From NCBI GenBank assembly GCA_003402315.1, contig QFXI01000021.1:1-64000 (forward strand): a stretch of DNA of 64,000 bases, in the 5' to 3' direction. Below are positions 1 to 64,000 of this stretch, one piece after another. Source of the DNA: Candidatus Nitrotoga sp. LAW (GTDB lineage Bacteria > Pseudomonadota > Gammaproteobacteria > Burkholderiales > Gallionellaceae). The position numbers and the translations under genes are program-made. How positions within the stretch are numbered: the first letter of the stretch is position 1; each line of letters begins with the position of its first letter. Under the pieces are notes generated by a model. That model saw nothing but the letters and a program-made list of their open reading frames with translations. It searched no databases and was not told the origin of the DNA.

Positions 1-2
1 AC

Positions 3-128
3 GAATGGCTCAATTATTACAATAATGAAAGAACTCATCAGGGCAAGGTTTGTAATGGCAGAACGCCGTTGGAAACGTTACTCAGTGGGAAACAGGTTTG
101 GAGTGGAAAAAATCTAAACCATATTTAA
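3..128 (+). pseudogene. IS481-type transposase, 3' end only
   Basis: The reading frame is open from the window edge and ends in TAA at 126-128. The 41 visible residues contain WLNYYNNERTHQG followed by GRTPLETL, the usual C-terminal end of the DDE integrase core in IS481/IS3-like transposases. The catalytic residues would lie upstream, outside the window, so I cannot tell whether the element is intact. It is followed at once by a hairpin and by sequence typical of IS481 element ends. The element borders an AT-rich ATP-grasp gene, which suggests this edge is mobile DNA. It is labelled pseudogene only because it is partial here; it may be a complete gene cut by the window. Confidence 0.75.
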
Positions 129-180
129 TCTGACAGACACCCGAAAAATTCGGTAACTGTCAGATCAGGTCTGAGCTAGT
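128..180. repeat. IS481 element right end with nested hairpin
   Basis: A 9-bp arm ATCTGACAG (128-136) pairs with CTGTCAGAT (158-166). Inside it CCGAA (141-145) pairs with TTCGG (149-153). The hairpin starts on the last base of the transposase stop codon and may act as its terminator. The following CAGATCAGGTCTGAGCTAGT (161-180) resembles the outer terminal repeat of IS481 elements from memory; the mate is outside the window. Confidence 0.55.
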
Positions 181-476
181 ACAAATTATCCATAATTTAT
201 TGTTTTTGCTAAAATTAACGTAACTCCATCAAATTCCAGCTGATTCAGGTTCAGCCCTGATTCTGTTTACATGAAACTGACCCAAACACAGTAAGAATTC
301 TGTACCGACTCTTCAACTTTAAAATACATAGGTCATATTGATTGTCCATATAATGGAATAATGGAGCAAATTCTATTCTCATTGAAAAATATGTTTGCCC
401 ATGAAACACTTCGCAGTACTACCAGTTAACCGATGATCATAAAAATACCTCCATAAATGAAGTCACTTTATATGTA
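181..476. other. AT-rich intergenic region after IS element
   Basis: About 300 bases without a credible gene, between the IS481 end and the convergent stop codon of the ATP-grasp gene. I see no tRNA, no long repeat and no clear terminator. Confidence 0.5.
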
Positions 477-1664
477 TTACATAAACACGTTAAGGATGCT
501 ATTCCTTGATTTCTGATAGACACATTTAAGTTTTATCCAGTATTTTTCGGGCATCAATGGCTTAAATTCCCTTATCACTATTGTTTTAATTTTTCTGATA
601 ATAAGATATGAAGTAATAATCAGATGATCTTTGTTTGGAATGTACCTCCAAACAAAATAACGATTTATCGCCAGCTCCCATAACTTAATTCTTGAGAAAT
701 ATGGCAAGAGAATTTTATCGGGATATGTGGAATTAATCGGATAAGGATGCTGCAATATATTTCCATTCGAAAAAAAATTATTAATTTGAACGGCGGGATC
801 ATCCCCAAAGTGTTTTGAGAAATCAACCCAAGCATTGGGCCGCATATCTGCTTCAATAAAATATCTTTTTTTATCGTTATCTGATTGGATACAAGCAATA
901 TTAACGAACCCATTCGCTCCAAGCGCCTTACCTAACAAGTCTAATTCATCAAAAATATCTTTTTGTAAATGCGCTATTTGTACGTATGTTCTTAATGCAG
1001 ATGCGCCAAATTTGCCACTGGCTCTTTCTATCCTTGAGTAGCTAAAGTGTATCAACTTGCCATTTTGATAAAAGCCACTTAAATCTAACTCAATACCTTG
1101 AATTTTTTTTTGTAACAGAACAGGATAGATCTGAAATTTATTCAATAAAGCTTCAATATCGTCATTGCCCGAACATTCAAATACGCCGAAACCTCCGCCT
1201 GAAGAATCAACCTTGACGAGAACCGGATATCCTAAAGATTCAACGGATTTTTTTAATTCGGATTTATCTTTCGCGATTCGGAATTCGGGCGTATTAATTC
1301 CGAATTCTTGAAGTACCTTTGAAAGCCCAATTTTGGAATAAATGTGATCAAGATTTTTTATTGTCTGAATTGGCAATAATTCTACTTTTTCTTCAACTGA
1401 CAAATCTGAACTCAAGATTTTTTTTAACGTATTGTCGTCTCCAATAACAATTAACGAATAATCGTTACTGTTCTTTTCAAAAGCTACCCTAGCTATGTCA
1501 TCAGGATTAGCTACAAATACAAAATCTCTTATAGCTGGATGTTTTTTAAAGATATAGCTATTTGTTATGACATCCACAACAAAACCTGCCCTACTCAATA
1601 AAGTTGGTACCGCTATCATTAACTCAACATTTTCGCCCACTAACAAGGCTTGTAAATTTTGCAT
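477..1664 (-). CDS. ATP-grasp family ligase, substrate unknown
   Basis: A 395-residue protein with an N-terminal Rossmann-like start (LLVGENVELMIAVPTLLSRAG, about 7-27) and a central ATP-grasp fold. The nucleotide-binding lysine and glycine loop are seen in YPVLVKVDSSGGGFG, the second strand in LLQKKIQGIELDLSG, and the metal-binding Glu and Asn in FIEADMRPNAW. ATP-grasp enzymes join a carboxylate to an amine or thiol through an acyl phosphate; the substrate cannot be read here. The last 90 residues are aromatic and basic and do not match a domain I know. No neighbour shares a pathway. The gene is much more AT-rich than the genes from 3270 onward, has no clear Shine-Dalgarno before its ATG and lies next to an IS481 end, so transfer is likely. 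Confidence 0.7.
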   Translation of the reverse strand: MQNLQALLVGENVELMIAVPTLLSRAGFVVDVITNSYIFKKHPAIRDFVFVANPDDIARVAFEKNSNDYSLIVIGDDNTLKKILSSDLSVEEKVELLPIQTIKNLDHIYSKIGLSKVLQEFGINTPEFRIAKDKSELKKSVESLGYPVLVKVDSSGGGFGVFECSGNDDIEALLNKFQIYPVLLQKKIQGIELDLSGFYQNGKLIHFSYSRIERASGKFGASALRTYVQIAHLQKDIFDELDLLGKALGANGFVNIACIQSDNDKKRYFIEADMRPNAWVDFSKHFGDDPAVQINNFFSNGNILQHPYPINSTYPDKILLPYFSRIKLWELAINRYFVWRYIPNKDHLIITSYLIIRKIKTIVIREFKPLMPEKYWIKLKCVYQKSRNSILNVFM

Positions 1665-2025
1665 TTTATTTTGTTCTGATTTTCTAAAGCTTTAACGATA
1701 GACTGTACAAAGCTTCGCAGCATTGGAGCTTCTAATTTACAGAAAGCTGTGTAATTCCTACATAATTACGTCGGTCACACTTAGAATGCTTCTGAAATTC
1801 ATTATACGGTTGCTGGGGCGATTGTTGCTTTGATTTGCAGTAATCCACCTGAAAGTACGGTCACCATTCGATACCGATTTTAGATAGCGCATCAATGACT
1901 ATCCCAACCATCGGCAACCAGTTCCACCCAAAAGATTTTCGGGGAAAATATATACGCCAAAACGGATTTGTTTAGAATACTCAGTGCGTAATTTACGCCC
2001 AAATTTTTATTTAAACGGAGAGAAA
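1665..2025. other. Divergent intergenic region
   Basis: About 360 bases between the divergent ATP-grasp and cytochrome genes. No RNA gene or repeat is recognisable. A GGAGAG Shine-Dalgarno at 2018-2023 serves the cytochrome ATG at 2026. Confidence 0.5.
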
Positions 2026-2346
2026 ATGGATTCTATTGTCGGAAGCATGATTGCGGCAGCAGGCTTGATGATTTCAGGATTCGCACTGGCAGTAGATATG
2101 CCTGCTGAAGGCAAGGCTAAGTGCGGTACCTGCCACGCCATCGACAAAAATATTTTTGGTCCGTCTTTTATGGCAGTTTCCGAGAAATATAAGGATGACA
2201 AAGACGCCGCAAGCAAAATCGCTGCTAGCATCACCGTAGGTGGATCGTTTGGCTGGCTATTCGGATACATGCCTGCAAGAGGCTTGGGAGTAAATGATTC
2301 TGAAATCCAGTTTCTTTCAAAATTTATTGCCGACTTAGCAAAATAA
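2026..2346 (+). CDS. Small periplasmic class I cytochrome c
   Basis: A 106-residue protein from ATG 2026, which has GGAGAG 3-8 bases upstream; an in-frame GTG at 1984 would add 14 residues before the signal peptide and is less likely. Residues 5-22 form a hydrophobic signal peptide ending ALA. The heme c site is CGTCH (33-37), and Met82 in GYMPARG is the probable sixth ligand, as in cytochromes c551/c552. Expected role: soluble electron carrier in the periplasm, passing electrons between a quinol- or metal-oxidising complex and a terminal oxidase. No partner oxidoreductase lies beside it. The next gene is a ferredoxin 330 bases downstream and is probably transcribed separately. Confidence 0.85.
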   Translation: MDSIVGSMIAAAGLMISGFALAVDMPAEGKAKCGTCHAIDKNIFGPSFMAVSEKYKDDKDAASKIAASITVGGSFGWLFGYMPARGLGVNDSEIQFLSKFIADLAK

Positions 2347-2677
2347 ACTTTGAGATCAGTTAAATAACCTCCGATAAGGCCTTTACCTTTGATGTAGCCC
2401 GCCACATTCGACCTCACCGAGATATAAATCAAATTTTTGTAAGCCCCTTGGCAGAACCTGGGGTTTACCTCAGTGAATTATGCCAATCAAAACATGCATG
2501 CAAAACAAATGGTTTACTTCACAAGCGTACAAAAAAATTGCTGCAATTACCTGCTTTATGTCATCCATCTGTTTTGTTAACGTTAAGTTCCTGGCTTGAA
2601 TAATTAAGTCGCTATGGCTGACACCAACCTGTATTTTGTTTAGAATGACGAAAATATTTCAATAGGAGTTTTAATCC
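2347..2677. other. Intergenic region with hairpin
   Basis: About 330 bases. AAGCCCC (2441-2447) can pair with GGGGTTT (2460-2466), including one G-T pair, around a 12-base loop. It is not followed by a T run, so a terminator role is doubtful. AGGAG lies just before the ferredoxin ATG. Confidence 0.4.
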
Positions 2678-3100
2678 ATGACTTACGTAGTTACCGAAGC
2701 TTGTATCAAATGTAAATATACTGACTGTGTTGAAGTTTGCCCTGTGGATTGTTTTTACGAAGGACCGAACAGTTTGGTGATTGACCCGGATGAATGCATA
2801 GATTGCACCCTATGTGTTGCCGAATGTCCAGTCAATGCAATTTATGCCGAGGATGATTTGCCAGAAGACCAACGGCAATTCAGCGCGCTGAACGCAGAGC
2901 TATGTAAGGTATGGAAGTGTATCGTCGAGAAAAAAGAACCGCCTGCTGATGCAGATGAGTGGAAAGAAGTTAAGAACAAATTACATTTGTTAGTGAGGGA
3001 ATATGCTCCTGGCGAAGAGGAACGGAACTATCCTGGTGGATCGAAAGATGGGAAGGATGAGGATGGTTTGACAGGGATGGATAAGCTGTTGATGCGCTGA
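2678..3100 (+). CDS. fdxA: Seven-iron ferredoxin (FdxA type), C-terminally extended
   Basis: A small cytoplasmic iron-sulfur protein of 140 residues. Cys9, Cys12, Cys17, Cys21 and the second set Cys40, Cys43, Cys46, Cys50 have the spacing of FdxA/FdI ferredoxins, which bind one [3Fe-4S] and one [4Fe-4S] cluster and act as low-potential electron carriers. Two extra cysteines occur near 76-81 (LCKVWKC). FdxA proteins are usually about 107 residues; here a charged tail of about 30 residues (from [16 protein letters not shown]) follows the common fold. The start is firm: ATAGGAGTTTTAATCC precedes the ATG. It stands alone between the cytochrome and the repair operon, and its redox partner cannot be told. 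Confidence 0.88.
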
Positions 3101-3269
3101 AATATTTCTTCCGCTCCCTTCGTTATTAATTACTTCAGTGGTATCGCTAAAGACTAATAGTTCTTTGTTCCCGCGCAGTACATCAGTGGGTACGTAATTT
3201 ATGTATCTTTCAATCGATAAGTATTGATGACGCTCGTCTGCGCGGGAATGGCGATAGGGGAAATAAGCG

Positions 3270-6068
3270 TTGAACCCGATACCGCAAAGTAATACATCAA
3301 CCGCCGCTGATTTTTTTGATTCTGTTGCACGCGTCATTCTGGCGCAGCACTCCCACGAAATACCTGATCTGCGCCGTGCCATGGTATTGTTGCCCAATTA
3401 CCATGTGTCGCAACCATTGGCGCAAAGTTTGGCGCGTGTAGCCAACCTGGCTGCAATTTTATTGCCGCAAATGGTCACTCTCAAAGATTGGGTTCAGTCT
3501 GTTCCCCCCGCACTATCTGTTATCCCCGACACTTGCCGTATCACCACTTTGTATCAGGCACTGCGCGCGCGGCGTTGGTTTGCCGATGCTGATCTATGGA
3601 GCATCGCGCGCGAACTCTTGGTTTTGCTGGATGAGCTGACACAAAATCATGTCACGCTGCCACAAAATGCCGATGATTTTCTAGCGCAATTGGAACAAGC
3701 CTATCAGTCCAAGCGTGGCATCGCCATGCAGTTCGAGGCACGCGTAGTGCATGAACTATGGTATGCGATGAACAATAGTGGCGAATTCGATACCGCACGC
3801 GCTTATCAGCAAAGTTTGGCACAACTCGCGCAGCAAGCTGAGTTACCGCTGTATGTGTTATTGACTTCCGCACTTGCTGCGACTGAAGCCCGTTTCCTGA
3901 AGGCATATCATAAACGCGCGCCAGTGATGATTATTGATTTGCGCGAGATGTCATCACGACAGCCAGAATGTGCGGCGATGCGCATCATCGCTTCCGGCCG
4001 GCCTCGCTTTTCTGACCCAATTCCAACGGAAAATGAGAGAGGGGTGCACGATAATTTGCGCACGCAGGAGAGGGTGGAGGAGATGGATGCCCTATCATTG
4101 CGCGAGCAAGCCGATCACCTGCAAAAGCATTTCCCTCACGCTGCATTGGGGCATCGCCTGCGCTTTTTTGGCGCTCATGGTTTGGAACAGGAAGCGCGTG
4201 CCGCCGAGGGTCAAATACGGCGCTGGTTGCTTGCAGGCAAGAAAAACATAGCCATCGTCGCACAAGACCGCATAGTAGCAAGGCGTATGCGTGCTTTGCT
4301 GGAGCGCGCTGGTGTCCTGGTATGCGACGAAACAGGCTGGAAGTTCTCCACGTTATCCGTAAGCACGGTATTAATGCGCTGGCTGGATGCGCTGCAAAGT
4401 GATTTCTACTATCAGGATTTACTCGACCTGCTCAAATCGCCATTCATCTTTGCCGACCAAGCCGTGTGCGAGCGTAAGCAGATGGTCTATCAGCTTGAAC
4501 AACTGGTGCGCAAGCATGGTGTGGTAGCGCACCTTGATACAGCTCTCGAATTGACGCAGGGTAATGTCGAGATGCGGACGGCACTGATACGGTTGCGTCA
4601 GGCAGCGGAGGTTTTGCATAAAAAAAACGATACGCTGTCCGGCTGGCTATGCGCGCTTTACGCCAGCCTGGAGATTCTCGGCATAGAGCAGGGGCTGAAG
4701 ACGGATGATGCCGGTATACAGTTGCTGCAGGCGCTGCAAAATTGGCAACGTGAACTGCATGCCGATACCACGCACGTCAGCCTAACCGAGTGGCGGCATT
4801 GGCTGGCGCAACAACTCGATGAGCACACCTTCCTTGATGTAACGATCGACAGCCCGGTTTTACTCACCCATCTTGCCGCAACGCGCTGGCGCAACTTCGA
4901 TGCAGTGTTGATGCTTGGTTGTGATGCCGCACATCTGCCGGGCACTGGCGACAGCGGACGGTGGTTCAATGATGCGGTACGCACCACGCTTGGCTTGCCG
5001 ACGCGCGAAGTGTATTTGGCACAGCAGCGCGATGACTTACTGGCATTGCTCGCCATGAATGACACCCTATTGGTTACTTGGCAAGCCAGCAAAAGCGGCG
5101 AAGCAAATCTGTTGAGTCCCTATTTCGAAATGTTGCGTGCCCTGCACGAGTTGGCTTATGGCGACAATCTAACGATAAAGCCGGGGGAATGGGATAAGTT
5201 GCTTGAAAGTACGCAAGTGCGCAGTGCGGAATTTCCACTGCCACCGGCGGCTGCAATGCCTGCGCCAGTCGCGTTGCCAGGCCTTATTCCGAAACGTATT
5301 TCAGCCAGCGGCTATAACAGTCTGGTGGCTTGTCCCTATCAATTTTATGCCCGCCATATTTTGCACCTCAATGAAATGGACGAAGTGCGTGAAGACGTGG
5401 AGAAACGCGATTATGGTGAATGGGTACATGACATTCTGCGGCGCTTCCATGAGCAATATCAGGTACTGGGCGATCTTCTGCGCGCCGATCTGGATGCGGC
5501 CCTGCTGCGCATCAGTGTCGAGATTTTTGCGCCTGCTATGCAACGCGATTATTTAGCGCGTGCCTGGCTGTTGCGTTGGCAGCAAGCAATCCCCGAATAT
5601 TTAGAGACACAGTTAAAAAATGAAGCGGAAGGTTGGCGATATCAAAATGGAGAAGTGCCGTTTGAATTGCCATTGACCGCTGATTTGCTTATACATGGAC
5701 GGTTAGACCGTGTAGATGTGCAGGCCAAGAACGGTCGCGCAGTGCGCGTGCTGGATTACAAGATGATGGATGCGACCAGGCTACGCAATAAACTCAAAGA
5801 AGCAGGCGAGGACGTGCAACTAGCTTGCTATACCTACGTGTATGAAGCTGAAGAAGCCGCATTTATCAGTATCGAAAAAGACAAGGTGATTGCAGTTGCG
5901 CCACCACAGGACGTGGCTGAACTGGCGCAAGCAAATATTGCGCGCCTGTTGGAAGTGTTCGAACAGATGCGCAATGGCACAGCACTGCCCGCGCATGGGG
6001 CGGAAGAGGCATGCCAGTATTGCGAGATGCGCGGGCTATGCCGGAAATCGGAATGGAATGAGCGCTAA
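3270..6068 (+). CDS. AddB-like nuclease (TIGR03623-type DNA repair protein)
   Basis: A 932-residue homologue of the AddB/RexB subunit of double-strand-break-processing helicase-nucleases. The N-terminal two thirds resembles an inactivated UvrD-like helicase without a Walker A motif. The C-terminus has a PD-(D/E)XK nuclease: GRLDRVD, then VLDYK, then QLACYTY. Four cysteines fit the AddB iron-sulfur staple: one in ACPYQFYARH before the nuclease and CQYCEMRGLC after it (CxxCx5C). Its likely job is to trim broken ends for RecA loading together with the helicase downstream. The start is TTG 3270 with AGGGGAAA upstream (from 3256); no better ATG is present. The next gene starts about 30 bases after its stop, so this is an operon. 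It matches the ~900-residue betaproteobacterial family known as probable DNA repair protein TIGR03623. Confidence 0.85.
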   Translation: MNPIPQSNTSTAADFFDSVARVILAQHSHEIPDLRRAMVLLPNYHVSQPLAQSLARVANLAAILLPQMVTLKDWVQSVPPALSVIPDTCRITTLYQALRARRWFADADLWSIARELLVLLDELTQNHVTLPQNADDFLAQLEQAYQSKRGIAMQFEARVVHELWYAMNNSGEFDTARAYQQSLAQLAQQAELPLYVLLTSALAATEARFLKAYHKRAPVMIIDLREMSSRQPECAAMRIIASGRPRFSDPIPTENERGVHDNLRTQERVEEMDALSLREQADHLQKHFPHAALGHRLRFFGAHGLEQEARAAEGQIRRWLLAGKKNIAIVAQDRIVARRMRALLERAGVLVCDETGWKFSTLSVSTVLMRWLDALQSDFYYQDLLDLLKSPFIFADQAVCERKQMVYQLEQLVRKHGVVAHLDTALELTQGNVEMRTALIRLRQAAEVLHKKNDTLSGWLCALYASLEILGIEQGLKTDDAGIQLLQALQNWQRELHADTTHVSLTEWRHWLAQQLDEHTFLDVTIDSPVLLTHLAATRWRNFDAVLMLGCDAAHLPGTGDSGRWFNDAVRTTLGLPTREVYLAQQRDDLLALLAMNDTLLVTWQASKSGEANLLSPYFEMLRALHELAYGDNLTIKPGEWDKLLESTQVRSAEFPLPPAAAMPAPVALPGLIPKRISASGYNSLVACPYQFYARHILHLNEMDEVREDVEKRDYGEWVHDILRRFHEQYQVLGDLLRADLDAALLRISVEIFAPAMQRDYLARAWLLRWQQAIPEYLETQLKNEAEGWRYQNGEVPFELPLTADLLIHGRLDRVDVQAKNGRAVRVLDYKMMDATRLRNKLKEAGEDVQLACYTYVYEAEEAAFISIEKDKVIAVAPPQDVAELAQANIARLLEVFEQMRNGTALPAHGAEEACQYCEMRGLCRKSEWNER

Positions 6069-6099
6069 TGGAAGTGATGCAAGGAATGTGGAACATGCG

Positions 6100-9000
6100 A
6101 TGAACAATTCCATTGCTCTCAACCCCCAGCACAGCGTTGTCGTGGAAGCATGCGCAGGCAGCGGCAAAACTTGGCTGCTGGTGTCACGAATTCTGCGTTT
6201 GCTGTTGGCCGGTGTTAAGCCTGGAGAAATTTTAGCCATCACTTTCACTCGAAAAGCTGCGCAGGAAATGCAGGCGCGCTTGCACGAATGGTTACATTTT
6301 CTTGCCACGCAAGATGACACTGCTGTACGTGCTTTTCTTGTGGAGCGCGAACTGCACGATGTAAACGACAACCTACTGGCGCGCGCGCGAAGCCTGTATC
6401 GCGACTGTTTAATGGCGCAACCTGCTGTTACCATCAATACTTTTCACGGCTGGTTCATGCAGATCATCCAGCGCGCCCCATTGAATTCTAGTCTTCTCAT
6501 AGGGATGCAATTGCTGGAGCGTACTTCGGTACTGCATGAGGAAGCATGGCAAATGTTTGCCGACAGCCTGCGTGCCGTACCCGACGATGAAACTGCGCAA
6601 GAGATGCAATGGTTGTTTGCGGAATATGGTTTGCACAGTACGCGCACACTGCTGAAGAATTTTGTACAGAAGCGAGCCGAATGGTGGGTTTATACCAGCG
6701 GTCAGGAAGACGCGGTGGGCTATGCCATGGAGCAACTCCGTATCAAACTTGACGTTGATCCGGAGGATGATCCGCTGGCGGCACTGATGGATCAAAATTT
6801 TGAATCCAATGTTCAGGCATTTGCAAGCTTGTTGCAAAGTGGCTCGGCAGCGCAACAGAGCGAAGCGTGCAAGCTGATGGATGCCTTAAATCTACAAGAT
6901 GTAACTGCACGCTTTGAAGCACTCAGCGCCAGGTTTTATACCAAACAGGGTGAGCCGCGCAAACTCAAGGCGAATAAAGGACAGGACGAAGCGCGCTATA
7001 CCAGCCTTTGTTGTGCCGTATTTGAATCTCTGCAGTCCGTGCGTGACGCGTTGACCGAGCGCGAAGCGCTGCGCATGAACCAGGCCGCGTTGCATTGCGG
7101 GGCAGCATTGCTGCAACACTATCAGGATTTGAAGCTGCGTCAGCAGTTAATGGATTTTACTGATGTGGAATGGCAGGTGTGCCGCCTGCTCAGCCAGAGC
7201 GATTGTGCCGAGTATATGCAGTACAAATTGGATAGCCGCTACAAACACGTTTTGCTGGACGAGTTCCAGGATACCAACCCGGTGCAATGGCAGATTCTGC
7301 AAGCTTGGTTTTCCGCTTCTGCTGCAGTGGAATCGCGGCCAACCGTTTTTGTGGTGGGTGATCCAAAACAATCCATTTACCGCTTTCGTCGTGCCGATGC
7401 GCGCCTGTTCGGAGAAGTGAGTGCATGGCTGCAACAAGAATTTGGCGCGTATCCCCTTAACCAGAATATCACTCGGCGCAATGCCCCTGCAGTGCTACAA
7501 GCGGTAAATAGTGTGTTTGATTCGCAGCCGGATGGCTTCGTGGATTTTGAAACACACATCGCGCATCACACGAATTTACCTGGCTTTGTCACTGCCTTGC
7601 CGCTAGTGGTAATTGAAAATTCGGCCGAGATGGACGCACCAGGTAGATCGGGTTGGTTGCGTAACCCTTTGCAGGAAGCGCGTATCGAACAAGCGACTGG
7701 CGAGCGTGAAGCTGAGGCGCAGCAGTTTGCCGCTGGCATCACCGACATCATCGCGCACTGGAGTGTGCACGATGCAAACGGCACGGTGCGGCGCGCAGAA
7801 TACGGTGACATTATGGTGCTGATACGCAAGCGCACCCATTTACGAGTGTATGAGAGCGCCTTGCGTACGCACCGCATTCCCTTTTTAACTTCGCGACACG
7901 GCGGGCTGCTGGACACGTTGGAAGCGGAAGATATACAGGCTTTACTGACCTTTCTGATCACCCCATTCGCCGATTTGGAATTAGCGCAAGTTCTGCGTTC
8001 TCCCTTTTTCGCCTGCTCCGACGGCGATTTAATGCAATTGGCTCAAGACGAAATCGGTGGCAGCTGGTGGTCACGGCTGCAACGATGTGAACAGAGCGGC
8101 GCAGCATCTGCCGAATTGTCGCGCGCGCATCGCCTGCTAAATAACTGGCTGGATCACGCCGACAAGTTGCCAGTTCATGATCTGCTTGACCGCATCTATT
8201 TTGAAGGTGATTTGTTGCATCGGTATGAAGCTGCACTGCCTGTCGAAATGGTTGAAACGATACGCGCCAACCTGCAAGCCTTTATGGAGATTGCGCTGAA
8301 TGTGGATGCCGGACGCTATCCCAGCTTGCCACGCTTCCTTGCCGAGTTAAAAGAGCTTCGCACAGCTGACAACAATGAATCACCAGACGAGGGCAAGGTA
8401 GGTGAAGTTGGTAATGCCGTGCGTATCTACACCGTGCATGAGGCCAAGGGGCTGGAGGCTCCCATCGTGTGGCTGCTTGATGCCAACGATACGCAACGTA
8501 AACCAGACAACTATGGCGTGTTGCTCGATTGGCCACCTAACGCACCGCAACCAGTGCATTTCTCTTTATTTACGGATAAGCGTAGTCGCGGAGCCAAGCG
8601 AGCGGCTTATTTTGATGCCGATGAAGATTATATGCGGCGTGAAGAAATGAATTTGCTGTACGTCGCAATGACGCGTGCGAAACAAGCGTTGCTAGTGAGC
8701 GGGAATGGCGAATTGAAAGAAACTTCCTGGTATGGCCGCATCGCGGCGGCGGTGGAAGAAAGCGATAATCCCTTGCTGATTGCGGCCGATAATCTTGCTG
8801 CTGTTTTACCTGAAGTCGTTACTGAAATCGATGCGGCATTGTTGCGGCCATTGCCCACTGGTCAGCGCGCAATGCGCTCCACCGCTGCTCAGCGGCAAGG
8901 CATTTTGTTACACACGTTGCTGCAACATTTAAGCGCATCTTCGCCAGGTACCGCTGTCCTGCTTACAGCAGATGGAATCAAGAAGAGAGGGATGGCTGAC

Positions 9001-9381
9001 ATGGCGGCGCTGCAACTGCAGTTCGACATCTCGTCCAGCGACATGGAATCACTCTGGCAACAGGCACAACACTTATTAACATTACCGGCATTGCGACGTT
9101 TCTTCGATCCGCAGCAATACCGTGGGGCTTGCAATGAAATGTCTTATATCAATGCGCGCGGCGAACTGCGCCGTATCGACCGACTGGTGGAGTTTGACGA
9201 CGAAGTATGGGTGCTCGATTACAAGACTGGCGCACCGTCAGATTCTGTATTCCATAGTGTGCAGATGCAGGAATATCGTGTCGCGATGCAGACTGTGTAC
9301 GCTGGAAAAATAGTTCGCTGCGCGTTGCTGTATCCGGATGGGACGTTATGCGAGATCAGTGCCCCAACGATAAAATCGTAA
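6100..9381 (+). CDS. UvrD/AddA-like helicase-nuclease
   Basis: A superfamily 1 ATP-dependent DNA helicase of 1093 residues from ATG 6100. Walker A is GSGKT (20-24), motif Ia is ITFTRKAAQEM, motif II is DEFQDTN and motif III VVGDPKQSIYRFRRA. The C-terminus carries a second PD-(D/E)XK nuclease: RRIDRLVEFDD, VLDYKTG, QMQEY. This is the AddA architecture, and it pairs with the AddB-like gene directly upstream; together they should unwind and resect double-strand breaks in the cytoplasm. The frame is open back to 5890 inside the upstream gene. ATG 6100 begins the family-typical segment before Walker A and has AAGGA 14 bases upstream; ATG 6058, overlapping the previous stop, is the alternative. Confidence 0.87.
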   Translation: MNNSIALNPQHSVVVEACAGSGKTWLLVSRILRLLLAGVKPGEILAITFTRKAAQEMQARLHEWLHFLATQDDTAVRAFLVERELHDVNDNLLARARSLYRDCLMAQPAVTINTFHGWFMQIIQRAPLNSSLLIGMQLLERTSVLHEEAWQMFADSLRAVPDDETAQEMQWLFAEYGLHSTRTLLKNFVQKRAEWWVYTSGQEDAVGYAMEQLRIKLDVDPEDDPLAALMDQNFESNVQAFASLLQSGSAAQQSEACKLMDALNLQDVTARFEALSARFYTKQGEPRKLKANKGQDEARYTSLCCAVFESLQSVRDALTEREALRMNQAALHCGAALLQHYQDLKLRQQLMDFTDVEWQVCRLLSQSDCAEYMQYKLDSRYKHVLLDEFQDTNPVQWQILQAWFSASAAVESRPTVFVVGDPKQSIYRFRRADARLFGEVSAWLQQEFGAYPLNQNITRRNAPAVLQAVNSVFDSQPDGFVDFETHIAHHTNLPGFVTALPLVVIENSAEMDAPGRSGWLRNPLQEARIEQATGEREAEAQQFAAGITDIIAHWSVHDANGTVRRAEYGDIMVLIRKRTHLRVYESALRTHRIPFLTSRHGGLLDTLEAEDIQALLTFLITPFADLELAQVLRSPFFACSDGDLMQLAQDEIGGSWWSRLQRCEQSGAASAELSRAHRLLNNWLDHADKLPVHDLLDRIYFEGDLLHRYEAALPVEMVETIRANLQAFMEIALNVDAGRYPSLPRFLAELKELRTADNNESPDEGKVGEVGNAVRIYTVHEAKGLEAPIVWLLDANDTQRKPDNYGVLLDWPPNAPQPVHFSLFTDKRSRGAKRAAYFDADEDYMRREEMNLLYVAMTRAKQALLVSGNGELKETSWYGRIAAAVEESDNPLLIAADNLAAVLPEVVTEIDAALLRPLPTGQRAMRSTAAQRQGILLHTLLQHLSASSPGTAVLLTADGIKKRGMADMAALQLQFDISSSDMESLWQQAQHLLTLPALRRFFDPQQYRGACNEMSYINARGELRRIDRLVEFDDEVWVLDYKTGAPSDSVFHSVQMQEYRVAMQTVYAGKIVRCALLYPDGTLCEISAPTIKS

Positions 9382-9597
9382 TTTGATCTGACCTCAGCTA
9401 TCTTTTGTGGTGCTCCTGAAAATTCCAGCCTGGGTGGTTTTGCTATGCGTGGAATTTTATGGCATGTTGGAATATTAGAACGGGCCCTGAGGTCTTCCTT
9501 AACCGACCCACATTGGCCCGTCAGGATGATTAACATGTAGGCCTGTTGCTAACCCTCCAACGGGAGGTTGAATTTTATGGCAGCGCGGCTTAGAAAG
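9382..9597. other. Convergent intergenic region
   Basis: 216 bases between convergent genes. ACGGGCC (9480-9486) pairs with GGCCCGT (9515-9521) around a 28-base loop, and CCTCC (9554-9558) pairs with GGAGG (9563-9567) before an AT-rich stretch. The second could be a weak terminator for the helicase gene. No gene is visible. Confidence 0.35.
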
Positions 9598-10473
9598 CTA
9601 ATCTACTGCTTCAGTAATAGGAGCTTCGGCGTACAATATTTCAAGCCGCTCTTCGTCTACTTCAAGAAGACGTAGGCAGGCAACACCTAGCTTTGTCCAT
9701 TCCTGGGTCATGCTCAAACCAAGCTTTTTCTGCACAAGATGTTCCGCGAGTTGTGATGTTGCGATGAGTCTGCGGCTCATTATGGGTAGATCTGAATGGG
9801 CAGATTCTATCTTCGCAAGTTCGTGGTGGTTGCGAATACCGAGACAGAGCTCTTCCGGTAGCCACCAGCTTTGTGCCAAGATATGTCCTATCATGGCATG
9901 ATTAGTCGGGATTTCAGTTTCCTCAACCTCTATGAAACAACGTTCGCTATCATTGTTTGCTTCAGCTAGCGCTTTACCATATTCCGCAAAGTACCCCAGC
10001 AGAACCGGAATTCCGCAGTCACGGAACAAGCCGAAGGTATAAGCATCATTGACATGCAGGTCACGTAACTTGAGCTCCTGTGCCAACCATGCGGACAAGC
10101 GCGCAATGCGTGCAGAAGCATCCCAAAAACGCTCCAAATTCCTCACATTTGGAAAGGATTTGCGCAGGATAATGCCGGCCACAGTATGACTGGATATTTT
10201 TAAGCCGAGCATCGTAAGTGCTTCGTTCGCTGAGCGTGCCCGATGGCGCATTCCAAAATAAGGCGAATTGGCTGTTTTGATCAGGCCGGCAGAGATTGCC
10301 ACATCGGCGCTAATGATATCTGCCAAACGTTTAAAGTCCGGTTCATCTTTGCCCATTTCAGCCATAAAACGATCCAGGATAGCAGGACACGGAGGGATAC
10401 CAATATCGAGAATGGCACTCTCGAACAAGCTGTCGACTGGCGCTGGGCGGGAGTTTTGTTGTGTGCCGCTCAT
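9598..10473 (-). CDS. HDOD domain signalling protein
   Basis: A 291-residue protein of the HDOD family, relatives of HD phosphohydrolases that usually lack the catalytic metal site and act as regulatory scaffolds. The domain runs from about residue 25 (LDIGIPPCPAILDRFMAEM) to about 215, with EALTMLGL and FGLFRDCGIPVLL as typical helices. The role is inferred only: HDOD proteins often link to c-di-GMP, two-component or motility signalling. ATG 10473 was chosen because GAGGAAA stands 7 bases before it; a TTG at 10497 is in frame but worse. It lies 36 bases after the FapA-like gene and on the same strand, so the two are probably co-transcribed. Confidence 0.8.
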   Translation of the reverse strand: MSGTQQNSRPAPVDSLFESAILDIGIPPCPAILDRFMAEMGKDEPDFKRLADIISADVAISAGLIKTANSPYFGMRHRARSANEALTMLGLKISSHTVAGIILRKSFPNVRNLERFWDASARIARLSAWLAQELKLRDLHVNDAYTFGLFRDCGIPVLLGYFAEYGKALAEANNDSERCFIEVEETEIPTNHAMIGHILAQSWWLPEELCLGIRNHHELAKIESAHSDLPIMSRRLIATSQLAEHLVQKKLGLSMTQEWTKLGVACLRLLEVDEERLEILYAEAPITEAVD

Positions 10474-10509
10474 TTTATTTTCCTCGTTTTGAGTCAAGAG
10501 AGCAGGTTG

Positions 10510-12402
10510 TTACTGAGCTTTGTACTGCCACTTAAGCTGTCCTTGACAACCAGAAAATATCTTTTTATTAGGTGCCCCCATATTCTGCAAGCTAACTTTT
10601 AGCTCGCTTCTGGACAGGTTTTGGAATCCGCGTAGATCTAGGTGTGTACGCAACGTTTGTACCACGGTTTCGCCTAGCACTTCTTTGATATTGCAATATA
10701 GCTTGGAGAAGCTGGTTTCTATTTGCTGAGACAGATCGATAATCGTATCAAGCAGAGACTTACGCTTGCCCATTAAGGCAAGAGAATCCTTTACTGCTGG
10801 AGGGAAGCGTGCAAATATTTTCTGCCATTCGCTATGTTGCTGCGTAGTCAGCTCGATTTTCCCTTCACGAATTTTGTCACCCAATTCAATGAATTTGGTG
10901 AGCTTTGGGTCGGCCCGCGCGGCTGCCATCTCGACGGCATTCCTCTGCAAGACTGCATCAATTTTGATTATATTTTCCTTGGCGGCGATAATTTGATTTT
11001 CAAGGGTAGAATGATCTGGCAGTAACACGGTGACGACCGTTTCCTTATCCTTACGTGCCAGCGTAGAGGAAAGATCAATCATATTGCCAACAATTGCACA
11101 ACCTTCCACCACGCCGACCTGCAATGTTTCAGCAACAATGTCGCAGTTCACTGCGCGTTTGATGGAGGCAGACTTGCCGAAAATTACGCAGGATTCTGCA
11201 TAATTGACGGTAATGTTGCCATCCCATGCCTCAATGCTGGCGTTAATAGCCCGGCCATGTATAGAAACATTGCCACCATTGCTTTTGGCATTGCCGCCGG
11301 AAAGATTGTCGTCAATACAAATATCGCCATCTGATGAATGGATAGTACCGTACACCGCAGAGCGGAAAGTCATGTGCTTGCCCTTTACGATACGACCTTC
11401 CTGTACTTCACCATGCTCGACGAAATTATCCACGTCCAACTTGATGTCACCGGTAGATTTCGTGCTGATGCCACTTCTATTTTCGATTGTGGCAGTTACC
11501 TCCACTTTTTTTGATCTCTCGTCAAATCGCAGAAAACCATCCATGTCAGCCACGATTATGTCGCCCTGGGCACCGGATTCGAGGCGAGTACCAGGGCCAG
11601 ACATTACACGCAAGTCGATATCTTTAGGCGCGCGGGGTTCGATGGTTGCGCCAGTCACACGGTAACCAGGATCGCCAAGCGCACAGGGAATCTTGCGCAG
11701 TAACGGTATGTTTTTAATCACTTGTGGAAAGTAATTTTTAGCTGCATTAAGTGATGCTTTGCCGTTGGCGTTTATTAGCGGAGAACGATCCTGGCGTAGA
11801 TCGGATTTTTCTTCTACTATTTGTGCGTCTCGGCTATCGGTTGGTTCGCGTTGATATGCGATTTCGATAAGTGTTGCCACACCACTTTGAATGACTGTAC
11901 GCACCGCATCAGCATCGATACCAAAAGTCACTCCATGGCACCACATTGCTGCGACAAATTCATCAAAATCCAATTTGGTCTGGCGTAATTCGGTCTTTTG
12001 GGTAACTTCGACAATAGTACTGATACCGCAATCTCCAGAAGTGCCAAGAACCGGAGTTTCAAATGTTACCTCAGTGAATACAGGTTCAAATAGATATTGC
12101 GCGAATCCTCTTGGAGTGATTTTTACTCTTCGATACAGGCTCTTGCGGTGAGGAGCGAAAATGGCAATTTCACTGGCAAGTCGAACTTCCGTTGGTAATC
12201 CATTTTTTGCTGTGACGGGCTTTGTGCCATACAACAAATCTAAGAAGAGCGCATAGTCCAAATCTTTGAAATAAGCGTCATTTTTAAATAGACGGTCAAC
12301 GAACAGTCGTAAGATATCCTGTGCAGGGGGCGGCGAAACCAAGATAAATACGCCATTTTCCCGGACTTGCACATAAGTTGGCAGCATAGATACTTGTGAC
12401 AT
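10510..12402 (-). CDS. FapA-like protein (DUF342)
   Basis: A 630-residue DUF342/FapA-type protein. The centre, about 240-470, is a right-handed beta-helix: repeated short strands such as GDIIVADMDGFLRF, GDIKLDVDNFVEHGEV, GDICIDDNLSGGNAKSNGGNV. The C-terminus, about 475-600, is a predicted coiled coil. FapA was named for a polar flagellar assembly role in Vibrio, but many DUF342 proteins have no tested function. The gene pairs with the HDOD protein downstream, far from the flagellar operon of this window. No clear Shine-Dalgarno precedes the ATG, so an internal start is possible, but the N-terminal 230 residues look like a normal part of the family. Confidence 0.78.
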   Translation of the reverse strand: MSQVSMLPTYVQVRENGVFILVSPPPAQDILRLFVDRLFKNDAYFKDLDYALFLDLLYGTKPVTAKNGLPTEVRLASEIAIFAPHRKSLYRRVKITPRGFAQYLFEPVFTEVTFETPVLGTSGDCGISTIVEVTQKTELRQTKLDFDEFVAAMWCHGVTFGIDADAVRTVIQSGVATLIEIAYQREPTDSRDAQIVEEKSDLRQDRSPLINANGKASLNAAKNYFPQVIKNIPLLRKIPCALGDPGYRVTGATIEPRAPKDIDLRVMSGPGTRLESGAQGDIIVADMDGFLRFDERSKKVEVTATIENRSGISTKSTGDIKLDVDNFVEHGEVQEGRIVKGKHMTFRSAVYGTIHSSDGDICIDDNLSGGNAKSNGGNVSIHGRAINASIEAWDGNITVNYAESCVIFGKSASIKRAVNCDIVAETLQVGVVEGCAIVGNMIDLSSTLARKDKETVVTVLLPDHSTLENQIIAAKENIIKIDAVLQRNAVEMAAARADPKLTKFIELGDKIREGKIELTTQQHSEWQKIFARFPPAVKDSLALMGKRKSLLDTIIDLSQQIETSFSKLYCNIKEVLGETVVQTLRTHLDLRGFQNLSRSELKVSLQNMGAPNKKIFSGCQGQLKWQYKAQ

Positions 12403-13304
12403 CTAGTTATATTCAAGAGATTTAATGACCGCAATGGTGATTGCGGGGCTGTTCAATGCTGCTAAAGCAGTTGGGGCTGATTTACTTCTAATGGCACCTT
12501 GTTGCCGATCATGACTGCCCGCATCTTGCTGGACATTTTACACCATGCTTGGCAGTTAATGGCACGCTGCTGCCCATCGCCCAGCAATACTAACCGACAG
12601 AAAGCCCGACATTCATAACGCAGCCACCATTTATATGGTGGCCGCCGCCAGCGCAATCTTTTTTTGCTGCCGTTTACTGCCTTGAGTGTTGCTTGAGCTT
12701 TGAAAGAATTTGCGCTAAGTATTTTATTTTAGTGCTGTTGAGGCTGATGGAGTACGGCCAATGTGTGTAGCGCGCTTACGCACTTCAAAAGCGCTAAAAC
12801 CTAAAAACACAACTGGACAGATCTCGTTAATGTGGCGGTGATAACTTCAAACAGGGCTGTAATACGGTGGTCAGCGTCGGTGATAGTCTAGCTGGTTATC
12901 GCCTGAAAGTTTTTATTCATTCTGCAATTATGTGTTCTGAGGTATGCATTGGGGTCTACCATCGAATTTGCAGATGACGCCCGTCAGATGAAAGCGTAGC
13001 ATATCTCACTGACGGGGGTGTGGCTCCTGGGGTCAGCGAACTTGGTAACGGGTCTCGCTTGAGTCTGAAATGCCGCCCCTGTCAGTTCAACATTACAACA
13101 TTTTCTTTCCAATAAGGAGGGCTAGTTATTTGCAAAGTGTAGCAGAGTTTGTTGGAATATTAGATTTGACTCCATGTACTCGTGCGATCTACCAGCAGTT
13201 AGTCAACTCAAATTCTGCCGAAGTTATTTAAACCAAACAGCCTTCACATAACTCGAGGGGATTCACCAGTATCTGACAAATGCCGGATACGCTTAGTTAA
13301 AGTT
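12403..13304. other. 0.9 kb region without recognised gene
   Basis: The longest gene-free stretch of the window. A perfect 8-bp hairpin GCCACCAT/ATGGTGGC (12623-12630 and 12635-12642, loop TTAT) is followed 16 bases later by seven T (12659-12665). CCCGTCAG (12980-12987) pairs with CTGACGGG (13009-13016). Two related segments at about 12490 and 12557 both read AATGGCAC...TGCC-ATC, a weak direct repeat. Short open frames here (up to 64 codons) lack ribosome sites and do not resemble proteins I know. It may be decayed mobile DNA or hold small RNAs; I cannot decide. Confidence 0.4.
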
Positions 13305-13643
13305 TTAGTCGGTTTGCTGGATTTTAATGTTGTTATGAACTTCAACTACTCCTTTGGTGTTCTGCGCAATTGATACAGCCGTATCCACTTCCGTCTGGCT
13401 ATGGGCTGTACCACTTAACCACACAACGCCATTTTTATCGGTATCAACTTTGATATCTTTCAAACTACCCAAATGTATTTTAGCGGCCAGCTTGGTTTTT
13501 ATTTTTGTGGTTATAACTGAGTTTTTGACGAATGCTACGGGGCCGGAGTGATTTGTGTCCTTGTCTGAATCGGTAGAATAAGCAACGATGGGGGAAAGCA
13601 TAAGGCCGATTGCAAGGCAAGTTATAGCAAGTGTTCTTTTCAT
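13305..13643 (-). CDS. Periplasmic BON domain protein (OsmY-like)
   Basis: A 112-residue protein with a signal peptide (MKRTLAITCLAIGLMLSPIVAYS) and one BON domain from about residue 38: VITTKIKTKLAAK, the central DTDKNGVVWLSGTAHSQTEVDTAVSIA with the conserved glycine, and GVVEVHNNIKI. BON domains bind phospholipid or envelope components; the single- and double-BON OsmY group is induced by osmotic and stationary stress. The gene is the last member of a minus-strand run of stress genes but is about 170 bases from the Hsp20 gene upstream, so it may have its own promoter. Confidence 0.85.
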   Translation of the reverse strand: MKRTLAITCLAIGLMLSPIVAYSTDSDKDTNHSGPVAFVKNSVITTKIKTKLAAKIHLGSLKDIKVDTDKNGVVWLSGTAHSQTEVDTAVSIAQNTKGVVEVHNNIKIQQTD

Positions 13644-13813
13644 GATTCAAGACCTTTCATTAAATTAAATAGCAGTAAACTTCGGTAAAACCATTGGTTT
13701 AACATTGAAAATAAGATGAAGTTTTGTTGAAAAATTTTTCAGAGGGCCGTGCATAGCTTGACCGTTTTCAAGTTTTTTAACTATTGTGCATGGTGCATGA
13801 ACTTACATATGCA

Positions 13814-14323
13814 TCACGTTAATGGAATGGTTTTAATTTTTTTCTCCCCTACCTTGGGCAGGCGCACGGTCATTACCCCATTTTTATAGCTTGCTTCAGC
13901 CTTTTCCGTATCCACATTGTGCGGCAAGGGGATGGAGCGCTGGAAAGCGCCGTAGGCACGTTCCATGATGTGGTAAATACTTTCATTTCTTTCGCGCGCA
14001 AAGTGTTTTTCCCCTGAAAGATAGAGCACGTTGTTTTCGATCGTGATGCGGCAGTCTTCTTTTTCCATCCCCGGAACCTCTATGTGCACCAGTATTTCTT
14101 GGTCCGTTTCTTCAACCTCTCCGGCTAACAGGCTCCAGCGCGGCAAGGTCAAAGGAGTGGAGCCGTTTTTTTGCTCTTCATCTTTGCTTTTAACAAAATG
14201 GGTTAGCGCCTCGTTACCGCGACTGACTAATTCGCGCCAGCCTTCTGCAAGATTTTCCCAAGTACGGCCAAGCTCATGTCCGATATTCCTTCCGGCCTGT
14301 TTTAATGAATCCAGCATGCTCAC
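13814..14323 (-). CDS. Small heat shock protein, Hsp20 family (first copy)
   Basis: A 169-residue ATP-independent holdase. The alpha-crystallin domain covers about 70-169: ILVHIEVPGMEKEDCRITIENNVLYLSGEKH, then AYGAFQRSIPLPHNVDTEKAEASYKNGVMTVRLPK. The N-terminal 60 residues (SLKQAGRNIGHELGRTWENLAEGWREL) are a charged helix, unlike the short N-terminus of the other Hsp20 in this window, so the two are not recent duplicates. It does not end in the common IxI motif; it ends in IKTIPLT. It lies in the stress island between the BON protein and the ribosome hibernation factor, and should hold unfolding proteins until GroEL or DnaK can act. Confidence 0.88.
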   Translation of the reverse strand: MSMLDSLKQAGRNIGHELGRTWENLAEGWRELVSRGNEALTHFVKSKDEEQKNGSTPLTLPRWSLLAGEVEETDQEILVHIEVPGMEKEDCRITIENNVLYLSGEKHFARERNESIYHIMERAYGAFQRSIPLPHNVDTEKAEASYKNGVMTVRLPKVGEKKIKTIPLT

Positions 14324-14466
14324 ACTCCTTTTCTATTTTTAAATGAGTACTTGCTGAATTGGTACTGGTTAAGTCGGCACTTGTTGCATCATGACAAAAA
14401 AATTTTTGGTCATACAGATCGGTACATCAATTTTTATTTCTCAATTCCATCGAATCTAGCATTCAT

Positions 14467-14835
14467 TCACTCTGGAATTGAACTGTCATATTCTGCCGTG
14501 CGCTTTGGTTCGTGGGTTTTGACATCCCCGCGAATTTTACGCGCGTAATCTTCAAGTTGGCGTTTGGCGGCATTAAAGGCATCGCGCAAAGCGACATAAA
14601 CGTCTTCGTGATGATCGCGGTTAACCACAATTTCATTGCCGGGTACGCCAATTTCGATGTGTACATTGAACTGCTTGCCCTGATGGTGATGTTTGTGTGG
14701 TGCTTCGACCACAACACGGCAGGACATAATATGTTTGCAGAATTCTTCGAGTTTCTGTGCCTTGTCACGAATTCGTGTTTCCAGCGCATCCGAGTGTTCG
14801 ATGTTGCGAACAGTTATTTGTAATGGTGTCTGCAT
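14467..14835 (-). CDS. Ribosome hibernation factor, HPF/RaiA family
   Basis: A 122-residue short-form hibernation factor (old name sigma-54 modulation protein). The beta-alpha-beta-beta-beta-alpha fold is seen in MQTPLQITVRNIEHSDALETRI, CRVVVEAPHKHHHQGKQF, VHIEIGVPGNEIVVNRDHHEDVYVALRDAF and the C-terminal helix KRQLEDYARKIRG. Such proteins bind the decoding site of the 30S subunit and keep ribosomes inactive during starvation or low energy. ATG 14835 was chosen because GGGGAAAA lies just upstream; the frame is open 9 codons further. The histidine cluster (HKHHH) is a little unusual but occurs in the group found in stress islands. The CBS gene ends 33 bases upstream, so co-transcription is likely. 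Confidence 0.85.
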   Translation of the reverse strand: MQTPLQITVRNIEHSDALETRIRDKAQKLEEFCKHIMSCRVVVEAPHKHHHQGKQFNVHIEIGVPGNEIVVNRDHHEDVYVALRDAFNAAKRQLEDYARKIRGDVKTHEPKRTAEYDSSIPE

Positions 14836-14868
14836 AATTTTCCCCATCAAAATTAAATACAAGTCTGA

Positions 14869-15318
14869 CTAACGACGACTTCTTGATTCCTTTTGTTGCT
14901 CATTTCTCACCAGCTTGGCAATCTCGTGGAATTCTTCCGATAGCAATTCCAAGAGATCGTCCAATGTAAGAATTCCGACCAGTCCGCCACTTTCATCGAC
15001 TATCGGTAAGCGCCGCACCGCTTTCTGGCGCATATATTGAATGGCTTCAAATACGCCCGTGCTTTCTTTCACCGTAACTAGCTCCCGCGACATAATGTCG
15101 CCCACTGTAATAGTCGCGCCATCGAGTTCCGGGGCCATAATTTCCATTATCAAATCACGGTCGGTAACGATTCCTACCGGAACCTGAACGCCGTTGTGAT
15201 CATCAACGACCAGCACATTGCCAACATGATGTTGGCGCATGAGTCTGGAAGCTTCCAATGCTGTGTCATTGCGCCATGCAACAACAACTTCGCGATTACA
15301 AATTTCACCGATAGGCAT
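14869..15318 (-). CDS. CBS-pair protein
   Basis: A 149-residue protein with two CBS motifs that fold together as one Bateman module. CBS1 spans about 5-66 (NDTALEASRLMRQHHVGNVLVV, PVGIVTDRDLIMEIM) and CBS2 about 72-130 (ELVTVKESTGVFEAIQYMRQKAVRRLPIVDESGGLVGILTLDDLL). The (S/T)xxD adenine nucleotide-binding residues are visible in TDRD and TLDD. CBS modules sense AMP, ATP or related ligands; this free-standing type has no output domain, so it acts by binding partners or ligands. It precedes the hibernation factor gene and follows a truncated homologue that matches its first half closely. Confidence 0.87.
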   Translation of the reverse strand: MPIGEICNREVVVAWRNDTALEASRLMRQHHVGNVLVVDDHNGVQVPVGIVTDRDLIMEIMAPELDGATITVGDIMSRELVTVKESTGVFEAIQYMRQKAVRRLPIVDESGGLVGILTLDDLLELLSEEFHEIAKLVRNEQQKESRSRR

Positions 15319-15425
15319 GACGTTCTCCGTGGTTTATTAATTTTGGGGGACGGGTATTTTCTTTCGGATAAACGTGATTAATTTGATGGTGGCCGGTATC
15401 ATCGTTGGCAATCGTCGGGTCGGCC

Positions 15426-15671
15426 TTAAACCATGTGCAGGTCGATAATATCGCCCACCGTGATAACCATATAATCAAGTTCCGGTGCCATAATCTCCAC
15501 CACGAGATCGTGGTCGGTGATGACCCCCACCGCGATCATTTTCCCGTCGCGATTTTCGATGACCTGCACATCCCTGACCTGATGCCGACGCATAAGTTTG
15601 GCCGCTTCCAGCACAGTGTTGTCGCGCTGCAATATGACGGCTTCGCGGTTGCAACTATCTTCAATAGGCAT
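15426..15671 (-). CDS. Half-size single-CBS protein, truncated paralogue
   Basis: An 81-residue protein matching the first half of the neighbouring CBS protein along its full length: MPI-E-CNRE, then DNTVLEAAKLMRRHQVRDVQV, AVGVITDHDLVVEIMAPELD and ITVGDI. It ends at GDIIDLHMV where the neighbour continues into its second CBS motif. The 107 bases after the stop do not encode a second CBS in another frame, so this is a true loss or recombination end, not one frameshift. ATG 15671 has AGGGAGGA five bases upstream, so it is still well set for translation. A lone CBS motif would need to dimerise with itself or with the neighbour to form a ligand cleft. It may be an active half-module or a decaying copy. 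Confidence 0.7.
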   Translation of the reverse strand: MPIEDSCNREAVILQRDNTVLEAAKLMRRHQVRDVQVIENRDGKMIAVGVITDHDLVVEIMAPELDYMVITVGDIIDLHMV

Positions 15672-15732
15672 GACATCCTCCCTGTTTACATACATATCGG
15701 AGCCAACTTGCGCCATGTACGGGGCACCCGGG

Positions 15733-16236
15733 TTAATGCGTCCAAGTTACACGCAACAGATTTTGTTCAGGGTTGTAGTGGAAATCCAGTTCGCCCTGGT
15801 AGGCGTGATGTAACGCTTCACCGATACCCCTAGCCAGATGGATGTCGGTGGTGGTTACCAATGTCGCCCCCTCTTTTTCTTCTTCGGCCATGATGCGCTG
15901 AAGCGGATGTTCCTTTCGTTCGAGTTGTTCATGGTTATGCACCAGATGCATGATTTCGTCGCGATGGGCGAGGAAAAATTCGCCCTTCATAGTCAAAAAG
16001 CCGGCAGGATAATGGTCGTGGATACGATGGCAGGCCGGGCATTGCAGGCTATGCGCATTGGCCGGTGTTTGTAGCCATTGCCAGCGTCCTTCATGAAATA
16101 CCGCGCCACATTGCGAACAGACGGATGGCTCCTGTGGTTTTTCCTTGGATTTGTAGGAATCATGCACACGCTCTTTAAAAAGACCGTCGTGCCGGGAAAT
16201 GGGGCGGAAATTTGGAGGAGTGTTTTGGGTTCCCAT
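15733..16236 (-). CDS. Zinc-ribbon protein resembling BCAM0308 family
   Basis: A 167-residue cytoplasmic protein. Two cysteine pairs, CSQCG (about 40-44) and CPACH (about 66-70), form a likely zinc ribbon with W-rich spacing (GRWQWLQTP). The C-terminal half is an alpha/beta region (ATLVTTTDIHLARGIGEALHHAYQGELDFHYN...LLRVTW). From memory this matches the BCAM0308 family, named from a gene of the low-oxygen-activated locus of Burkholderia cenocepacia; its function is not known to me. The zinc ribbon resembles those of ribosome-binding export factors, but that is only a hint. It sits between GroEL and the CBS genes, as expected for a member of a low-oxygen or dormancy island. Confidence 0.65.
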   Translation of the reverse strand: MGTQNTPPNFRPISRHDGLFKERVHDSYKSKEKPQEPSVCSQCGAVFHEGRWQWLQTPANAHSLQCPACHRIHDHYPAGFLTMKGEFFLAHRDEIMHLVHNHEQLERKEHPLQRIMAEEEKEGATLVTTTDIHLARGIGEALHHAYQGELDFHYNPEQNLLRVTWTH

Positions 16237-16292
16237 GGTTAGTCATATCCTTTGCTAACGGTTAACAGAATTTGCGGGCCATTTGGCTTGCG

Positions 16293-18174
<1,882 letters not shown>

Positions 18175-18624
18175 TTATTTAATTTCGAGCTGCTTGGCAG
18201 TTTTTCCATTTTTCTTCGGCAACGTCAGTTCCAGTACGCCATTTTCAAATTTTGCCTGCGATTTGCTTTCGTCCACATCGCTGCCCAGCGTAAAGCTTCG
18301 ATAACTCGATCCTTGATAAAGCTCGCGACAAATAACCCGTTCTTTTTCTTTCTCTTCTTTTTCCTGCTTGGTTTCGGCACTGATGGTGACGCGATTCCCG
18401 TCAACTTGTACTTTGACATCTTCTTTTTTCATTCCGGGTATTTCCGCGCGCACGGTGTAGGACGTGTCATTTTCTGTTAGATCAATTTTGATCATGGACG
18501 ATATATCCGTGTCCACGGAAAGCGGACGAGCCCAGAAATCTTTAAGCCATTCATCAACATTTGTGAATGGGTCGATGCGAGCAATACTGCTAAATAATGG
18601 GGAACGTGGAATGATATTGAACAT
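18175..18624 (-). CDS. Small heat shock protein, Hsp20 family (second copy)
   Basis: A 149-residue class A-like Hsp20. It begins MFNIIPRSPLFSSI and has DPFTNVDEWLKDFWARPL, both typical of stress-island Hsp20 proteins in betaproteobacteria. The alpha-crystallin domain runs about 45-145 (IKIDLTENDTSYTVRAEIPGMKKEDVKVQVDGNRVTISAE, GSSYRSFTLGSDVDESKSQAKFENGVLELTLPK). The region ETKQEKEEKEKERV is highly charged. ATG 18624 was chosen because GGAGAAATAAC precedes it; the frame stays open for 52 more codons with no family likeness. It is upstream of groEL on the same strand with a 259-base gap, so the genes act together but may be transcribed apart. Confidence 0.9.
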   Translation of the reverse strand: MFNIIPRSPLFSSIARIDPFTNVDEWLKDFWARPLSVDTDISSMIKIDLTENDTSYTVRAEIPGMKKEDVKVQVDGNRVTISAETKQEKEEKEKERVICRELYQGSSYRSFTLGSDVDESKSQAKFENGVLELTLPKKNGKTAKQLEIK

Positions 18625-18867
18625 GTTATTTCTCCGATTAGAGTGAGTTAAATTGTCCGCAGTTACAGCAGTTACATTGCATTGTTGACGGACATGTTTG
18701 TTTTGCCGGTTAAAGTAATTTGGATAAATCCAACCGCCGGGAATTAAACAACCCGCCAATATGTTGCATGGTAAAAACAATATTCAGGTTGGTCGGTGCG
18801 GTACCGCACATAACTTGATATTTTTGTATGCTTTGCAATGGAAGGTGTACGGTATTTATGCACGTTG

Positions 18868-19143
18868 TTACCCGGTAATTTTGACTGGATTGAATTCTGC
18901 TTCGAATGGAAAAATCATGGCCCTTAGATAAGGGCGATTTTGATTTTTTATGATGCAGATAAAAAATTTAACGTCGAAAGTCTGACCGCTTGGACTCAAT
19001 AATTGAAATCGGTGGCCTATATGGGAAAGAAAACGCAGCCGGGAATTAATCCGGTCATCATGCATTAATTTGATTGAGGCAAGTCCGGGTATCAGTTTTG
19101 AAATGTGTCCGCAGGCCGGCGTATCCTGATGATAGCCGAACAA
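18868..19143 (-). CDS. Unrecognised small ORF
   Basis: An open frame of up to 91 codons from TTG 19143, or 65 codons from ATG 19065 (MHDDRINSRLRFLSHIGH). I do not recognise the protein and see no Shine-Dalgarno before either start. The sequence LSPSGQTFDVKFFICIIKN has an alternating strand pattern that looks protein-like. It lies between two REP-like hairpins and the hsp20 gene. It could be a remnant gene or chance. Confidence 0.22.
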   Translation of the reverse strand: MFGYHQDTPACGHISKLIPGLASIKLMHDDRINSRLRFLSHIGHRFQLLSPSGQTFDVKFFICIIKNQNRPYLRAMIFPFEAEFNPVKITG

Positions 19144-19170
19144 ATATCCAGTTGAATCTCTACGGGTTCA

Positions 19171-19256
19171 ATTCCCCGCTCCTTGGAGCGAAGGCTGGTT
19201 GAAAGCCAGCGGATTGAAAAGCATAGTTAATACCTCGTAGCTTGCTGCGGGGTGCT
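19171..19256. repeat. Two REP-like extragenic hairpins
   Basis: First hairpin: CGCTC (19177-19181), loop CTTG, GAGCG (19186-19190), inside ATTCCCCGCTCCTTGGAGCG. Second: ACCTCGTAG (19232-19240) pairs with CTGCGGGGT (19245-19253) around CTTG, with two G-T pairs. Both follow the pattern AT(T/A)CC(C/T)CG-NNNC-TTG-GNNNCG, so they look like two copies of one repetitive extragenic palindrome. The second begins four bases after the stop of the small ORF on the minus strand, where it may stabilise or end that transcript. Confidence 0.5.
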
Positions 19257-19391
19257 TTATTCGGCGGAAATATCACAACCGCAGATGTTGCCTTGCTCAT
19301 TCAGCGTCAGTTCCATCTTGTTTTCAAGCGCGCGCGGGGGTGTTATTAATTGTCCGGGGAAATCGGGTGTTATAAGTACGGGTTCCATCAT
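19257..19391 (-). CDS. 44-residue ORF coupled to DUF2934 gene
   Basis: This very small ORF starts MMEPVLITPDFPGQL and ends NICGCDISAE. Its ATG overlaps the stop of the DUF2934 gene in the arrangement ATGA, with GAGGAGGA just upstream inside the end of that gene, so translation by coupling is plausible. It has a CGC cysteine pair near its C-terminus, as in small redox or metal-binding peptides. I know no family for it. The stop is followed at once by a REP-like hairpin. Confidence 0.45.
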   Translation of the reverse strand: MMEPVLITPDFPGQLITPPRALENKMELTLNEQGNICGCDISAE

Positions 19392-19585
19392 TCCTCCTCG
19401 GCTTCGGCAGCCAGCCAGTCGTCCAATTCATAGCCGGGTAAAAATCCGCGAGCTTCCGCTTTGTAATAGGCAGATTCGGCAATACGTGATATCCGGTTTT
19501 TATCGCAGGGCAGAGGATCATGGTCAGCAGGAAAAATGTCGGTTGGTTTTTTTGCGGCCTTGCTGTTTGCTCTCACGGAACTCAT
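19388..19585 (-). CDS. DUF2934 protein
   Basis: A 65-residue protein with the DUF2934 signature in RISRIAESAYYKAEARG followed by FLPGYELDDWLAAEAEEE. Members are small, acidic at the end, often near stress and DNA-protection genes in proteobacteria; their function is unknown. ATG 19585 has AAGGAGG four bases upstream; an earlier ATG at 19630 would add a poorly conserved leader. Its stop overlaps the start of a 44-codon ORF. It is the most upstream member of the minus-strand stress island. Confidence 0.8.
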   Translation of the reverse strand: MSSVRANSKAAKKPTDIFPADHDPLPCDKNRISRIAESAYYKAEARGFLPGYELDDWLAAEAEEE

Positions 19586-20115
19586 ATTGCCTCCTTTTTG
19601 GAGTGGGATTGAAAGGATTTCGCTAACCATGTCTTTGCGGGGATATTTAACCGAGGTTTATCCTCGACGTGTGCAACAAGGAAAATTCCTTGCGCAGGAT
19701 ATTTCAAAGACGATCTTAGGTCTGTTCGATAGCGCACATAACTGGATAATTTGATTTTATTGGACGCGCTGATAGATCAAGTTTCGCTCGGGATAGGTAA
19801 GATGCTGGGTTTCACAAGTTCAGCGCCAACCTACCGGACTATGTGTGTTTTTACTTCAGAGGAATACTTGTTTGAATGGTTTACGGCTTCATTCTCTCGA
19901 GGTTTTGAGCCTCCTCGGAACCCTGAACGATTCGAGTTTCAGTAAGAGGTCCGGGCTATGCGTAGATTGGCGCTGAACTTGTGAAGCCCAACATTTCATT
20001 ATTATCCATAACGATCTAAAGAAATTGGGGGCGAAGAAATTGGAAAAACCGGGGGGAGTTCAAATTAAACCAGTCATCCGTTCTTCCAATAAACCAATGT
20101 TTGAAATCCCAACCT
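19586..20115. other. Intergenic region with hairpins and a 33-bp inverted repeat
   Basis: About 530 bases. CGAGG (19652-19656) pairs with CCTCG (19662-19666), and CAAGGAA (19677-19683) pairs with TTCCTTG (19686-19692). Further right is the 33-bp inverted repeat listed separately. No gene is supported. Confidence 0.5.
19802..19994. repeat. 193-bp element with 33-bp inverted terminal arms
   Basis: The left arm 19802-19834 (ATGCTGGGTTTCACAAG...) and the reverse complement of the right arm 19962-19994 (ATGTTGGGCTTCACAAG...) agree at 30 of 33 positions. The 127 bases between have no reading frame of note. The arms resemble a very common extragenic repeat of the type GTAGGTTGGGCTGA...AAGCCCAACAT. 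The whole could be a MITE-like element or two REP copies in opposite orientation. Confidence 0.65.
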
Positions 20116-20131
20116 TTATTGGTTGGGATTT
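20104..20131. terminator. Terminator hairpin at end of efflux operon
   Basis: AAATCCCAACC (20104-20114) pairs perfectly with GGTTGGGATTT (20121-20131) around a 6-base loop. On the minus strand it includes the last codons and the TAA of the efflux outer membrane protein gene, and ends in only TTT. On the plus strand it ends in five T. It probably ends the efflux transcript, possibly in both directions. Confidence 0.6.
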
Positions 20132-21567
20132 TTACGTTCTGATCGCCAATCCCCGCCAAGTGCTTTGAGTAACGCTGTGCTGGCGAGTAGCCTGCGGCCA
20201 GTTATATTGAGGCTGCGTATGTCCGCGTCGAGTGCTGTGGCCTGTGCCGTAACCACATTCAAGTAGCTCACTGTTCCAGCCAGATACTGGTTATTAAAAA
20301 GAGTGACTGCTTCCTGCGCAGACCGTTTCGCCTCAAGTTGTACCTTGGCTTCTTCACCCAGGATGCGTAGCGTAGAAAGATTGTCCTCAACTTCCTGAAA
20401 TCCAGCCAGAACAATCTGGCGGTAATCGGCAACGCTTTTGTCAAATAAAGCAATTGCCTGCTCTTTTTGTGATGACCGCACCCCCCCGTCAAACAATGTG
20501 GCCGCAATATTCGGTCCAATAGACCATACCCGCCTTGGAAGGGATATTAAATTGGAAAGCAGTGAACTTTGATAACCAGTTGAGGCGCCAAGTATGAGAG
20601 ACGGAAAATATGTAGCTTGGATCACGCCAATCTGGGCATTTGCGGCCTGAATGCGGCGTTCCGCTGCGGCAATATCGGGGCGCCGCTCCAGCAATTCTGA
20701 CGGAAGGCCAGCAGGAAATGCTGGCAAATTTGGCAGGATTAAGGTTGGCTTGATCAAAAAATTGGAAGGCGCTTTACCGATCAGTACGGCAATCGCATGT
20801 TCAAACTGCGCCCTCTGCACGCCAAGGTCTATCGCTTGGGCTTGGGTGGATTTTAATTGTGTATCCGCTTGAACAACATCAGCTCGCCCCACAATGCCGG
20901 CTTCATAGCGATTTTGAGTAATTTGAAGCGACCGCTTATAAGCTACCGTTGTCTGTTCTAGTAAGTTACGTTGTACGTCATTGATACGCAATTGAAAATA
21001 AGTCTGTACCAACGTAGATTGGATGCTTAACAGGGCCGATTGCAGGTCAGCGGCACTGGCTTCAGCCGACGCCTGATTGGATTCAACGGTGCGCCCTATT
21101 CGCCCCCACAAATCGGCCTCCCAACTGGCGTTCATCAATATTCGATTGGTATTGGTAATCGCTGGGGTTGGATTACCGGGAATAGTTACCCCAGCATTGG
21201 TTGAACTTGCACCTTGTCCACGGGTATGGGCAAAACTACCAGATACTGTCGGTAAATAACGTGCGCGCGCAACACCCAGAAGCGCGAGGGCTTGCCGATA
21301 TTGCGCTTCGGCGCTATGTATATTTTGGTTGGAGATTGATACTTGTTGTACCAACGCATTTAGCTGGATATCGCCATATATTTCCCACCATTTGCCGCGC
21401 AAAACATGGTCCCGGGGATCCGCCAATTTCCATTGATTTGTTTCTTCCTTGAAAGTGGTTGGCGGTATGACGCCAGGCCGTTTGTAGTCGGGTCCCACGG
21501 CACAACCGGCCAGGCTTAAAACAGCCAGCACACAAAATGTTGTTATCAGTATTTTTATACTAGTCAT
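20116..21567 (-). CDS. RND efflux outer membrane lipoprotein (NodT/OprM family)
   Basis: A 483-residue TolC-like channel. The signal peptide ends in the lipobox LAGC (Cys at about 22), followed by AVGPDYKRPGV, typical of the NodT family. Two repeated OEP halves are visible, including ADLWGRIGRTVESNQASAEASAADLQ and PAGLPSELLERRPDIAAAERRIQAANAQIG. It should form the trimeric outer membrane exit duct for the two RND pumps upstream. It starts three bases after the second permease gene ends, so it is the last gene of a four-gene operon like muxABC-opmB of Pseudomonas. Confidence 0.92.
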   Translation of the reverse strand: MTSIKILITTFCVLAVLSLAGCAVGPDYKRPGVIPPTTFKEETNQWKLADPRDHVLRGKWWEIYGDIQLNALVQQVSISNQNIHSAEAQYRQALALLGVARARYLPTVSGSFAHTRGQGASSTNAGVTIPGNPTPAITNTNRILMNASWEADLWGRIGRTVESNQASAEASAADLQSALLSIQSTLVQTYFQLRINDVQRNLLEQTTVAYKRSLQITQNRYEAGIVGRADVVQADTQLKSTQAQAIDLGVQRAQFEHAIAVLIGKAPSNFLIKPTLILPNLPAFPAGLPSELLERRPDIAAAERRIQAANAQIGVIQATYFPSLILGASTGYQSSLLSNLISLPRRVWSIGPNIAATLFDGGVRSSQKEQAIALFDKSVADYRQIVLAGFQEVEDNLSTLRILGEEAKVQLEAKRSAQEAVTLFNNQYLAGTVSYLNVVTAQATALDADIRSLNITGRRLLASTALLKALGGDWRSERKNPNQ

Positions 21568-21570
21568 AAT

Positions 21571-24500
21571 TCATGTCTGTTTCGCAGTTTTAAGTGAATT
21601 AACTTGGGATCGTTGCTTCCAAATTTTGGAACACCACAGCCGAAATCGATCAAGGTACAGATAGACGACAGGTGTCGTGTAGAGCGTTAGCAATTGACTT
21701 AAGATCAATCCACCAACAATAGATATTCCCAGTGGTTGGCGCAGTTCAGCGCCCATGCCCGAATCCAGGGCAAGCGGCAGTGCGCCAAACAAGGCGGCCA
21801 TGCTGGTCATCATGATTGGACGAAAACGTAATAGGCAGGCTTCATAGATCGCATCGCGCGGATTTAAGCCGCGTTGCCGTTCGGATTCAAGCGCAAAGTC
21901 GATCATCAGGATCGCGTTTTTCTTGACAATGCCAATGAGAAGAATGACGCCGATCATCGCGATGATACTGAAATCCATCTTGAACGCGAGCAACGCCAGA
22001 ATCGCCCCTACTCCCGCCGACGGTAGCGTCGAAAGAATGGTTATAGGATGGATGTAGCTCTCATAAAGCATACCGAGCACGAGGTACACCGCCACCAAGG
22101 CAGCAAGGATGAGCAAGGGCTGATTGGCCAGCGACATCTGAAAAGCTTTAGCTGTGCCCTGAAAACTACCATGCACGGAAGCGGGTACGCCGATCTTCGC
22201 CATTACCTTCTCAATTTCCCGCGTAGCATCCGAAAGCGATACGCCGATCGGAAGATTGAATGAGATCGTTGAAGCGGCAAACTGACCTTGATGATTAATC
22301 GCCAGTGGCGTCGCCGTTTCTTCCCAACGGGCGAATGCGGCCAGTGGTACTTGCAGGCCTCCGGGGGCAATGAAAAACACGTCCTTCAGCGCTTCCGGGC
22401 TCTGCAAATATTGCGGTGCGGCTTCCATAACTACCCGATACTGGTTCAATGGGTTGTATATGGTTGATACCTGGCGCTGGCCGAATAAATCGTTCAATGT
22501 TGTATCGATCAGCCGCTGCGTCAATCCTAGCCGTGCGGCAGCATCACGGTCAATGATCAGCGAGGTCTGCACACCCTTGTTTTGTTGGTCGGTGTTGACA
22601 TCCGTAAGTTGCGGCAACGAGCGTAATTCCTGGCGGATGCGGGGTTCCCAGGTACGCAATTCATCAATCCCATCTGCCTGGAGTGTATATTGGTATTGCG
22701 CGTTGCCGGCACGGCCGCCAACGCTAATGTCCTGGACCGATTGCAAAAACAAATTGGCACCGGGTTCATGGCCGAGCTTGCCGCGCAGCCGGGCGATAAC
22801 CTTGTCAGCGGATATCTGGCGTTCAGCCAAAGGTTTTAGTCCAACGAACATTCGCCCAGTATTGACTTGCCCGCCCCCGGTAAAACCTACGACGCTATCC
22901 ACCGCAGGGTCTTGGCTGACAATATTGACGAAAGTAGCAAGTTTGTCCCGCATGGCCTGGAAAGAAATACTTTGGTCTGCCTGAATCGCTCCCATTAGAC
23001 GGCCAGTATCCTGCTGCGGGAAGAAACCCTTGGGTATGACCGTGTAAAGATAAATATTAAGGCAAACCGTTGCCAAAAGTACGAGCATCATGGTGCGGCC
23101 ATGCGCGAGTGCCCAATCGAGCGATACCCGGTAACCATTCAATAGCGCATTGAAGATGCGCTCACTGACCTTATACAAACGGCCTGGCGGCGATTTCGAG
23201 CGTGGGCGCAATAGCCGCGCGCACATCATGGGCGTCACAGTCAACGATACAACCAGCGATACCAGAATAGCTGCCGATAGCGTGATAGCAAATTCCCGAA
23301 ACAATCGCCCAACGACACCGCCCATTAATAAAATCGGTATGAACACGGCGACCAAAGACAGGCTCATTGATAATACGGTGAAACTCACCTCGCGTGCCCC
23401 TTGTACAGCGGCTTTAAATGGCGCAACGCCGTTCTCGATGTGGCGAGAAATATTTTCCAGCATCACCACGGCATCGTCCACCACAAATCCGACACCAACA
23501 GTCAGGGCCATAAGCGAGATATTGTTCAGGCTAAAACCGGCCAAATACATCACGCCAAAGGTGCCGATCAAAGATACCGATACCGCAACGCTTGGAATTA
23601 GAGCTGCCCGAATATCGCGCAGAAACAAAAATACAACCAACACCACCAAGGCAATTGAAATCAAAAGCGTATGTTCGACTCCCCGTAATGATGCGCGAAT
23701 GGTCGGCGTGCGGTCTGACGCCACTGACAGGGTAATTGCCGCCGGTATGGAAGCGCGCAATAACGGCAACAATTGCTTTACCTGGTCTACCGTTTCAATA
23801 ATATTAGCGCCCGGCTGGCGATTCAGGATCAGCATCACAGCCGGCTTACCATTAACCAGTCCAGCATTTCGGATGTCCTGTACTGAATCCGCTACCTGGG
23901 CAATATCGGCGAGACGGATAGGTGCGCCATTACGGTAAGCGACAATTGTCGGAAGGTATTCAGCAGCAGTTTTGGCCTGATCGTTAGCCAATATCTGCCA
24001 GCGCCGATCTCCATTCTCAAGCGAGCCTTTAGGCCTGTTAGCGTTGGTGGCGACGATTGCGGCACGCACATCCTCAGCGCCTATGCCATACTTGTTCAGG
24101 GCACTCGGGTTGAGCGACACGCGCACGGCCGGCAGCGAACTGCCCCCTACAGTCACCAGGCCAATTCCTTTCAATTGTGATATTTTTTGGGCGAGGATAG
24201 TCGATGCCGCATCGTACATCTGTCCTCGACTCATCGATTCTGAGGTAAGGGAAAGAATCATAATGGGCGCATCGGCCGGATTGACTTTGCGGTAGACCGG
24301 GTTGCTGGGAAGACCAGTGGGCAGCAGATTCCGCGCCGCGTTCATTGCTGCCTGAACATCACGCGCAGCGCCATCAATATTGCGGTCAAGATCAAATTGT
24401 AAAGTGATTCGGGTTGAACCCAGCGAGCTGGACGAGCTAATCTCGGTAACGCCCGCGATAAGACCAAGCGATCTTTCCAGCGGCGTGGCCACCGTGGCAG

Positions 24501-24678
24501 CCATCGTTTCTGGACTTGCTCCTGGCAGGGTTGCCTGTACCGAGATTGTCGGAAAATCAACTTGTGGCAAGGCTGCTACAGGAAGCAGCGTAAATGCAAT
24601 TACTCCCGATAATACGATACCCAGCGCCAATAGCGTCGTGGCAACCGGGCGATTTATGAAGGTTTCAGATAGACTCAT
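21571..24678 (-). CDS. RND multidrug efflux permease, second subunit (MdtC/MuxC-like)
   Basis: A 1035-residue HAE1-family inner membrane antiporter. It begins [33 protein letters not shown], has the two large periplasmic loops and twelve membrane helices of the family, and keeps the paired proton-relay aspartates in [19 protein letters not shown] 24678 gives a 22-base gap after the previous gene; an earlier start at 24759 would add 27 residues not seen in the family and overlap that gene. With MdtB-like and MdtA-like partners it should form a heteromeric pump; in E. coli MdtBC exports bile salts, novobiocin and other hydrophobic compounds. The real substrate here is unknown. Confidence 0.93.
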
Positions 24679-24700
24679 GGCAACAAGACCGGGTGATACC

Positions 24701-27700
24701 TCAGGTACGGTCGGCAGCTGGGGGCAATTTGAAGCGCTGCGCCCACTGACCAAAGGCAAGGTAAATAACCGGCGTTGTAAACAGAGTCAGTATCTGGCTT
24801 ACCAGTAACCCCCCCACCATCGTGATACCCAATGGATGGCGCAACTCTGACCCGACACCCGTACCGAGCATCAATGGAAGCGCAGCAAGCAAAGCACACA
24901 TGGTCGTCATCAAAATCGGCCGAAAACGTAACAGGCAGGCTTCAAAAATTGCTTCGCGCGGTGTTTTGCCATGCTTACGTTCTGCATCCAGCGCGAAATC
25001 GATCATCATGATGGCATTTTTTTTAACGATGCCAATCAGCAGAATGATACCGATAATACCGATTACCCCAAGCTCCGTGCGCGACACTAACAGTGCCAAT
25101 AATGCCCCGACTCCAGCGGAAGGAAGCGTGGACAAAATTGTGACTGGGTGAATGTAGCTCTCGTAGAGCACACCCAGCACAATGTACATGGTAATGATTG
25201 CCGCAAGAATCAACAGCAACATGTTACTCAGAGAAGCCTGGAACGCCAGGGCAGCTCCCTGAAAACTGGTTTGAACACTAACAGGCAGTCCAATTTCTTG
25301 TTCCGCCGCACGGATAGCCTTCACTGCATTACCCAACGAAGCGCCAGGTGCCAAATTAAAGGAAATGGTAGCGGCGGGAAACTGATCGATATGGTTGATA
25401 GACAGAGGTGTTGCACGTTCTGAAATACGGGCGATCGATGATAACGGCACCTGGCTTCCATTCAACGATACGATGTAAATCCCATTCAGAGCCTCAGGCC
25501 CCCGCTGAAACTCGGGCTTAACTTCCAGTACCACCCGATACAGGCTGGACTGGGTAAATATGGTTGAGATAAGCCGCTGACCAAAAGCATTGTATAGCGT
25601 GTTATCTATTGCCGCGGGCGTAATGCCAAGCCGGCCAGCGGTGTCGCGGTCAATCTCGACATAGGCCTGTAAGCCTTGGTCCTGAATATCACTATCCACA
25701 TCTATCAGTTCCGGCAATTTGCGCAGACGCTCCAGCAATTTGGGTGCCCATTCGGCCAGCTCGGCCGGATTGGCGTCTTCGACACTGAACTGGTATTGAG
25801 TGCTACTTACCCGCGTTTCAATAGTGAGATCCTGCACCGGTTGCATATACATCTCGATTCCCGGCACCTCTGCCAGGCTGTGTTGCAGGCGACGAATCAC
25901 ACCCGTGGCATCAGTGTTGCGAGCGCTTTTTGGTTTGAGGTTAATCAGCATGCGGCCACTGTTAAGTGTGGCATTCGTGCCATCAACGCCGATGAATGAC
26001 GACAAGCTCTCCACCGCAGGGTCTTTCAGCACAACTTGAGCGAGTGCCTGTTGCCGTTCGGCCATCGCCGCAAAAGAAATTGACTGGGGGGCTTGGGTCA
26101 TGCCTTGAATCACTCCAGTATCCTGCACCGGAAAAAAACCTTTTGGCACAAATATATAGAGTAGAACGGTAAGGCCCAGTGTGGCTCCCGCTACCAGTAA
26201 CGTGGCTAACTGACGGTCAAGTACCCAATTGAGCATGACGCCATAACGCGCAATCACCCTATCAAAAAAAGCGCCGCTCTTACGGTAAAACCGACCTTGC
26301 TCAGCAGCAGGCACATGGCGCAACAATTTGGCACACATCATCGGCGTGAGGGTAAGCGATACCACAGCAGAAATCAGAATCGCCACCGCCAATGTGATAG
26401 CGAATTCGCGGAACAGCCGGCCGACTACGTCTCCCATAAACAGCAGCGGGATCAACACAGCAATTAGCGAAAAGGTCAACGAAATGATGGTAAAACTTAT
26501 TTGCTTAGCGCCCTTAAGCGCCGCTTGCAAGGGTGAATCGCCAGCCTCGATATAACGCGTGATATTTTCGATCATTACGATCGCGTCATCCACTACGAAT
26601 CCGGTAGCAATCGTCAGCGCCATCAACGTCAAGTTATTGATACTGAAACCAGCCAGATACATCACGCCAAAAGTACCAATAAGCGACAATGGCACGGCAA
26701 TACCGGGGATGATGGTGGCGTACACATTACGTAAAAATAGAAAAATCACCATCACTACCAACGCGACCGATAGCATCAACTCGAAGCGGACATCTTCCAC
26801 CGAGGCACGGATCGTAGTAGTCCGGTCAGTGAGAATCTTGACATTAATAGACCCAGGCAACGTAGCTTGCAGTTGCGGCAAAAGCTTCTGGATGCGATCC
26901 ACCGTTTCAATGACATTGGCTCCGGGTTGACGCCGAATATTGAGGATCACAGCCCGAGTCTGACCAGCCCAAGCAGCAAGATGCGTGTTCTCGGCCCCAT
27001 CAATGGTGTCCGCAATATCACTTAAACGAATCGGTGCACCATTGCGCCAAGCGACAATAAGATTGCGGTATTCTTCGGCTGATTTGAGCTGATCGTTGGC
27101 GTCCAGGGTTGAAGCCCGTGCCGCGCCATCAAAACTTCCTTTCGCAATGTTTACGTTGGCATTTCCGATAGCAATGCGAATATCGTCGAGGTTAAGGCCA
27201 TTTGCGGCAAGCGCTCTGGGATTAGCTTGAATGCGGACCGCAGGCCTTTGGCCACCGCCAATACTAACCAGTCCGACGCCAGGCAACTGCGAAAGTTTTT
27301 GTGCCAAGCGTGTATCCACCAAATCTTGCACTTTTGGCAGCGGCAGCGTTTCGGACGTGATCGCCATCGTGACGATAGGCGCATCAGCTGGATTAACCTT
27401 ACTGTAAATCGGCGGCATCGGTAGATCAGCAGGCAGGAAAGAAGTAGCCGCGTTAATCGCTGCCTGCACGCTCTGTTCCGCCACATCAAGACTGAGGTTG
27501 AGTCCGAACTGTAGTGTAATAACTGAGGCACCGCCCGAACTACTGGAAGACATCTGGTTCAAACCGGGCATTTGACCGAACTGGCGCTCCAGTGGCGCGG
27601 TAATTGAGGATGTTGTCACATCCGGGCTGGCACCAGGGTAGAAAGTGGTCACCTGAATAGTCGGGTAATCAACCTCCGGTAAAGCTGAAATCGGCAATAA

Positions 27701-27790
27701 GCGATAGGCCAGCATTCCTGACAACAGGATGGCAGCCATTAGCAGTGTGGTTGCGACTGGCCGGATAATAAACAGACGTGAAAGGTTCAT
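24701..27790 (-). CDS. RND multidrug efflux permease, first subunit (MdtB/MuxB-like)
   Basis: A 1029-residue HAE1-family permease starting [33 protein letters not shown]. The paired aspartates of helix 4 are kept ([16 protein letters not shown]), as are the conserved GxxGAxxT-type and DxxTPxxxxN-like loops seen as [19 protein letters not shown]. It overlaps the adaptor gene by four bases (ATGA), so the two are translationally coupled. Two different permeases in a row define the MdtABC/MuxABC class of tripartite pumps. Confidence 0.93.
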
Positions 27791-29025
27791 GCCCCGTCTT
27801 TATTCTCAGCCTGGGGTTTACGCCGGTTTTGACGCCCATCCCCCCGGCGCGGACCTTTGCTTTCACCGCCCCGTTCGCCAGGTAAATTTATTTCTACTTT
27901 TGCGCCCTGCCGCAGTTTGTCTGCACCGTCGACTACGACTTTTTCGCCCGGAATCAAACCCTTCTCGACCGCCACAATATTGCCCGAAATGGGTCCGAGC
28001 ACGACCGGTCTTAAGTTCACCGTTTTGTTCTCATCCACCACATAGAAAAAAGTGCCCTGTGTGCCACGCTGGGACGCTGAAGTCGGAATTAAAGTAACCC
28101 CATGCCGAGTTTCGATGCGCAAGTGAATGTTGACAAACTGATTCGGAAAAAGGGCGTTATCAGTATTTGTGAATTCGGCCTTAAGCTTGACAGTTCCAGT
28201 TGTTGCATCAATCTGGTTATCTATCGTCAGTAACGTGCCAATCGCCAACTTATTCTTATCATCACGATCCCACGCTTCAACTACCAGCTGTTGGTTCGCT
28301 TGCAGTTTACCCAGCACAGCAGTGAGATTGTCCGAAGGAATTGAGAAAATGACGGTAATCGGCTGGGTTTGAGTAATGACAACCAAACCGCCCGTATCAG
28401 TGGCGCGCACCATGTTACCTGTATCAACCAAGCGTAGCCCAAGGCGGCCGGCAATCGGTGCCGTAACATGGGTGAAAGCAAGCTGGAGTTTGGCGTTATC
28501 CACCAAAGCCCTATCCGTTTGCACCACCCCCTCATACTGTCTTACTAACGCTTCCTGCGCGTCGACCTGTTGCTTAGCGATAGAGTCTTTCGCCAACAAG
28601 CCGCGATAACGGGCCTGATCAAGCCGCGCATTGGCAAGTAACGCCTGATCCCGCATTAATTGTCCGTTCGCTTGATCAAGCTGCGACTGGAAAGAGCGCG
28701 GGTCAATTTCTGCAAGCAAATCTCCAATCTTCACAACTTGGCCTTCACGGAAAGCAACTCGAACAATCTGACCGTCGACGCGAGGCTTGACCGTTACAGT
28801 GTTGCGTGCGGTAACGGTGCCTAATGCGTTAATCACCACATCGATGTCACCTGTCCGGGCGATTGCAACTGCCACTGGCACAGGCCGATTTGCACCATCC
28901 TTGCCACCACGTCCCATTTGCGGCGTTTGCGTTTGCGTTTCCTGCTTCCCATAGAATAAAAAGATCGCAAGTACTCCGGCGGCTACTAAAACTCCGATCG
29001 TAATCCAAAGGGCTTTATTCTTCAT
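27787..29025 (-). CDS. RND efflux periplasmic adaptor (MdtA/MuxA-like)
   Basis: A 412-residue membrane fusion protein. One N-terminal membrane anchor ([22 protein letters not shown]) is followed by the biotinyl-lipoyl halves ([32 protein letters not shown] and [25 protein letters not shown]), the alpha hairpin between them and the beta-barrel ([23 protein letters not shown]). The C-terminal 35 residues are basic and charged ([18 protein letters not shown]). It links the permeases to the outer membrane channel. It is the first gene of the operon; no regulator gene is adjacent on this side, though ompR-envZ is nearby. Confidence 0.92.
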
Positions 29026-29211
29026 TCAGTGTTCCTACCATTAATTTGATGCAATTTTTGACTGCTTCTAGGACGCCCCTAAAATAGGTGATTTATATTT
29101 TCTTTACTCTTATCAATTTATTTGAAAATAAACCCGCCCTTATCAACATTATTTTGATATAAAATCATCGATATACCTTTTCATATTACCATCGCTGCCT
29201 ATACCACGTTT

Positions 29212-29715
29212 CTATTGTTCGCGATCTTCCGATGACATGCGCTCCCAGCGTTCACGCATTTTTTTGCGGTGGGCGTCACGTTCAGCCGGTGTCATTTTTT
29301 GCCAGTGTTCTTTCATTTTTTCACGCATTTTATGTCGTTCCTCGGGGGGCATGTTTTCCCAATGCTCGCGCATTTCCTTACGCTTTTCAGCGCGTTGTTC
29401 CAGTGTCATCGCCTCCCATTTCTTATACATTTCCTTACGCTCACCCTCAGGCTTTTTTTGGGGCACGCTTTGCCACTTCTCGTTCGTCTCAGGATGTTCT
29501 TCAATACGCTGATCAGATGTCTTGTTTTTCCATTCCTTACGTATTGCCTCACGGACTTTGATTTGCTCTTCAGACAATTCATTTTGCATTTGTCCGGTAT
29601 GGACAGCCTGTGTACTGTCATTAACTGTTTCAACCGCATAAACAGGGATAACGACACAAACCAAAACACTAGCCGCGATAAGCAATTTAAAGATGTTATT
29701 AAAGTTCATAGTCAC
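29212..29715 (-). CDS. Periplasmic protein of 19-residue W-x2-M repeats
   Basis: A 167-residue exported protein: signal peptide FKLLIAASVLVCVVIPVYA, then five full repeats of exactly 19 residues and a partial sixth, with tryptophan at 62, 81, 100, 119, 138 and 157. The clearest unit is WENMPPEERHKMREKMKEH, consensus W-x2-M-(T/P)-x-E-x-R. Similar (W/F)xxMsPeER repeats occur in DUF3106 and Spy/CpxP-like proteins, but I cannot assign a family with certainty. It is highly charged and probably all-helical. The start is GTG 29715 with GGGAA upstream, or ATG 29709. It is divergent from ompR; a role in envelope stress or metal binding would be a guess. Confidence 0.65.
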   Translation of the reverse strand: MTMNFNNIFKLLIAASVLVCVVIPVYAVETVNDSTQAVHTGQMQNELSEEQIKVREAIRKEWKNKTSDQRIEEHPETNEKWQSVPQKKPEGERKEMYKKWEAMTLEQRAEKRKEMREHWENMPPEERHKMREKMKEHWQKMTPAERDAHRKKMRERWERMSSEDREQ

Positions 29716-30065
29716 GGATATTCCCGTAAATTAAGTGCATAGATAATGTATGACGTAGCTGAAATTCTTCATAATTATAACGACGTATGTGGCTTTGCTA
29801 ACGAAACGCGGGGTTCACAAATATTTTTGTGTACACGTCGAGTGTATATTTTAAATAATCACCCCACCTGCGCACCTTTGCTAAAAATTTTTAGTGTGAT
29901 TTTTATGTAAATTGCTTGAGCTAACTTCTTTAATATTTGCATAAAATGGTTATCTTGATTGAACTGCAAGAGTAAGTTTTTTCCAAGGAAAAATTTGTAA
30001 CAGTTTGTTTCAACCAAGGAACCGCGACACAATTCTTTACAGCTTAAACTAAAGTTGGCTTTATC
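29716..30065. other. Divergent regulatory region upstream of ompR
   Basis: 350 very AT-rich bases. CACAAA (29816-29821) pairs with TTTGTG (29826-29831), and CTAAAAATTTTTAG (29881-29894) is a perfect 14-bp palindrome. TTTACA at about 30035 lies 30 bases before the ompR start and could be a -35 box. Binding of OmpR itself is possible but I see no clear repeated site. Confidence 0.35.
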
Positions 30066-30794
30066 ATGCTCGCCATGGACAACATGCATCGCATTCTAAT
30101 TATTGACGACGACTCTCGCTTACGCTTGTTGTTGTTGCGTTATCTTGGTGAACAAGGTTTCACAGTGAAAGCAGTCATTGATGGTAGCGAGATGGATAAA
30201 GCCTTAGCGCTAAACCGTTATCACCTTCTGGTGCTGGATCTAATGTTGCCCAATGAGGATGGATTATCAATTTTGCGTCGTTTGCGTGGAGCGGGAGAGA
30301 ATGTGCCGGTGATTTTACTCACCGCCAAGGGCGACGAAATAGATCGTATTATCGGGTTGGAAATGGGAGCCGATGACTATCTTCCCAAGCCATTTAATCC
30401 ACGCGAACTGGTAGCGCGTATCCATGCAATTTTGCGCCGCAAGGGAACCCAACCGGTTGGTGCGCCGCAAACAGAAGAAAAAATAGTTACATTCGGCGTA
30501 TACGAATTAAATTTGGCGACGCGTGCATTAAGTAAGTCAGGCGTGCCCATTGCACTCACCACCGGCGAGTTTGCATTACTCAAGACACTGGTCACGCATC
30601 CTCGCCATCCTTTATCGCGCGACAAACTCATGGAGCTGGCACGCGGCCGCAACCATGATCCATTCGATCGTGCTATAGACGTGCAAATTTCCCGGTTGCG
30701 CAAACTCATTGAAGCAGACCCCGCACATCCCCGTTTTATCCAAACGGTTTGGGGACATGGTTATGTATTTGTACCGGATGGAATCACGCCTTGA
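30066..30794 (+). CDS. ompR: Response regulator OmpR
   Basis: A 242-residue receiver plus winged-helix regulator. The receiver shows the acidic pair (LIIDDDSRLR), the phosphorylated aspartate in VLDLMLPNEDGLS, Thr in LTAKGDE and Lys in LPKPFNPRELVARI. The C-terminal DNA-binding domain (GVYELNLATRALSKSG to QTVWGHGYVFVPDG) follows E. coli OmpR along its whole length, including LSRDKLMELARGR and SRLRKLIEADPAHPRFIQTVWG. It should act with EnvZ in osmotic or pH control of envelope genes. No strong Shine-Dalgarno decides among ATG 30066, 30075 and 30084. The stop overlaps the likely TTG start of envZ. Confidence 0.93.
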   Translation: MLAMDNMHRILIIDDDSRLRLLLLRYLGEQGFTVKAVIDGSEMDKALALNRYHLLVLDLMLPNEDGLSILRRLRGAGENVPVILLTAKGDEIDRIIGLEMGADDYLPKPFNPRELVARIHAILRRKGTQPVGAPQTEEKIVTFGVYELNLATRALSKSGVPIALTTGEFALLKTLVTHPRHPLSRDKLMELARGRNHDPFDRAIDVQISRLRKLIEADPAHPRFIQTVWGHGYVFVPDGITP

Positions 30795-32089
30795 TTAATT
30801 GGCCAAAAACCTTACTGGTACGCGCCCTGTTACTCATCATGGTTCTGATCGTATTATCTTTAACGGCAGCTCTGGCAATTTTTCGTCAAGTCGAACATGA
30901 ACCACGTGCACAGCAAATGGCACAACTAGTTGTATCGGTGGTCAATCTCACACGCGCTGCGGTGCTGTCCGCCGCACCTGAATGGCGCTCTGCACTGCTC
31001 GCCGAACTGGCTGATGCGGAAGGGTTGCGTGTACAGATGGCAGACAATGGTGATGTGCTTACACCCTTGCCAACCCATCCTCCTGAATTACCTTTAATGA
31101 CAAAGAAAGTGCGCGCAAGCTTAGGTCAAAATACGCGCTTCGCTGCGGAGCATAACGGTGTGGAAGCTTTATGGGTGAGCTTCTTCATTGGTACCAATGA
31201 ATTCTGGGTGGCATTACCCAAAGAGCACGTCGAACATCCGGTCTCGCAAGTATTATTGATATGGGTCAGCTTGGTATTTGGATTCGCTTTACTCGGCGCT
31301 TATTTCATCGCACGACAGGTAGCATACCCCTTACAGCAACTCGCGCAAGCGGCACAACGAGTAGGCCAAGGTGCGACGCTGCATCCGTTACCGGAACGGG
31401 GCGCGCATGAAATCGTTGCGGTAACACGCGCCTTTAATCAGATGTCCGCCGACCTCACCGCGAATGAACGTGAGCGTGCTTTAGTGTTGGCAGGCATATC
31501 GCATGACCTGCGCACTCCTTTGACACGCGTGCGGTTGGCAGCTGAATTTATCGCCGATGAATCCTTACGCATGGGGCTGGCCGCCGATGTAGAGCAAATG
31601 AATGCAGTCATCCAACAATTCCTTGACTATGCGCGCCTAGATGAAAATGAAACCGTTATCCAGTTGAATATAAAACCACTCGTGCGCGAAGTTGCTGAGC
31701 GGTTTGAACAGCAAGCAGAATCGCTTACGCTCGAACTGCGTGATGTGCCTATGCTGCGAGTCAGGCCATTGCTTTTAAAACGCGCCCTCTCCAATCTGCT
31801 GGATAATGCTATCAAACATGGCGGAGGCAAGATCACGTTGCAGCTCAAGCAGGAAAAAAATCAAATCATCCTGGCTATAACTGATTGCGGCACTGGCATT
31901 CCTGTGGCGCAACGCGAAGCTGTCAAGCGGCCATTCGCCCAGCTGGAAACCTCACGCGGCAATATCACCGGGACAGGATTGGGATTGGCAATTGTTGAAC
32001 GTGCGGCACGCTTGCATGGCGGCGAATTCCGTTTGGAAGATAGCGTAGCGGGTGGATTGGTGGCTCAACTAATTTTTCCATGCGCCTGA
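30791..32089 (+). CDS. envZ: Sensor histidine kinase EnvZ
   Basis: A 432-residue inner membrane kinase. Two membrane helices (LVRALLLIMVLIVLSLTAALAI and VLLIWVSLVFGFALLGAYFIA) flank a periplasmic domain, followed by HAMP, the H box AGISHDLRTPLTRVRLAAEF with the phosphorylated His, and the ATP-binding N, G1 and G2 boxes (LLDNAIKHGG, DCGTGIP, GTGLGLAIVERAARLHGG). I chose TTG 30791, which overlaps the ompR stop as TTGA, has GGATGGA upstream and begins INWPKTLLVRALLL as in other EnvZ proteins. ATG 30749 is the alternative and would overlap ompR by 46 bases. Confidence 0.9.
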   Translation: MINWPKTLLVRALLLIMVLIVLSLTAALAIFRQVEHEPRAQQMAQLVVSVVNLTRAAVLSAAPEWRSALLAELADAEGLRVQMADNGDVLTPLPTHPPELPLMTKKVRASLGQNTRFAAEHNGVEALWVSFFIGTNEFWVALPKEHVEHPVSQVLLIWVSLVFGFALLGAYFIARQVAYPLQQLAQAAQRVGQGATLHPLPERGAHEIVAVTRAFNQMSADLTANERERALVLAGISHDLRTPLTRVRLAAEFIADESLRMGLAADVEQMNAVIQQFLDYARLDENETVIQLNIKPLVREVAERFEQQAESLTLELRDVPMLRVRPLLLKRALSNLLDNAIKHGGGKITLQLKQEKNQIILAITDCGTGIPVAQREAVKRPFAQLETSRGNITGTGLGLAIVERAARLHGGEFRLEDSVAGGLVAQLIFPCA

Positions 32090-32302
32090 AAAAATTATCA
32101 GATTGAGTGTGCTATAACCAATGCTTGTACACCGCTTAGTGATCCTTACCAAGCATTAATCGCAGCTTATTTTTATCCCGCCATAGAAACAAATTTTTAC
32201 ACTTTATTCCCTACCGCAAACACTTTGCTTACATTTTCCCCATAGGATGCTCTACACGCACATCACCGCGTTAACCGAGAAACCTATTACAGGAGAAGAA
32301 CC

Positions 32303-32758
32303 ATGAACTTTAGTAGAAGAACCCTTAGCACCATACTTTGCATAAGCTTTGCTGCTTTACTGGGCAACAGCGCGTTAGCCCACGAAAAGATGGAATCAAA
32401 AGGTGAATGTAAACATTCTTGGAGTAAAAAAGATGGATACGCTGCACATTTTGATAAACGCATGTCAGCCTTGCAAACCTCTCTTCAACTGACACCCAGT
32501 CAAGAAGCGTCATGGACTGAATTTTCAAACAAATTGAAGCCAGTTAAAATAGATAGGCCTGAACATCAAGACTGGAAGGATCTGAGTACGCCAGATCGTT
32601 TAGACCGAAGGCTGGATCAAATGAAATCCCATGAAAAGGAAATGGCTGACCATACAGCGGCTGTACGTACGTTTTATGACACATTAACCCAAGACCAGAA
32701 GAAAATATTCGACAAACATTTTCAACCACATCATTCCAACTCATATGATAAAAAGTAA
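32303..32758 (+). CDS. Spy/CpxP-like periplasmic LTxxQ protein
   Basis: A 151-residue exported protein. The signal peptide (TILCISFAALLGNSALA) is followed by an all-helical domain with two LTxxQ signatures, LTPSQEASW near residue 65 and LTQDQKKIF near 130. Spy is an ATP-independent periplasmic chaperone and CpxP a repressor of the CpxA kinase; both are induced by envelope stress. ACAGGAGAAGAACC gives a good ribosome site. The position downstream of ompR-envZ, about 210 bases away, suggests envelope stress control, but the link is not shown by a visible operator. Confidence 0.8.
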   Translation: MNFSRRTLSTILCISFAALLGNSALAHEKMESKGECKHSWSKKDGYAAHFDKRMSALQTSLQLTPSQEASWTEFSNKLKPVKIDRPEHQDWKDLSTPDRLDRRLDQMKSHEKEMADHTAAVRTFYDTLTQDQKKIFDKHFQPHHSNSYDKK

Positions 32759-33109
32759 TTTCCCCGAAACATTGTTGCATCAGTCTATCTCCATACAATT
32801 ACGTGGATCTTTAATCTAAACAATAATGCATCAAATTTAGGAGGATAACCTTTTGTCGGGCAGCAGGACGATGCTGCCCGATTGCTTCCGTGCCGTAACC
32901 CAGTTTTTTGTCCAGCATGCTACGGAAACGTTAGGCTCTATGTTTACAGCCCAACAAAAACCGTAAACAAATGTATCAAACGATTGTTTTACAATAGACC
33001 AAATGGTAAAATTTTTAGGTTGTTGCATTAAGATGTCTGCGGCTGCCGCAATATTTAGATTTTCCATGCGGCCTGTGCGTACCGTTTCTAATATATTAAG
33101 GAGAGCCCT
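32759..33109. other. Intergenic region with strong Shine-Dalgarno and hairpin
   Basis: About 350 bases between the Spy-like and yceI-like genes. It holds the possible 37-codon ORF and 9-bp hairpin listed separately. AAGGAGA stands before the yceI-like ATG. Confidence 0.5.
32853..32966 (+). CDS. Possible 37-residue ORF with perfect Shine-Dalgarno
   Basis: AGGAGG (32839-32844) stands eight bases before TTG 32853, which opens a 37-codon frame (MSGSRTMLPDCFRAVTQ..., stop TAA 32964-32966). A perfect 9-bp hairpin, TCGGGCAGC (32856-32864) with GCTGCCCGA (32873-32881), covers codons 2-10 and could block early elongation or the ribosome site. The peptide matches nothing I know. This may be a leader peptide, a small RNA with a chance SD, or chance. 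Confidence 0.2.
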   Translation: MSGSRTMLPDCFRAVTQFFVQHATETLGSMFTAQQKP

Positions 33110-33679
33110 ATGCTGAAAAAAAATATCATTGCCGTATTTTTGTCTGTAAGTTTGCCATTTGCCGCCCATGCCGCAGATTCATATAGCATAGATCCTCAAC
33201 ATACCTACGCCCATTTCAGTGTTAATCATCTAGGTTTTTCCACCATGCAAGGGCGTTTCGATAAAAGTAGTGGCAAAGTAACTTTAAATCGTGCCGCAAA
33301 GAATGGATCGGTGGATGTCACCATTGAAACAGCTTCAATCACCACTGGTTTTGGCAAGCGCGATGATCACCTTCGTTCACCAGATTTCTTTAATGTCACC
33401 GAATTCCCCAGTCTTACATATAAATCAAGCGCGATAAAATTCAAGGGGGATATTCCAGTCAGCGTGGAAGGTAATCTCACCCTACTCGGCGTAACCAAGC
33501 CGGTAACACTTACCATACTTGCTTTCAAGTGCGCCAATCACCCAATGAATAAAAAAGAGATGTGTGGTGCAGATGCCACTGCACAAATTAAACGCTCAGA
33601 CTTTGGCATGAAATTTGGTTTGCCTAACATAGGCGATGACATAAAATTGACGTTTGAAGTAGAAGCGTACAAAGACTAA
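33110..33679 (+). CDS. YceI family periplasmic lipid-binding protein
   Basis: A 189-residue protein with signal peptide (IIAVFLSVSLPFAAHA) and the YceI lipocalin-like barrel. Typical features are YSIDPQHTYAHFSVNHLGFSTMQGRF at the mature start, KRDDHLRSPDFFNVTEFPSLTYKSS in the middle and LTLLGVTKPVTLTI near the end. YceI proteins bind polyisoprenoid-type lipids in the periplasm; in E. coli YceI is base- and osmotically induced. The mature chain contains two cysteines (FKCANH and MCGADA) that could form a disulfide. The start has AAGGAGAGCCCT before ATG. A long hairpin follows the stop. Confidence 0.9.
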   Translation: MLKKNIIAVFLSVSLPFAAHAADSYSIDPQHTYAHFSVNHLGFSTMQGRFDKSSGKVTLNRAAKNGSVDVTIETASITTGFGKRDDHLRSPDFFNVTEFPSLTYKSSAIKFKGDIPVSVEGNLTLLGVTKPVTLTILAFKCANHPMNKKEMCGADATAQIKRSDFGMKFGLPNIGDDIKLTFEVEAYKD

Positions 33680-33693
33680 TCTGCACTTGCAAT

Positions 33694-33733
33694 GCAGAAG
33701 AAATAACAAGCAAATGCTTGCCATTTCTTCTGC
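33694..33733 (+). terminator. Long hairpin after yceI-like gene
   Basis: GCAGAAGAAAT (33694-33704) pairs perfectly with ATTTCTTCTGC (33723-33733). Inside a 2x2 internal loop, CAAGCA (33707-33712) pairs with TGCTTG (33715-33720). It begins 15 bases after the stop codon. There is no T run after it, so it may stabilise the mRNA or need Rho to terminate. Near-identical 12-base segments ACTTGCAATG(C/T)AG flank it. Confidence 0.45.
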
Positions 33734-33893
33734 TCCGATGACTTGCAATGTAGATATCAAAATCGCGACAATCAAAAACCTAAATATATTATTAAATATC
33801 AATGTGATATGAAGCACACCATTTACTCAAGTTTAGATATTCAGCCCCAATAGGACTGCAATTCAGCACAAAAGTTGGATCAACTGTCCTTAG

Positions 33894-34882
<989 letters not shown>

Positions 34883-34968
34883 CCTGTAGTGCACATCCGA
34901 TTGCTTGACCTGAGGGGATGCGGTAGATTTATTGTACAACGTACGACTTATACTCTACTCCAGCCGGA

Positions 34969-37548
34969 TTAAACCCGCTGCGCAAACTCCTCAAAATCTT
35001 GGACTGGCAGTGGCCGACTGAAGAAATAACCTTGGTAGGCATGGCAACCTATACTGGCTAAAAAATCGCGCTGCAGCTCAGTTTCAACCCCCTCAGCAAT
35101 CACCCCCATTCCAAGGCTCTGCGCCAACGCCACAATAGTCCGCGCGATGGCAGCGTCGTTGAGATCGGTGAGCACATCGCGAACAAATAACTTATCGATC
35201 TTCAATTGGTTCAACGGCAAGTGCCTCAAATAGGAAAGTGAAGAATAGCCAGTACCAAAATCGTCAAGCGAAAAACCTACCCCACTGACTTTCAACGCAA
35301 CCATCTTTTCAACGATGTCCCCAACATTGTCCACCAAAAGGCTTTCGGTCAGTTCCAGTTTAAGGCGGTTCGGGTTAATACCTGCCTGGCTGATTGTTGC
35401 CATTACTTTCCCCACAAAATCAGCTTCGAGGAACTGCTGAGCACTCACATTCACCGCTACCGTGAGGTGGGCCATTTCAGGCCGGATGGCCCATAGCGCA
35501 AGCTGGGCACAAGCAGTTTCCAGTACCCATTGGCCCAATGGCAGAATCAACCCTGTTTCTTCAGCCAGCGAAATGAATTCGGTAGGTGGCAACATACCGC
35601 GCTTAGGGTGTTGCCAACGTACCAACGCTTCCGCGCCCGTGGCACGGCCATCACTAGCCACCTGAGCCTGGTAGTAAAGCACAAATTGATTATCCTGAAT
35701 CGCTATACGCAGATCCATTTCCATGGCGGCACTCTCAACGACAATAGTCTGCATGGCTGGGTCAAAGAAGCGCAAACCATTGCGGCCCATTGCCTTTGAC
35801 TTGTACATAGCGAGATCAGCTTGCTTCAGCAAATCGTCAATAGATGTCGCATTGTCAATGAACAATGTGGCACCGATGCTCGCTGTACTATGGTGATGGA
35901 CACCTTCAAGCTGATAGGGTTGGCTGATGGCAGTGAGAATTTTTCTACCTATGGTTTCAGTCTGGGTGGCAGCATCCTCAATGGTGTCCGCCAATCCCTC
36001 CAAAACCACCACGAATTCGTCGCCGCCCATCCTCGCTACCGTATCACCCTCGCGTACACTAGTAAAAATACGTTGTGCGACTTGCTTGAGTAGCAGATCA
36101 CCCTTGTCATGGCCCGATGTATCGTTCAGCGTCTTGAATTGATCGAGATCGATGAACAACACCGCACCGAAAGTCCCGTTACGGTTGCTAGTGGCCATGG
36201 CGCGTTTCAGGTGATCCTGCAAGAGTCTGCGGTTGGGCAAATGGGTTAGCGGATCAAAGAAGGCCAGCTCCGTAATTTTGTCTTCCGCTAACTTGCGTTC
36301 CGTAATGTCAATGTGTGAAGCCACATAGTGGGTGACCACCCCTTTGCTGTTTTTGACAGTACTAATGGTAAGCAATTTTGGAAAAACCTTACCATCTTTA
36401 CGTCGATCCCAGATTTCTCCCTGCCACGCGCCAGTGTCCCGGATAGTCTTCCACATTGTGCGATAAAAATCAGCGTCATGGCGGCCAGAGTTAAGGATGC
36501 GCGGCTTTTTGCCAATGACCTCCTCTGCCGTATAGCCTGTACTCTCACAAAATGCCCGATTGACCCGCAGGATCACATTATCCGCATTGGTGATCATCAA
36601 GCTTTCCTGCGATTCAAAAGCGACAGCGGCAATGCGAAGCTCGGCCTCTGCATGCTTGCGCTCAATTTCATTGACATACAGCTTGAGCTGCATTTCGGAC
36701 AGGCTAGCAAGTACGCTGTTTTCCATACCAGGTTTAACCGCTATATTGGTAGAAAAATCCCCACTGCCGATCCTAACTAAATTACTGTGGATTTCGTCAG
36801 CAGTGCCACCCAGTATTGTGCGCAAGGAGATATAAGTTCGCCAGAGCAAGAAGATCACCCCAAGTGCGGTCACGATGAATATCAGCCGGAACGTTAAAGC
36901 AATATCTTCCGCATCATGGACTGCATCACGCGTTCTCTTTTCCATCAATACATGAACCTCATTGATGGGCTTCATAACCTTTGCCTTACCTTGGTAGTAC
37001 TCGTCACTATGTAGCATCAAATTGGCTCTCTCCCGGTTCACTTCCATGTCCGAGTGGGATGAATCAACCAATTTCATGGCTACGAATCCAATGGCAGCCA
37101 AACGATCCGAATTCACTTTAGCTTCCGTCAGTTTACCAAGTTCTTCGACAGTAAAACCAGACTGACGCATCAAGTCCAGCAAAGCAACGGTTTGTCCATT
37201 CTCTATAGGTGGAGACTGAATATTTGCCAGCACCATATCCCAATAACCATAAAAGTACCCATATGGCCGCGACATCTTGCCGTCACGGATATCCAATATT
37301 TGCTGATAATATTTCTTATAACGGGAATCACTGGTCACCACGAAGGCTCTGGCCATCCGTGTTAAGTCATCTGAACTCTGAAGTAACTGATCAGTCAACT
37401 GAAAAGAAATTAACCGTTGTTCATTTGCACGATCAATCTTTTTTTCGGTGATAACGTAGATACTGAAAAGAATAGAAAGCGCAATAAAAGAAAGCACTGT
37501 CAGCGCAATCTTCGAAGCTACATCCCTATCAGTTTTTTTTGAATTCAT
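34969..37548 (-). CDS. Membrane PAS-GGDEF-EAL c-di-GMP enzyme
   Basis: An 859-residue protein. It has an N-terminal membrane helix (VLSFIALSILFSIYVITE), a helical periplasmic sensor of about 200 residues, a second helix (FRLIFIVTALGVIFLLWRTYI), a PAS domain at about 300-425 (AVAFESQESLMITNADNVILRVN), a GGDEF domain with an intact MGGDEFVVVLE and an EAL domain with AEALVRW, VNVSAQQF, LELTES, DDFGTGYSSLSYLR and AEGVET. Both catalytic signatures look intact, so it could make and break c-di-GMP; usually one activity dominates. It precedes the chemotaxis cluster end and probably tunes motility against attachment. It is single, with gaps on both sides. Confidence 0.9.
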   Translation of the reverse strand: MNSKKTDRDVASKIALTVLSFIALSILFSIYVITEKKIDRANEQRLISFQLTDQLLQSSDDLTRMARAFVVTSDSRYKKYYQQILDIRDGKMSRPYGYFYGYWDMVLANIQSPPIENGQTVALLDLMRQSGFTVEELGKLTEAKVNSDRLAAIGFVAMKLVDSSHSDMEVNRERANLMLHSDEYYQGKAKVMKPINEVHVLMEKRTRDAVHDAEDIALTFRLIFIVTALGVIFLLWRTYISLRTILGGTADEIHSNLVRIGSGDFSTNIAVKPGMENSVLASLSEMQLKLYVNEIERKHAEAELRIAAVAFESQESLMITNADNVILRVNRAFCESTGYTAEEVIGKKPRILNSGRHDADFYRTMWKTIRDTGAWQGEIWDRRKDGKVFPKLLTISTVKNSKGVVTHYVASHIDITERKLAEDKITELAFFDPLTHLPNRRLLQDHLKRAMATSNRNGTFGAVLFIDLDQFKTLNDTSGHDKGDLLLKQVAQRIFTSVREGDTVARMGGDEFVVVLEGLADTIEDAATQTETIGRKILTAISQPYQLEGVHHHSTASIGATLFIDNATSIDDLLKQADLAMYKSKAMGRNGLRFFDPAMQTIVVESAAMEMDLRIAIQDNQFVLYYQAQVASDGRATGAEALVRWQHPKRGMLPPTEFISLAEETGLILPLGQWVLETACAQLALWAIRPEMAHLTVAVNVSAQQFLEADFVGKVMATISQAGINPNRLKLELTESLLVDNVGDIVEKMVALKVSGVGFSLDDFGTGYSSLSYLRHLPLNQLKIDKLFVRDVLTDLNDAAIARTIVALAQSLGMGVIAEGVETELQRDFLASIGCHAYQGYFFSRPLPVQDFEEFAQRV

Positions 37549-37691
37549 TTCTCAGCTTAGTCCCTTACGCAACCAAGATATATAGCGGAAGGTAAAAATA
37601 GCTTAGCGCGTAGCGGATTCTCCCACATCCCAACTCAAAATGGCGTCATTGGATCAATCTATATTTCCCTGTTGCCCAGACGTTAAAACCC

Positions 37692-38759
37692 CTATTTCCC
37701 CAAGATAGCCCAATGCATTTCATGCAATGGCACTATTTTTTTTGCGGCGCCCATCTTAATGGCTTCCTTGGGCATGCCAAACACAACACAGGTCGCCTCA
37801 TCTTGTGCCACCGTAGGCGCACCTGCGTCCAGCATTTCTTTCAGGCCGCGCGCGCCATCGTCACCCATGCCCGTCATGATGATGCCAGTGGCATTTTTTC
37901 CCGCAAATTTGGCTACCGAGCGGAACAGTACGTCCACTGACGGGCGGTGGCGGTTCACCAGGGGCCCGTCCACTACTTCAACATGGTAATACGCACCGCT
38001 GCGCTTTAATAGCATGTGCTTGCCACCAGGCGCAATGAGGGCGAGTCCTGGCATAACGCGATCGTTATTCTTAGCCTCTCTCACTTCAATTTGGCACAGG
38101 CCATTGAGGCGTGAGGCAAATAAGGCAGTAAATTTTTCCGGCATATGCTGCACGATGACAATGCCGGGGCAAACTCGCGGTAGTGCTGTCAGCACGGCTT
38201 CCAGTGCCTGGGTGCCTCCGGTCGAGGTGCCGATGGCAACAATGCGTTCAGTCGTTTGCGCCATGGAGTGGGCAGTGGCTGCTGGGAGAATCACATCGGC
38301 ATTAAGTTTTTCCGCCACTTGCGGTAACGGTGTCGCCGCCCTGACCGTACGCCTGACGTTGGCCTGGGCTGCCGCCCTGACTGCACCTACTAGGTCGTTC
38401 GATGATTCCTGCAAAAAACTTTTCAGCCCAACTTTGGGCTTGGTAATAATTTCAACCGCTCCAGCGGCAAGCGCTTGTATGGTGGTTTCCGCGCCTTTTT
38501 CCGTGAGGGTAGAGCAGATCACCACCGGTGTGGGGTGGTCGGCCATTATTTTTTTGAGGAAGGTGATGCCGTCCATGCGCGGCATTTCCACGTCCAGCAC
38601 GATCACGTCCGGCCATTCGCGGGTCATTTTCTCCATGGCAAAAATAGGATCAGATGCCGCGCCAATGACTTGAATGTCCGGTTCCTGGTCCAATACCGCT
38701 TGTAATACTTGGCGCACAACAGCCGAGTCGTCAACCAATAAGACTTTAATTTTTTTCAT
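37692..38759 (-). CDS. cheB: Chemotaxis protein-glutamate methylesterase CheB
   Basis: A 355-residue response regulator that removes methyl groups from, and deamidates, chemoreceptors. The receiver has LLVDDS with Asp10-Asp11, Asp56 in [11 protein letters not shown] and the usual KP. The effector domain shows the catalytic triad: Ser in [12 protein letters not shown], His in [11 protein letters not shown] and Asp in [10 protein letters not shown]. The linker between the domains (about 130-170) is alanine-rich. The gene follows cheD with a 13-base gap and is last in the cheRDB trio, which together set adaptation of the receptors. Confidence 0.94.
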
Positions 38760-38772
38760 TTATGTTCTTTCA

Positions 38773-39300
38773 TCATGCCTGGATTACGCCCGGTTTGCGT
38801 ACCCAGACATTGCCGTTATTAATATCAAATACAATCTGCCGATGGCTGTTCCCTCCCAAGTCTTCGGCTGCCACAACGAATCCATGCAGTGCAACAAGCG
38901 AGCGGGCAGCAGTCATGTTTTTGCAGGAGATGTTCATGCATGCGTTGATCGTATCAATGCAGTTGTTACGGTCACATTGGTTCCTTTTTATGCCGGAAAA
39001 CATGTTGCCTGCCCCGAATAATTTCACGGTATATTCTGAGGGGTGTGTCTTGGCCGCACGAATTTCCCGCTCGAACATTTGCATGGCTTCTTTCGCATAA
39101 CGTCCATCGAGTGTCGTCGCCGAAGCGTTTTCCCGGGCAGGTAGCAGGTAGTGGCACATGCCGCCTATCAGTCTTGTTGGGTGCCACATGGTTATAGATA
39201 CACAGGATCCAAGAAGGGTACGGAGACGGGTGTTCATGTCACCAAAATAAAAGTCTCCTGGTTGTAAAAATACTTCAAAGACATGCTCAGGCTGCTTCAT
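38773..39300 (-). CDS. cheD: Chemoreceptor glutamine deamidase CheD
   Basis: A 175-residue deamidase acting on receptor glutamines, also a CheC partner in other bacteria. The catalytic Cys lies in LLGSCVSITMWHP and the His in GGMCHYLLPAR; the fold ends DLGGNSHRQIVFDINNGNVWVRK. The start ATG overlaps the cheR stop by four bases (ATGA), showing translational coupling. Location between cheR and cheB is the common betaproteobacterial order. Confidence 0.93.
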   Translation of the reverse strand: MKQPEHVFEVFLQPGDFYFGDMNTRLRTLLGSCVSITMWHPTRLIGGMCHYLLPARENASATTLDGRYAKEAMQMFEREIRAAKTHPSEYTVKLFGAGNMFSGIKRNQCDRNNCIDTINACMNISCKNMTAARSLVALHGFVVAAEDLGGNSHRQIVFDINNGNVWVRKPGVIQA

Positions 39301-40103
39301 GGCTTGCGGTATATCGATGGGGAAACCAACTTTAGGACATCGGTGATTCCATTGAGGCTTTCAGAGTGGCTGACAATAAAATATCCGCCCGGTTTTAACA
39401 TCGGCAACATGCGTGCTACAACTTGGCGTTTTGTATCCATGTCGAAGTAGATCATGACATTACGCAGGAAAATAACGTCAAATTCGCCCAGCTTCGGTAG
39501 CGTTGTATTCAGGTTGATTTGCATGAATTGCATGCGGCTGCGCAGGCTGCGCTCAATCATGAACGTGCCTTCTTGGGTACCCGTGCCCTTCAGGCAATGC
39601 TTGGAGAGTAGAGACTGCGGAATGTTGTGCGCCCGTTCCATGTCATAGTGGCCCGAGCGGGCTTTTTCGAGAACGCGGGTGCTGATGTCGGATGCGACGA
39701 TTTCCCAAGGGGTGCTAGGCAAGCCATCGGCAAGTGTCATGGCGAGGCTGTATGGTTCTTCGCCGGAGGAGCTGGCCGCACTCCATAAACGAAATGTTTT
39801 GCCCGCTTGCGCTTTGGGCAAAATCTGTCCTCGCAGAAAATCGAAGTGTTTGGGTTCGCGAAAAAAATAGGTCTCGTTGGTGGTAAGTAGGTCAAGCGCT
39901 ATCTGTAATTCCGCCGCTTCGGCATTCTGGGTAATCAGCCGGAAATAATCACCAAAGCTGGCCAAATCATGGTGCCTTAGCCGCTTGGACAGGCGCCCAG
40001 AGACCAGTGCTTTCTTTGCGTCGGAGAGATTAATCCCGGCAGTGCGATGTAACCAGGTGCGAAATTGGTTAAATTCATCATCTCTTAGCGTGGCGGTATG
40101 CAT
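39297..40103 (-). CDS. cheR: Chemotaxis protein methyltransferase CheR
   Basis: A 268-residue SAM-dependent methylase of receptor glutamates. The helical N-terminal domain (EFNQFRTWLHRTAGINLSDAKKALVSGRLSKRLR) is followed by LTTNETYFFREPKHF and the SAM-binding loop LWSAASSSGEEPYSLAM. The family usually reads WSAGCSTGEEPY; here the first Gly-Cys is replaced by Ala-Ser, still compatible with function. VIFLRNVMIYFD and GGYFIVSHSES are the remaining family motifs. It starts the cheR-cheD-cheB group about 170 bases after the PAS-MCP gene, so it may have its own promoter. Confidence 0.94.
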   Translation of the reverse strand: MHTATLRDDEFNQFRTWLHRTAGINLSDAKKALVSGRLSKRLRHHDLASFGDYFRLITQNAEAAELQIALDLLTTNETYFFREPKHFDFLRGQILPKAQAGKTFRLWSAASSSGEEPYSLAMTLADGLPSTPWEIVASDISTRVLEKARSGHYDMERAHNIPQSLLSKHCLKGTGTQEGTFMIERSLRSRMQFMQINLNTTLPKLGEFDVIFLRNVMIYFDMDTKRQVVARMLPMLKPGGYFIVSHSESLNGITDVLKLVSPSIYRKP

Positions 40104-40272
40104 AAATTAATGTCTACCCTTTTTTAATAATCTTTGGTCAATCAGGCATCGCTAAAATGCTTGAGTGAAAAACAGTATGATGAGCTAAGCTTGGTTCGAT
40201 AGACGACTTCAATCGTTTGCATTCAAACTGCGCTTAACCCTACCATACCGATATGTATTACATGCAGTCGCA

Positions 40273-41832
40273 TTAAGCAGCCCGATGTCCGGCAAAACTT
40301 CTATCTTTGAAAAACCCCATGACCTGTTGCAACAGATATGCCTGATTGCGAACCTCTTCTGAGGACGCCGCTAACTCCTCGGACGCCGAAGCATTTTGTT
40401 GCGTGCACTGGCTCATCTGCGACATGGCAGTATTGATCTGAGCCGCACCACTTGATTGTTCTTCCGAGGCGGCAGTAATCTCCTGCACTAAATCTGAGGT
40501 TTTGTTAATTGCCGGCACCATTTCATTCAACAACTTGCCTGCCACCTCGGCTTTCTGCACACTCCCGGATGCCAGTTCGTCAATTTCCTTCGCTGCAATC
40601 TGGCTACGCTCGGCCAGTTTGCGCACTTCAGCCGCTACCACGGCAAAGCCTTTTCCATGTTCGCCTGCCCGCGCAGCTTCAATGGCAGCGTTCAAAGCCA
40701 GCAAATTAGTCTGATAGGCAATATCGTCCACGATGCCAATTTTGCTCGCAATCTGTTTCATCGCAACCAATGTTTCTGTGACCGCTTTACCTCCATCGGT
40801 TGCTTGTTTGGATGCCTGCATGGCCATGCCATCGGTGACCTTGGCGTTCTCACTGTTCTGCGAAATAGAAGCGCTAATCTGCTCAACCGAAGCAGATGTT
40901 TCTTCCACGCTCGCCGCCTGTTCGCTTGACGACTGACTCAAGCTTTGCGCTGTCGCACTCATTTCTTCAGAGGCAGATGACAACACGGTAGTCGCACCGC
41001 GGATATCAGAAACAATGCTGGCGATATTTCCAGTCATGGTATTAATCGCATGCATCAGACGTCCAACCTCATTACGACTATCCGCCGATTTCAGCAATTG
41101 AACGTCCCCGGAAGCGATGACTTGGCAAGCACGCACCGCATCGTCAAGCGGACGCAACAGCTTGTAAAGCAGAGACCACCATATCAACCCTACAACTGCC
41201 AATGTGGCGGCAATAATCGTGCCCAGCAGCACTGTGGTGGCACCTCCCATCACTCCTTGGCCCATCTGAATCAACCGTCCCCCACCCAAGATAACAACCA
41301 AGCCGATAAAAGCACACGCAGCCGATATTTGAGTCTTGATGCTCATTTCACTGATAGCAGCCAGGCAGCCGCGCCAGCCGGTTGAAACAATCTGTCCTTC
41401 TTTGACTGTGATACCTTTCGCGGTTCCGTCACGAAACTGACGGTAAACTCGTTCCGCATTCTCCACCTGCGCGCGAGTTGGCTTTGTACGCAAGGACATG
41501 TATCCGGTAATTCGTCCGTTTTCATAAATAGGATTGGCGTTCGCTTCAATCCAGTAATAATCACCGTTCTTGCATCGATTTTTGACCATCCCACGCCACG
41601 GCTTTCCAGCTTTCAAGGTTTTCCACAAGTCTCCGAAAGCCGCTGGCGGCATATCTGGATGACGTACAATATTATGATGGGCACCCATTAAATCCTCCGC
41701 CGAAAATCCGCTGATCTCCATAAAAGTGCTGTTGACGTAAGTAATCTGTCCCTTGGTATCCGTTTTTGAAACGATGTATTGGCCATCCTTAAGATGACGT
41801 TCAACGTTTGTTACTGGCATGTTTACGCGCAT
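40273..41832 (-). CDS. Aer-like PAS chemoreceptor
   Basis: A 519-residue energy or redox taxis receptor. An N-terminal cytoplasmic PAS domain (about 18-120: [61 protein letters not shown]) resembles the FAD-binding PAS of Aer. It is followed by a membrane segment pair ([16 protein letters not shown] and [23 protein letters not shown]), HAMP and the MCP signalling hairpin with [34 protein letters not shown]. No C-terminal NWETF pentapeptide for CheR binding is present. It has no periplasmic ligand domain, as expected for Aer. GGGGAACGAC precedes the ATG. Confidence 0.9.
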
Positions 41833-42042
41833 GTCGTTCCCCTACTGCGATGTATATAATTAGCCCTATGTAAAACTGAATGGAGAATCAACTTTCAACC
41901 TTTCACAAAGTAGGTAAATCCATTCATTCTGAGCCTCTCATCTAACTTTTTTGGATCAGTTTTGTCTCCCTAATTTCCTTTTGGCACGGGCGACATACTC
42001 TATGTAATCAAACCCATTGACCACCGACACTACCTATAGCGG

Positions 42043-42597
42043 TCAATTATTGCTGCCTGTACTTAATCCTTCAGCGCTTACATCCGTTCCATTTGCCCCT
42101 GACAGCATGGCCATTTCATCCACTGACAGTACGCGGTCAGCGTTGAGTATGATGACGAACTGGCCGTTCACTTTACCCATGCCGCTGATAAAATCAGCCC
42201 GGATCCTGGCGCCGAAACTCGGTGCAGGCTCAATTTCAGAGGCTGGTATTTCCAGCACTTCTGATACCGAGTCCACGACCACGCCGACATCCTGCTTTTC
42301 TTCATCCGTTTCGACTTCAATAATGACGATACAACTACGCCGCGTGACTTCGGATGCGGTACGGCCGAAGCGTGCCGACATGTCCACCACCGGTACCACT
42401 GCACCCCGCAGGTTGATCACGCCGCGAATGAAATCCGGCATCATGGGTACAGTAGTAAGATTGCCGTACTCGATGATTTCCTTGATGCCGAGGATGCTAA
42501 TGGCGAACATTTCGCCTCCAATCAGGAAGGTTAAATATTGCCCCTTTTCCTGCTGCGCGACAGCCGCATGAATTTCTTTTTTAACTAGTGCGCCCAT
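42043..42597 (-). CDS. cheW: Chemotaxis coupling protein CheW
   Basis: A 184-residue scaffold that links receptors to CheA. Family features: QYLTFLIGGEMFAISILGIKEIIEYGNLTTVPMMPDFIRGVINLRGAVVPVVDMSARFG, then DSVSEVLEIPASEIEPAPSFGARI and VNGQFVIILNADRVLS. It is slightly longer than E. coli CheW (167) because of short N- and C-terminal tails. It lies between the two receptor genes with a 12-base gap to the upstream MCP, so it is in the che operon. Confidence 0.94.
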   Translation of the reverse strand: MGALVKKEIHAAVAQQEKGQYLTFLIGGEMFAISILGIKEIIEYGNLTTVPMMPDFIRGVINLRGAVVPVVDMSARFGRTASEVTRRSCIVIIEVETDEEKQDVGVVVDSVSEVLEIPASEIEPAPSFGARIRADFISGMGKVNGQFVIILNADRVLSVDEMAMLSGANGTDVSAEGLSTGSNN

Positions 42598-42609
42598 AGC
42601 TGCCTCCTA

Positions 42610-44265
42610 TTAAAAACGGGCAAATTCAGCTTCATTCGGGATTCCAGCAAGGGCGTGCATGGCAGCTTTTGCCTTGGCCTTGGCCGGGCGCGCAGCTTGG
42701 ATATTATTAGATGCCGCGACCCTGTTCGCCGTAGCCTGGCGTTGTTGGCTACCAGCACCATTAGCTTCGACCTTAAAGAACCCCATTGTCTGTTGCAGTT
42801 GATCCGCCTGGCCGCTCATATCCTCTGCGGTTGCAGCCAATTCTTCGGATGCGGATGCATTTTGCTGGGTGATCTGGCTCAATTGACTCATCGCGGTATT
42901 AATCTGGCTCACACCGGCAGACTGCTCTTCCGATGCGGCGCTGATCTCTTGCACCAGGTCAGAGGTCTTGCTGATGGAAGGCACCATTTCGTCCAATAGC
43001 TTGCCGGCCTTCTCCGCCATCCCTACGCTGCTGGAGGCCAGCTCGCCAATTTCCTGCGCCGCTACCTGGCTGCGTTCTGCCAGTTTGCGCACCTCCGCCG
43101 CGACCACTGCGAAACCTTTGCCATGTTCACCCGCCCGGGCCGCTTCGATGGCAGCATTGAGCGCCAGCAAATTCGTCTGATAAGCAATGTCATCGATAAT
43201 GCTGATTTTCTTGGCAATTTCTTTCATGGCCGACACTGTTTGCTGCACTGACTCGCCACCCTCGGTTGCTTCCTTGGCTGCTTTGCTGGCCATACCGTCG
43301 GTAACCTTGGCATTTTCGGTGTTTTGATTGATGGAAGCGCTCATCTGCTCGATCGAGGCACTGGTTTCTTCCACGCTGGCTGCCTGCTCGCTAGTAGCTT
43401 GGCTCATGGATTGGGCGGTCGCGCTTACTTCTTCTGAAGCGCTGGAGAGGCTATCCGAGGCACTACGTACATCGGTGACAACCTGCGACAATTTACCCAC
43501 CATATTTTGCATGGCTGCAAGTAGTTGGCCGGTTTCATCTTTAGACGTCACTTCGATCTTTGTGGTCAGATCACCTTCGGCCAACCGGTTTGATACATTC
43601 ACGGCGATATTCAGCGGCTTGGTAATACTGCGCGTAACCCAAAAGCCAATACCTGCGGCCATTGCCAAGGCAATTCCTACCAGCGCCAACATCACGTTGC
43701 GTGCCATGTTATAGCTTTCGGCGGCTTCCTTAAGGGCTGTCTGCACTAACTCATTTTGAAAATCATACAATGTATTCAAGCTAGCTTGGTAAGCGGCCAA
43801 AATGGGACGTAGAACATTAGTCAAATACACCCGTGCTTCATCTTTCTTACCTTCATTAATAATACTAATCAAGCTTTTATAACCATCCACATATTTGATC
43901 CGGTTATCCATAGCACGCTGCAACAGCTCTTTTCCTTTCGGCAAGATAATTATCTTTTGCAATTTATCTACACTTTCTGCGATTTTATTTTTCGATTCAA
44001 GAATTGCCCCTTCTTGCTTCTTCATATCATCGCGACTATCAGTAAGCATCATATTTCTTAGCCCAATGGCAATGACAGTGGTTTCTTGCTTAATTCCCGT
44101 CACTATAGCCATTTTCGAATACCGATCATTAACTACAAGGTTCAGCATATCGTTTTGCTGCGCAAGCCGTGAAATAGCTAAGATCGCAACAATTATCAGC
44201 AAAATTACCACCACACCAAATCCCGATCCCAAACGCATACCTATTTTCATATTATTAAACATCAT
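42610..44265 (-). CDS. Methyl-accepting chemotaxis protein (4HB type)
   Basis: A 551-residue transmembrane receptor. The first membrane helix ([21 protein letters not shown]) is followed by a four-helix-bundle periplasmic sensor of about 150 residues (4HB_MCP type), the second helix ([24 protein letters not shown]), HAMP ([19 protein letters not shown]) and the signalling domain with [44 protein letters not shown]. The C-terminal 50 residues are Ala-rich and without the NWETF tether. TTTGGAGAATTA precedes two consecutive ATG codons. It stands between cheA and cheW in the operon. The ligand is unknown. Confidence 0.93.
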
Positions 44266-44320
44266 TAATTCTCCAAAAGATTATTTTTAAGTAAAGTTTG
44301 TAAATTTAGTGGCTCGATAA

Positions 44321-46510
44321 TTAATGAATCACTTGCCTGGTTGAAACATGCTGCGACTCTCGATTGACGGCCTGCTGAACCAACGATGGCACATCCAAAA
44401 TCAACGCCACTTCACCACTACCGAGTATGGTGGAGCCACTGATTCCGCGCAGGGTGCTGAATATCTTGCCTAGTGGTTTAATTACGGTCTGGAATTCGCC
44501 CATTAACTCATCTACCACCAGCCCCGCTTTTTGACCTGCACAACTCACCACGACAACATTTGCGCGACGCGCCCCGCTACCCTCAACTTCAAAATGCTCA
44601 CGCAACATGACAAAAGGCAATACTTCGCCGCGAAGATTAAGATAGCTGCGATCGCCTGTCGCTTGGCGGTCATTTTCAGTCAACTCGATACATTCCTGCA
44701 CCATGTCCAGCGGCACTATATAGCTGGATTTTCCGACGCCTACCAAAAAGCCGTCGATAATTGCGAGGGTAAGCGGCAATCGGATACTGACAGTCGTGCC
44801 TTGACCTACCGCGCTGTCTAGACCCACAGTGCCGCGCAGTGCAGTGATGTTACGTTTAACTACATCCATCCCTACGCCTCGACCTGAAAGATTGGTTATA
44901 GCTTCCGCGGTAGAGAAACCTGCCTCAAAAATCATGTTGTAAATTTCCTGGTCAGGCGGCGTTACGTTAGGGGCGATTAGGCCGCGATCCCTGGCCTTTT
45001 GCAGAATTCGATCTCGATTAAGGCCACCTCCATCATCGACAATCTCGATTACGATGCTGCCCGAATCATGATAGGCATTAAGCCGCAGCGTGCCTTTGGC
45101 TGATTTACCTGTTGCCTGCCGAATTGCTGCCGACTCAATGCCGTGATCCATGGCGTTACGCACCAGATGCATCAGTGGATCTCCAATCTTTTCCACAACA
45201 GTCTTATCCAGCTCGGTATCAGCACCGGTAATTACCAGCTCAATATCCTTGCCGAGTTCGCGGCCTACATCACGTACCACGCGCTGAAAACGGTTGAAGG
45301 TTTCACCAATTGGAACCATGCGCAGGCGCAACGCGCCATCGCGGATTTCCTCCACCAGTCCCGACATTACCGAAGCGGCTTCCTGTAACGAGTTATCGCT
45401 CACACGCTGGGCAAGTAAACTGACACCGGCTCCAGCGATGACCAACTCACCCACCATATTGATCAATTCGTCCAGTTTGTCAGCCTGTACACGAATGTAG
45501 CGGCTTTCCTTGTTTTTACTATCCTTGGATTGGGTTTGCTTATCCAAAGCAGCTTGCACGACCTCATGTTCAACCGAACGTTGCTCCACCAAAATTTCGC
45601 CCAAAGGTGTTGTCGAGCCATCAGGACGGGCGCTGGTTTGTTGTTCGCTTAACCCAGATTCAAGCTCTTGTTGGGTAAGCGCCCCTGTAGCCACTAAAAT
45701 TTCACCCAAGCGTGTTTCACTTTCTGGCAACGAGCGAATTAATTCAATGTATTCCGTGAGTTTGCTGTGCGGTGGCAAAATATGAACAAGGCTGCCTTCC
45801 CGCGCAAATTCAAATACTCCAGCAATAGTCGCCTTATCGGCATCTGATTTAAAATCAATTTCAAAACCGAGGTAGCACGATTCCGCGTCCATTTCATCGG
45901 CAAGCGGCAGGGCATCGAACATGGTAGTGATAGAAACAATTTCTCCGAGAGTAGATAAATAGCGAAGGAAAGAAAGTGGATCCATCCCATCTCTCATTAC
46001 GTTCTGGCCGAAGCGCAAGGAAATATGCCAATTGTCCGTCTCTACCAAACCACCCCCGCTGAATTGCAATGGAGTTTCTTTCTCCACTTGAACAGCATGG
46101 CTCACCTCGGAATTATCTTGATAAGCCTGCAGCCGAATACGCAAACCACTTTCGCGGGCAATAGCATCTGTATCCAATTGCCCGCCTTGAGCGGCGACTA
46201 CGTTAACCAAGTGCAGCATGTGATCGCCACTTTCGAGCAATACTGCAATCAGATTGGCCTCTATAACAACGTCTCCATCGCGTACCCGGTCCAGCACGTC
46301 TTCAACAATATGGGTAAAGCTGACAATAGGATCCAATCCGAACAAGCCGGCTGATCCCTTGATGGTATGCGCGGCGCGGAATATGGCGCCGATCGTATCG
46401 GCATCATTCGGATCAGCTTCGAGCCGCAACAGGGCGTCCTCCATATCTTGCAGAAGCTCGCGTGCTTCGGCGATGTAAGTTTGCAGTGCTTGATCAAGAT
46501 CTAAACTCAT
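44321..46510 (-). CDS. cheA: Chemotaxis histidine kinase CheA with MshEN-like insert
   Basis: A 729-residue kinase. P1 holds the phosphorylated His48 (FRAAHTIKGSAG). A P2-like region at about 160-250 (WHISLRFGQNVMRDGMDPLSFLRYL) is followed by an unusual segment at 267-325: RLGEILVATGAL...L...Q (267-290) and PLGEILVEQ...Q (302-325). The first copy fits the c-di-GMP-binding MshEN motif RLGxxLVxxGxLx4Lx3LxxQ; the second lacks the Arg and Gly. P3 dimerisation, P4 ATP-binding (NAMDHGIE, DDGGG, GRGVGMDVVKRNI) and P5 CheW-like coupling domains follow. It phosphorylates CheY and CheB. It starts five bases after the STAS gene stop. Confidence 0.94.
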   Translation of the reverse strand: MSLDLDQALQTYIAEARELLQDMEDALLRLEADPNDADTIGAIFRAAHTIKGSAGLFGLDPIVSFTHIVEDVLDRVRDGDVVIEANLIAVLLESGDHMLHLVNVVAAQGGQLDTDAIARESGLRIRLQAYQDNSEVSHAVQVEKETPLQFSGGGLVETDNWHISLRFGQNVMRDGMDPLSFLRYLSTLGEIVSITTMFDALPLADEMDAESCYLGFEIDFKSDADKATIAGVFEFAREGSLVHILPPHSKLTEYIELIRSLPESETRLGEILVATGALTQQELESGLSEQQTSARPDGSTTPLGEILVEQRSVEHEVVQAALDKQTQSKDSKNKESRYIRVQADKLDELINMVGELVIAGAGVSLLAQRVSDNSLQEAASVMSGLVEEIRDGALRLRMVPIGETFNRFQRVVRDVGRELGKDIELVITGADTELDKTVVEKIGDPLMHLVRNAMDHGIESAAIRQATGKSAKGTLRLNAYHDSGSIVIEIVDDGGGLNRDRILQKARDRGLIAPNVTPPDQEIYNMIFEAGFSTAEAITNLSGRGVGMDVVKRNITALRGTVGLDSAVGQGTTVSIRLPLTLAIIDGFLVGVGKSSYIVPLDMVQECIELTENDRQATGDRSYLNLRGEVLPFVMLREHFEVEGSGARRANVVVVSCAGQKAGLVVDELMGEFQTVIKPLGKIFSTLRGISGSTILGSGEVALILDVPSLVQQAVNRESQHVSTRQVIH

Positions 46511-46515
46511 TTTTA

Positions 46516-46845
46516 TTATCCTTTTTTCTCATTGCAAGAAAGCACCACCGGATCGCCAAAATAAGGCGCCAAGTTGCACATATCCAGCACATCAAGTACC
46601 GCACGGCTGTGCCCGGTTAATCGCAGGTTGGTTCCGTGTTTTTCGGCTTCTCGCTTAGCCAAAATAAGGATTTGCAAGCCAGCGCTATCCATTTCACTGA
46701 CCTCTGACAAATCAATTTCTCGCTCACACGGTTGAGCCATATGAGCCATCAGTTCATTCTTCATGTCGGCGGCAGTGTAGATAGTCATGTCGCCCTCAAT
46801 ATGCAGTAATGACTGTCCGTTTTTATTTGTTACGCTGATAGGCAT
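46516..46845 (-). CDS. STAS domain protein in che operon
   Basis: A 109-residue single STAS-domain protein, related to anti-anti-sigma factors. The fold is seen in GDMTIYTAADMKNELMAHM, the phosphorylatable serine region IDLSEVSEMDSAGLQILILAKREAEKHG and LRLTGHSRAVLDVLDMCNLAPYFGDP. In the SpoIIAA group the serine is the target of a kinase; here it lies between cheY and cheA, an order seen in many betaproteobacterial che clusters, where its exact job is not settled. No matching serine kinase is in the window. CTCCTTATTT reversed gives AAGGAGA before its ATG. Confidence 0.85.
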   Translation of the reverse strand: MPISVTNKNGQSLLHIEGDMTIYTAADMKNELMAHMAQPCEREIDLSEVSEMDSAGLQILILAKREAEKHGTNLRLTGHSRAVLDVLDMCNLAPYFGDPVVLSCNEKKG

Positions 46846-46878
46846 GGTATCTCCTTATTTAGTCCTCATTGCCAAGTT

Positions 46879-47247
46879 CTATGGCAATATCAATTTGGCC
46901 ACCGCGGTAAGCATTTGCGCTGGCTGGAATGGTTTAACCACCCACGCCTTGGCGCCAGCTGCCTGGCCTTCCTGTTTTTTCCCTTCCTGAGACTCCGTGG
47001 TGAGCATGATGATCGGCGTAAATTTGTAATTAGCCATTTTTTTAACCTCTTTCACGAAGGTAATCCCATCCATGTTAGGCATGTTCACATCGCTGATAAT
47101 GAGGTGGATTTTTTGCCCATTAAGTTTTGTCAGCGCATCCTTACCGTCACATCCTTCAATCACGTCGTAACCTGCTCCTTTTAATGCAATGCTGACGACC
47201 TGCCTTACGCTTGCGGAATCGTCAACTATCAATATTGCCTTGCCCAT
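46879..47247 (-). CDS. cheY: CheY-like response regulator
   Basis: A 122-residue single receiver domain with Asp9-Asp10, phosphorylated Asp53 (IISDVNMPNMDG), Thr83 and Lys105 (VVKPFQP). Single-domain receivers in this place, between a receptor and STAS-cheA, are usually the CheY or a second CheY of the cluster; E. coli-like CheY residues for FliM binding (KPF) are compatible. No cheZ phosphatase lies in the che cluster. GGAGGGAGT precedes the ATG. Gaps of 8 bases to the transducer gene and 33 bases to the STAS gene place it in the che operon. Confidence 0.88.
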   Translation of the reverse strand: MGKAILIVDDSASVRQVVSIALKGAGYDVIEGCDGKDALTKLNGQKIHLIISDVNMPNMDGITFVKEVKKMANYKFTPIIMLTTESQEGKKQEGQAAGAKAWVVKPFQPAQMLTAVAKLILP

Positions 47248-47255
47248 ACTCCCTC

Positions 47256-48485
47256 CTAAAAAAATGTGATTTCTTGTTTAGTGGCTACGCCGGCTTGGCT
47301 CCCGCGATGAGTGTGTACTTGTTCCTGAGTAGCGTAGAGCGCCTCCATTTCCGCCAACCATGCTTTAATATCGAGATGTTTAACCGGGATGGATGCCGCC
47401 TTATCCTGCTTATATTGCTGCAAGTGCTGATGAAGCTTCTCCATATTGTTGCGCACATGAACCAATATCTGGCTGACACGATCCTGAAATTGAAGTGATA
47501 CCAGCACGTCAGATAACTCATCACGAATACCCGCACTTTCCTGTTGCAATAATTCGGCTGAATCTGACAAAGTCGAAGTGACTTTAGTAAAGCTTTCCAG
47601 AACTTGCTGAATAATCAATTCAGAACTTGCAATAGATTTGAAATCATGTTCGGAAGAGCTTTCAGCAATCTTGAATACGCTGGCGATAGCGTTACTGATA
47701 ATATCCACCGTACCTGACATTTTTTTACCGGTTTCACTGGAAAGACTGGATAATTTACGCACTTCGTCCGCCACCACAGCAAACCCGCGCCCTGCTTCTC
47801 CGGCACGCGCAGCTTCGATTGCGGCATTTAAAGCAAGTAAATTTGTTTGGGCGGCAATCTCCGCTACTTTGACAGCCATGGCTCTCAGTTCACCCGTGTA
47901 ATCATTGAGGCCTCTAACCTGTTCCAACATATCGTTACGGCTATGTTGCGACTCCCTGAGGGAGTCGATAACGCTTTTCAGTGACGACTCGCTTTGTGTC
48001 ATTACCGCCACTGCCCCACCCTCTGTATTACCTGCCAAGTTACCAGCGGCACTTTGCGAAGCACGCACCGATGCCTCCAGTTTTGCGTTAATGCCGACAA
48101 AACGATTGGCCAATTCCATGATGGCTGTTTCGGTCTGGTTACGGGTAGTTTCAACCTGCCTGGACCAAATAGGCACCACCTCCGTACAAACATCTTCCAA
48201 ACCGCCCCCATCAGCATTCGCAAGTTCAATGTCAAATCTTGCTTTGGCATTGTCCAACTCCTGTGCTACGGCCAGCTTGAGCAAAGCGCGATGGCGGCGA
48301 ACGCCCCACTCTCCGACAGCAATCGATATTCCAATAAGGACTACAGCGGACACAATGTTTACCCAGCCAAATCCCCCTAGAGTAAGCAGCAACAAAGCGC
48401 CGGTAATACCAAGCCCCAAAGCAATACTCCTACAAAATGTTGCAGTCGCTTTATGTGCTGTCGGATTAATTTTTTTTGCTGCCAT
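47256..48485 (-). CDS. Short methyl-accepting transducer without periplasmic domain
   Basis: A 409-residue MCP-like protein. Two close membrane helices ([19 protein letters not shown] and [19 protein letters not shown]) form a hairpin with no periplasmic sensor. A cytoplasmic helical part leads to the signalling tip [41 protein letters not shown]. The C-terminal helices (about 300-370) are unlike the usual methylation helices, and the end [12 protein letters not shown] is polar. ATG 48485 follows GGGGGG by seven bases; a GTG 15 bases earlier is less likely. It is the first gene of the che operon, directly behind a sigma-28-type promoter, and could sense membrane or cytoplasmic state. Confidence 0.86.
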
Positions 48486-48542
48486 AATGTCGCCCCCCAC
48501 TTTCTTTTCAGCTTTTATTTAAAATTGAAATCGCCAAAATAT

Positions 48543-48569
48543 TTAGCGGCGATTTTTCAAGAATCTTTA
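48543..48569 (-). promoter_or_regulatory. Sigma-28 (FliA) promoter of che operon
   Basis: On the minus strand TAAA (48569-48566), 15 bases, GCCGCTAA (48550-48543). This fits the flagellar sigma-28 consensus TAAA-N15-GCCGATAA with one mismatch. It lies 58 bases before the ATG of the first che-operon gene, in an otherwise gene-free stretch. Confidence 0.72.
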
Positions 48570-48663
48570 ATGCTAAACAGCGTTATATAACTTGTAGTTG
48601 GTAACTCTTCGATAGTGCAAGATGAGCGAAAAGAAGAAACAGTCAGCTAAAAGTCCATCTATC

Positions 48664-48688
48664 TTTCGACGAGCTCAGGGCGAACGGA
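48664..48688. repeat. REP-like extragenic repeat
   Basis: TTTCGACGAGCTCAGGGCGA with following ACGG closely resembles the widespread extragenic repeat TTCGACAGGCTCAGGGCGAACGG found between genes in many proteobacteria, recalled from general knowledge. The ends TTCG and CGAA can pair. Only one copy is in this window. Confidence 0.5.
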
Positions 48689-48747
48689 TTTGCTTCTTTT
48701 GCGGGGATTAAAAATTGATTGCCCGCTCTATTTCACATAGAGCCACT

Positions 48748-48780
48748 AAAACTATTGATCCGGCGTGGTGCCGGATCAAT
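48748..48780 (-). terminator. Terminator of the flg operon
   Basis: Perfect 11-bp stem: ATTGATCCGGC (48754-48764) and GCCGGATCAAT (48770-48780), loop of five. On the minus strand it lies 28 bases after the flgL stop and is followed by AG and TTTT (48751-48748). This is the end expected of the rod-hook transcript. Confidence 0.65.
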
Positions 48781-48808
48781 AAAAATGAAGGAACTTAGGT
48801 ATGAATTG

Positions 48809-50035
48809 CTACATATAGTTAAAAAGAGATAATTCAGACACAGCCAAAAAAGATTTCTGTGCCGCTTCCAGGCTAATTTTTTGTTGAGTTAAATCACTGA
48901 TCGCCTTATTGAAATCCAAATCCTGCAGTTGCGATAGCGTTTGTTTGTATTGCTCACCTATACTTTCACCCGTGCTTTGTAAAGCTTCCAGCTCACTTAG
49001 ACGAGTCCCCAACGAGGCGCGCACTGTCAACACATTATCGATGCCACGGTCCAGACTATTTAACGCCTGGTTGCGGCTGTTGGTAAATTCCGCTGCCGCT
49101 GCCGCTCCACCCAGTGAATTAGACGTTCTCAAAGCAGTAATCAAATTGGAGATAGTCTTAAAGATACTTTCGTTGGTGCTGGGCGCTACGGTAAAAACAT
49201 CGCCGCTCGCTGGCGCCCCTGTGATATCAAACTGCAAACCATCAAAGCTGATTACCTGTCCGCTAACGTAGGGCATACCCGCTGCTATTGGCACCGGTAC
49301 CAATGCCCCCGGCGTAATATTTGTCACACCATACGTTGTCACACCAGCGGTCACGCTGAACGTCACCTGATAATTATTCCCAGTAAGCAACGCCGGATTA
49401 GTAGTCGCCCCTAAACTGACAATGCCACTTCCGGTATTTGCGGCTGCCGCCTCGACGTTAAACGTTCCATTGCCATCTTTGACGCGCATAAAAATATCTG
49501 CGCCAGAATCGCTGGCCGCCAACTGCCTGGAACTGCTAACCTGAATCATGCGCTGGCCATCATCAGTCTGATACTGGACACCCGCACTGGTGCTGGCAAA
49601 AGGTTGTGTCCTGCCCTGAAAACCAGAAAATAAATAATTACCGACTCCATCCGTGCTATTTGCCAACGTCACTAGTTCTTCCAGACGTCCACTCAAATCC
49701 GTCGCAAAGGTTTGCTTATCAGAATTCGTTAGCGCCCCGCTACCTGCATTAACCGCTACCGTCCTGACGTCCTGCAGCAAATTCGTTACGCTTTGCAAAA
49801 CGCTCTCGGACAATGAAGCGGAATGCTGCACAACATTTCGGTTGGTCGCATATTGTGAATTGCTGGCATCCGATTGCGATATCTCTAATGCGCGGGCTGA
49901 CGCAATCGGATCGTCTGCCGGAGTAAGAATGCGCCGCTGAGTGGCAATCTGCTGTTGGGTGTGCAACAACTGGGTCTGCTGCTGATTAAGCAAATTTAAG
50001 TTAGCGCTGTAAATGCTGCTTGTACTTATACGCAT
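48809..50035 (-). CDS. flgL: Hook-filament junction protein FlgL
   Basis: A 408-residue flagellin-like junction protein (HAP3), exported by the flagellar type III system to join hook and filament. The N-terminal helix (MRISTSSIYSANLNLLNQQQTQLLHTQQQIATQRRILTPADDP) and the C-terminal helix (SQLQDLDFNKAISDLTQQKISLEAAQKSFLAVSELSLFNYM) are typical; the middle is variable. It starts three bases after the flgK stop and is the last gene of the operon before a strong hairpin. Confidence 0.93.
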   Translation of the reverse strand: MRISTSSIYSANLNLLNQQQTQLLHTQQQIATQRRILTPADDPIASARALEISQSDASNSQYATNRNVVQHSASLSESVLQSVTNLLQDVRTVAVNAGSGALTNSDKQTFATDLSGRLEELVTLANSTDGVGNYLFSGFQGRTQPFASTSAGVQYQTDDGQRMIQVSSSRQLAASDSGADIFMRVKDGNGTFNVEAAAANTGSGIVSLGATTNPALLTGNNYQVTFSVTAGVTTYGVTNITPGALVPVPIAAGMPYVSGQVISFDGLQFDITGAPASGDVFTVAPSTNESIFKTISNLITALRTSNSLGGAAAAAEFTNSRNQALNSLDRGIDNVLTVRASLGTRLSELEALQSTGESIGEQYKQTLSQLQDLDFNKAISDLTQQKISLEAAQKSFLAVSELSLFNYM

Positions 50036-50038
50036 GGC

Positions 50039-51955
50039 TTACGACCCCCCTAAACTTAACAAAGTATCAAACAAAGTATTGGCAGTTTGGATCACCCTGC
50101 CCGCAGCTTGATAAGCACGCTGATAGCGCATCAGGTTAGCCGCTTCTTCATCCAGATTCACTCCAGAGATCGATTGTTGCGTCTGAATAATTTGATTAAC
50201 CATACTGGTTTGCGCCCGACTGGTTAATTCCAGTTCGTGAGTTTTATTACCCACCTGACTGACCAATTGCGCATAAGCACCCTGATACGAAGCAGTTCCG
50301 CCCGCAATTGTATTTTTAGTTTGCAAATTTGCCAGCAATAACCCATTACGATTATCAGCTGTGGCATTGGTGTTGCTTGCCACCGTGAAGGTATCCCCAG
50401 CTGTCGGGGCGCCGGTAATCTGCATAGTCCAACCGTTATAGGTGATAGCTGCACCCGCGGTATAAGCTACACCGGCAACCGGAGAACCTGGTATCCCTGT
50501 ACCCGTCACAGTATAGGTAGCTGGTGGATTATCGAACACAATACTGACTGGTTGCTGCAAATTGGCATTGACAGGAAAAACTGCATTGACCGTACCCTCG
50601 CTAATGCGCCCCGAACCGATATTAGTCAATGACGCATTAGTACGAATTGGTGCCGCCGCTGCGATCTTGGAAGTGTCACTGATAGCAACAGCAATATCAC
50701 TCGCTCCATTTATGGTCGGGCGTATCAAATAGCTATCACCCGCCATCGCTCCCGCAGTAGTCGTTATCGTAAAGCCATCCACCGTTTGTGGCAAAGTAGC
50801 CAAGGCCGTAACCGTATTATCCGAAAGGCGTGTCAGCGTATAAGCAGTCCCCCCATCGAACCGCAACGAATAATCGCTACCGGTCAGCGCTACAGAACTG
50901 GCAATGCTAGCGCTAACAGTAGCGGTACCAGTATTTGCTACATTGGTATTAACTAGGGGCACTGGTTGAGTAAAAAAATTACCGCCCAACGCGCCACCCA
51001 GATCCTGCCCGAGTTTATGCTGTTGATTGAACGTATCCGCCAATACCAGGGCCACCCGGCCCAAGGCATTTTGTTCGACATCCAGGGATTCACTGCGGAA
51101 GGCTATCAGTCCCCCCAAATTCCCCCCCTGAAAACTATTTTGCTGCACCCGTACAAAGGTCGCGCCTGAACTATATGCCACTTCGACTTTAGAAGGATCG
51201 CTGAGAGACTGGACAGCCTTTAAAGTAATGGCCTGCTCTCCTACCACCAGTGCTTGCCCAGTTCCGATGAATACGTTGAAAGTGCCATCGCTTTGCTTGA
51301 CTACACTCGCCTTAATTTCCTTATTCAACTGCGATATAAGTTGGTCACGCTGATCCAATAAATCGTTAGGCGTTTGCTCATTAAATGCAGCTTGCGCCAA
51401 CACAATATTCTTGTTTATTGATGCAATTTGCTGCGCATAGCTGTTAATGGTTGTTACGCTGCTGCTAATCTGGCCATTAATGCTGCTATTGATGTCGCTC
51501 ATGCGCTGATTTAATGACTGAAACCGCGACACCAAAAACTGTGCGCTACCCAGCATGGCTTGCCGCGCGGCTTGGGACTCCGGCGAACTGGCAACATTAT
51601 TTACCGCGCTGAAAAGCTCCTGCAATGCAGGCGACAGACCGGCATCGGAATCAGCCAGCATATTATCGATCTGTCCAATCTGCTGGTAATAGGTTTCCAA
51701 TTGACTTGCCTGCGCCTGCCCTTGCAAAACTTGATTAGACAGAAATTCGTTATATATTCGTTTGACAGTACTGACATCTACTCCTTGGCCAATAAACCCT
51801 GCGCCAGTCAATTGAGGTAAACGCGTAGCTAACACAACCTCCTGCCGATTAAAACCAGGCGTATTCGCATTGGCAATATTGTGTTCAGTCGTCGACAGCC
51901 CAATTTGGGCTGCATTCAATGCACTGACCCCGCTCCCGAAAATACCGATTCCCAT
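50039..51955 (-). CDS. flgK: Hook-associated protein FlgK
   Basis: A 638-residue HAP1. It begins with FGSGVSALNAAQIGLSTTEHNIANANTPGFNRQEV, the rod-hook family start, and ends with INLDEEAANLMRYQRAYQAAGRVIQTANTLFDTLLSLGG-like residues. The middle region (about 330-540) is rich in Thr, Ala and Val beta strands and differs between species. The family size is usually 450-650. A sigma-28-type promoter lies in the 185-base gap before it, so flgKL can be transcribed late, separately from flgB-flgJ. Confidence 0.93.
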   Translation of the reverse strand: MGIGIFGSGVSALNAAQIGLSTTEHNIANANTPGFNRQEVVLATRLPQLTGAGFIGQGVDVSTVKRIYNEFLSNQVLQGQAQASQLETYYQQIGQIDNMLADSDAGLSPALQELFSAVNNVASSPESQAARQAMLGSAQFLVSRFQSLNQRMSDINSSINGQISSSVTTINSYAQQIASINKNIVLAQAAFNEQTPNDLLDQRDQLISQLNKEIKASVVKQSDGTFNVFIGTGQALVVGEQAITLKAVQSLSDPSKVEVAYSSGATFVRVQQNSFQGGNLGGLIAFRSESLDVEQNALGRVALVLADTFNQQHKLGQDLGGALGGNFFTQPVPLVNTNVANTGTATVSASIASSVALTGSDYSLRFDGGTAYTLTRLSDNTVTALATLPQTVDGFTITTTAGAMAGDSYLIRPTINGASDIAVAISDTSKIAAAAPIRTNASLTNIGSGRISEGTVNAVFPVNANLQQPVSIVFDNPPATYTVTGTGIPGSPVAGVAYTAGAAITYNGWTMQITGAPTAGDTFTVASNTNATADNRNGLLLANLQTKNTIAGGTASYQGAYAQLVSQVGNKTHELELTSRAQTSMVNQIIQTQQSISGVNLDEEAANLMRYQRAYQAAGRVIQTANTLFDTLLSLGGS

Positions 51956-52099
51956 AAAATCCTTGTCACACTTTTCGTGTTAAAACTTATCGTATGTACC
52001 CAGCGCAAAATGAAAGGTTATAAATAATCACAATTTCCTCATTTGTGAGAACAAGAACGCTCCGCTTGGCCTAAAAATGTAGGACGTCTTATTGTCGAA

Positions 52100-52126
52100 T
52101 TATCGACGCCCCGGAAAATTTCTTGA
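52100..52126 (-). promoter_or_regulatory. Sigma-28 (FliA) promoter of flgKL
   Basis: On the minus strand TCAA (52126-52123), 15 bases, GTCGATAA (52107-52100), against consensus TAAA-N15-GCCGATAA. It sits in the gap between flgJ and flgK, 145 bases before the flgK start. An internal class 3 promoter for flgKL at this place is known in enteric bacteria. Confidence 0.62.
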
Positions 52127-52140
52127 ATTGAACGACGCCA

Positions 52141-53034
52141 TTAACTTATTGTATTAATCCGATTCATGACTTTTACCAATTTGTCCGCATAATCAGGATC
52201 AGTCGCATAACCCGCCCGCTGTAATGCGTGGGCTAATTCAGGGCTCCCCTGCCCTGATTGCAATACTTGGGCATAGCGTGGATTGTCCCGTAACAGATGT
52301 GCATAATCGTTGAATGCTTCGGTGTAGGATGAATAAGCACGGAATTTTTCCACCTGCTTGCTCGCTATCCCATTGTGGTACTCGGTAGTGACCACTTCCG
52401 CTACCTTTCCGCTCCAATTACCACCTGCCTTGATACCGAATAAATTAAAACTGGTACTGCCATCAGGCATGCGTATCTCCCGTCGGCCCCAGCCACTCTC
52501 AAGCGCCGCCTGCCCCATTACCAGATGCGTCGGCACACCGGTTTCCTGGCTCGCTTGCACGGCATGAGGTGTCATACGGCGCACAAAATCTTGCTGCAGC
52601 GGGGTGGGCTGGGATGAACTATTTTTCATTCCATTCACAAAATTGTCACCATATGGCACAGACATCACACTAACAGGGCGTGTTGGCATAGCCGATACGG
52701 ATTCTGCCCGTGTCTGGGCAATATCAGGGCTGGCTGACCGGCTCAATTGCTTGATCATAATGTCAGCCAAACCCACTCCCCGGCTGGACATGCTTTGCAC
52801 CAATTGCTGATCCAACATCCCGGTAAACATTTTGGTTTGTTCATTATCAAACATGCCGTCTTGTGGTGTAGCCTCACGCATGGACTTCAACATCATATTC
52901 ATAAATACTGTTTCGAACTGCTGCGCAACCAGCTTTAGTGCTTGGTCAGGCGATTGTTTGGCCTGCATACGCAGCTTATCCAAGCTTTGCGTACTCACTG
53001 CCAAGCTACCGGAAATGTCGATTGAATTATTCAT
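52141..53034 (-). CDS. flgJ: Flagellar rod assembly muramidase FlgJ
   Basis: A 297-residue two-domain protein. The N-terminal part (LVAQQFETVFMNMMLKSMREATPQDGMFDNEQTKMFTGMLDQQL) is the rod-capping domain. The C-terminal part (from about 150) is a peptidoglycan hydrolase with the catalytic Glu in GQAALESGWGRREI and NLFGIKAGGNW, which lets the rod pass the cell wall. I chose ATG 53034, giving MNNSIDISGSLAVSTQSLDKLR as in other FlgJ; TTG 53064 and ATG 53043 are alternatives, and no start has a strong ribosome site. Confidence 0.92.
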   Translation of the reverse strand: MNNSIDISGSLAVSTQSLDKLRMQAKQSPDQALKLVAQQFETVFMNMMLKSMREATPQDGMFDNEQTKMFTGMLDQQLVQSMSSRGVGLADIMIKQLSRSASPDIAQTRAESVSAMPTRPVSVMSVPYGDNFVNGMKNSSSQPTPLQQDFVRRMTPHAVQASQETGVPTHLVMGQAALESGWGRREIRMPDGSTSFNLFGIKAGGNWSGKVAEVVTTEYHNGIASKQVEKFRAYSSYTEAFNDYAHLLRDNPRYAQVLQSGQGSPELAHALQRAGYATDPDYADKLVKVMNRINTIS

Positions 53035-53122
53035 TGTCAGCATTTCAATAAATTTATTGTTCAAAACCAGGCAAACAGTTGATGCAATTCATAATGCGGT
53101 TGTTACATTTATCGGGAGTTCA

Positions 53123-54247
53123 TCAAATGATCTCGAGTTCAGCACGCAACGCCCCAGCAGACTTCATCGCCTGCAAGATAGCCAGCAAATCCTGCGGAGT
53201 TGCACCTATCGAATTCAGCGCTTTCACCACTTCGCCCAATGACACGCCTTTATTCAGCATGACCAATCCCCCTTTATCAGACTGAATGTCGATTGTGGAT
53301 TTGGCGACCTGCACTGTTTTACCCTGGGAGAATGGGTTCGGTTGGCTCACCGCGACATCGGTGTTGATTACCACTGTCAGGTTGCCATGTGAAATGGCGC
53401 AATTCTCCAGCGTCACCATCTGATTCATAACAACCGAACCGGTACGTGCATTTACGATTACACGCGCCCCACCCTGAGCGGGATCAACCTGCAAATTTTC
53501 GACCTGTGAAACAAACGCCACGCGCGCGCTGCCTGTTGGCGCGCGCACCTGAATAGTTCGGCCATCCACAGCCGCAGCAATTTCCGTAGATGGCGAAAGC
53601 GCTAAATTGATTGCATCGGCAAGGCGTGTGGCGGTAGTAAAATCCATGACGTTTAATTCAAGATTAATATAATCGCCCTGCCCCAATACAGTCGGCACGG
53701 CCCGTTCTACGGTCGCCCCTCCGGGAATACGCCCTACACTCAAATGATTGACCTGCACCTTGGCATTACCGGCTGCCGCGCCCACCCCGCCGACCAGCAA
53801 ATTGCCCTGCGACATGGCATACACCTGACCGTCCGCACCTTTAAGTGGCGTCATTAAAAGTGTCCCTCCACGCAGACTTTTTGCATTACCCATTGAAGAA
53901 ACTGTAACGTCTATAGTTTGCCCGGGACGCGCGAATGGTGGGAGCGTTGCCGTCACCATGACTGCCGCCACATTTTTTAATTGCAAGGTAGTATTGGATG
54001 GCAAACTCACTCCCATTTGTGTCAGCATACTGATTATGCTTTGCACGGTGAATGGCGTTTGTGTGGTCATATCACCGCTGCTATCCAAACCAGCAACCAA
54101 ACCATAACCAAGTAACTGGTTTTCCCGCACCCCTTGAATGCTGGCGAGATCCTTAATACGTTCAGCGGATGCGGTAACAGGCATAACGACCAGCAGAGCC
54201 AATAATATTGTTCTGGCAATCCGCATCATAATTTTGAATATATGCAT
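53123..54247 (-). CDS. flgI: Flagellar P-ring protein FlgI
   Basis: A 374-residue periplasmic protein forming the P ring in the peptidoglycan layer. A signal peptide (TILLALLVVMPVTASA) is followed by ERIKDLASIQGVRENQLLGYGLVAGLDSSGD and later DVTVSSMGNAKSLRGGTLLMTPLKGADG, GGARVIVNARTGSVVMNQMV and SLGEVVKALNSIGATPQDLLAILQAMKSAGALRAELEII, all very conserved. The start may be ATG 54247 or the MM pair seven codons later. It follows flgH by 14 bases. Confidence 0.95.
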   Translation of the reverse strand: MHIFKIMMRIARTILLALLVVMPVTASAERIKDLASIQGVRENQLLGYGLVAGLDSSGDMTTQTPFTVQSIISMLTQMGVSLPSNTTLQLKNVAAVMVTATLPPFARPGQTIDVTVSSMGNAKSLRGGTLLMTPLKGADGQVYAMSQGNLLVGGVGAAAGNAKVQVNHLSVGRIPGGATVERAVPTVLGQGDYINLELNVMDFTTATRLADAINLALSPSTEIAAAVDGRTIQVRAPTGSARVAFVSQVENLQVDPAQGGARVIVNARTGSVVMNQMVTLENCAISHGNLTVVINTDVAVSQPNPFSQGKTVQVAKSTIDIQSDKGGLVMLNKGVSLGEVVKALNSIGATPQDLLAILQAMKSAGALRAELEII

Positions 54248-54261
54248 TGCATCAGCGCCTT

Positions 54262-54942
54262 TCAGAACGGCAACACAGACATAAATACGCGGCCCAGCAT
54301 GCTCGTGACGACAGACATATCAATATGATTAGCGCCCTTATATTCAATATGCGCATCTGCCACTTGTGTAGATTGCACGGTATTGGTACCGGAAATGGTG
54401 AACGGATTCACTACTCCGGAAAAACGGATGAACTCATTAGCTTGATTAATCGCTACCTGTTTCTCACCGCTAACTAATAAATTGCCACTTGTTAACACTT
54501 CAACCACAGTCACGGTGACGGTGCCCGTAAAAGTATTGTCACCCGCATTATTGCTCTTGTTATTCAAACTACCGTTTGAGTTACCGGCAATGCCTATCCC
54601 ATTTATCCTCGACGCACCGCCTGGAATTTGTGTAACGATTGGCGTTTCTACAGAAATACTTCCTTTGTGTTCCGCGCCGCTACTGGATTTCCCGGTAGCG
54701 GAAGTCGTTTCAGAAATGATAATGGTAAGGATGTCGCCTACGTTGCGTGCACGTTTGCCTTCATACAATGGCCGCTCGTTCTGTCCAGCTTGAAATATGG
54801 CACCGTTATTGTTATTGGCACCTATTGTCCTATCAGGCGCACGTGCAGTCATAGGCTGATGGACGTTAGTCGAAGGGATTTGCGCGCAACCCGCAAGAAC
54901 GAACATAACGCCGCACATCATCCTGTTAAAAAAATTCCACAT
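54262..54942 (-). CDS. flgH: Flagellar L-ring lipoprotein FlgH
   Basis: A 226-residue outer membrane lipoprotein; lipobox LAGC in MMCGVMFVLAGCAQIP. Family motifs: LYEGKRARNVGDILTIIISETTSATGKSSSG, GNLLVSGEKQVAINQANEFIRFSGVVNP and the end SVVTSMLGRVFMSVLPF-like. It forms the L ring around the rod. ATG 54942 was chosen, with GGAGTGGGG upstream; a GTG 12 bases earlier is in frame. It follows flgG by 17 bases. Confidence 0.94.
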   Translation of the reverse strand: MWNFFNRMMCGVMFVLAGCAQIPSTNVHQPMTARAPDRTIGANNNNGAIFQAGQNERPLYEGKRARNVGDILTIIISETTSATGKSSSGAEHKGSISVETPIVTQIPGGASRINGIGIAGNSNGSLNNKSNNAGDNTFTGTVTVTVVEVLTSGNLLVSGEKQVAINQANEFIRFSGVVNPFTISGTNTVQSTQVADAHIEYKGANHIDMSVVTSMLGRVFMSVLPF

Positions 54943-54959
54943 TACGCACCCCACTCCAT

Positions 54960-55742
54960 TTACATCTGTGATAATTTTTGCAGCATCTGGTCTGAGACCG
55001 TGATTGCCTTAGAATTGATTTCATAAGCACGCTGCGTCTGTATCATATTAACCAGCTCCTCAACGACGTTCACATTAGAAGTCTCCACATAGCCTTGAAC
55101 CAATAATCCGGCGCCATTGGTGCCCGGTACATTGGTGTTGGGCGTTCCAGACGATGCAGTTTCTACATATAAATTTTCGCCTTGGCTTTGCAGGCCAACC
55201 GGATTAATGAAAACAGCCAATTGCACGCTGCCGATCTGCACGGGTGCCGCCACTCCAGCCTGCGTCACCGACACCGTACCATCACGGCCTATGGTAACGC
55301 CGGTAGCATTGATTGGAATAGTCAAAGCCGGCTGCACCACAAAGCCGCTAGCAGTCACCAGCTGTCCCTGGCTATCTGTCTGAAATGATCCGCTGCGTGT
55401 GTAAGCCGTCGTACCATCCGGCATTAACACCTGAAAAAATCCCGCACCCTGTATTGCTATATCAAACTGATTGCTGGTTTGCTGTAGATTGCCCTGAGTT
55501 TGAATACGCTCGGAGGCTGTTGGACGCACGCCAGTGCCGATCTGCAAACCAGATGGAATCTGGGTCTGTTGCGAAGATTGCGCACCAGGCTGGCGGACAG
55601 TTTGATACAGCAAATCCTCAAATACCGCCCGCGAACGCTTGAAACCAGTGGTGCTAACATTTGCAAGATTGTTAGCAATTACGTCCATCTGAGTTTGCTG
55701 CGCTTCCAGTCCTGTTTTAGAAATCCATAAGGAACGTATCAT
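54960..55742 (-). CDS. flgG: Distal rod protein FlgG
   Basis: A 260-residue rod protein, exactly the family's usual length from ATG 55742. N-terminus [41 protein letters not shown] and C-terminus [33 protein letters not shown] are diagnostic. Three in-frame ATG codons lie close together; the third has AAAGGA eight bases upstream, which favours it. It builds the distal rod inside the L and P rings. Confidence 0.96.
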
Positions 55743-55791
55743 GCCCATCATCCTTTCAAAATTTATAAGAGCGCGATTAGCCGCGCCAAGA

Positions 55792-56535
55792 TCAAGCGTT
55801 CATATTTAATAATTGACTAGCCTGCCTGGCGTTGTTGTCGGCGCTCTGCAACATCTTCATCTGCATATCAAACTGCCGCGCCAGCGAAATCATACTAACC
55901 ATTGCTTCCACTGTATTCACATTGCTGCTTTCCAAATTACCGGGAGCCACCGTCACCGCTATATCAGCCACAGCAGGCTTACCATCCTTGGTGCGGAACA
56001 TACCGTCATCACCGCGCACCATCTGCTCTTCTGCCGGATTCACCAATTTAATCCGCCCAACCACCACGACCTGATTAGGCGGCAATCCGGTAGGGACGGT
56101 TGATATAGTGCCGTCCTTACCTACAGTAACTTCGGTGTTTGGCGGAATGGTAATCAAACCGGTGTCACCGGCCACATTTAAGCCAGCACGGGTCTGTAGA
56201 ATACCTTCGGGTGAAACCTGAAAACTGCCATTACGGGTATATGCTTCACTGCCGTTTTCCATCTGTACGGCAATCCAACCCCTACCTTGTACTGCCATGT
56301 CCAGATTCCGCCCCGTTGGCTGCATTACCCCAGGTGTAAAATCGGCACCGGCCGTCGAATCCACCACAAAAGTACGCGTCGGCAAACCATCACCAACCAG
56401 CGGCACTGCCCGGAACGCATTAACGGCAGCGCGGTAACCTGGCGTGTTAACGTTGGATAAATTTTGTCCCACCGACGCCTGCTGTTGCAGTATGTGCGAT
56501 GCTCCGCCCATGGCTGTGTAAATGAGCCTATCCAT
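55792..56535 (-). CDS. flgF: Proximal rod protein FlgF
   Basis: A 247-residue rod protein. N-terminus [36 protein letters not shown] and C-terminus [41 protein letters not shown] are typical of FlgF. It forms the proximal rod with FlgB and FlgC. Gaps of 37 bases to flgE and 49 bases to flgG fit one transcript. Confidence 0.95.
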
Positions 56536-56572
56536 ACTCCTCTCCTCAGTTAAACAACAGTCAGGTAACTAC

Positions 56573-57835
56573 TTAGCGCAGGTTGGTAATCGTTTGCAGC
56601 ACTGAATCCTGCGTCTTGATGGTTTGTGCGTTAGCCTGATATACACGTTGCGCCACAATCATATTCACCAATTCAGCGGTCAAGTCCACGTTGGAATCTT
56701 CCACAGCGCTTGATTGCACCACGCCCAAACTTGAGCTACCCGGTGTGCCCACCAATGGTGGGCCAGAGCTTGCGGAGGACATCCACTCATTGTTACCTAA
56801 AGGCTGTAAGCCCTGCGGATTGGCAAAGTTAGCGAGTAAAATCTGTCCCAATGCCTTGGATTCCCCATTGGTATAGCGGCCCACAACGGTACCATCCGCG
56901 CTAGTACTAAACCCACTCAATTGACCGGATGTATAACCATTTTGGGTCAACTCATTTACTGCAAATGTCGCACCAAACTGCGTGGTATTAACAAAGTTGA
57001 ACATCAAAGGCTGAGGTGTAGTCGAACCTGTTCCGTAAACTATGCCGCCAGGTACAGGTACTAACCCTGTTACTGGGGTAATTAAGGTACCGGTTGAGTT
57101 AAAAGTTAAGGTGGGAGATGTGCCTAACAAGGTATTCGCTGCAGTTGCAGGCGTTCCGTCCAAGCCGAGATCATCTACGGTCATGTGGACATCCCAAGTA
57201 TTTACAGTCGCATTTTTAACGAAATATGTAGTCGCAATATGGCTATTGCCCAAACTGTCATATAGCGTCAATGCGGTAGAACTGGTATATGAGGTCGAAT
57301 CAGTTGGACTAAAAACAGCCGTAGGAGGCACTGATTTACGGGAATCCAGATTTATGCCAACTGAAGACGTGGAAGAAGGCTGGGGGGTAAGAGCCTGGGT
57401 AGAAATTTGCAATGGCGCTGAACTACCCAGCGAAATGGTTCCTGTCACCGGATTAACCGCTAAACCAGTTAATTTATGACCCTGCGAGTTCACTATAAAA
57501 CCATTTCTGTCCAATTGAAACTGGCCATTCCGGCTATAAGATGACACGCCATTGTTGTCCATTTGATAAAACCCCTGGCCGCTAATCGCTATATCCAGCG
57601 GATTATTGGTTACACTGATATTCCCTTGCCCAAATTGCTGGGCCACAGTTGAAACTTTCGTGCCAATCCCCGCCGATGAACCACCTGAGCCACCTAAAAT
57701 ATTGGCATACACATCCGCAAATTGCGCTTGTGATTGCTTGAAACCAACGGTACTCGCGTTAGCTACGTTATTACCAATTACATCCAGATTCTTGGCCGCA
57801 GCATTTAATCCACTTAATCCTTGTTGAAATCCCAT
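56573..57835 (-). CDS. flgE: Flagellar hook protein FlgE
   Basis: A 420-residue hook subunit. N-terminus GFQQGLSGLNAAAKNLDVIGNNVANASTVGFKQSQAQFADVYAN and C-terminus SNVDLTAELVNMIVAQRVYQANAQTIKTQDSVLQTITNLR are diagnostic; the middle beta-rich D1/D2 region is of normal size. It polymerises to the flexible hook with FlgD as cap. Confidence 0.96.
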   Translation of the reverse strand: MGFQQGLSGLNAAAKNLDVIGNNVANASTVGFKQSQAQFADVYANILGGSGGSSAGIGTKVSTVAQQFGQGNISVTNNPLDIAISGQGFYQMDNNGVSSYSRNGQFQLDRNGFIVNSQGHKLTGLAVNPVTGTISLGSSAPLQISTQALTPQPSSTSSVGINLDSRKSVPPTAVFSPTDSTSYTSSTALTLYDSLGNSHIATTYFVKNATVNTWDVHMTVDDLGLDGTPATAANTLLGTSPTLTFNSTGTLITPVTGLVPVPGGIVYGTGSTTPQPLMFNFVNTTQFGATFAVNELTQNGYTSGQLSGFSTSADGTVVGRYTNGESKALGQILLANFANPQGLQPLGNNEWMSSASSGPPLVGTPGSSSLGVVQSSAVEDSNVDLTAELVNMIVAQRVYQANAQTIKTQDSVLQTITNLR

Positions 57836-57850
57836 GACACTCCCCTTAGG

Positions 57851-58534
57851 TTAGATAATTTGCTTTACCGCAGACATTGCAACGCTACCTGCCGACCCTA
57901 CATCTAAAGTAGCTCCATTTACTCCTGGGGTGACAGCGTTGACCATGCCAAATGTCAGTGCATTAGCTTCAACCTTATCGCCAGCCCGCAGTGCTTCCAC
58001 CGAAAATTTGTAGGTTCCATTGATGGCAGGAGTCCCCGCATCTGTCTGGCCATCCCATGCCAGCGCTGTCACACCAGCCTTCTGTGGACCCATTTGCAAT
58101 GTGCTTACAGTGTTACCCGCAGCGTCCTGTATCAGCACTTTTACGCTGTCCGCAGGCTGAGTCAGCTCTATCCCACCGATTGCCTTGCCATCTTTCAGGG
58201 TAATCGCAGAGCCTGGAATCAAAACCCCATGCCCTATCATGCTGGTGGCTGATAAAGACTGTCCAATTGACATACTGTCACTTAGGGCCTGCAAGGTAGC
58301 GTTAAGCTTATCAATACCGGTTACCGTACTAAGTTGCGCCATCTGCGATGTCACTTGCGCGTTATCCATCGGATTCAGCGGATCCTGATTTTTCATTTGG
58401 GTAACGAGCAATTTCAAAAACCTATCTTCCGTATCAGCGGCATTGGTTTCAGTTTTCGACGCAGAATTACTTTTGGCATTAAGCGAAGAGATAATTGCGG
58501 AAGCGGAACTGGTATCTTGGGTTGAACTAATCAT
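57851..58534 (-). CDS. flgD: Hook cap protein FlgD
   Basis: A 227-residue hook assembly scaffold. The N-terminal signature RFLKLLVTQMKNQDPLNPMDNAQVTSQMAQLSTVTGIDKLN is followed by the Ig-like and tudor-like C-terminal part (PADSVKVLIQDAAGNTVSTLQMGPQKAGVTALAWDGQTDAGTPAINGTYKFSV). It sits between flgC and flgE with 14- to 15-base gaps. Confidence 0.95.
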   Translation of the reverse strand: MISSTQDTSSASAIISSLNAKSNSASKTETNAADTEDRFLKLLVTQMKNQDPLNPMDNAQVTSQMAQLSTVTGIDKLNATLQALSDSMSIGQSLSATSMIGHGVLIPGSAITLKDGKAIGGIELTQPADSVKVLIQDAAGNTVSTLQMGPQKAGVTALAWDGQTDAGTPAINGTYKFSVEALRAGDKVEANALTFGMVNAVTPGVNGATLDVGSAGSVAMSAVKQII

Positions 58535-58548
58535 GGCTTATCCTTTCG

Positions 58549-58953
58549 TTACTGGCCTATGGACAGAGTCTTGAGCAACAAACTCTTGGAGGTATTCATC
58601 ACCTCCACATTATTTTGATAGGAACGCGAAGACGAAATCATGTTCACCATCTCTTCCACCACATTGACATTGGGCAGCGTGACATAGCCCTTTTCATTGG
58701 CCATTGGATGCTTGGGGTCGTACAGCATTTTCATCGGTGAAGCATCTTCCACCACCCCCAACACTTTTACGCCGGCCCCCCCTCCATCCCCCATCGGCGT
58801 AGCGCTAAACATCACCTGCTTGGCACGATACGGCTGGCCATTTGCACTAGTCGTGCTGTCGGCATTGGCCAGATTGCTTGCCACCACATTCAGGCGTTGC
58901 GATTGGGCTGCCATGGCAGAACCTGAAATATTAAAAATATTAAATAACGACAT
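58549..58953 (-). CDS. flgC: Proximal rod protein FlgC
   Basis: A 134-residue rod protein with N-terminus [33 protein letters not shown] and C-terminus [44 protein letters not shown], both as in FlgC. It begins five bases after the flgB stop. Confidence 0.96.
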
Positions 58954-58958
58954 AATGG

Positions 58959-59363
58959 TTATCCTTGCAACGCGGTTAATACACTTTTTATTTGGTTATC
59001 CAAAAACTTCAAACTGGCTTCATAGCGCAAGGCATTATCAGCAAACTGCGCACGCTCGACATCCATATCCACCGTATTACCATCCGCACTAGGCTGCACT
59101 ACATTGCGAAACATTACCGGTGCACCCATTACATTTTCACCCGTGCCAGCACTTAAGTGATGGGGCGCGCTACCTGCCAACTGCAATTTCACCCCGCTAC
59201 CCGACATTGCGCCTTGTAACGCCTTGGCGAAATCAATATCTTTCGCCTTGTAGTTGGGTGTGTCGACGTTAGCGATATTGGAAGCGATAAGCTCCTGACG
59301 CGCCGAGCGTAAATTCAGCACGGTCCGATTAAACTGTAATGCGCTGTCAATTTTGCTGACCAT
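58959..59363 (-). CDS. flgB: Proximal rod protein FlgB
   Basis: A 134-residue rod protein, first gene of the operon. N-terminus [45 protein letters not shown] and C-terminus [37 protein letters not shown] are typical. ATG 59363 has AAGGAGGTAAGCAGT upstream, a textbook site; the frame is open 15 codons more. I do not see flgA, which often lies divergently upstream of flgB. Confidence 0.95.
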
Positions 59364-59679
59364 ACTGCTTACCTCCTTCATTACTTTTATACTTCTTCCA
59401 TGACGCACATACTAATCACCAATGCGCTATGGCTATTGAACGAATAAGCCTAGGAAATCGCCTTAATTTCCGCGTTATAAATGCAGGAAAAACTAAACGC
59501 CCTGAAGTTATCCACCAAAATAAATAGACAAAACATGGGGTCAGACGGAAAACTGCCACTAAAATGTTATGAATAACACCAGCCACTTCAACTTATTCTC
59601 GATTTCAGTCAAACTAATAAACCTCACCACATGCCAATTCAAATAATGTGAAAAAATATTTTTTGGCAGATATTTAACG
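59364..59679. other. Divergent region between flgB and MFS gene
   Basis: 316 bases. The flg operon promoter must lie here, but I see neither a sigma-28 nor a sigma-54 (TGGCAC-N5-TTGC) match on the minus strand. GGAAAT (59453-59458) pairs with ATTTCC (59466-59471). Nothing else stands out. Confidence 0.45.
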
Positions 59680-60885
59680 ATGGGCAAGGACACAGTGCCA
59701 CCTGATCCGGCAATCAAGAAGTTTGGCTTACATCCAGACGTGCTCAAGCTGGGTCTAGTGAGCTTTTTGACTGACCTTAGCTCCGAGATGATTTTTTCCG
59801 TCTTCGCGATTTTCTTTACAACCATCGCAGGGGCATCCGCCGCTTTGCTTGGCATGATCGAGGGACTCGCCGATTTGTCCGCATCCTCGTTGAATTACTT
59901 GGCTGGTTGGTTGTCCGATCGGACTGGGAAACGCAAAGTTTTCGCTCTGGCCGGATATGGTTTCTCCGCGCTGGCTAAAATCATTCTGTTAATCACCAGT
60001 TCGGTCGTGGGACTCAGCATATTTCGTGTCATCGAACGGCTGGGTAAGGGTTTCCGTGGGCCGCCACGGGATGCCTGGCTTTCAGCAGTATCCGACAAAG
60101 ACACAAGGGGATATTCGTTCGGAGTGCACAAGGCTCTCGACAAATCGGGAGCCGTTCTTGGCCCACTTGTAGCGTACGGCCTGCTTTCGTGGCTTGGGGA
60201 CGGCGCCTCGACGTTTCGGATCCTGTTCTGGGCCGCGCTCGTTCCAGCCTTGCTCGGCATCGTGGTCTTAAATTTCATCAAGGATCAGCCAGGGGTTCAA
60301 CACCCACGCGAGAACATGTTCGAAACATGGAAAATTCTCAGCCCAGAATTCAAACGCTATCTCGTCGCAGCAGGAATTTTTTCGCTGGCCTATTTCAGTT
60401 TCGGCTTTCTACTGTTGCGTGCACACAGCGTCGGATTTTCAGTCAAGGACATCGTATTGCTTTATGCCTTGTTCAATATTGCGTTCGTTGTTGCATCACC
60501 GCTGATAGGCAAACTTGGCGATAGTTTTGGAAGGGCGCGGATAATTATGTTGGGTTATCTGATCTATCTGTTGATGAGCCTGGGCTTTGCATTCGCGACC
60601 ACACAATGGCAAGTCATTGTCCTGTTCATCATCTATGGCGTGTTTTATGCGATCGACGAAGCCCAGAGCAAGGCGTTTATCGCGGATATTGAATTGGAGC
60701 GGCGCGCGTCTGCGATCGGTCTCTATAGTTTTGTGACTGGCCTGATCTACCTGCCTGCATCGCTGATCGCTGGGGCGTTGTGGTTAATGCATCCGTCCAG
60801 CGCTTTCCTCGTGGCCGCATGTCTCGCTTTTATCGCACTGACAGTGTTTATATTCTTGCGGCCAGACCAAAAAAACTGTTTGTAG
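59680..60885 (+). CDS. Major facilitator superfamily transporter
   Basis: A 401-residue inner membrane protein with about twelve hydrophobic segments. The start KKFGLHPDVLKLGLVSFLTDLSSEMIFSVFAIFF and the A-like loop LAGWLSDRTGKRKVFALAGYGFSALAK fit a MFS subgroup common in bacteria; FRVIERLGKGFRGPPRDAWL is another conserved segment. The substrate is unknown. It is divergent from flgB and directly followed by IS5 remains, and it has no flagellar link, so it is probably a later insertion. No strong ribosome site precedes the ATG. Confidence 0.82.
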   Translation: MGKDTVPPDPAIKKFGLHPDVLKLGLVSFLTDLSSEMIFSVFAIFFTTIAGASAALLGMIEGLADLSASSLNYLAGWLSDRTGKRKVFALAGYGFSALAKIILLITSSVVGLSIFRVIERLGKGFRGPPRDAWLSAVSDKDTRGYSFGVHKALDKSGAVLGPLVAYGLLSWLGDGASTFRILFWAALVPALLGIVVLNFIKDQPGVQHPRENMFETWKILSPEFKRYLVAAGIFSLAYFSFGFLLLRAHSVGFSVKDIVLLYALFNIAFVVASPLIGKLGDSFGRARIIMLGYLIYLLMSLGFAFATTQWQVIVLFIIYGVFYAIDEAQSKAFIADIELERRASAIGLYSFVTGLIYLPASLIAGALWLMHPSSAFLVAACLAFIALTVFIFLRPDQKNCL

Positions 60886-60937
60886 TGGTCAAGTAATTTC
60901 GGACACAACGATAGAATTTTTTACTGCCTTGTTCAGC

Positions 60938-61054
60938 GTAGTCTTAGAGAATCACTACGGCTACAAGAAGCACTTTAACGCGGACGAAGCTAATAAATTG
61001 GTGCAAGATTACACGGTGTCGAATGCAGCCATGTATGACAATCAAGTATTCTAA
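60938..61054 (+). pseudogene. IS5-family transposase fragment
   Basis: The frame reads VVLENHYGYKKHFNADEANK, then LVQDYTVSNAAMYDNQVF and stops. This matches the part of IS5-type transposases that reads GYKNHVNVD-KHKLIRRYTVT-A-VHDSQ. Everything before and after this ~40-codon stretch is lost. Just upstream, GTGGTCAAGTAATTTCGGAC (from 60886) looks like the outer end of another insertion element, from memory. Confidence 0.7.
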
Positions 61055-61143
61055 TTATTTTTATATTAGACGAAAAAGGGTTAATAAGATTTTTATTGCA
61101 CGAATATGAAAATTGAATAGTTGGCTTATGCTACGCCCTGTTC

Positions 61144-62337
61144 TTATTGTTGCTTCATGCGATATTGCCATTCATCCATCCATCCGGGTAGCGCAGCTGC
61201 CGGCATGGGCTGACCTATGAAATACCCTTGTGCAATATGACACTGTGTTGTACGCAGGAACGCCCAGTCATCGGCATTTTCCACGCCTTCCGCCACTGCT
61301 TCCATACCAAGCTGGAGTGCAAGGTTGAGACTACTCTTAAAGATTGCTCGCAGCCTAGCATCGTGCCAGGCATGATGAGTGAACATTTTGGCGATTTTAA
61401 GTTCATCAAAGGGAAGGTCATGCAACTGAACAAATGAAGAATGTCCAGTTCCAAAATCATCAATGGAAAGACGAAATTTTCTCAGGTGCAAACGGGCACA
61501 TACATCAAGTACGGTTGAAAGATTCTGTATTAACCTGCCTTCAGTTATTTCTAGCATTAACGACTGTGGCTGCAAGCCTTTAGCCTCTGCAGCAACGAAA
61601 TCAGCAAAACTTACATCAGCAAGATCATCCATTGATACATTGACTGCGACCTGCAAGGAAAACCCCTCTTCCTGCCAAACTTTACTCTGTGATAGTGCCT
61701 CTTTCAACACTACACGTGTCAGTTTGTTGATCTGACCAGATGTCTCTGCCACAGGAATAAATAAATCAGGAAGAACCAACCCGTCCAAAGGATGTTGCCA
61801 GCGTACCAAAGTCTCGACACCGATGATTTTACCTGTCGCCACAGCAACCTTGGGTTGATAATAATTAATCAGCTCGCCTTTGACAATCGCAGCATCCACA
61901 GTCTCAGCATCATAGGGTATGCTTGCTGCGAACGGCTTCGAAACAATGTGTGGTGACCACTTGTCCAACACGGCAGAGAGCATTGCCAGGGTAGGCGGTT
62001 TCCGTATCGTGCCCAATACAGAAAGCCGGTGCGTGTGTATAAGTTTATTGGTCGCTTCTAGCATACGTTCGCCTTCGCCGCTCACCAGGATCAGGGCGCC
62101 GATAAAACATCGTTCCGCTAGGTGACGCACAAATTCAATGCCGTCCATGCTTGGCATATTGAGGTCAAGTAATATGACATCCGGGATACAGCCTGGTATT
62201 TCATAAGCTGCCAGCGCTGCATCACCTCTTTCAAAACACGATACACGGCCATAGCCCAATTTAGCAAGCGTGCGACCGAGTAACTTGAGCGTGAAAGGAT
62301 CGTCGTCAAGTACGAAGATATTTATTAATTTGTTCAT
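61144..62337 (-). CDS. Response regulator with EAL domain (RocR-like)
   Basis: A 397-residue protein: receiver at 1-125 (IFVLDDDPFTLKLL, LLDLNMPSMDGIEF, IRKP) and EAL phosphodiesterase at about 150-390. Catalytic residues seen are E in GVETLVRW, N in VAVNVSM, E in LEITEG, DD in IDDFGTGHSSF, K in ELKIAK and E in AEGVEN. The usual KID reads KIA here. The layout equals RocR of Pseudomonas, which breaks c-di-GMP when its receiver is phosphorylated. Its start shares one base with the stop of the hybrid kinase gene (TAATG), so the kinase is its probable partner. Confidence 0.9.
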   Translation of the reverse strand: MNKLINIFVLDDDPFTLKLLGRTLAKLGYGRVSCFERGDAALAAYEIPGCIPDVILLDLNMPSMDGIEFVRHLAERCFIGALILVSGEGERMLEATNKLIHTHRLSVLGTIRKPPTLAMLSAVLDKWSPHIVSKPFAASIPYDAETVDAAIVKGELINYYQPKVAVATGKIIGVETLVRWQHPLDGLVLPDLFIPVAETSGQINKLTRVVLKEALSQSKVWQEEGFSLQVAVNVSMDDLADVSFADFVAAEAKGLQPQSLMLEITEGRLIQNLSTVLDVCARLHLRKFRLSIDDFGTGHSSFVQLHDLPFDELKIAKMFTHHAWHDARLRAIFKSSLNLALQLGMEAVAEGVENADDWAFLRTTQCHIAQGYFIGQPMPAAALPGWMDEWQYRMKQQ

Positions 62338-64000
62338 TATGCATTCCTCTTATTACTTTCTGGTTCTAACACCTCATAAGTCCATGTTGCCAAATAATTT
62401 TCCACCACGGCCATTTCTTCATTGAAATGACTCATAAGCTCGGCTAAGGCAGCGCTTTCTCCCATATCGTTGCAAGTATGCTCGATTTGTTCGCACAGCT
62501 CGCCAAGTTTGTACGCTCCGATGCTACGTGCCGAAGATTTCATCTTGTGTGCCGCTGTACCCACCTCGACGAGCTGCCCAGCGGCATAGTCTGTATTGAG
62601 CCCAGTCGCAATACTTACTGTCATTACACTAAAATCCTGCAATAACTCATTAATCACAACCGTATCATTGCCAACTAAATCCTGTAGCACCCGCACATCT
62701 ATCGGTCGCTCTATTGCTTCTTTGACCTGAGAAGCAATAGAGCATCGTTTTGCCAAAGGCATCCATTTTTCCAGCATCATTTTGAGATTAGTAAGCCGCA
62801 CGGGCTTGGAAAGGTAATCATCCATCCCTGCGGCCTTGCAATATTTCTCTTCATCTTTTAGGGCATTGGCGGTGAGCGCGATAATCGGTGTATGGCTGAT
62901 GCCTGTTTTTTCTTCGGCACGTATGGCTGCGGTGAGTTCATAGCCGTCCATATGGGGCATATGTACATCGGTAAGCAATAGCGCATACTCGCCAGTCTTC
63001 CAGCGGTTCAATGCCTCGCGGCCATCACCCGACACTTCGGATGCGAACCCGAGGAGGGCAAGTTGCCGACGGATTACCTGCTGGTTGATTTCGTTATCTT
63101 CGACTACAAGTATTAGCTTTCCTTGATGTACTCCTTCATCACGCGACGGCGCTTCGAAGGCTTCGCAGGGAAGCCCGACTAATTTAGGCGACGTTTCATC
63201 TTTGGCGCGCCCGGCAGCGATTGCCACCGCCTGCAAAATAATCCGCCGCGTGAGTAAATTGCTGTCAACCCATACCAGATCATCTGCTACTTGACGGGGG
63301 CGACGGCGATTGCCCCGACCAATAAGGAACAAACGTATGTCAATCTGTTTATACAAACAGGATATTGCACGCAACTCGTTCAACAACGATGGTGCGCCTA
63401 AGGTATCAAGTATCCATATCCAAATGGGATCAGTTGGTACATCCGCATGCTGCGCTGCATCAATATCTGCCACACGTTGAACTTGTGCACCGGCATAGGT
63501 GAGTTGTGCCGCGATGTCGGCGGTCAATCCAGTATCATGCCCAATCAGCAGGCACGGTAACCCGTCCACCGGTGAATGCACCATTTCCGATTGTGGCACG
63601 ACTTCAAACGGCAAATACACGGTGAAGGTGCTGCCTACACCCAATTCACTTTGGACGCTGATCTCACCGGCCATCATGTGAACAAGTTGCCTCGATATGG
63701 CTAATCCCAATCCAGTTCCGCCAAATAGTCGCTTAGTGGAGGAATCAGCCTGTTCGAAAGGTGTAAATAGGCGAGACTGAGTAGCCTCATCCATGCCGAT
63801 GCCATTGTCACGGACGGTGAATTCCAACCAAACCCGACCCGCTTCACGTCTGGATATCCGAACGCGCACCATTACTTGACCAAGGCGGTTTTGCACGTTT
63901 GAAAATTTCAGGGCATTGTTGATCAAGTTCGTTAGTATCTGGTGCAGACGCAATGCATCCCCTAGAACATTAGGGATCTCTGGATCAACAAACAGGGTCA
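62337..64000 (-). CDS. Hybrid sensor histidine kinase, C-terminal part
   Basis: The frame is open to the window edge (last full codon at 63998), so sensor and H box lie outside. Visible order: HATPase_c (LRLHQILTNLINNALKFSN, DNGIGMD, GGTGLGLAISRQLVHMM), a degenerate receiver-like domain (LLIGHDTGLTADIAAQLTYAGAQVQRV), a true receiver (LVVEDNEINQQVIRRQL, LTDVHMPHMDGYEL, SKPV) and a C-terminal HPt domain with His in AAHKMKSSARSIGA. This is a BarA/TorS-like phosphorelay. The HPt should pass phosphate to the REC-EAL protein encoded one base on. The TTG at 63953 is inside the domain and not a real start. Confidence 0.9.
   Translation of the reverse strand, partial: TLFVDPEIPNVLGDALRLHQILTNLINNALKFSNVQNRLGQVMVRVRISRREAGRVWLEFTVRDNGIGMDEATQSRLFTPFEQADSSTKRLFGGTGLGLAISRQLVHMMAGEISVQSELGVGSTFTVYLPFEVVPQSEMVHSPVDGLPCLLIGHDTGLTADIAAQLTYAGAQVQRVADIDAAQHADVPTDPIWIWILDTLGAPSLLNELRAISCLYKQIDIRLFLIGRGNRRRPRQVADDLVWVDSNLLTRRIILQAVAIAAGRAKDETSPKLVGLPCEAFEAPSRDEGVHQGKLILVVEDNEINQQVIRRQLALLGFASEVSGDGREALNRWKTGEYALLLTDVHMPHMDGYELTAAIRAEEKTGISHTPIIALTANALKDEEKYCKAAGMDDYLSKPVRLTNLKMMLEKWMPLAKRCSIASQVKEAIERPIDVRVLQDLVGNDTVVINELLQDFSVMTVSIATGLNTDYAAGQLVEVGTAAHKMKSSARSIGAYKLGELCEQIEHTCNDMGESAALAELMSHFNEEMAVVENYLATWTYEVLEPESNKRNA

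Follow-up and report, generated by a model that had tools for sequence, protein, structure and literature searches.

The best-known routes by which c-di-GMP acts on chemotaxis are PilZ adaptors and brakes on the motor. The MapZ-CheR system of Pseudomonas is one such input, i.e. a PilZ domain acting on CheR and not an MshEN domain in the kinase. The chemoreceptor Cbp1 of Azorhizobium (PMC6454048) also gives chemotaxis a c-di-GMP input but carries its PilZ domain in the receptor. The MshEN domain of Vibrio cholerae MshE (PDB 5htl; Wang et al. 2016, PMC5013675) is a four-helix bundle made of two 24-residue motifs. As described in that paper, each guanine is held by three Leu side chains, by stacking of an Arg and by the backbone amides of Gly3 and its successor, while Gln24 touches the ribose and phosphate and the Gly at position 10 is a turn residue that makes no ligand contact. 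Binding was abolished by a G11I change and was 36- and 10-fold weaker for L10A and L58A, respectively. Related domains occur in PilF of Thermus thermophilus. As reported in PMC11731258, GSPII-B has Lys and Leu at position 1 of its motifs, yet binds at 6 nM, and changing both Gln residues to Glu in PilF-GSPIIB left no binding; a second binding event, with a KD of 324-460 nM, was assigned to GSPII-C, whose motif II has Pro at position 1 (i.e. P335). The account of GSPII-A in PMC12002112 describes a non-binder with one nearly perfect motif, for which restoration of the consensus was still insufficient in the whole domain. In a single sentence, Wang et al. 2016 list CheA among the MshEN-associated domains (PMC5013675), so that a CheA-MshEN protein belongs to a known kind. 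Searches of open-access text found no experimental study of an MshEN-bearing CheA.

The window (i.e. the whole 64,000-nucleotide stretch of DNA that was analysed) encodes a CheA of the architecture class that Wang et al. mention. The present analysis adds arguments for and against ligand binding at the level of residues, the distribution of the domain, examples of domain-less relatives and a fixed distance to the P3 domain, the last of these being the main new structural point. The layout of the protein is as follows.

44321-46510, minus strand: CheA, 729 aa, with P1, P2-like, MshEN, P3, P4 and P5 domains (open reading frame; Pfam Hpt, H-kinase_dim, HATPase_c and CheW)
46127-46510, minus strand: P1/Hpt domain, residues 1-128, with His48 (Pfam Hpt at 8-92)
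45773-46033, minus strand: P2-like alpha/beta domain, residues 160-246 (AF2 strands and helices)
45731-45760, minus strand: extra helix ahead of the bundle, residues 251-260 (AF2)
45641-45712, minus strand: MshEN motif I, residues 267-290, helices a1-a2 (family model, AF2, relatives)
45608-45640, minus strand: spacer between the motifs, residues 291-301, 11 residues (lengths in relatives)
45536-45607, minus strand: MshEN motif II, residues 302-325, helices a3-a4 (AF2, relatives)
45485-45535, minus strand: connector from a4 to P3, residues 326-342 (AF2 and lengths in relatives)
45326-45502, minus strand: P3 dimerisation domain, residues 337-395 (Pfam H-kinase_dim)
44768-45181, minus strand: P4 ATPase domain, residues 444-581 (Pfam HATPase_c)
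44372-44752, minus strand: P5 CheW-like domain, residues 587-713 (Pfam)

The P1, P3, P4 and P5 domains of a CheA kinase were all recognised by Pfam, and residues H48 (in P1), N452, D492, G494, G545 and G547 were invariant in an alignment of 59 counted rows built from 58 of the best 80 of 157 named-genome matches. A Pfam search of CheA found no P2 match for the P2-like domain, and a joint alignment of P1 and P2 to 2lp4 (Z 20.0, rmsd 12.9) carries little information on P2 by itself. The P3-P5 region aligned to solved CheA chains (e.g. 3ja6, Z 31.0). The AF2 model of the full protein had a mean pLDDT of 84.2 and a pTM of 0.51, the latter making the placement of domains relative to one another unsure.

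An initial annotation, made from the DNA sequence, had proposed an MshEN motif at residues 267-290, between the P2-like and kinase domains, and a degenerate second copy at residues 302-325. Both copies were present at exactly these coordinates (45712-45536 on the minus strand, i.e. residues 267-325), as two tandem 24-residue motifs of which the second is diverged. The published relaxed pattern was matched by motif I (RLGEILVATGALTQQELESGLSEQ) and missed by motif II (PLGEILVEQRSVEHEVVQAALDKQ) at positions 10 (Arg vs Gly/Ala/Ser) and 11 (Ser vs a hydrophobic residue), so that the pair as a whole does not fit; this pattern was a search aid whose hits were checked by hand by Wang et al. (PMC5013675) and was not taken as defining. 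The spacer of 11 residues is longer than the 5 of MshE given in the same source, in agreement with the initial annotation. A 5-residue spacer was likewise not treated as a defining feature, since that of the binder GSPII-C, read from a PDB alignment, is 7.

Family membership was examined with the NCBIfam model NF053729 (MshE-type c-di-GMP motif), which matched the whole CheA at 39.4 bits (E 3.8e-10; curated cut-off 38 bits) and the 82-aa segment at 46.9 bits. This model was matched at E <=0.01 by all 62 segments in a set that included the CheA of the window, and a profile of the 62 segments matched PilF (1.1e-18), PilB (1.4e-8 and 5.6e-8) and MshE (2.5e-5) in the PDB; an alignment was built from 61 of the best 80 of 157 confirmed matches (<93% identity, L083 having been removed beforehand). 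The best-scoring PDB sequence match of the CheA segment was PilF GSPII-C, the third domain of 6f8l. Pfam-A gave no MshEN match to the motif region, only a sub-threshold DUF4388. When CheA was shuffled 20000 times, the relaxed pattern appeared at least once in 29 shuffles and a looser core pattern, to which both motifs conform, in 708, with no pairs 29-45 residues apart for either pattern. These results confirm that the segment belongs to the MshEN family; failure of the profile search had been named beforehand as a possible refutation.

The segment was predicted by AF2 to form a four-helix bundle (best of five models pLDDT 85.8; span of the five 68-86), and the comparison with MshEN structures suggested by the initial annotation bore out an MshEN-like predicted fold, a dissimilar one having been its second possible refutation. 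The best eight VIA entries were all MshEN/GSPII (Z 7.4-9.2; next entry 3.7) and five of these were c-di-GMP-bound MshE or PilF-GSPIIB, with a Z of 9.2 and 2.2 A over 59 residues for 5htl, and Z of 8.7-9.1 and 1.5-1.6 A over 57-59 residues for the PilF-GSPIIB entries. As the VIA notes caution that for helical bundles a Z below about 13 may carry little meaning, the fold call rests on the gap in Z and the agreement with the sequence profiles. The first three Foldseek matches were MshEN-type at E 0.47-2.1, with none below 0.47. In the full CheA model, helix a4 spans residues 315-336 and the next helix, the first of P3, starts at 343; unlike MshE as presented in PMC5013675, there is no sign of an MshEN_C subdomain before P3.

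All six ligand-contact positions of motif I (R267, L268, G269, L283, L287 and Q290) have the consensus residue and are identical to those of MshE (PMC5013675). Motif II has four of six, i.e. L303, G304, L322 and Q325 (Leu2, Gly3, Leu21 and Gln24, as in MshE), with P302 and V318 in place of Arg and Leu and with R311 at the turn Gly, position 10. The initial annotation had rightly noted the missing Arg and Gly. The two misses of motif II against the relaxed pattern are turn and core positions, not contacts, and the equivalents of residues tested in MshE and PilF (L268, G269, L322, Q290 and Q325) are all kept. In comparison, GSPII-C shares the Pro at position 1 of motif II but keeps the turn Gly, has a third motif and belongs to a type IV pilus ATPase (PMC11731258). 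The partner domain also differs from that of MshE, being a chemotaxis kinase rather than a pilus ATPase (PMC5013675). On balance, the MshEN domain of this CheA probably binds c-di-GMP.

The survey of CheA proteins that the initial annotation had called for recovered the insert many times over, the same form being common to many Beta- and Gammaproteobacteria. In a set of 61 genomes that includes that of the window, the motif pair was present in 22 of 24 near-full-length homologues (loci L003-L026, the 22 carriers being from 22 genomes; the homologue G057, contig 369, was left out) and absent from L025 and L026. Among 299 genomes of the phylum, 29 loci besides that of the window comprised eight of this long form, 19 of a related form, in which the second repeat lies only 22-25 residues past the first (17/19 loci), and two without the domain (L044 and L045). 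Named genomes were searched with two peptide patterns and the best 80 of 157 matches were analysed. All 80 had the pair; the nearest were Candidatus Nitrotoga (segment identity up to 100%, indicating the genus of the window), with further carriers in Gallionella, Thiomonas, Azoarcus, Zoogloea, Rugamonas, Methylomonas, Methylobacter, Pseudomonas, one MAG labelled Nitrospirae and others.

Among these best 80 of 157, positions G3, L6, G10, T13, E16, L17, L21 and Q24 of motif I were each invariant (80/80) and position 1 was Arg in 69. For motif II, G3, A20, K23 and Q24 were each found in 80/80, Leu21 in 76, Val17 in 74, Pro1 in 63 and Gly10 in 25, the conservation towards the end of motif II being partly by construction because one search pattern spanned that part. 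A separate set of 22 CheAs found by profile (i.e. without the eight near-identical same-genus loci L004-L011, L025, L026, L044, L045 and L046-L064) had Gly3 in 22/22 for both motifs and Gln24 in 21/22 and 22/22 for motifs I and II, respectively; positions 3, 6, 10, 17 and 21 of motif I and 3, 20 and 24 of motif II were invariant. Conservation of Gln is weaker evidence than it appears, since Wang et al. (PMC5013675) refer to earlier work in which changes of Arg9, Asp12 and Gln32 cost at most fivefold. The relaxed pattern fitted motif I in 28, motif II in 13 and both in four of the best 80 of 157, and in 11, seven and four, respectively, of the 22 profile-found CheAs. Within ten same-genus sequences, each motif varied at two of 24 sites, neither being a contact, as compared to three of 11 in the spacer, 17 of 31 in the P1-P2 linker, five of 64 in P3 and eight of 87 in the P2-like domain, i.e. 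variation in the motifs is not lower than in P3 or the P2-like domain.

The cheA gene sits among Che and flagellar genes in the order flgK, flgL-like, MCP-type, cheY, STAS, cheA, MCP, cheW, MCP, cheR, cheD, cheB and PAS-GGDEF-EAL. The neighbours with assigned coordinates, together with a second c-di-GMP enzyme elsewhere in the window, are listed below.

47256-48500, minus strand: MCP-signal-domain protein, adjoining flgL-like and flgK (Pfam)
46879-47247, minus strand: CheY-type receiver protein (Pfam)
46516-46845, minus strand: STAS-domain protein, upstream of cheA (Pfam)
42610-44265, minus strand: methyl-accepting chemotaxis protein (Pfam)
42043-42597, minus strand: CheW (Pfam)
40273-41832, minus strand: PAS-HAMP methyl-accepting chemotaxis protein (Pfam)
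39297-40103, minus strand: CheR (Pfam)
38773-39300, minus strand: CheD (Pfam)
37692-38759, minus strand: CheB (Pfam)
34969-37548, minus strand: PAS-GGDEF-EAL protein after cheB, with GGDEF and EALVR motifs (Pfam and motifs)
61144-62337, minus strand: REC-EAL protein (Pfam)

The last two entries correspond to the GGDEF-EAL and REC-EAL enzymes already recognised in the initial annotation, and the PAS-GGDEF-EAL protein might make or degrade c-di-GMP locally. The genome as a whole gave 19 GGDEF, 15 EAL, two PilZ (reading frames of 841 and 261 aa) and two NF053729 matches. With so few PilZ and NF053729 matches, these models recognise few receptor candidates besides CheA. Neighbours of the relatives were surveyed with the window's own domains as queries; 79 of the best 80 of 157 loci had any neighbour match, many loci being incomplete. 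The same MCP-type protein was matched in 72 of these loci and CheY in 75, while STAS was undercounted because open reading frames of <120 aa were ignored. Enrichment of c-di-GMP enzymes beside the relatives was not convincing (EAL-type in 13 and GGDEF-type in five of the 80 loci).

Several of these observations would also fit a diverged MshEN bundle that does not bind c-di-GMP and serves, between P2 and P3, to space these domains or to dock another protein. Motif II departs from the consensus at positions 1, 10, 11 and 17, few relatives fit the relaxed pattern at both motifs, and some non-contact positions are also invariant among the best 80 of 157, so some of the invariance may be structural. 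There are precedents in PilF GSPII-A and in XpsE, where substitutions of key residues did away with binding (PMC5013675), and complexes of the N-domain of Xanthomonas PilB with PilZ (7lkm, 7lkn and 7lko) were among the VIA matches of the CheA segment. However, the XpsE changes given in PMC5013675 include G11, L29, G40, L54, L58 and Q61, whereas the CheAs keep both Gly3 and both Gln24 residues, and have kept or conservatively changed the Leu sites across genera; the Pfam PilZ model also gave just two matches in the genome. The reservations of the initial annotation were partly eased, as the spacer ranges over 5-20 residues in relatives with both motifs, the binder GSPII-C also has Pro at position 1 of motif II (PMC11731258), and the lost Gly is a turn residue without ligand contact in the MshE data (PMC5013675) that is retained in only a minority of the best 80 of 157; the divergence of motif II itself still stands. 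A non-binding bundle is considered unlikely, though it keeps an appreciable probability. Recognition of another cyclic dinucleotide or other ligand is very improbable: VcMshEN does bind cGAMP, but more weakly than c-di-GMP, c-di-AMP binding was undetectable (PMC5013675), and a scan of the genome for GGDEF and EAL domains gave 19 and 15 matches, respectively. Chance resemblance of a repeat unrelated to MshEN, to which a whole-CheA score barely above the cut-off and weak Foldseek E values might point, was rejected as next to impossible given the E value of 3.8e-10, the absence of shuffled pairs, the MshEN/GSPII top matches in both profile and VIA comparisons and the recurrence of the pair across genera.

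The reading of the segment as a c-di-GMP-binding domain gains a possible link to the kinase from the lengths of the flanking connections. Q325 and R340, the latter at the start of P3, had 14 residues between them in all but one of the best 80 of 157 matches and in 20 of 22 profile-found CheAs, and the gap ahead of motif I, from residue 246 to 267, was 20 residues in 79 of the 80. The distance from motif II to P3 was 19 in 16 of the 19 related-form loci (L046-L064). The inter-motif loop is the sole part of the MshEN region that is free in length. The constant distance between motif II and P3 suggests coupling with the kinase, and may reflect a mechanical path from ligand to P3.

A mechanism can be outlined by analogy with MshE. 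Residues 267-336 are predicted to fold into a four-helix bundle of the c-di-GMP receptor type, flanked by the P2-like domain and P3, and one c-di-GMP most likely spans both motifs. The first guanine would occupy a half-site of R267, L283, L287, L303 and Q290, and the second a half-site of P302, L268, V318, L322 and Q325. Helix a4 would grip the ligand through Q325 and, since a4 is joined to P3 by a connection of constant length, the bound state would make this helix stiffer or change its tilt. Such an effect would alter access of P1 and P2 to P4, and the relay by P3 of signals from the receptors to the kinase. In this way chemotaxis output would track cellular c-di-GMP, most likely being damped when levels are high, a direction that is a guess leaning only faintly one way. 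Control of the kinase by c-di-GMP, taken on its own, has slightly better than an even chance, while the whole explanation, i.e. an MshEN bundle in CheA that binds c-di-GMP and affects the kinase, is judged fairly likely. The interpretation of the initial annotation, that this CheA carries an MshEN-like domain, is supported. If the explanation is true, the chemotaxis kinase is itself a second-messenger receptor that bypasses PilZ adaptors, and through a receptor domain within CheA a single molecule could adjust the gain for every chemoreceptor at the same time.

The history of the domain was examined using a quick maximum-likelihood tree of the kinase core (75 rows, midpoint root), which drew on 26 of the best 80 of 157 named loci and from which L113, a wrongly cut upstream piece, and two fragments, L034 and L060, were then dropped. 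The rows had been found with MshEN-bearing profiles, so CheAs lacking the domain are under-sampled. Long-form CheAs fell in one group (SH-aLRT 98), with the domain-less L025, L026, L044 and L045 inside it, indicating that the kinase does not need MshEN. Of the related-form rows, 17/18 were in a neighbouring group (SH-aLRT 98), and the branch uniting both groups had a support of 89. The three domain states required five changes on this tree, as compared to a mean of 25.5 for shuffled labels. L044 and L045 were placed firmly beside L088 of P. fluvialis, which retains MshEN, while the placement of L025 and L026 depended on weaker forks. Two or three losses of MshEN with retention of the kinase is the simplest reading, not a proven one as the root is a midpoint. 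A tentative extension, put at just under an even chance, is that the whole CheA clade (Beta- and Gammaproteobacteria and the one Nitrospirae-labelled MAG) is gated by c-di-GMP through an MshEN domain locked in length to P3 and lost two or three times. Gating is directly testable because the domain is conserved, small and separable, a change of the Gln pair abolishes binding in a relative, and the domain-less cases serve as controls. One related-form row, L055, stood apart from both groups on a very long branch.

All 19 related-form CheA loci fetched from genomes of the phylum (i.e. L046-L064) matched NF053729, the NCBIfam model for the MshE-type c-di-GMP-binding motif, with E-values of 0.01 or better. 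Repeat spacing was near-normal in L046 and L055. The other CheAs (i.e. L047-L064 minus L055), spread over many other families of the phylum, carried a shorter MshEN-like version with repeat 2 starting 22-25 residues past the start of repeat 1. Due to this close placement of the repeat starts, either motif I was without its Gln or the spacer was ~1 residue; Gln24, the last motif position and a predicted ligand contact, was retained in motif II. The whole predicted MshEN bundle was absent from two CheAs of the same family (L044 and L045) and retained by their neighbour in the kinase-core tree, the Pseudomonas fluvialis CheA (L088). Set against L088, L044 and L045 are useful natural controls.

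Two other loci were located in the Nitrotoga genome:
G000:C25:39280-39447, minus strand, second NF053729 match of the genome (L001), near the start of a ~590-aa frame
G000:C16:1079-2242, minus strand, second CheA homologue, a 635-aa open frame
The former contained two motifs with an 8-residue spacer, and we take its frame to be, probably, a secretion or pilus ATPase. No NF053729 match was obtained for the second CheA homologue.

The motif I region of the window CheA (45500-45745) produced a sub-threshold Pfam-A match to DUF4388 (E 0.006), and hence a segment resembling MshEN may be present in DUF4388 proteins.

An EAL-type match followed cheB within the same cluster at all five Rugamonas loci (L128, L129, L133, L134 and L135), resembling the window's PAS-GGDEF-EAL gene in position. 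Within window positions 61144-63953, a REC-EAL gene directly adjoins one whose product combines HATPase, receiver and Hpt domains; the two may constitute a phosphorelay-controlled phosphodiesterase pair.
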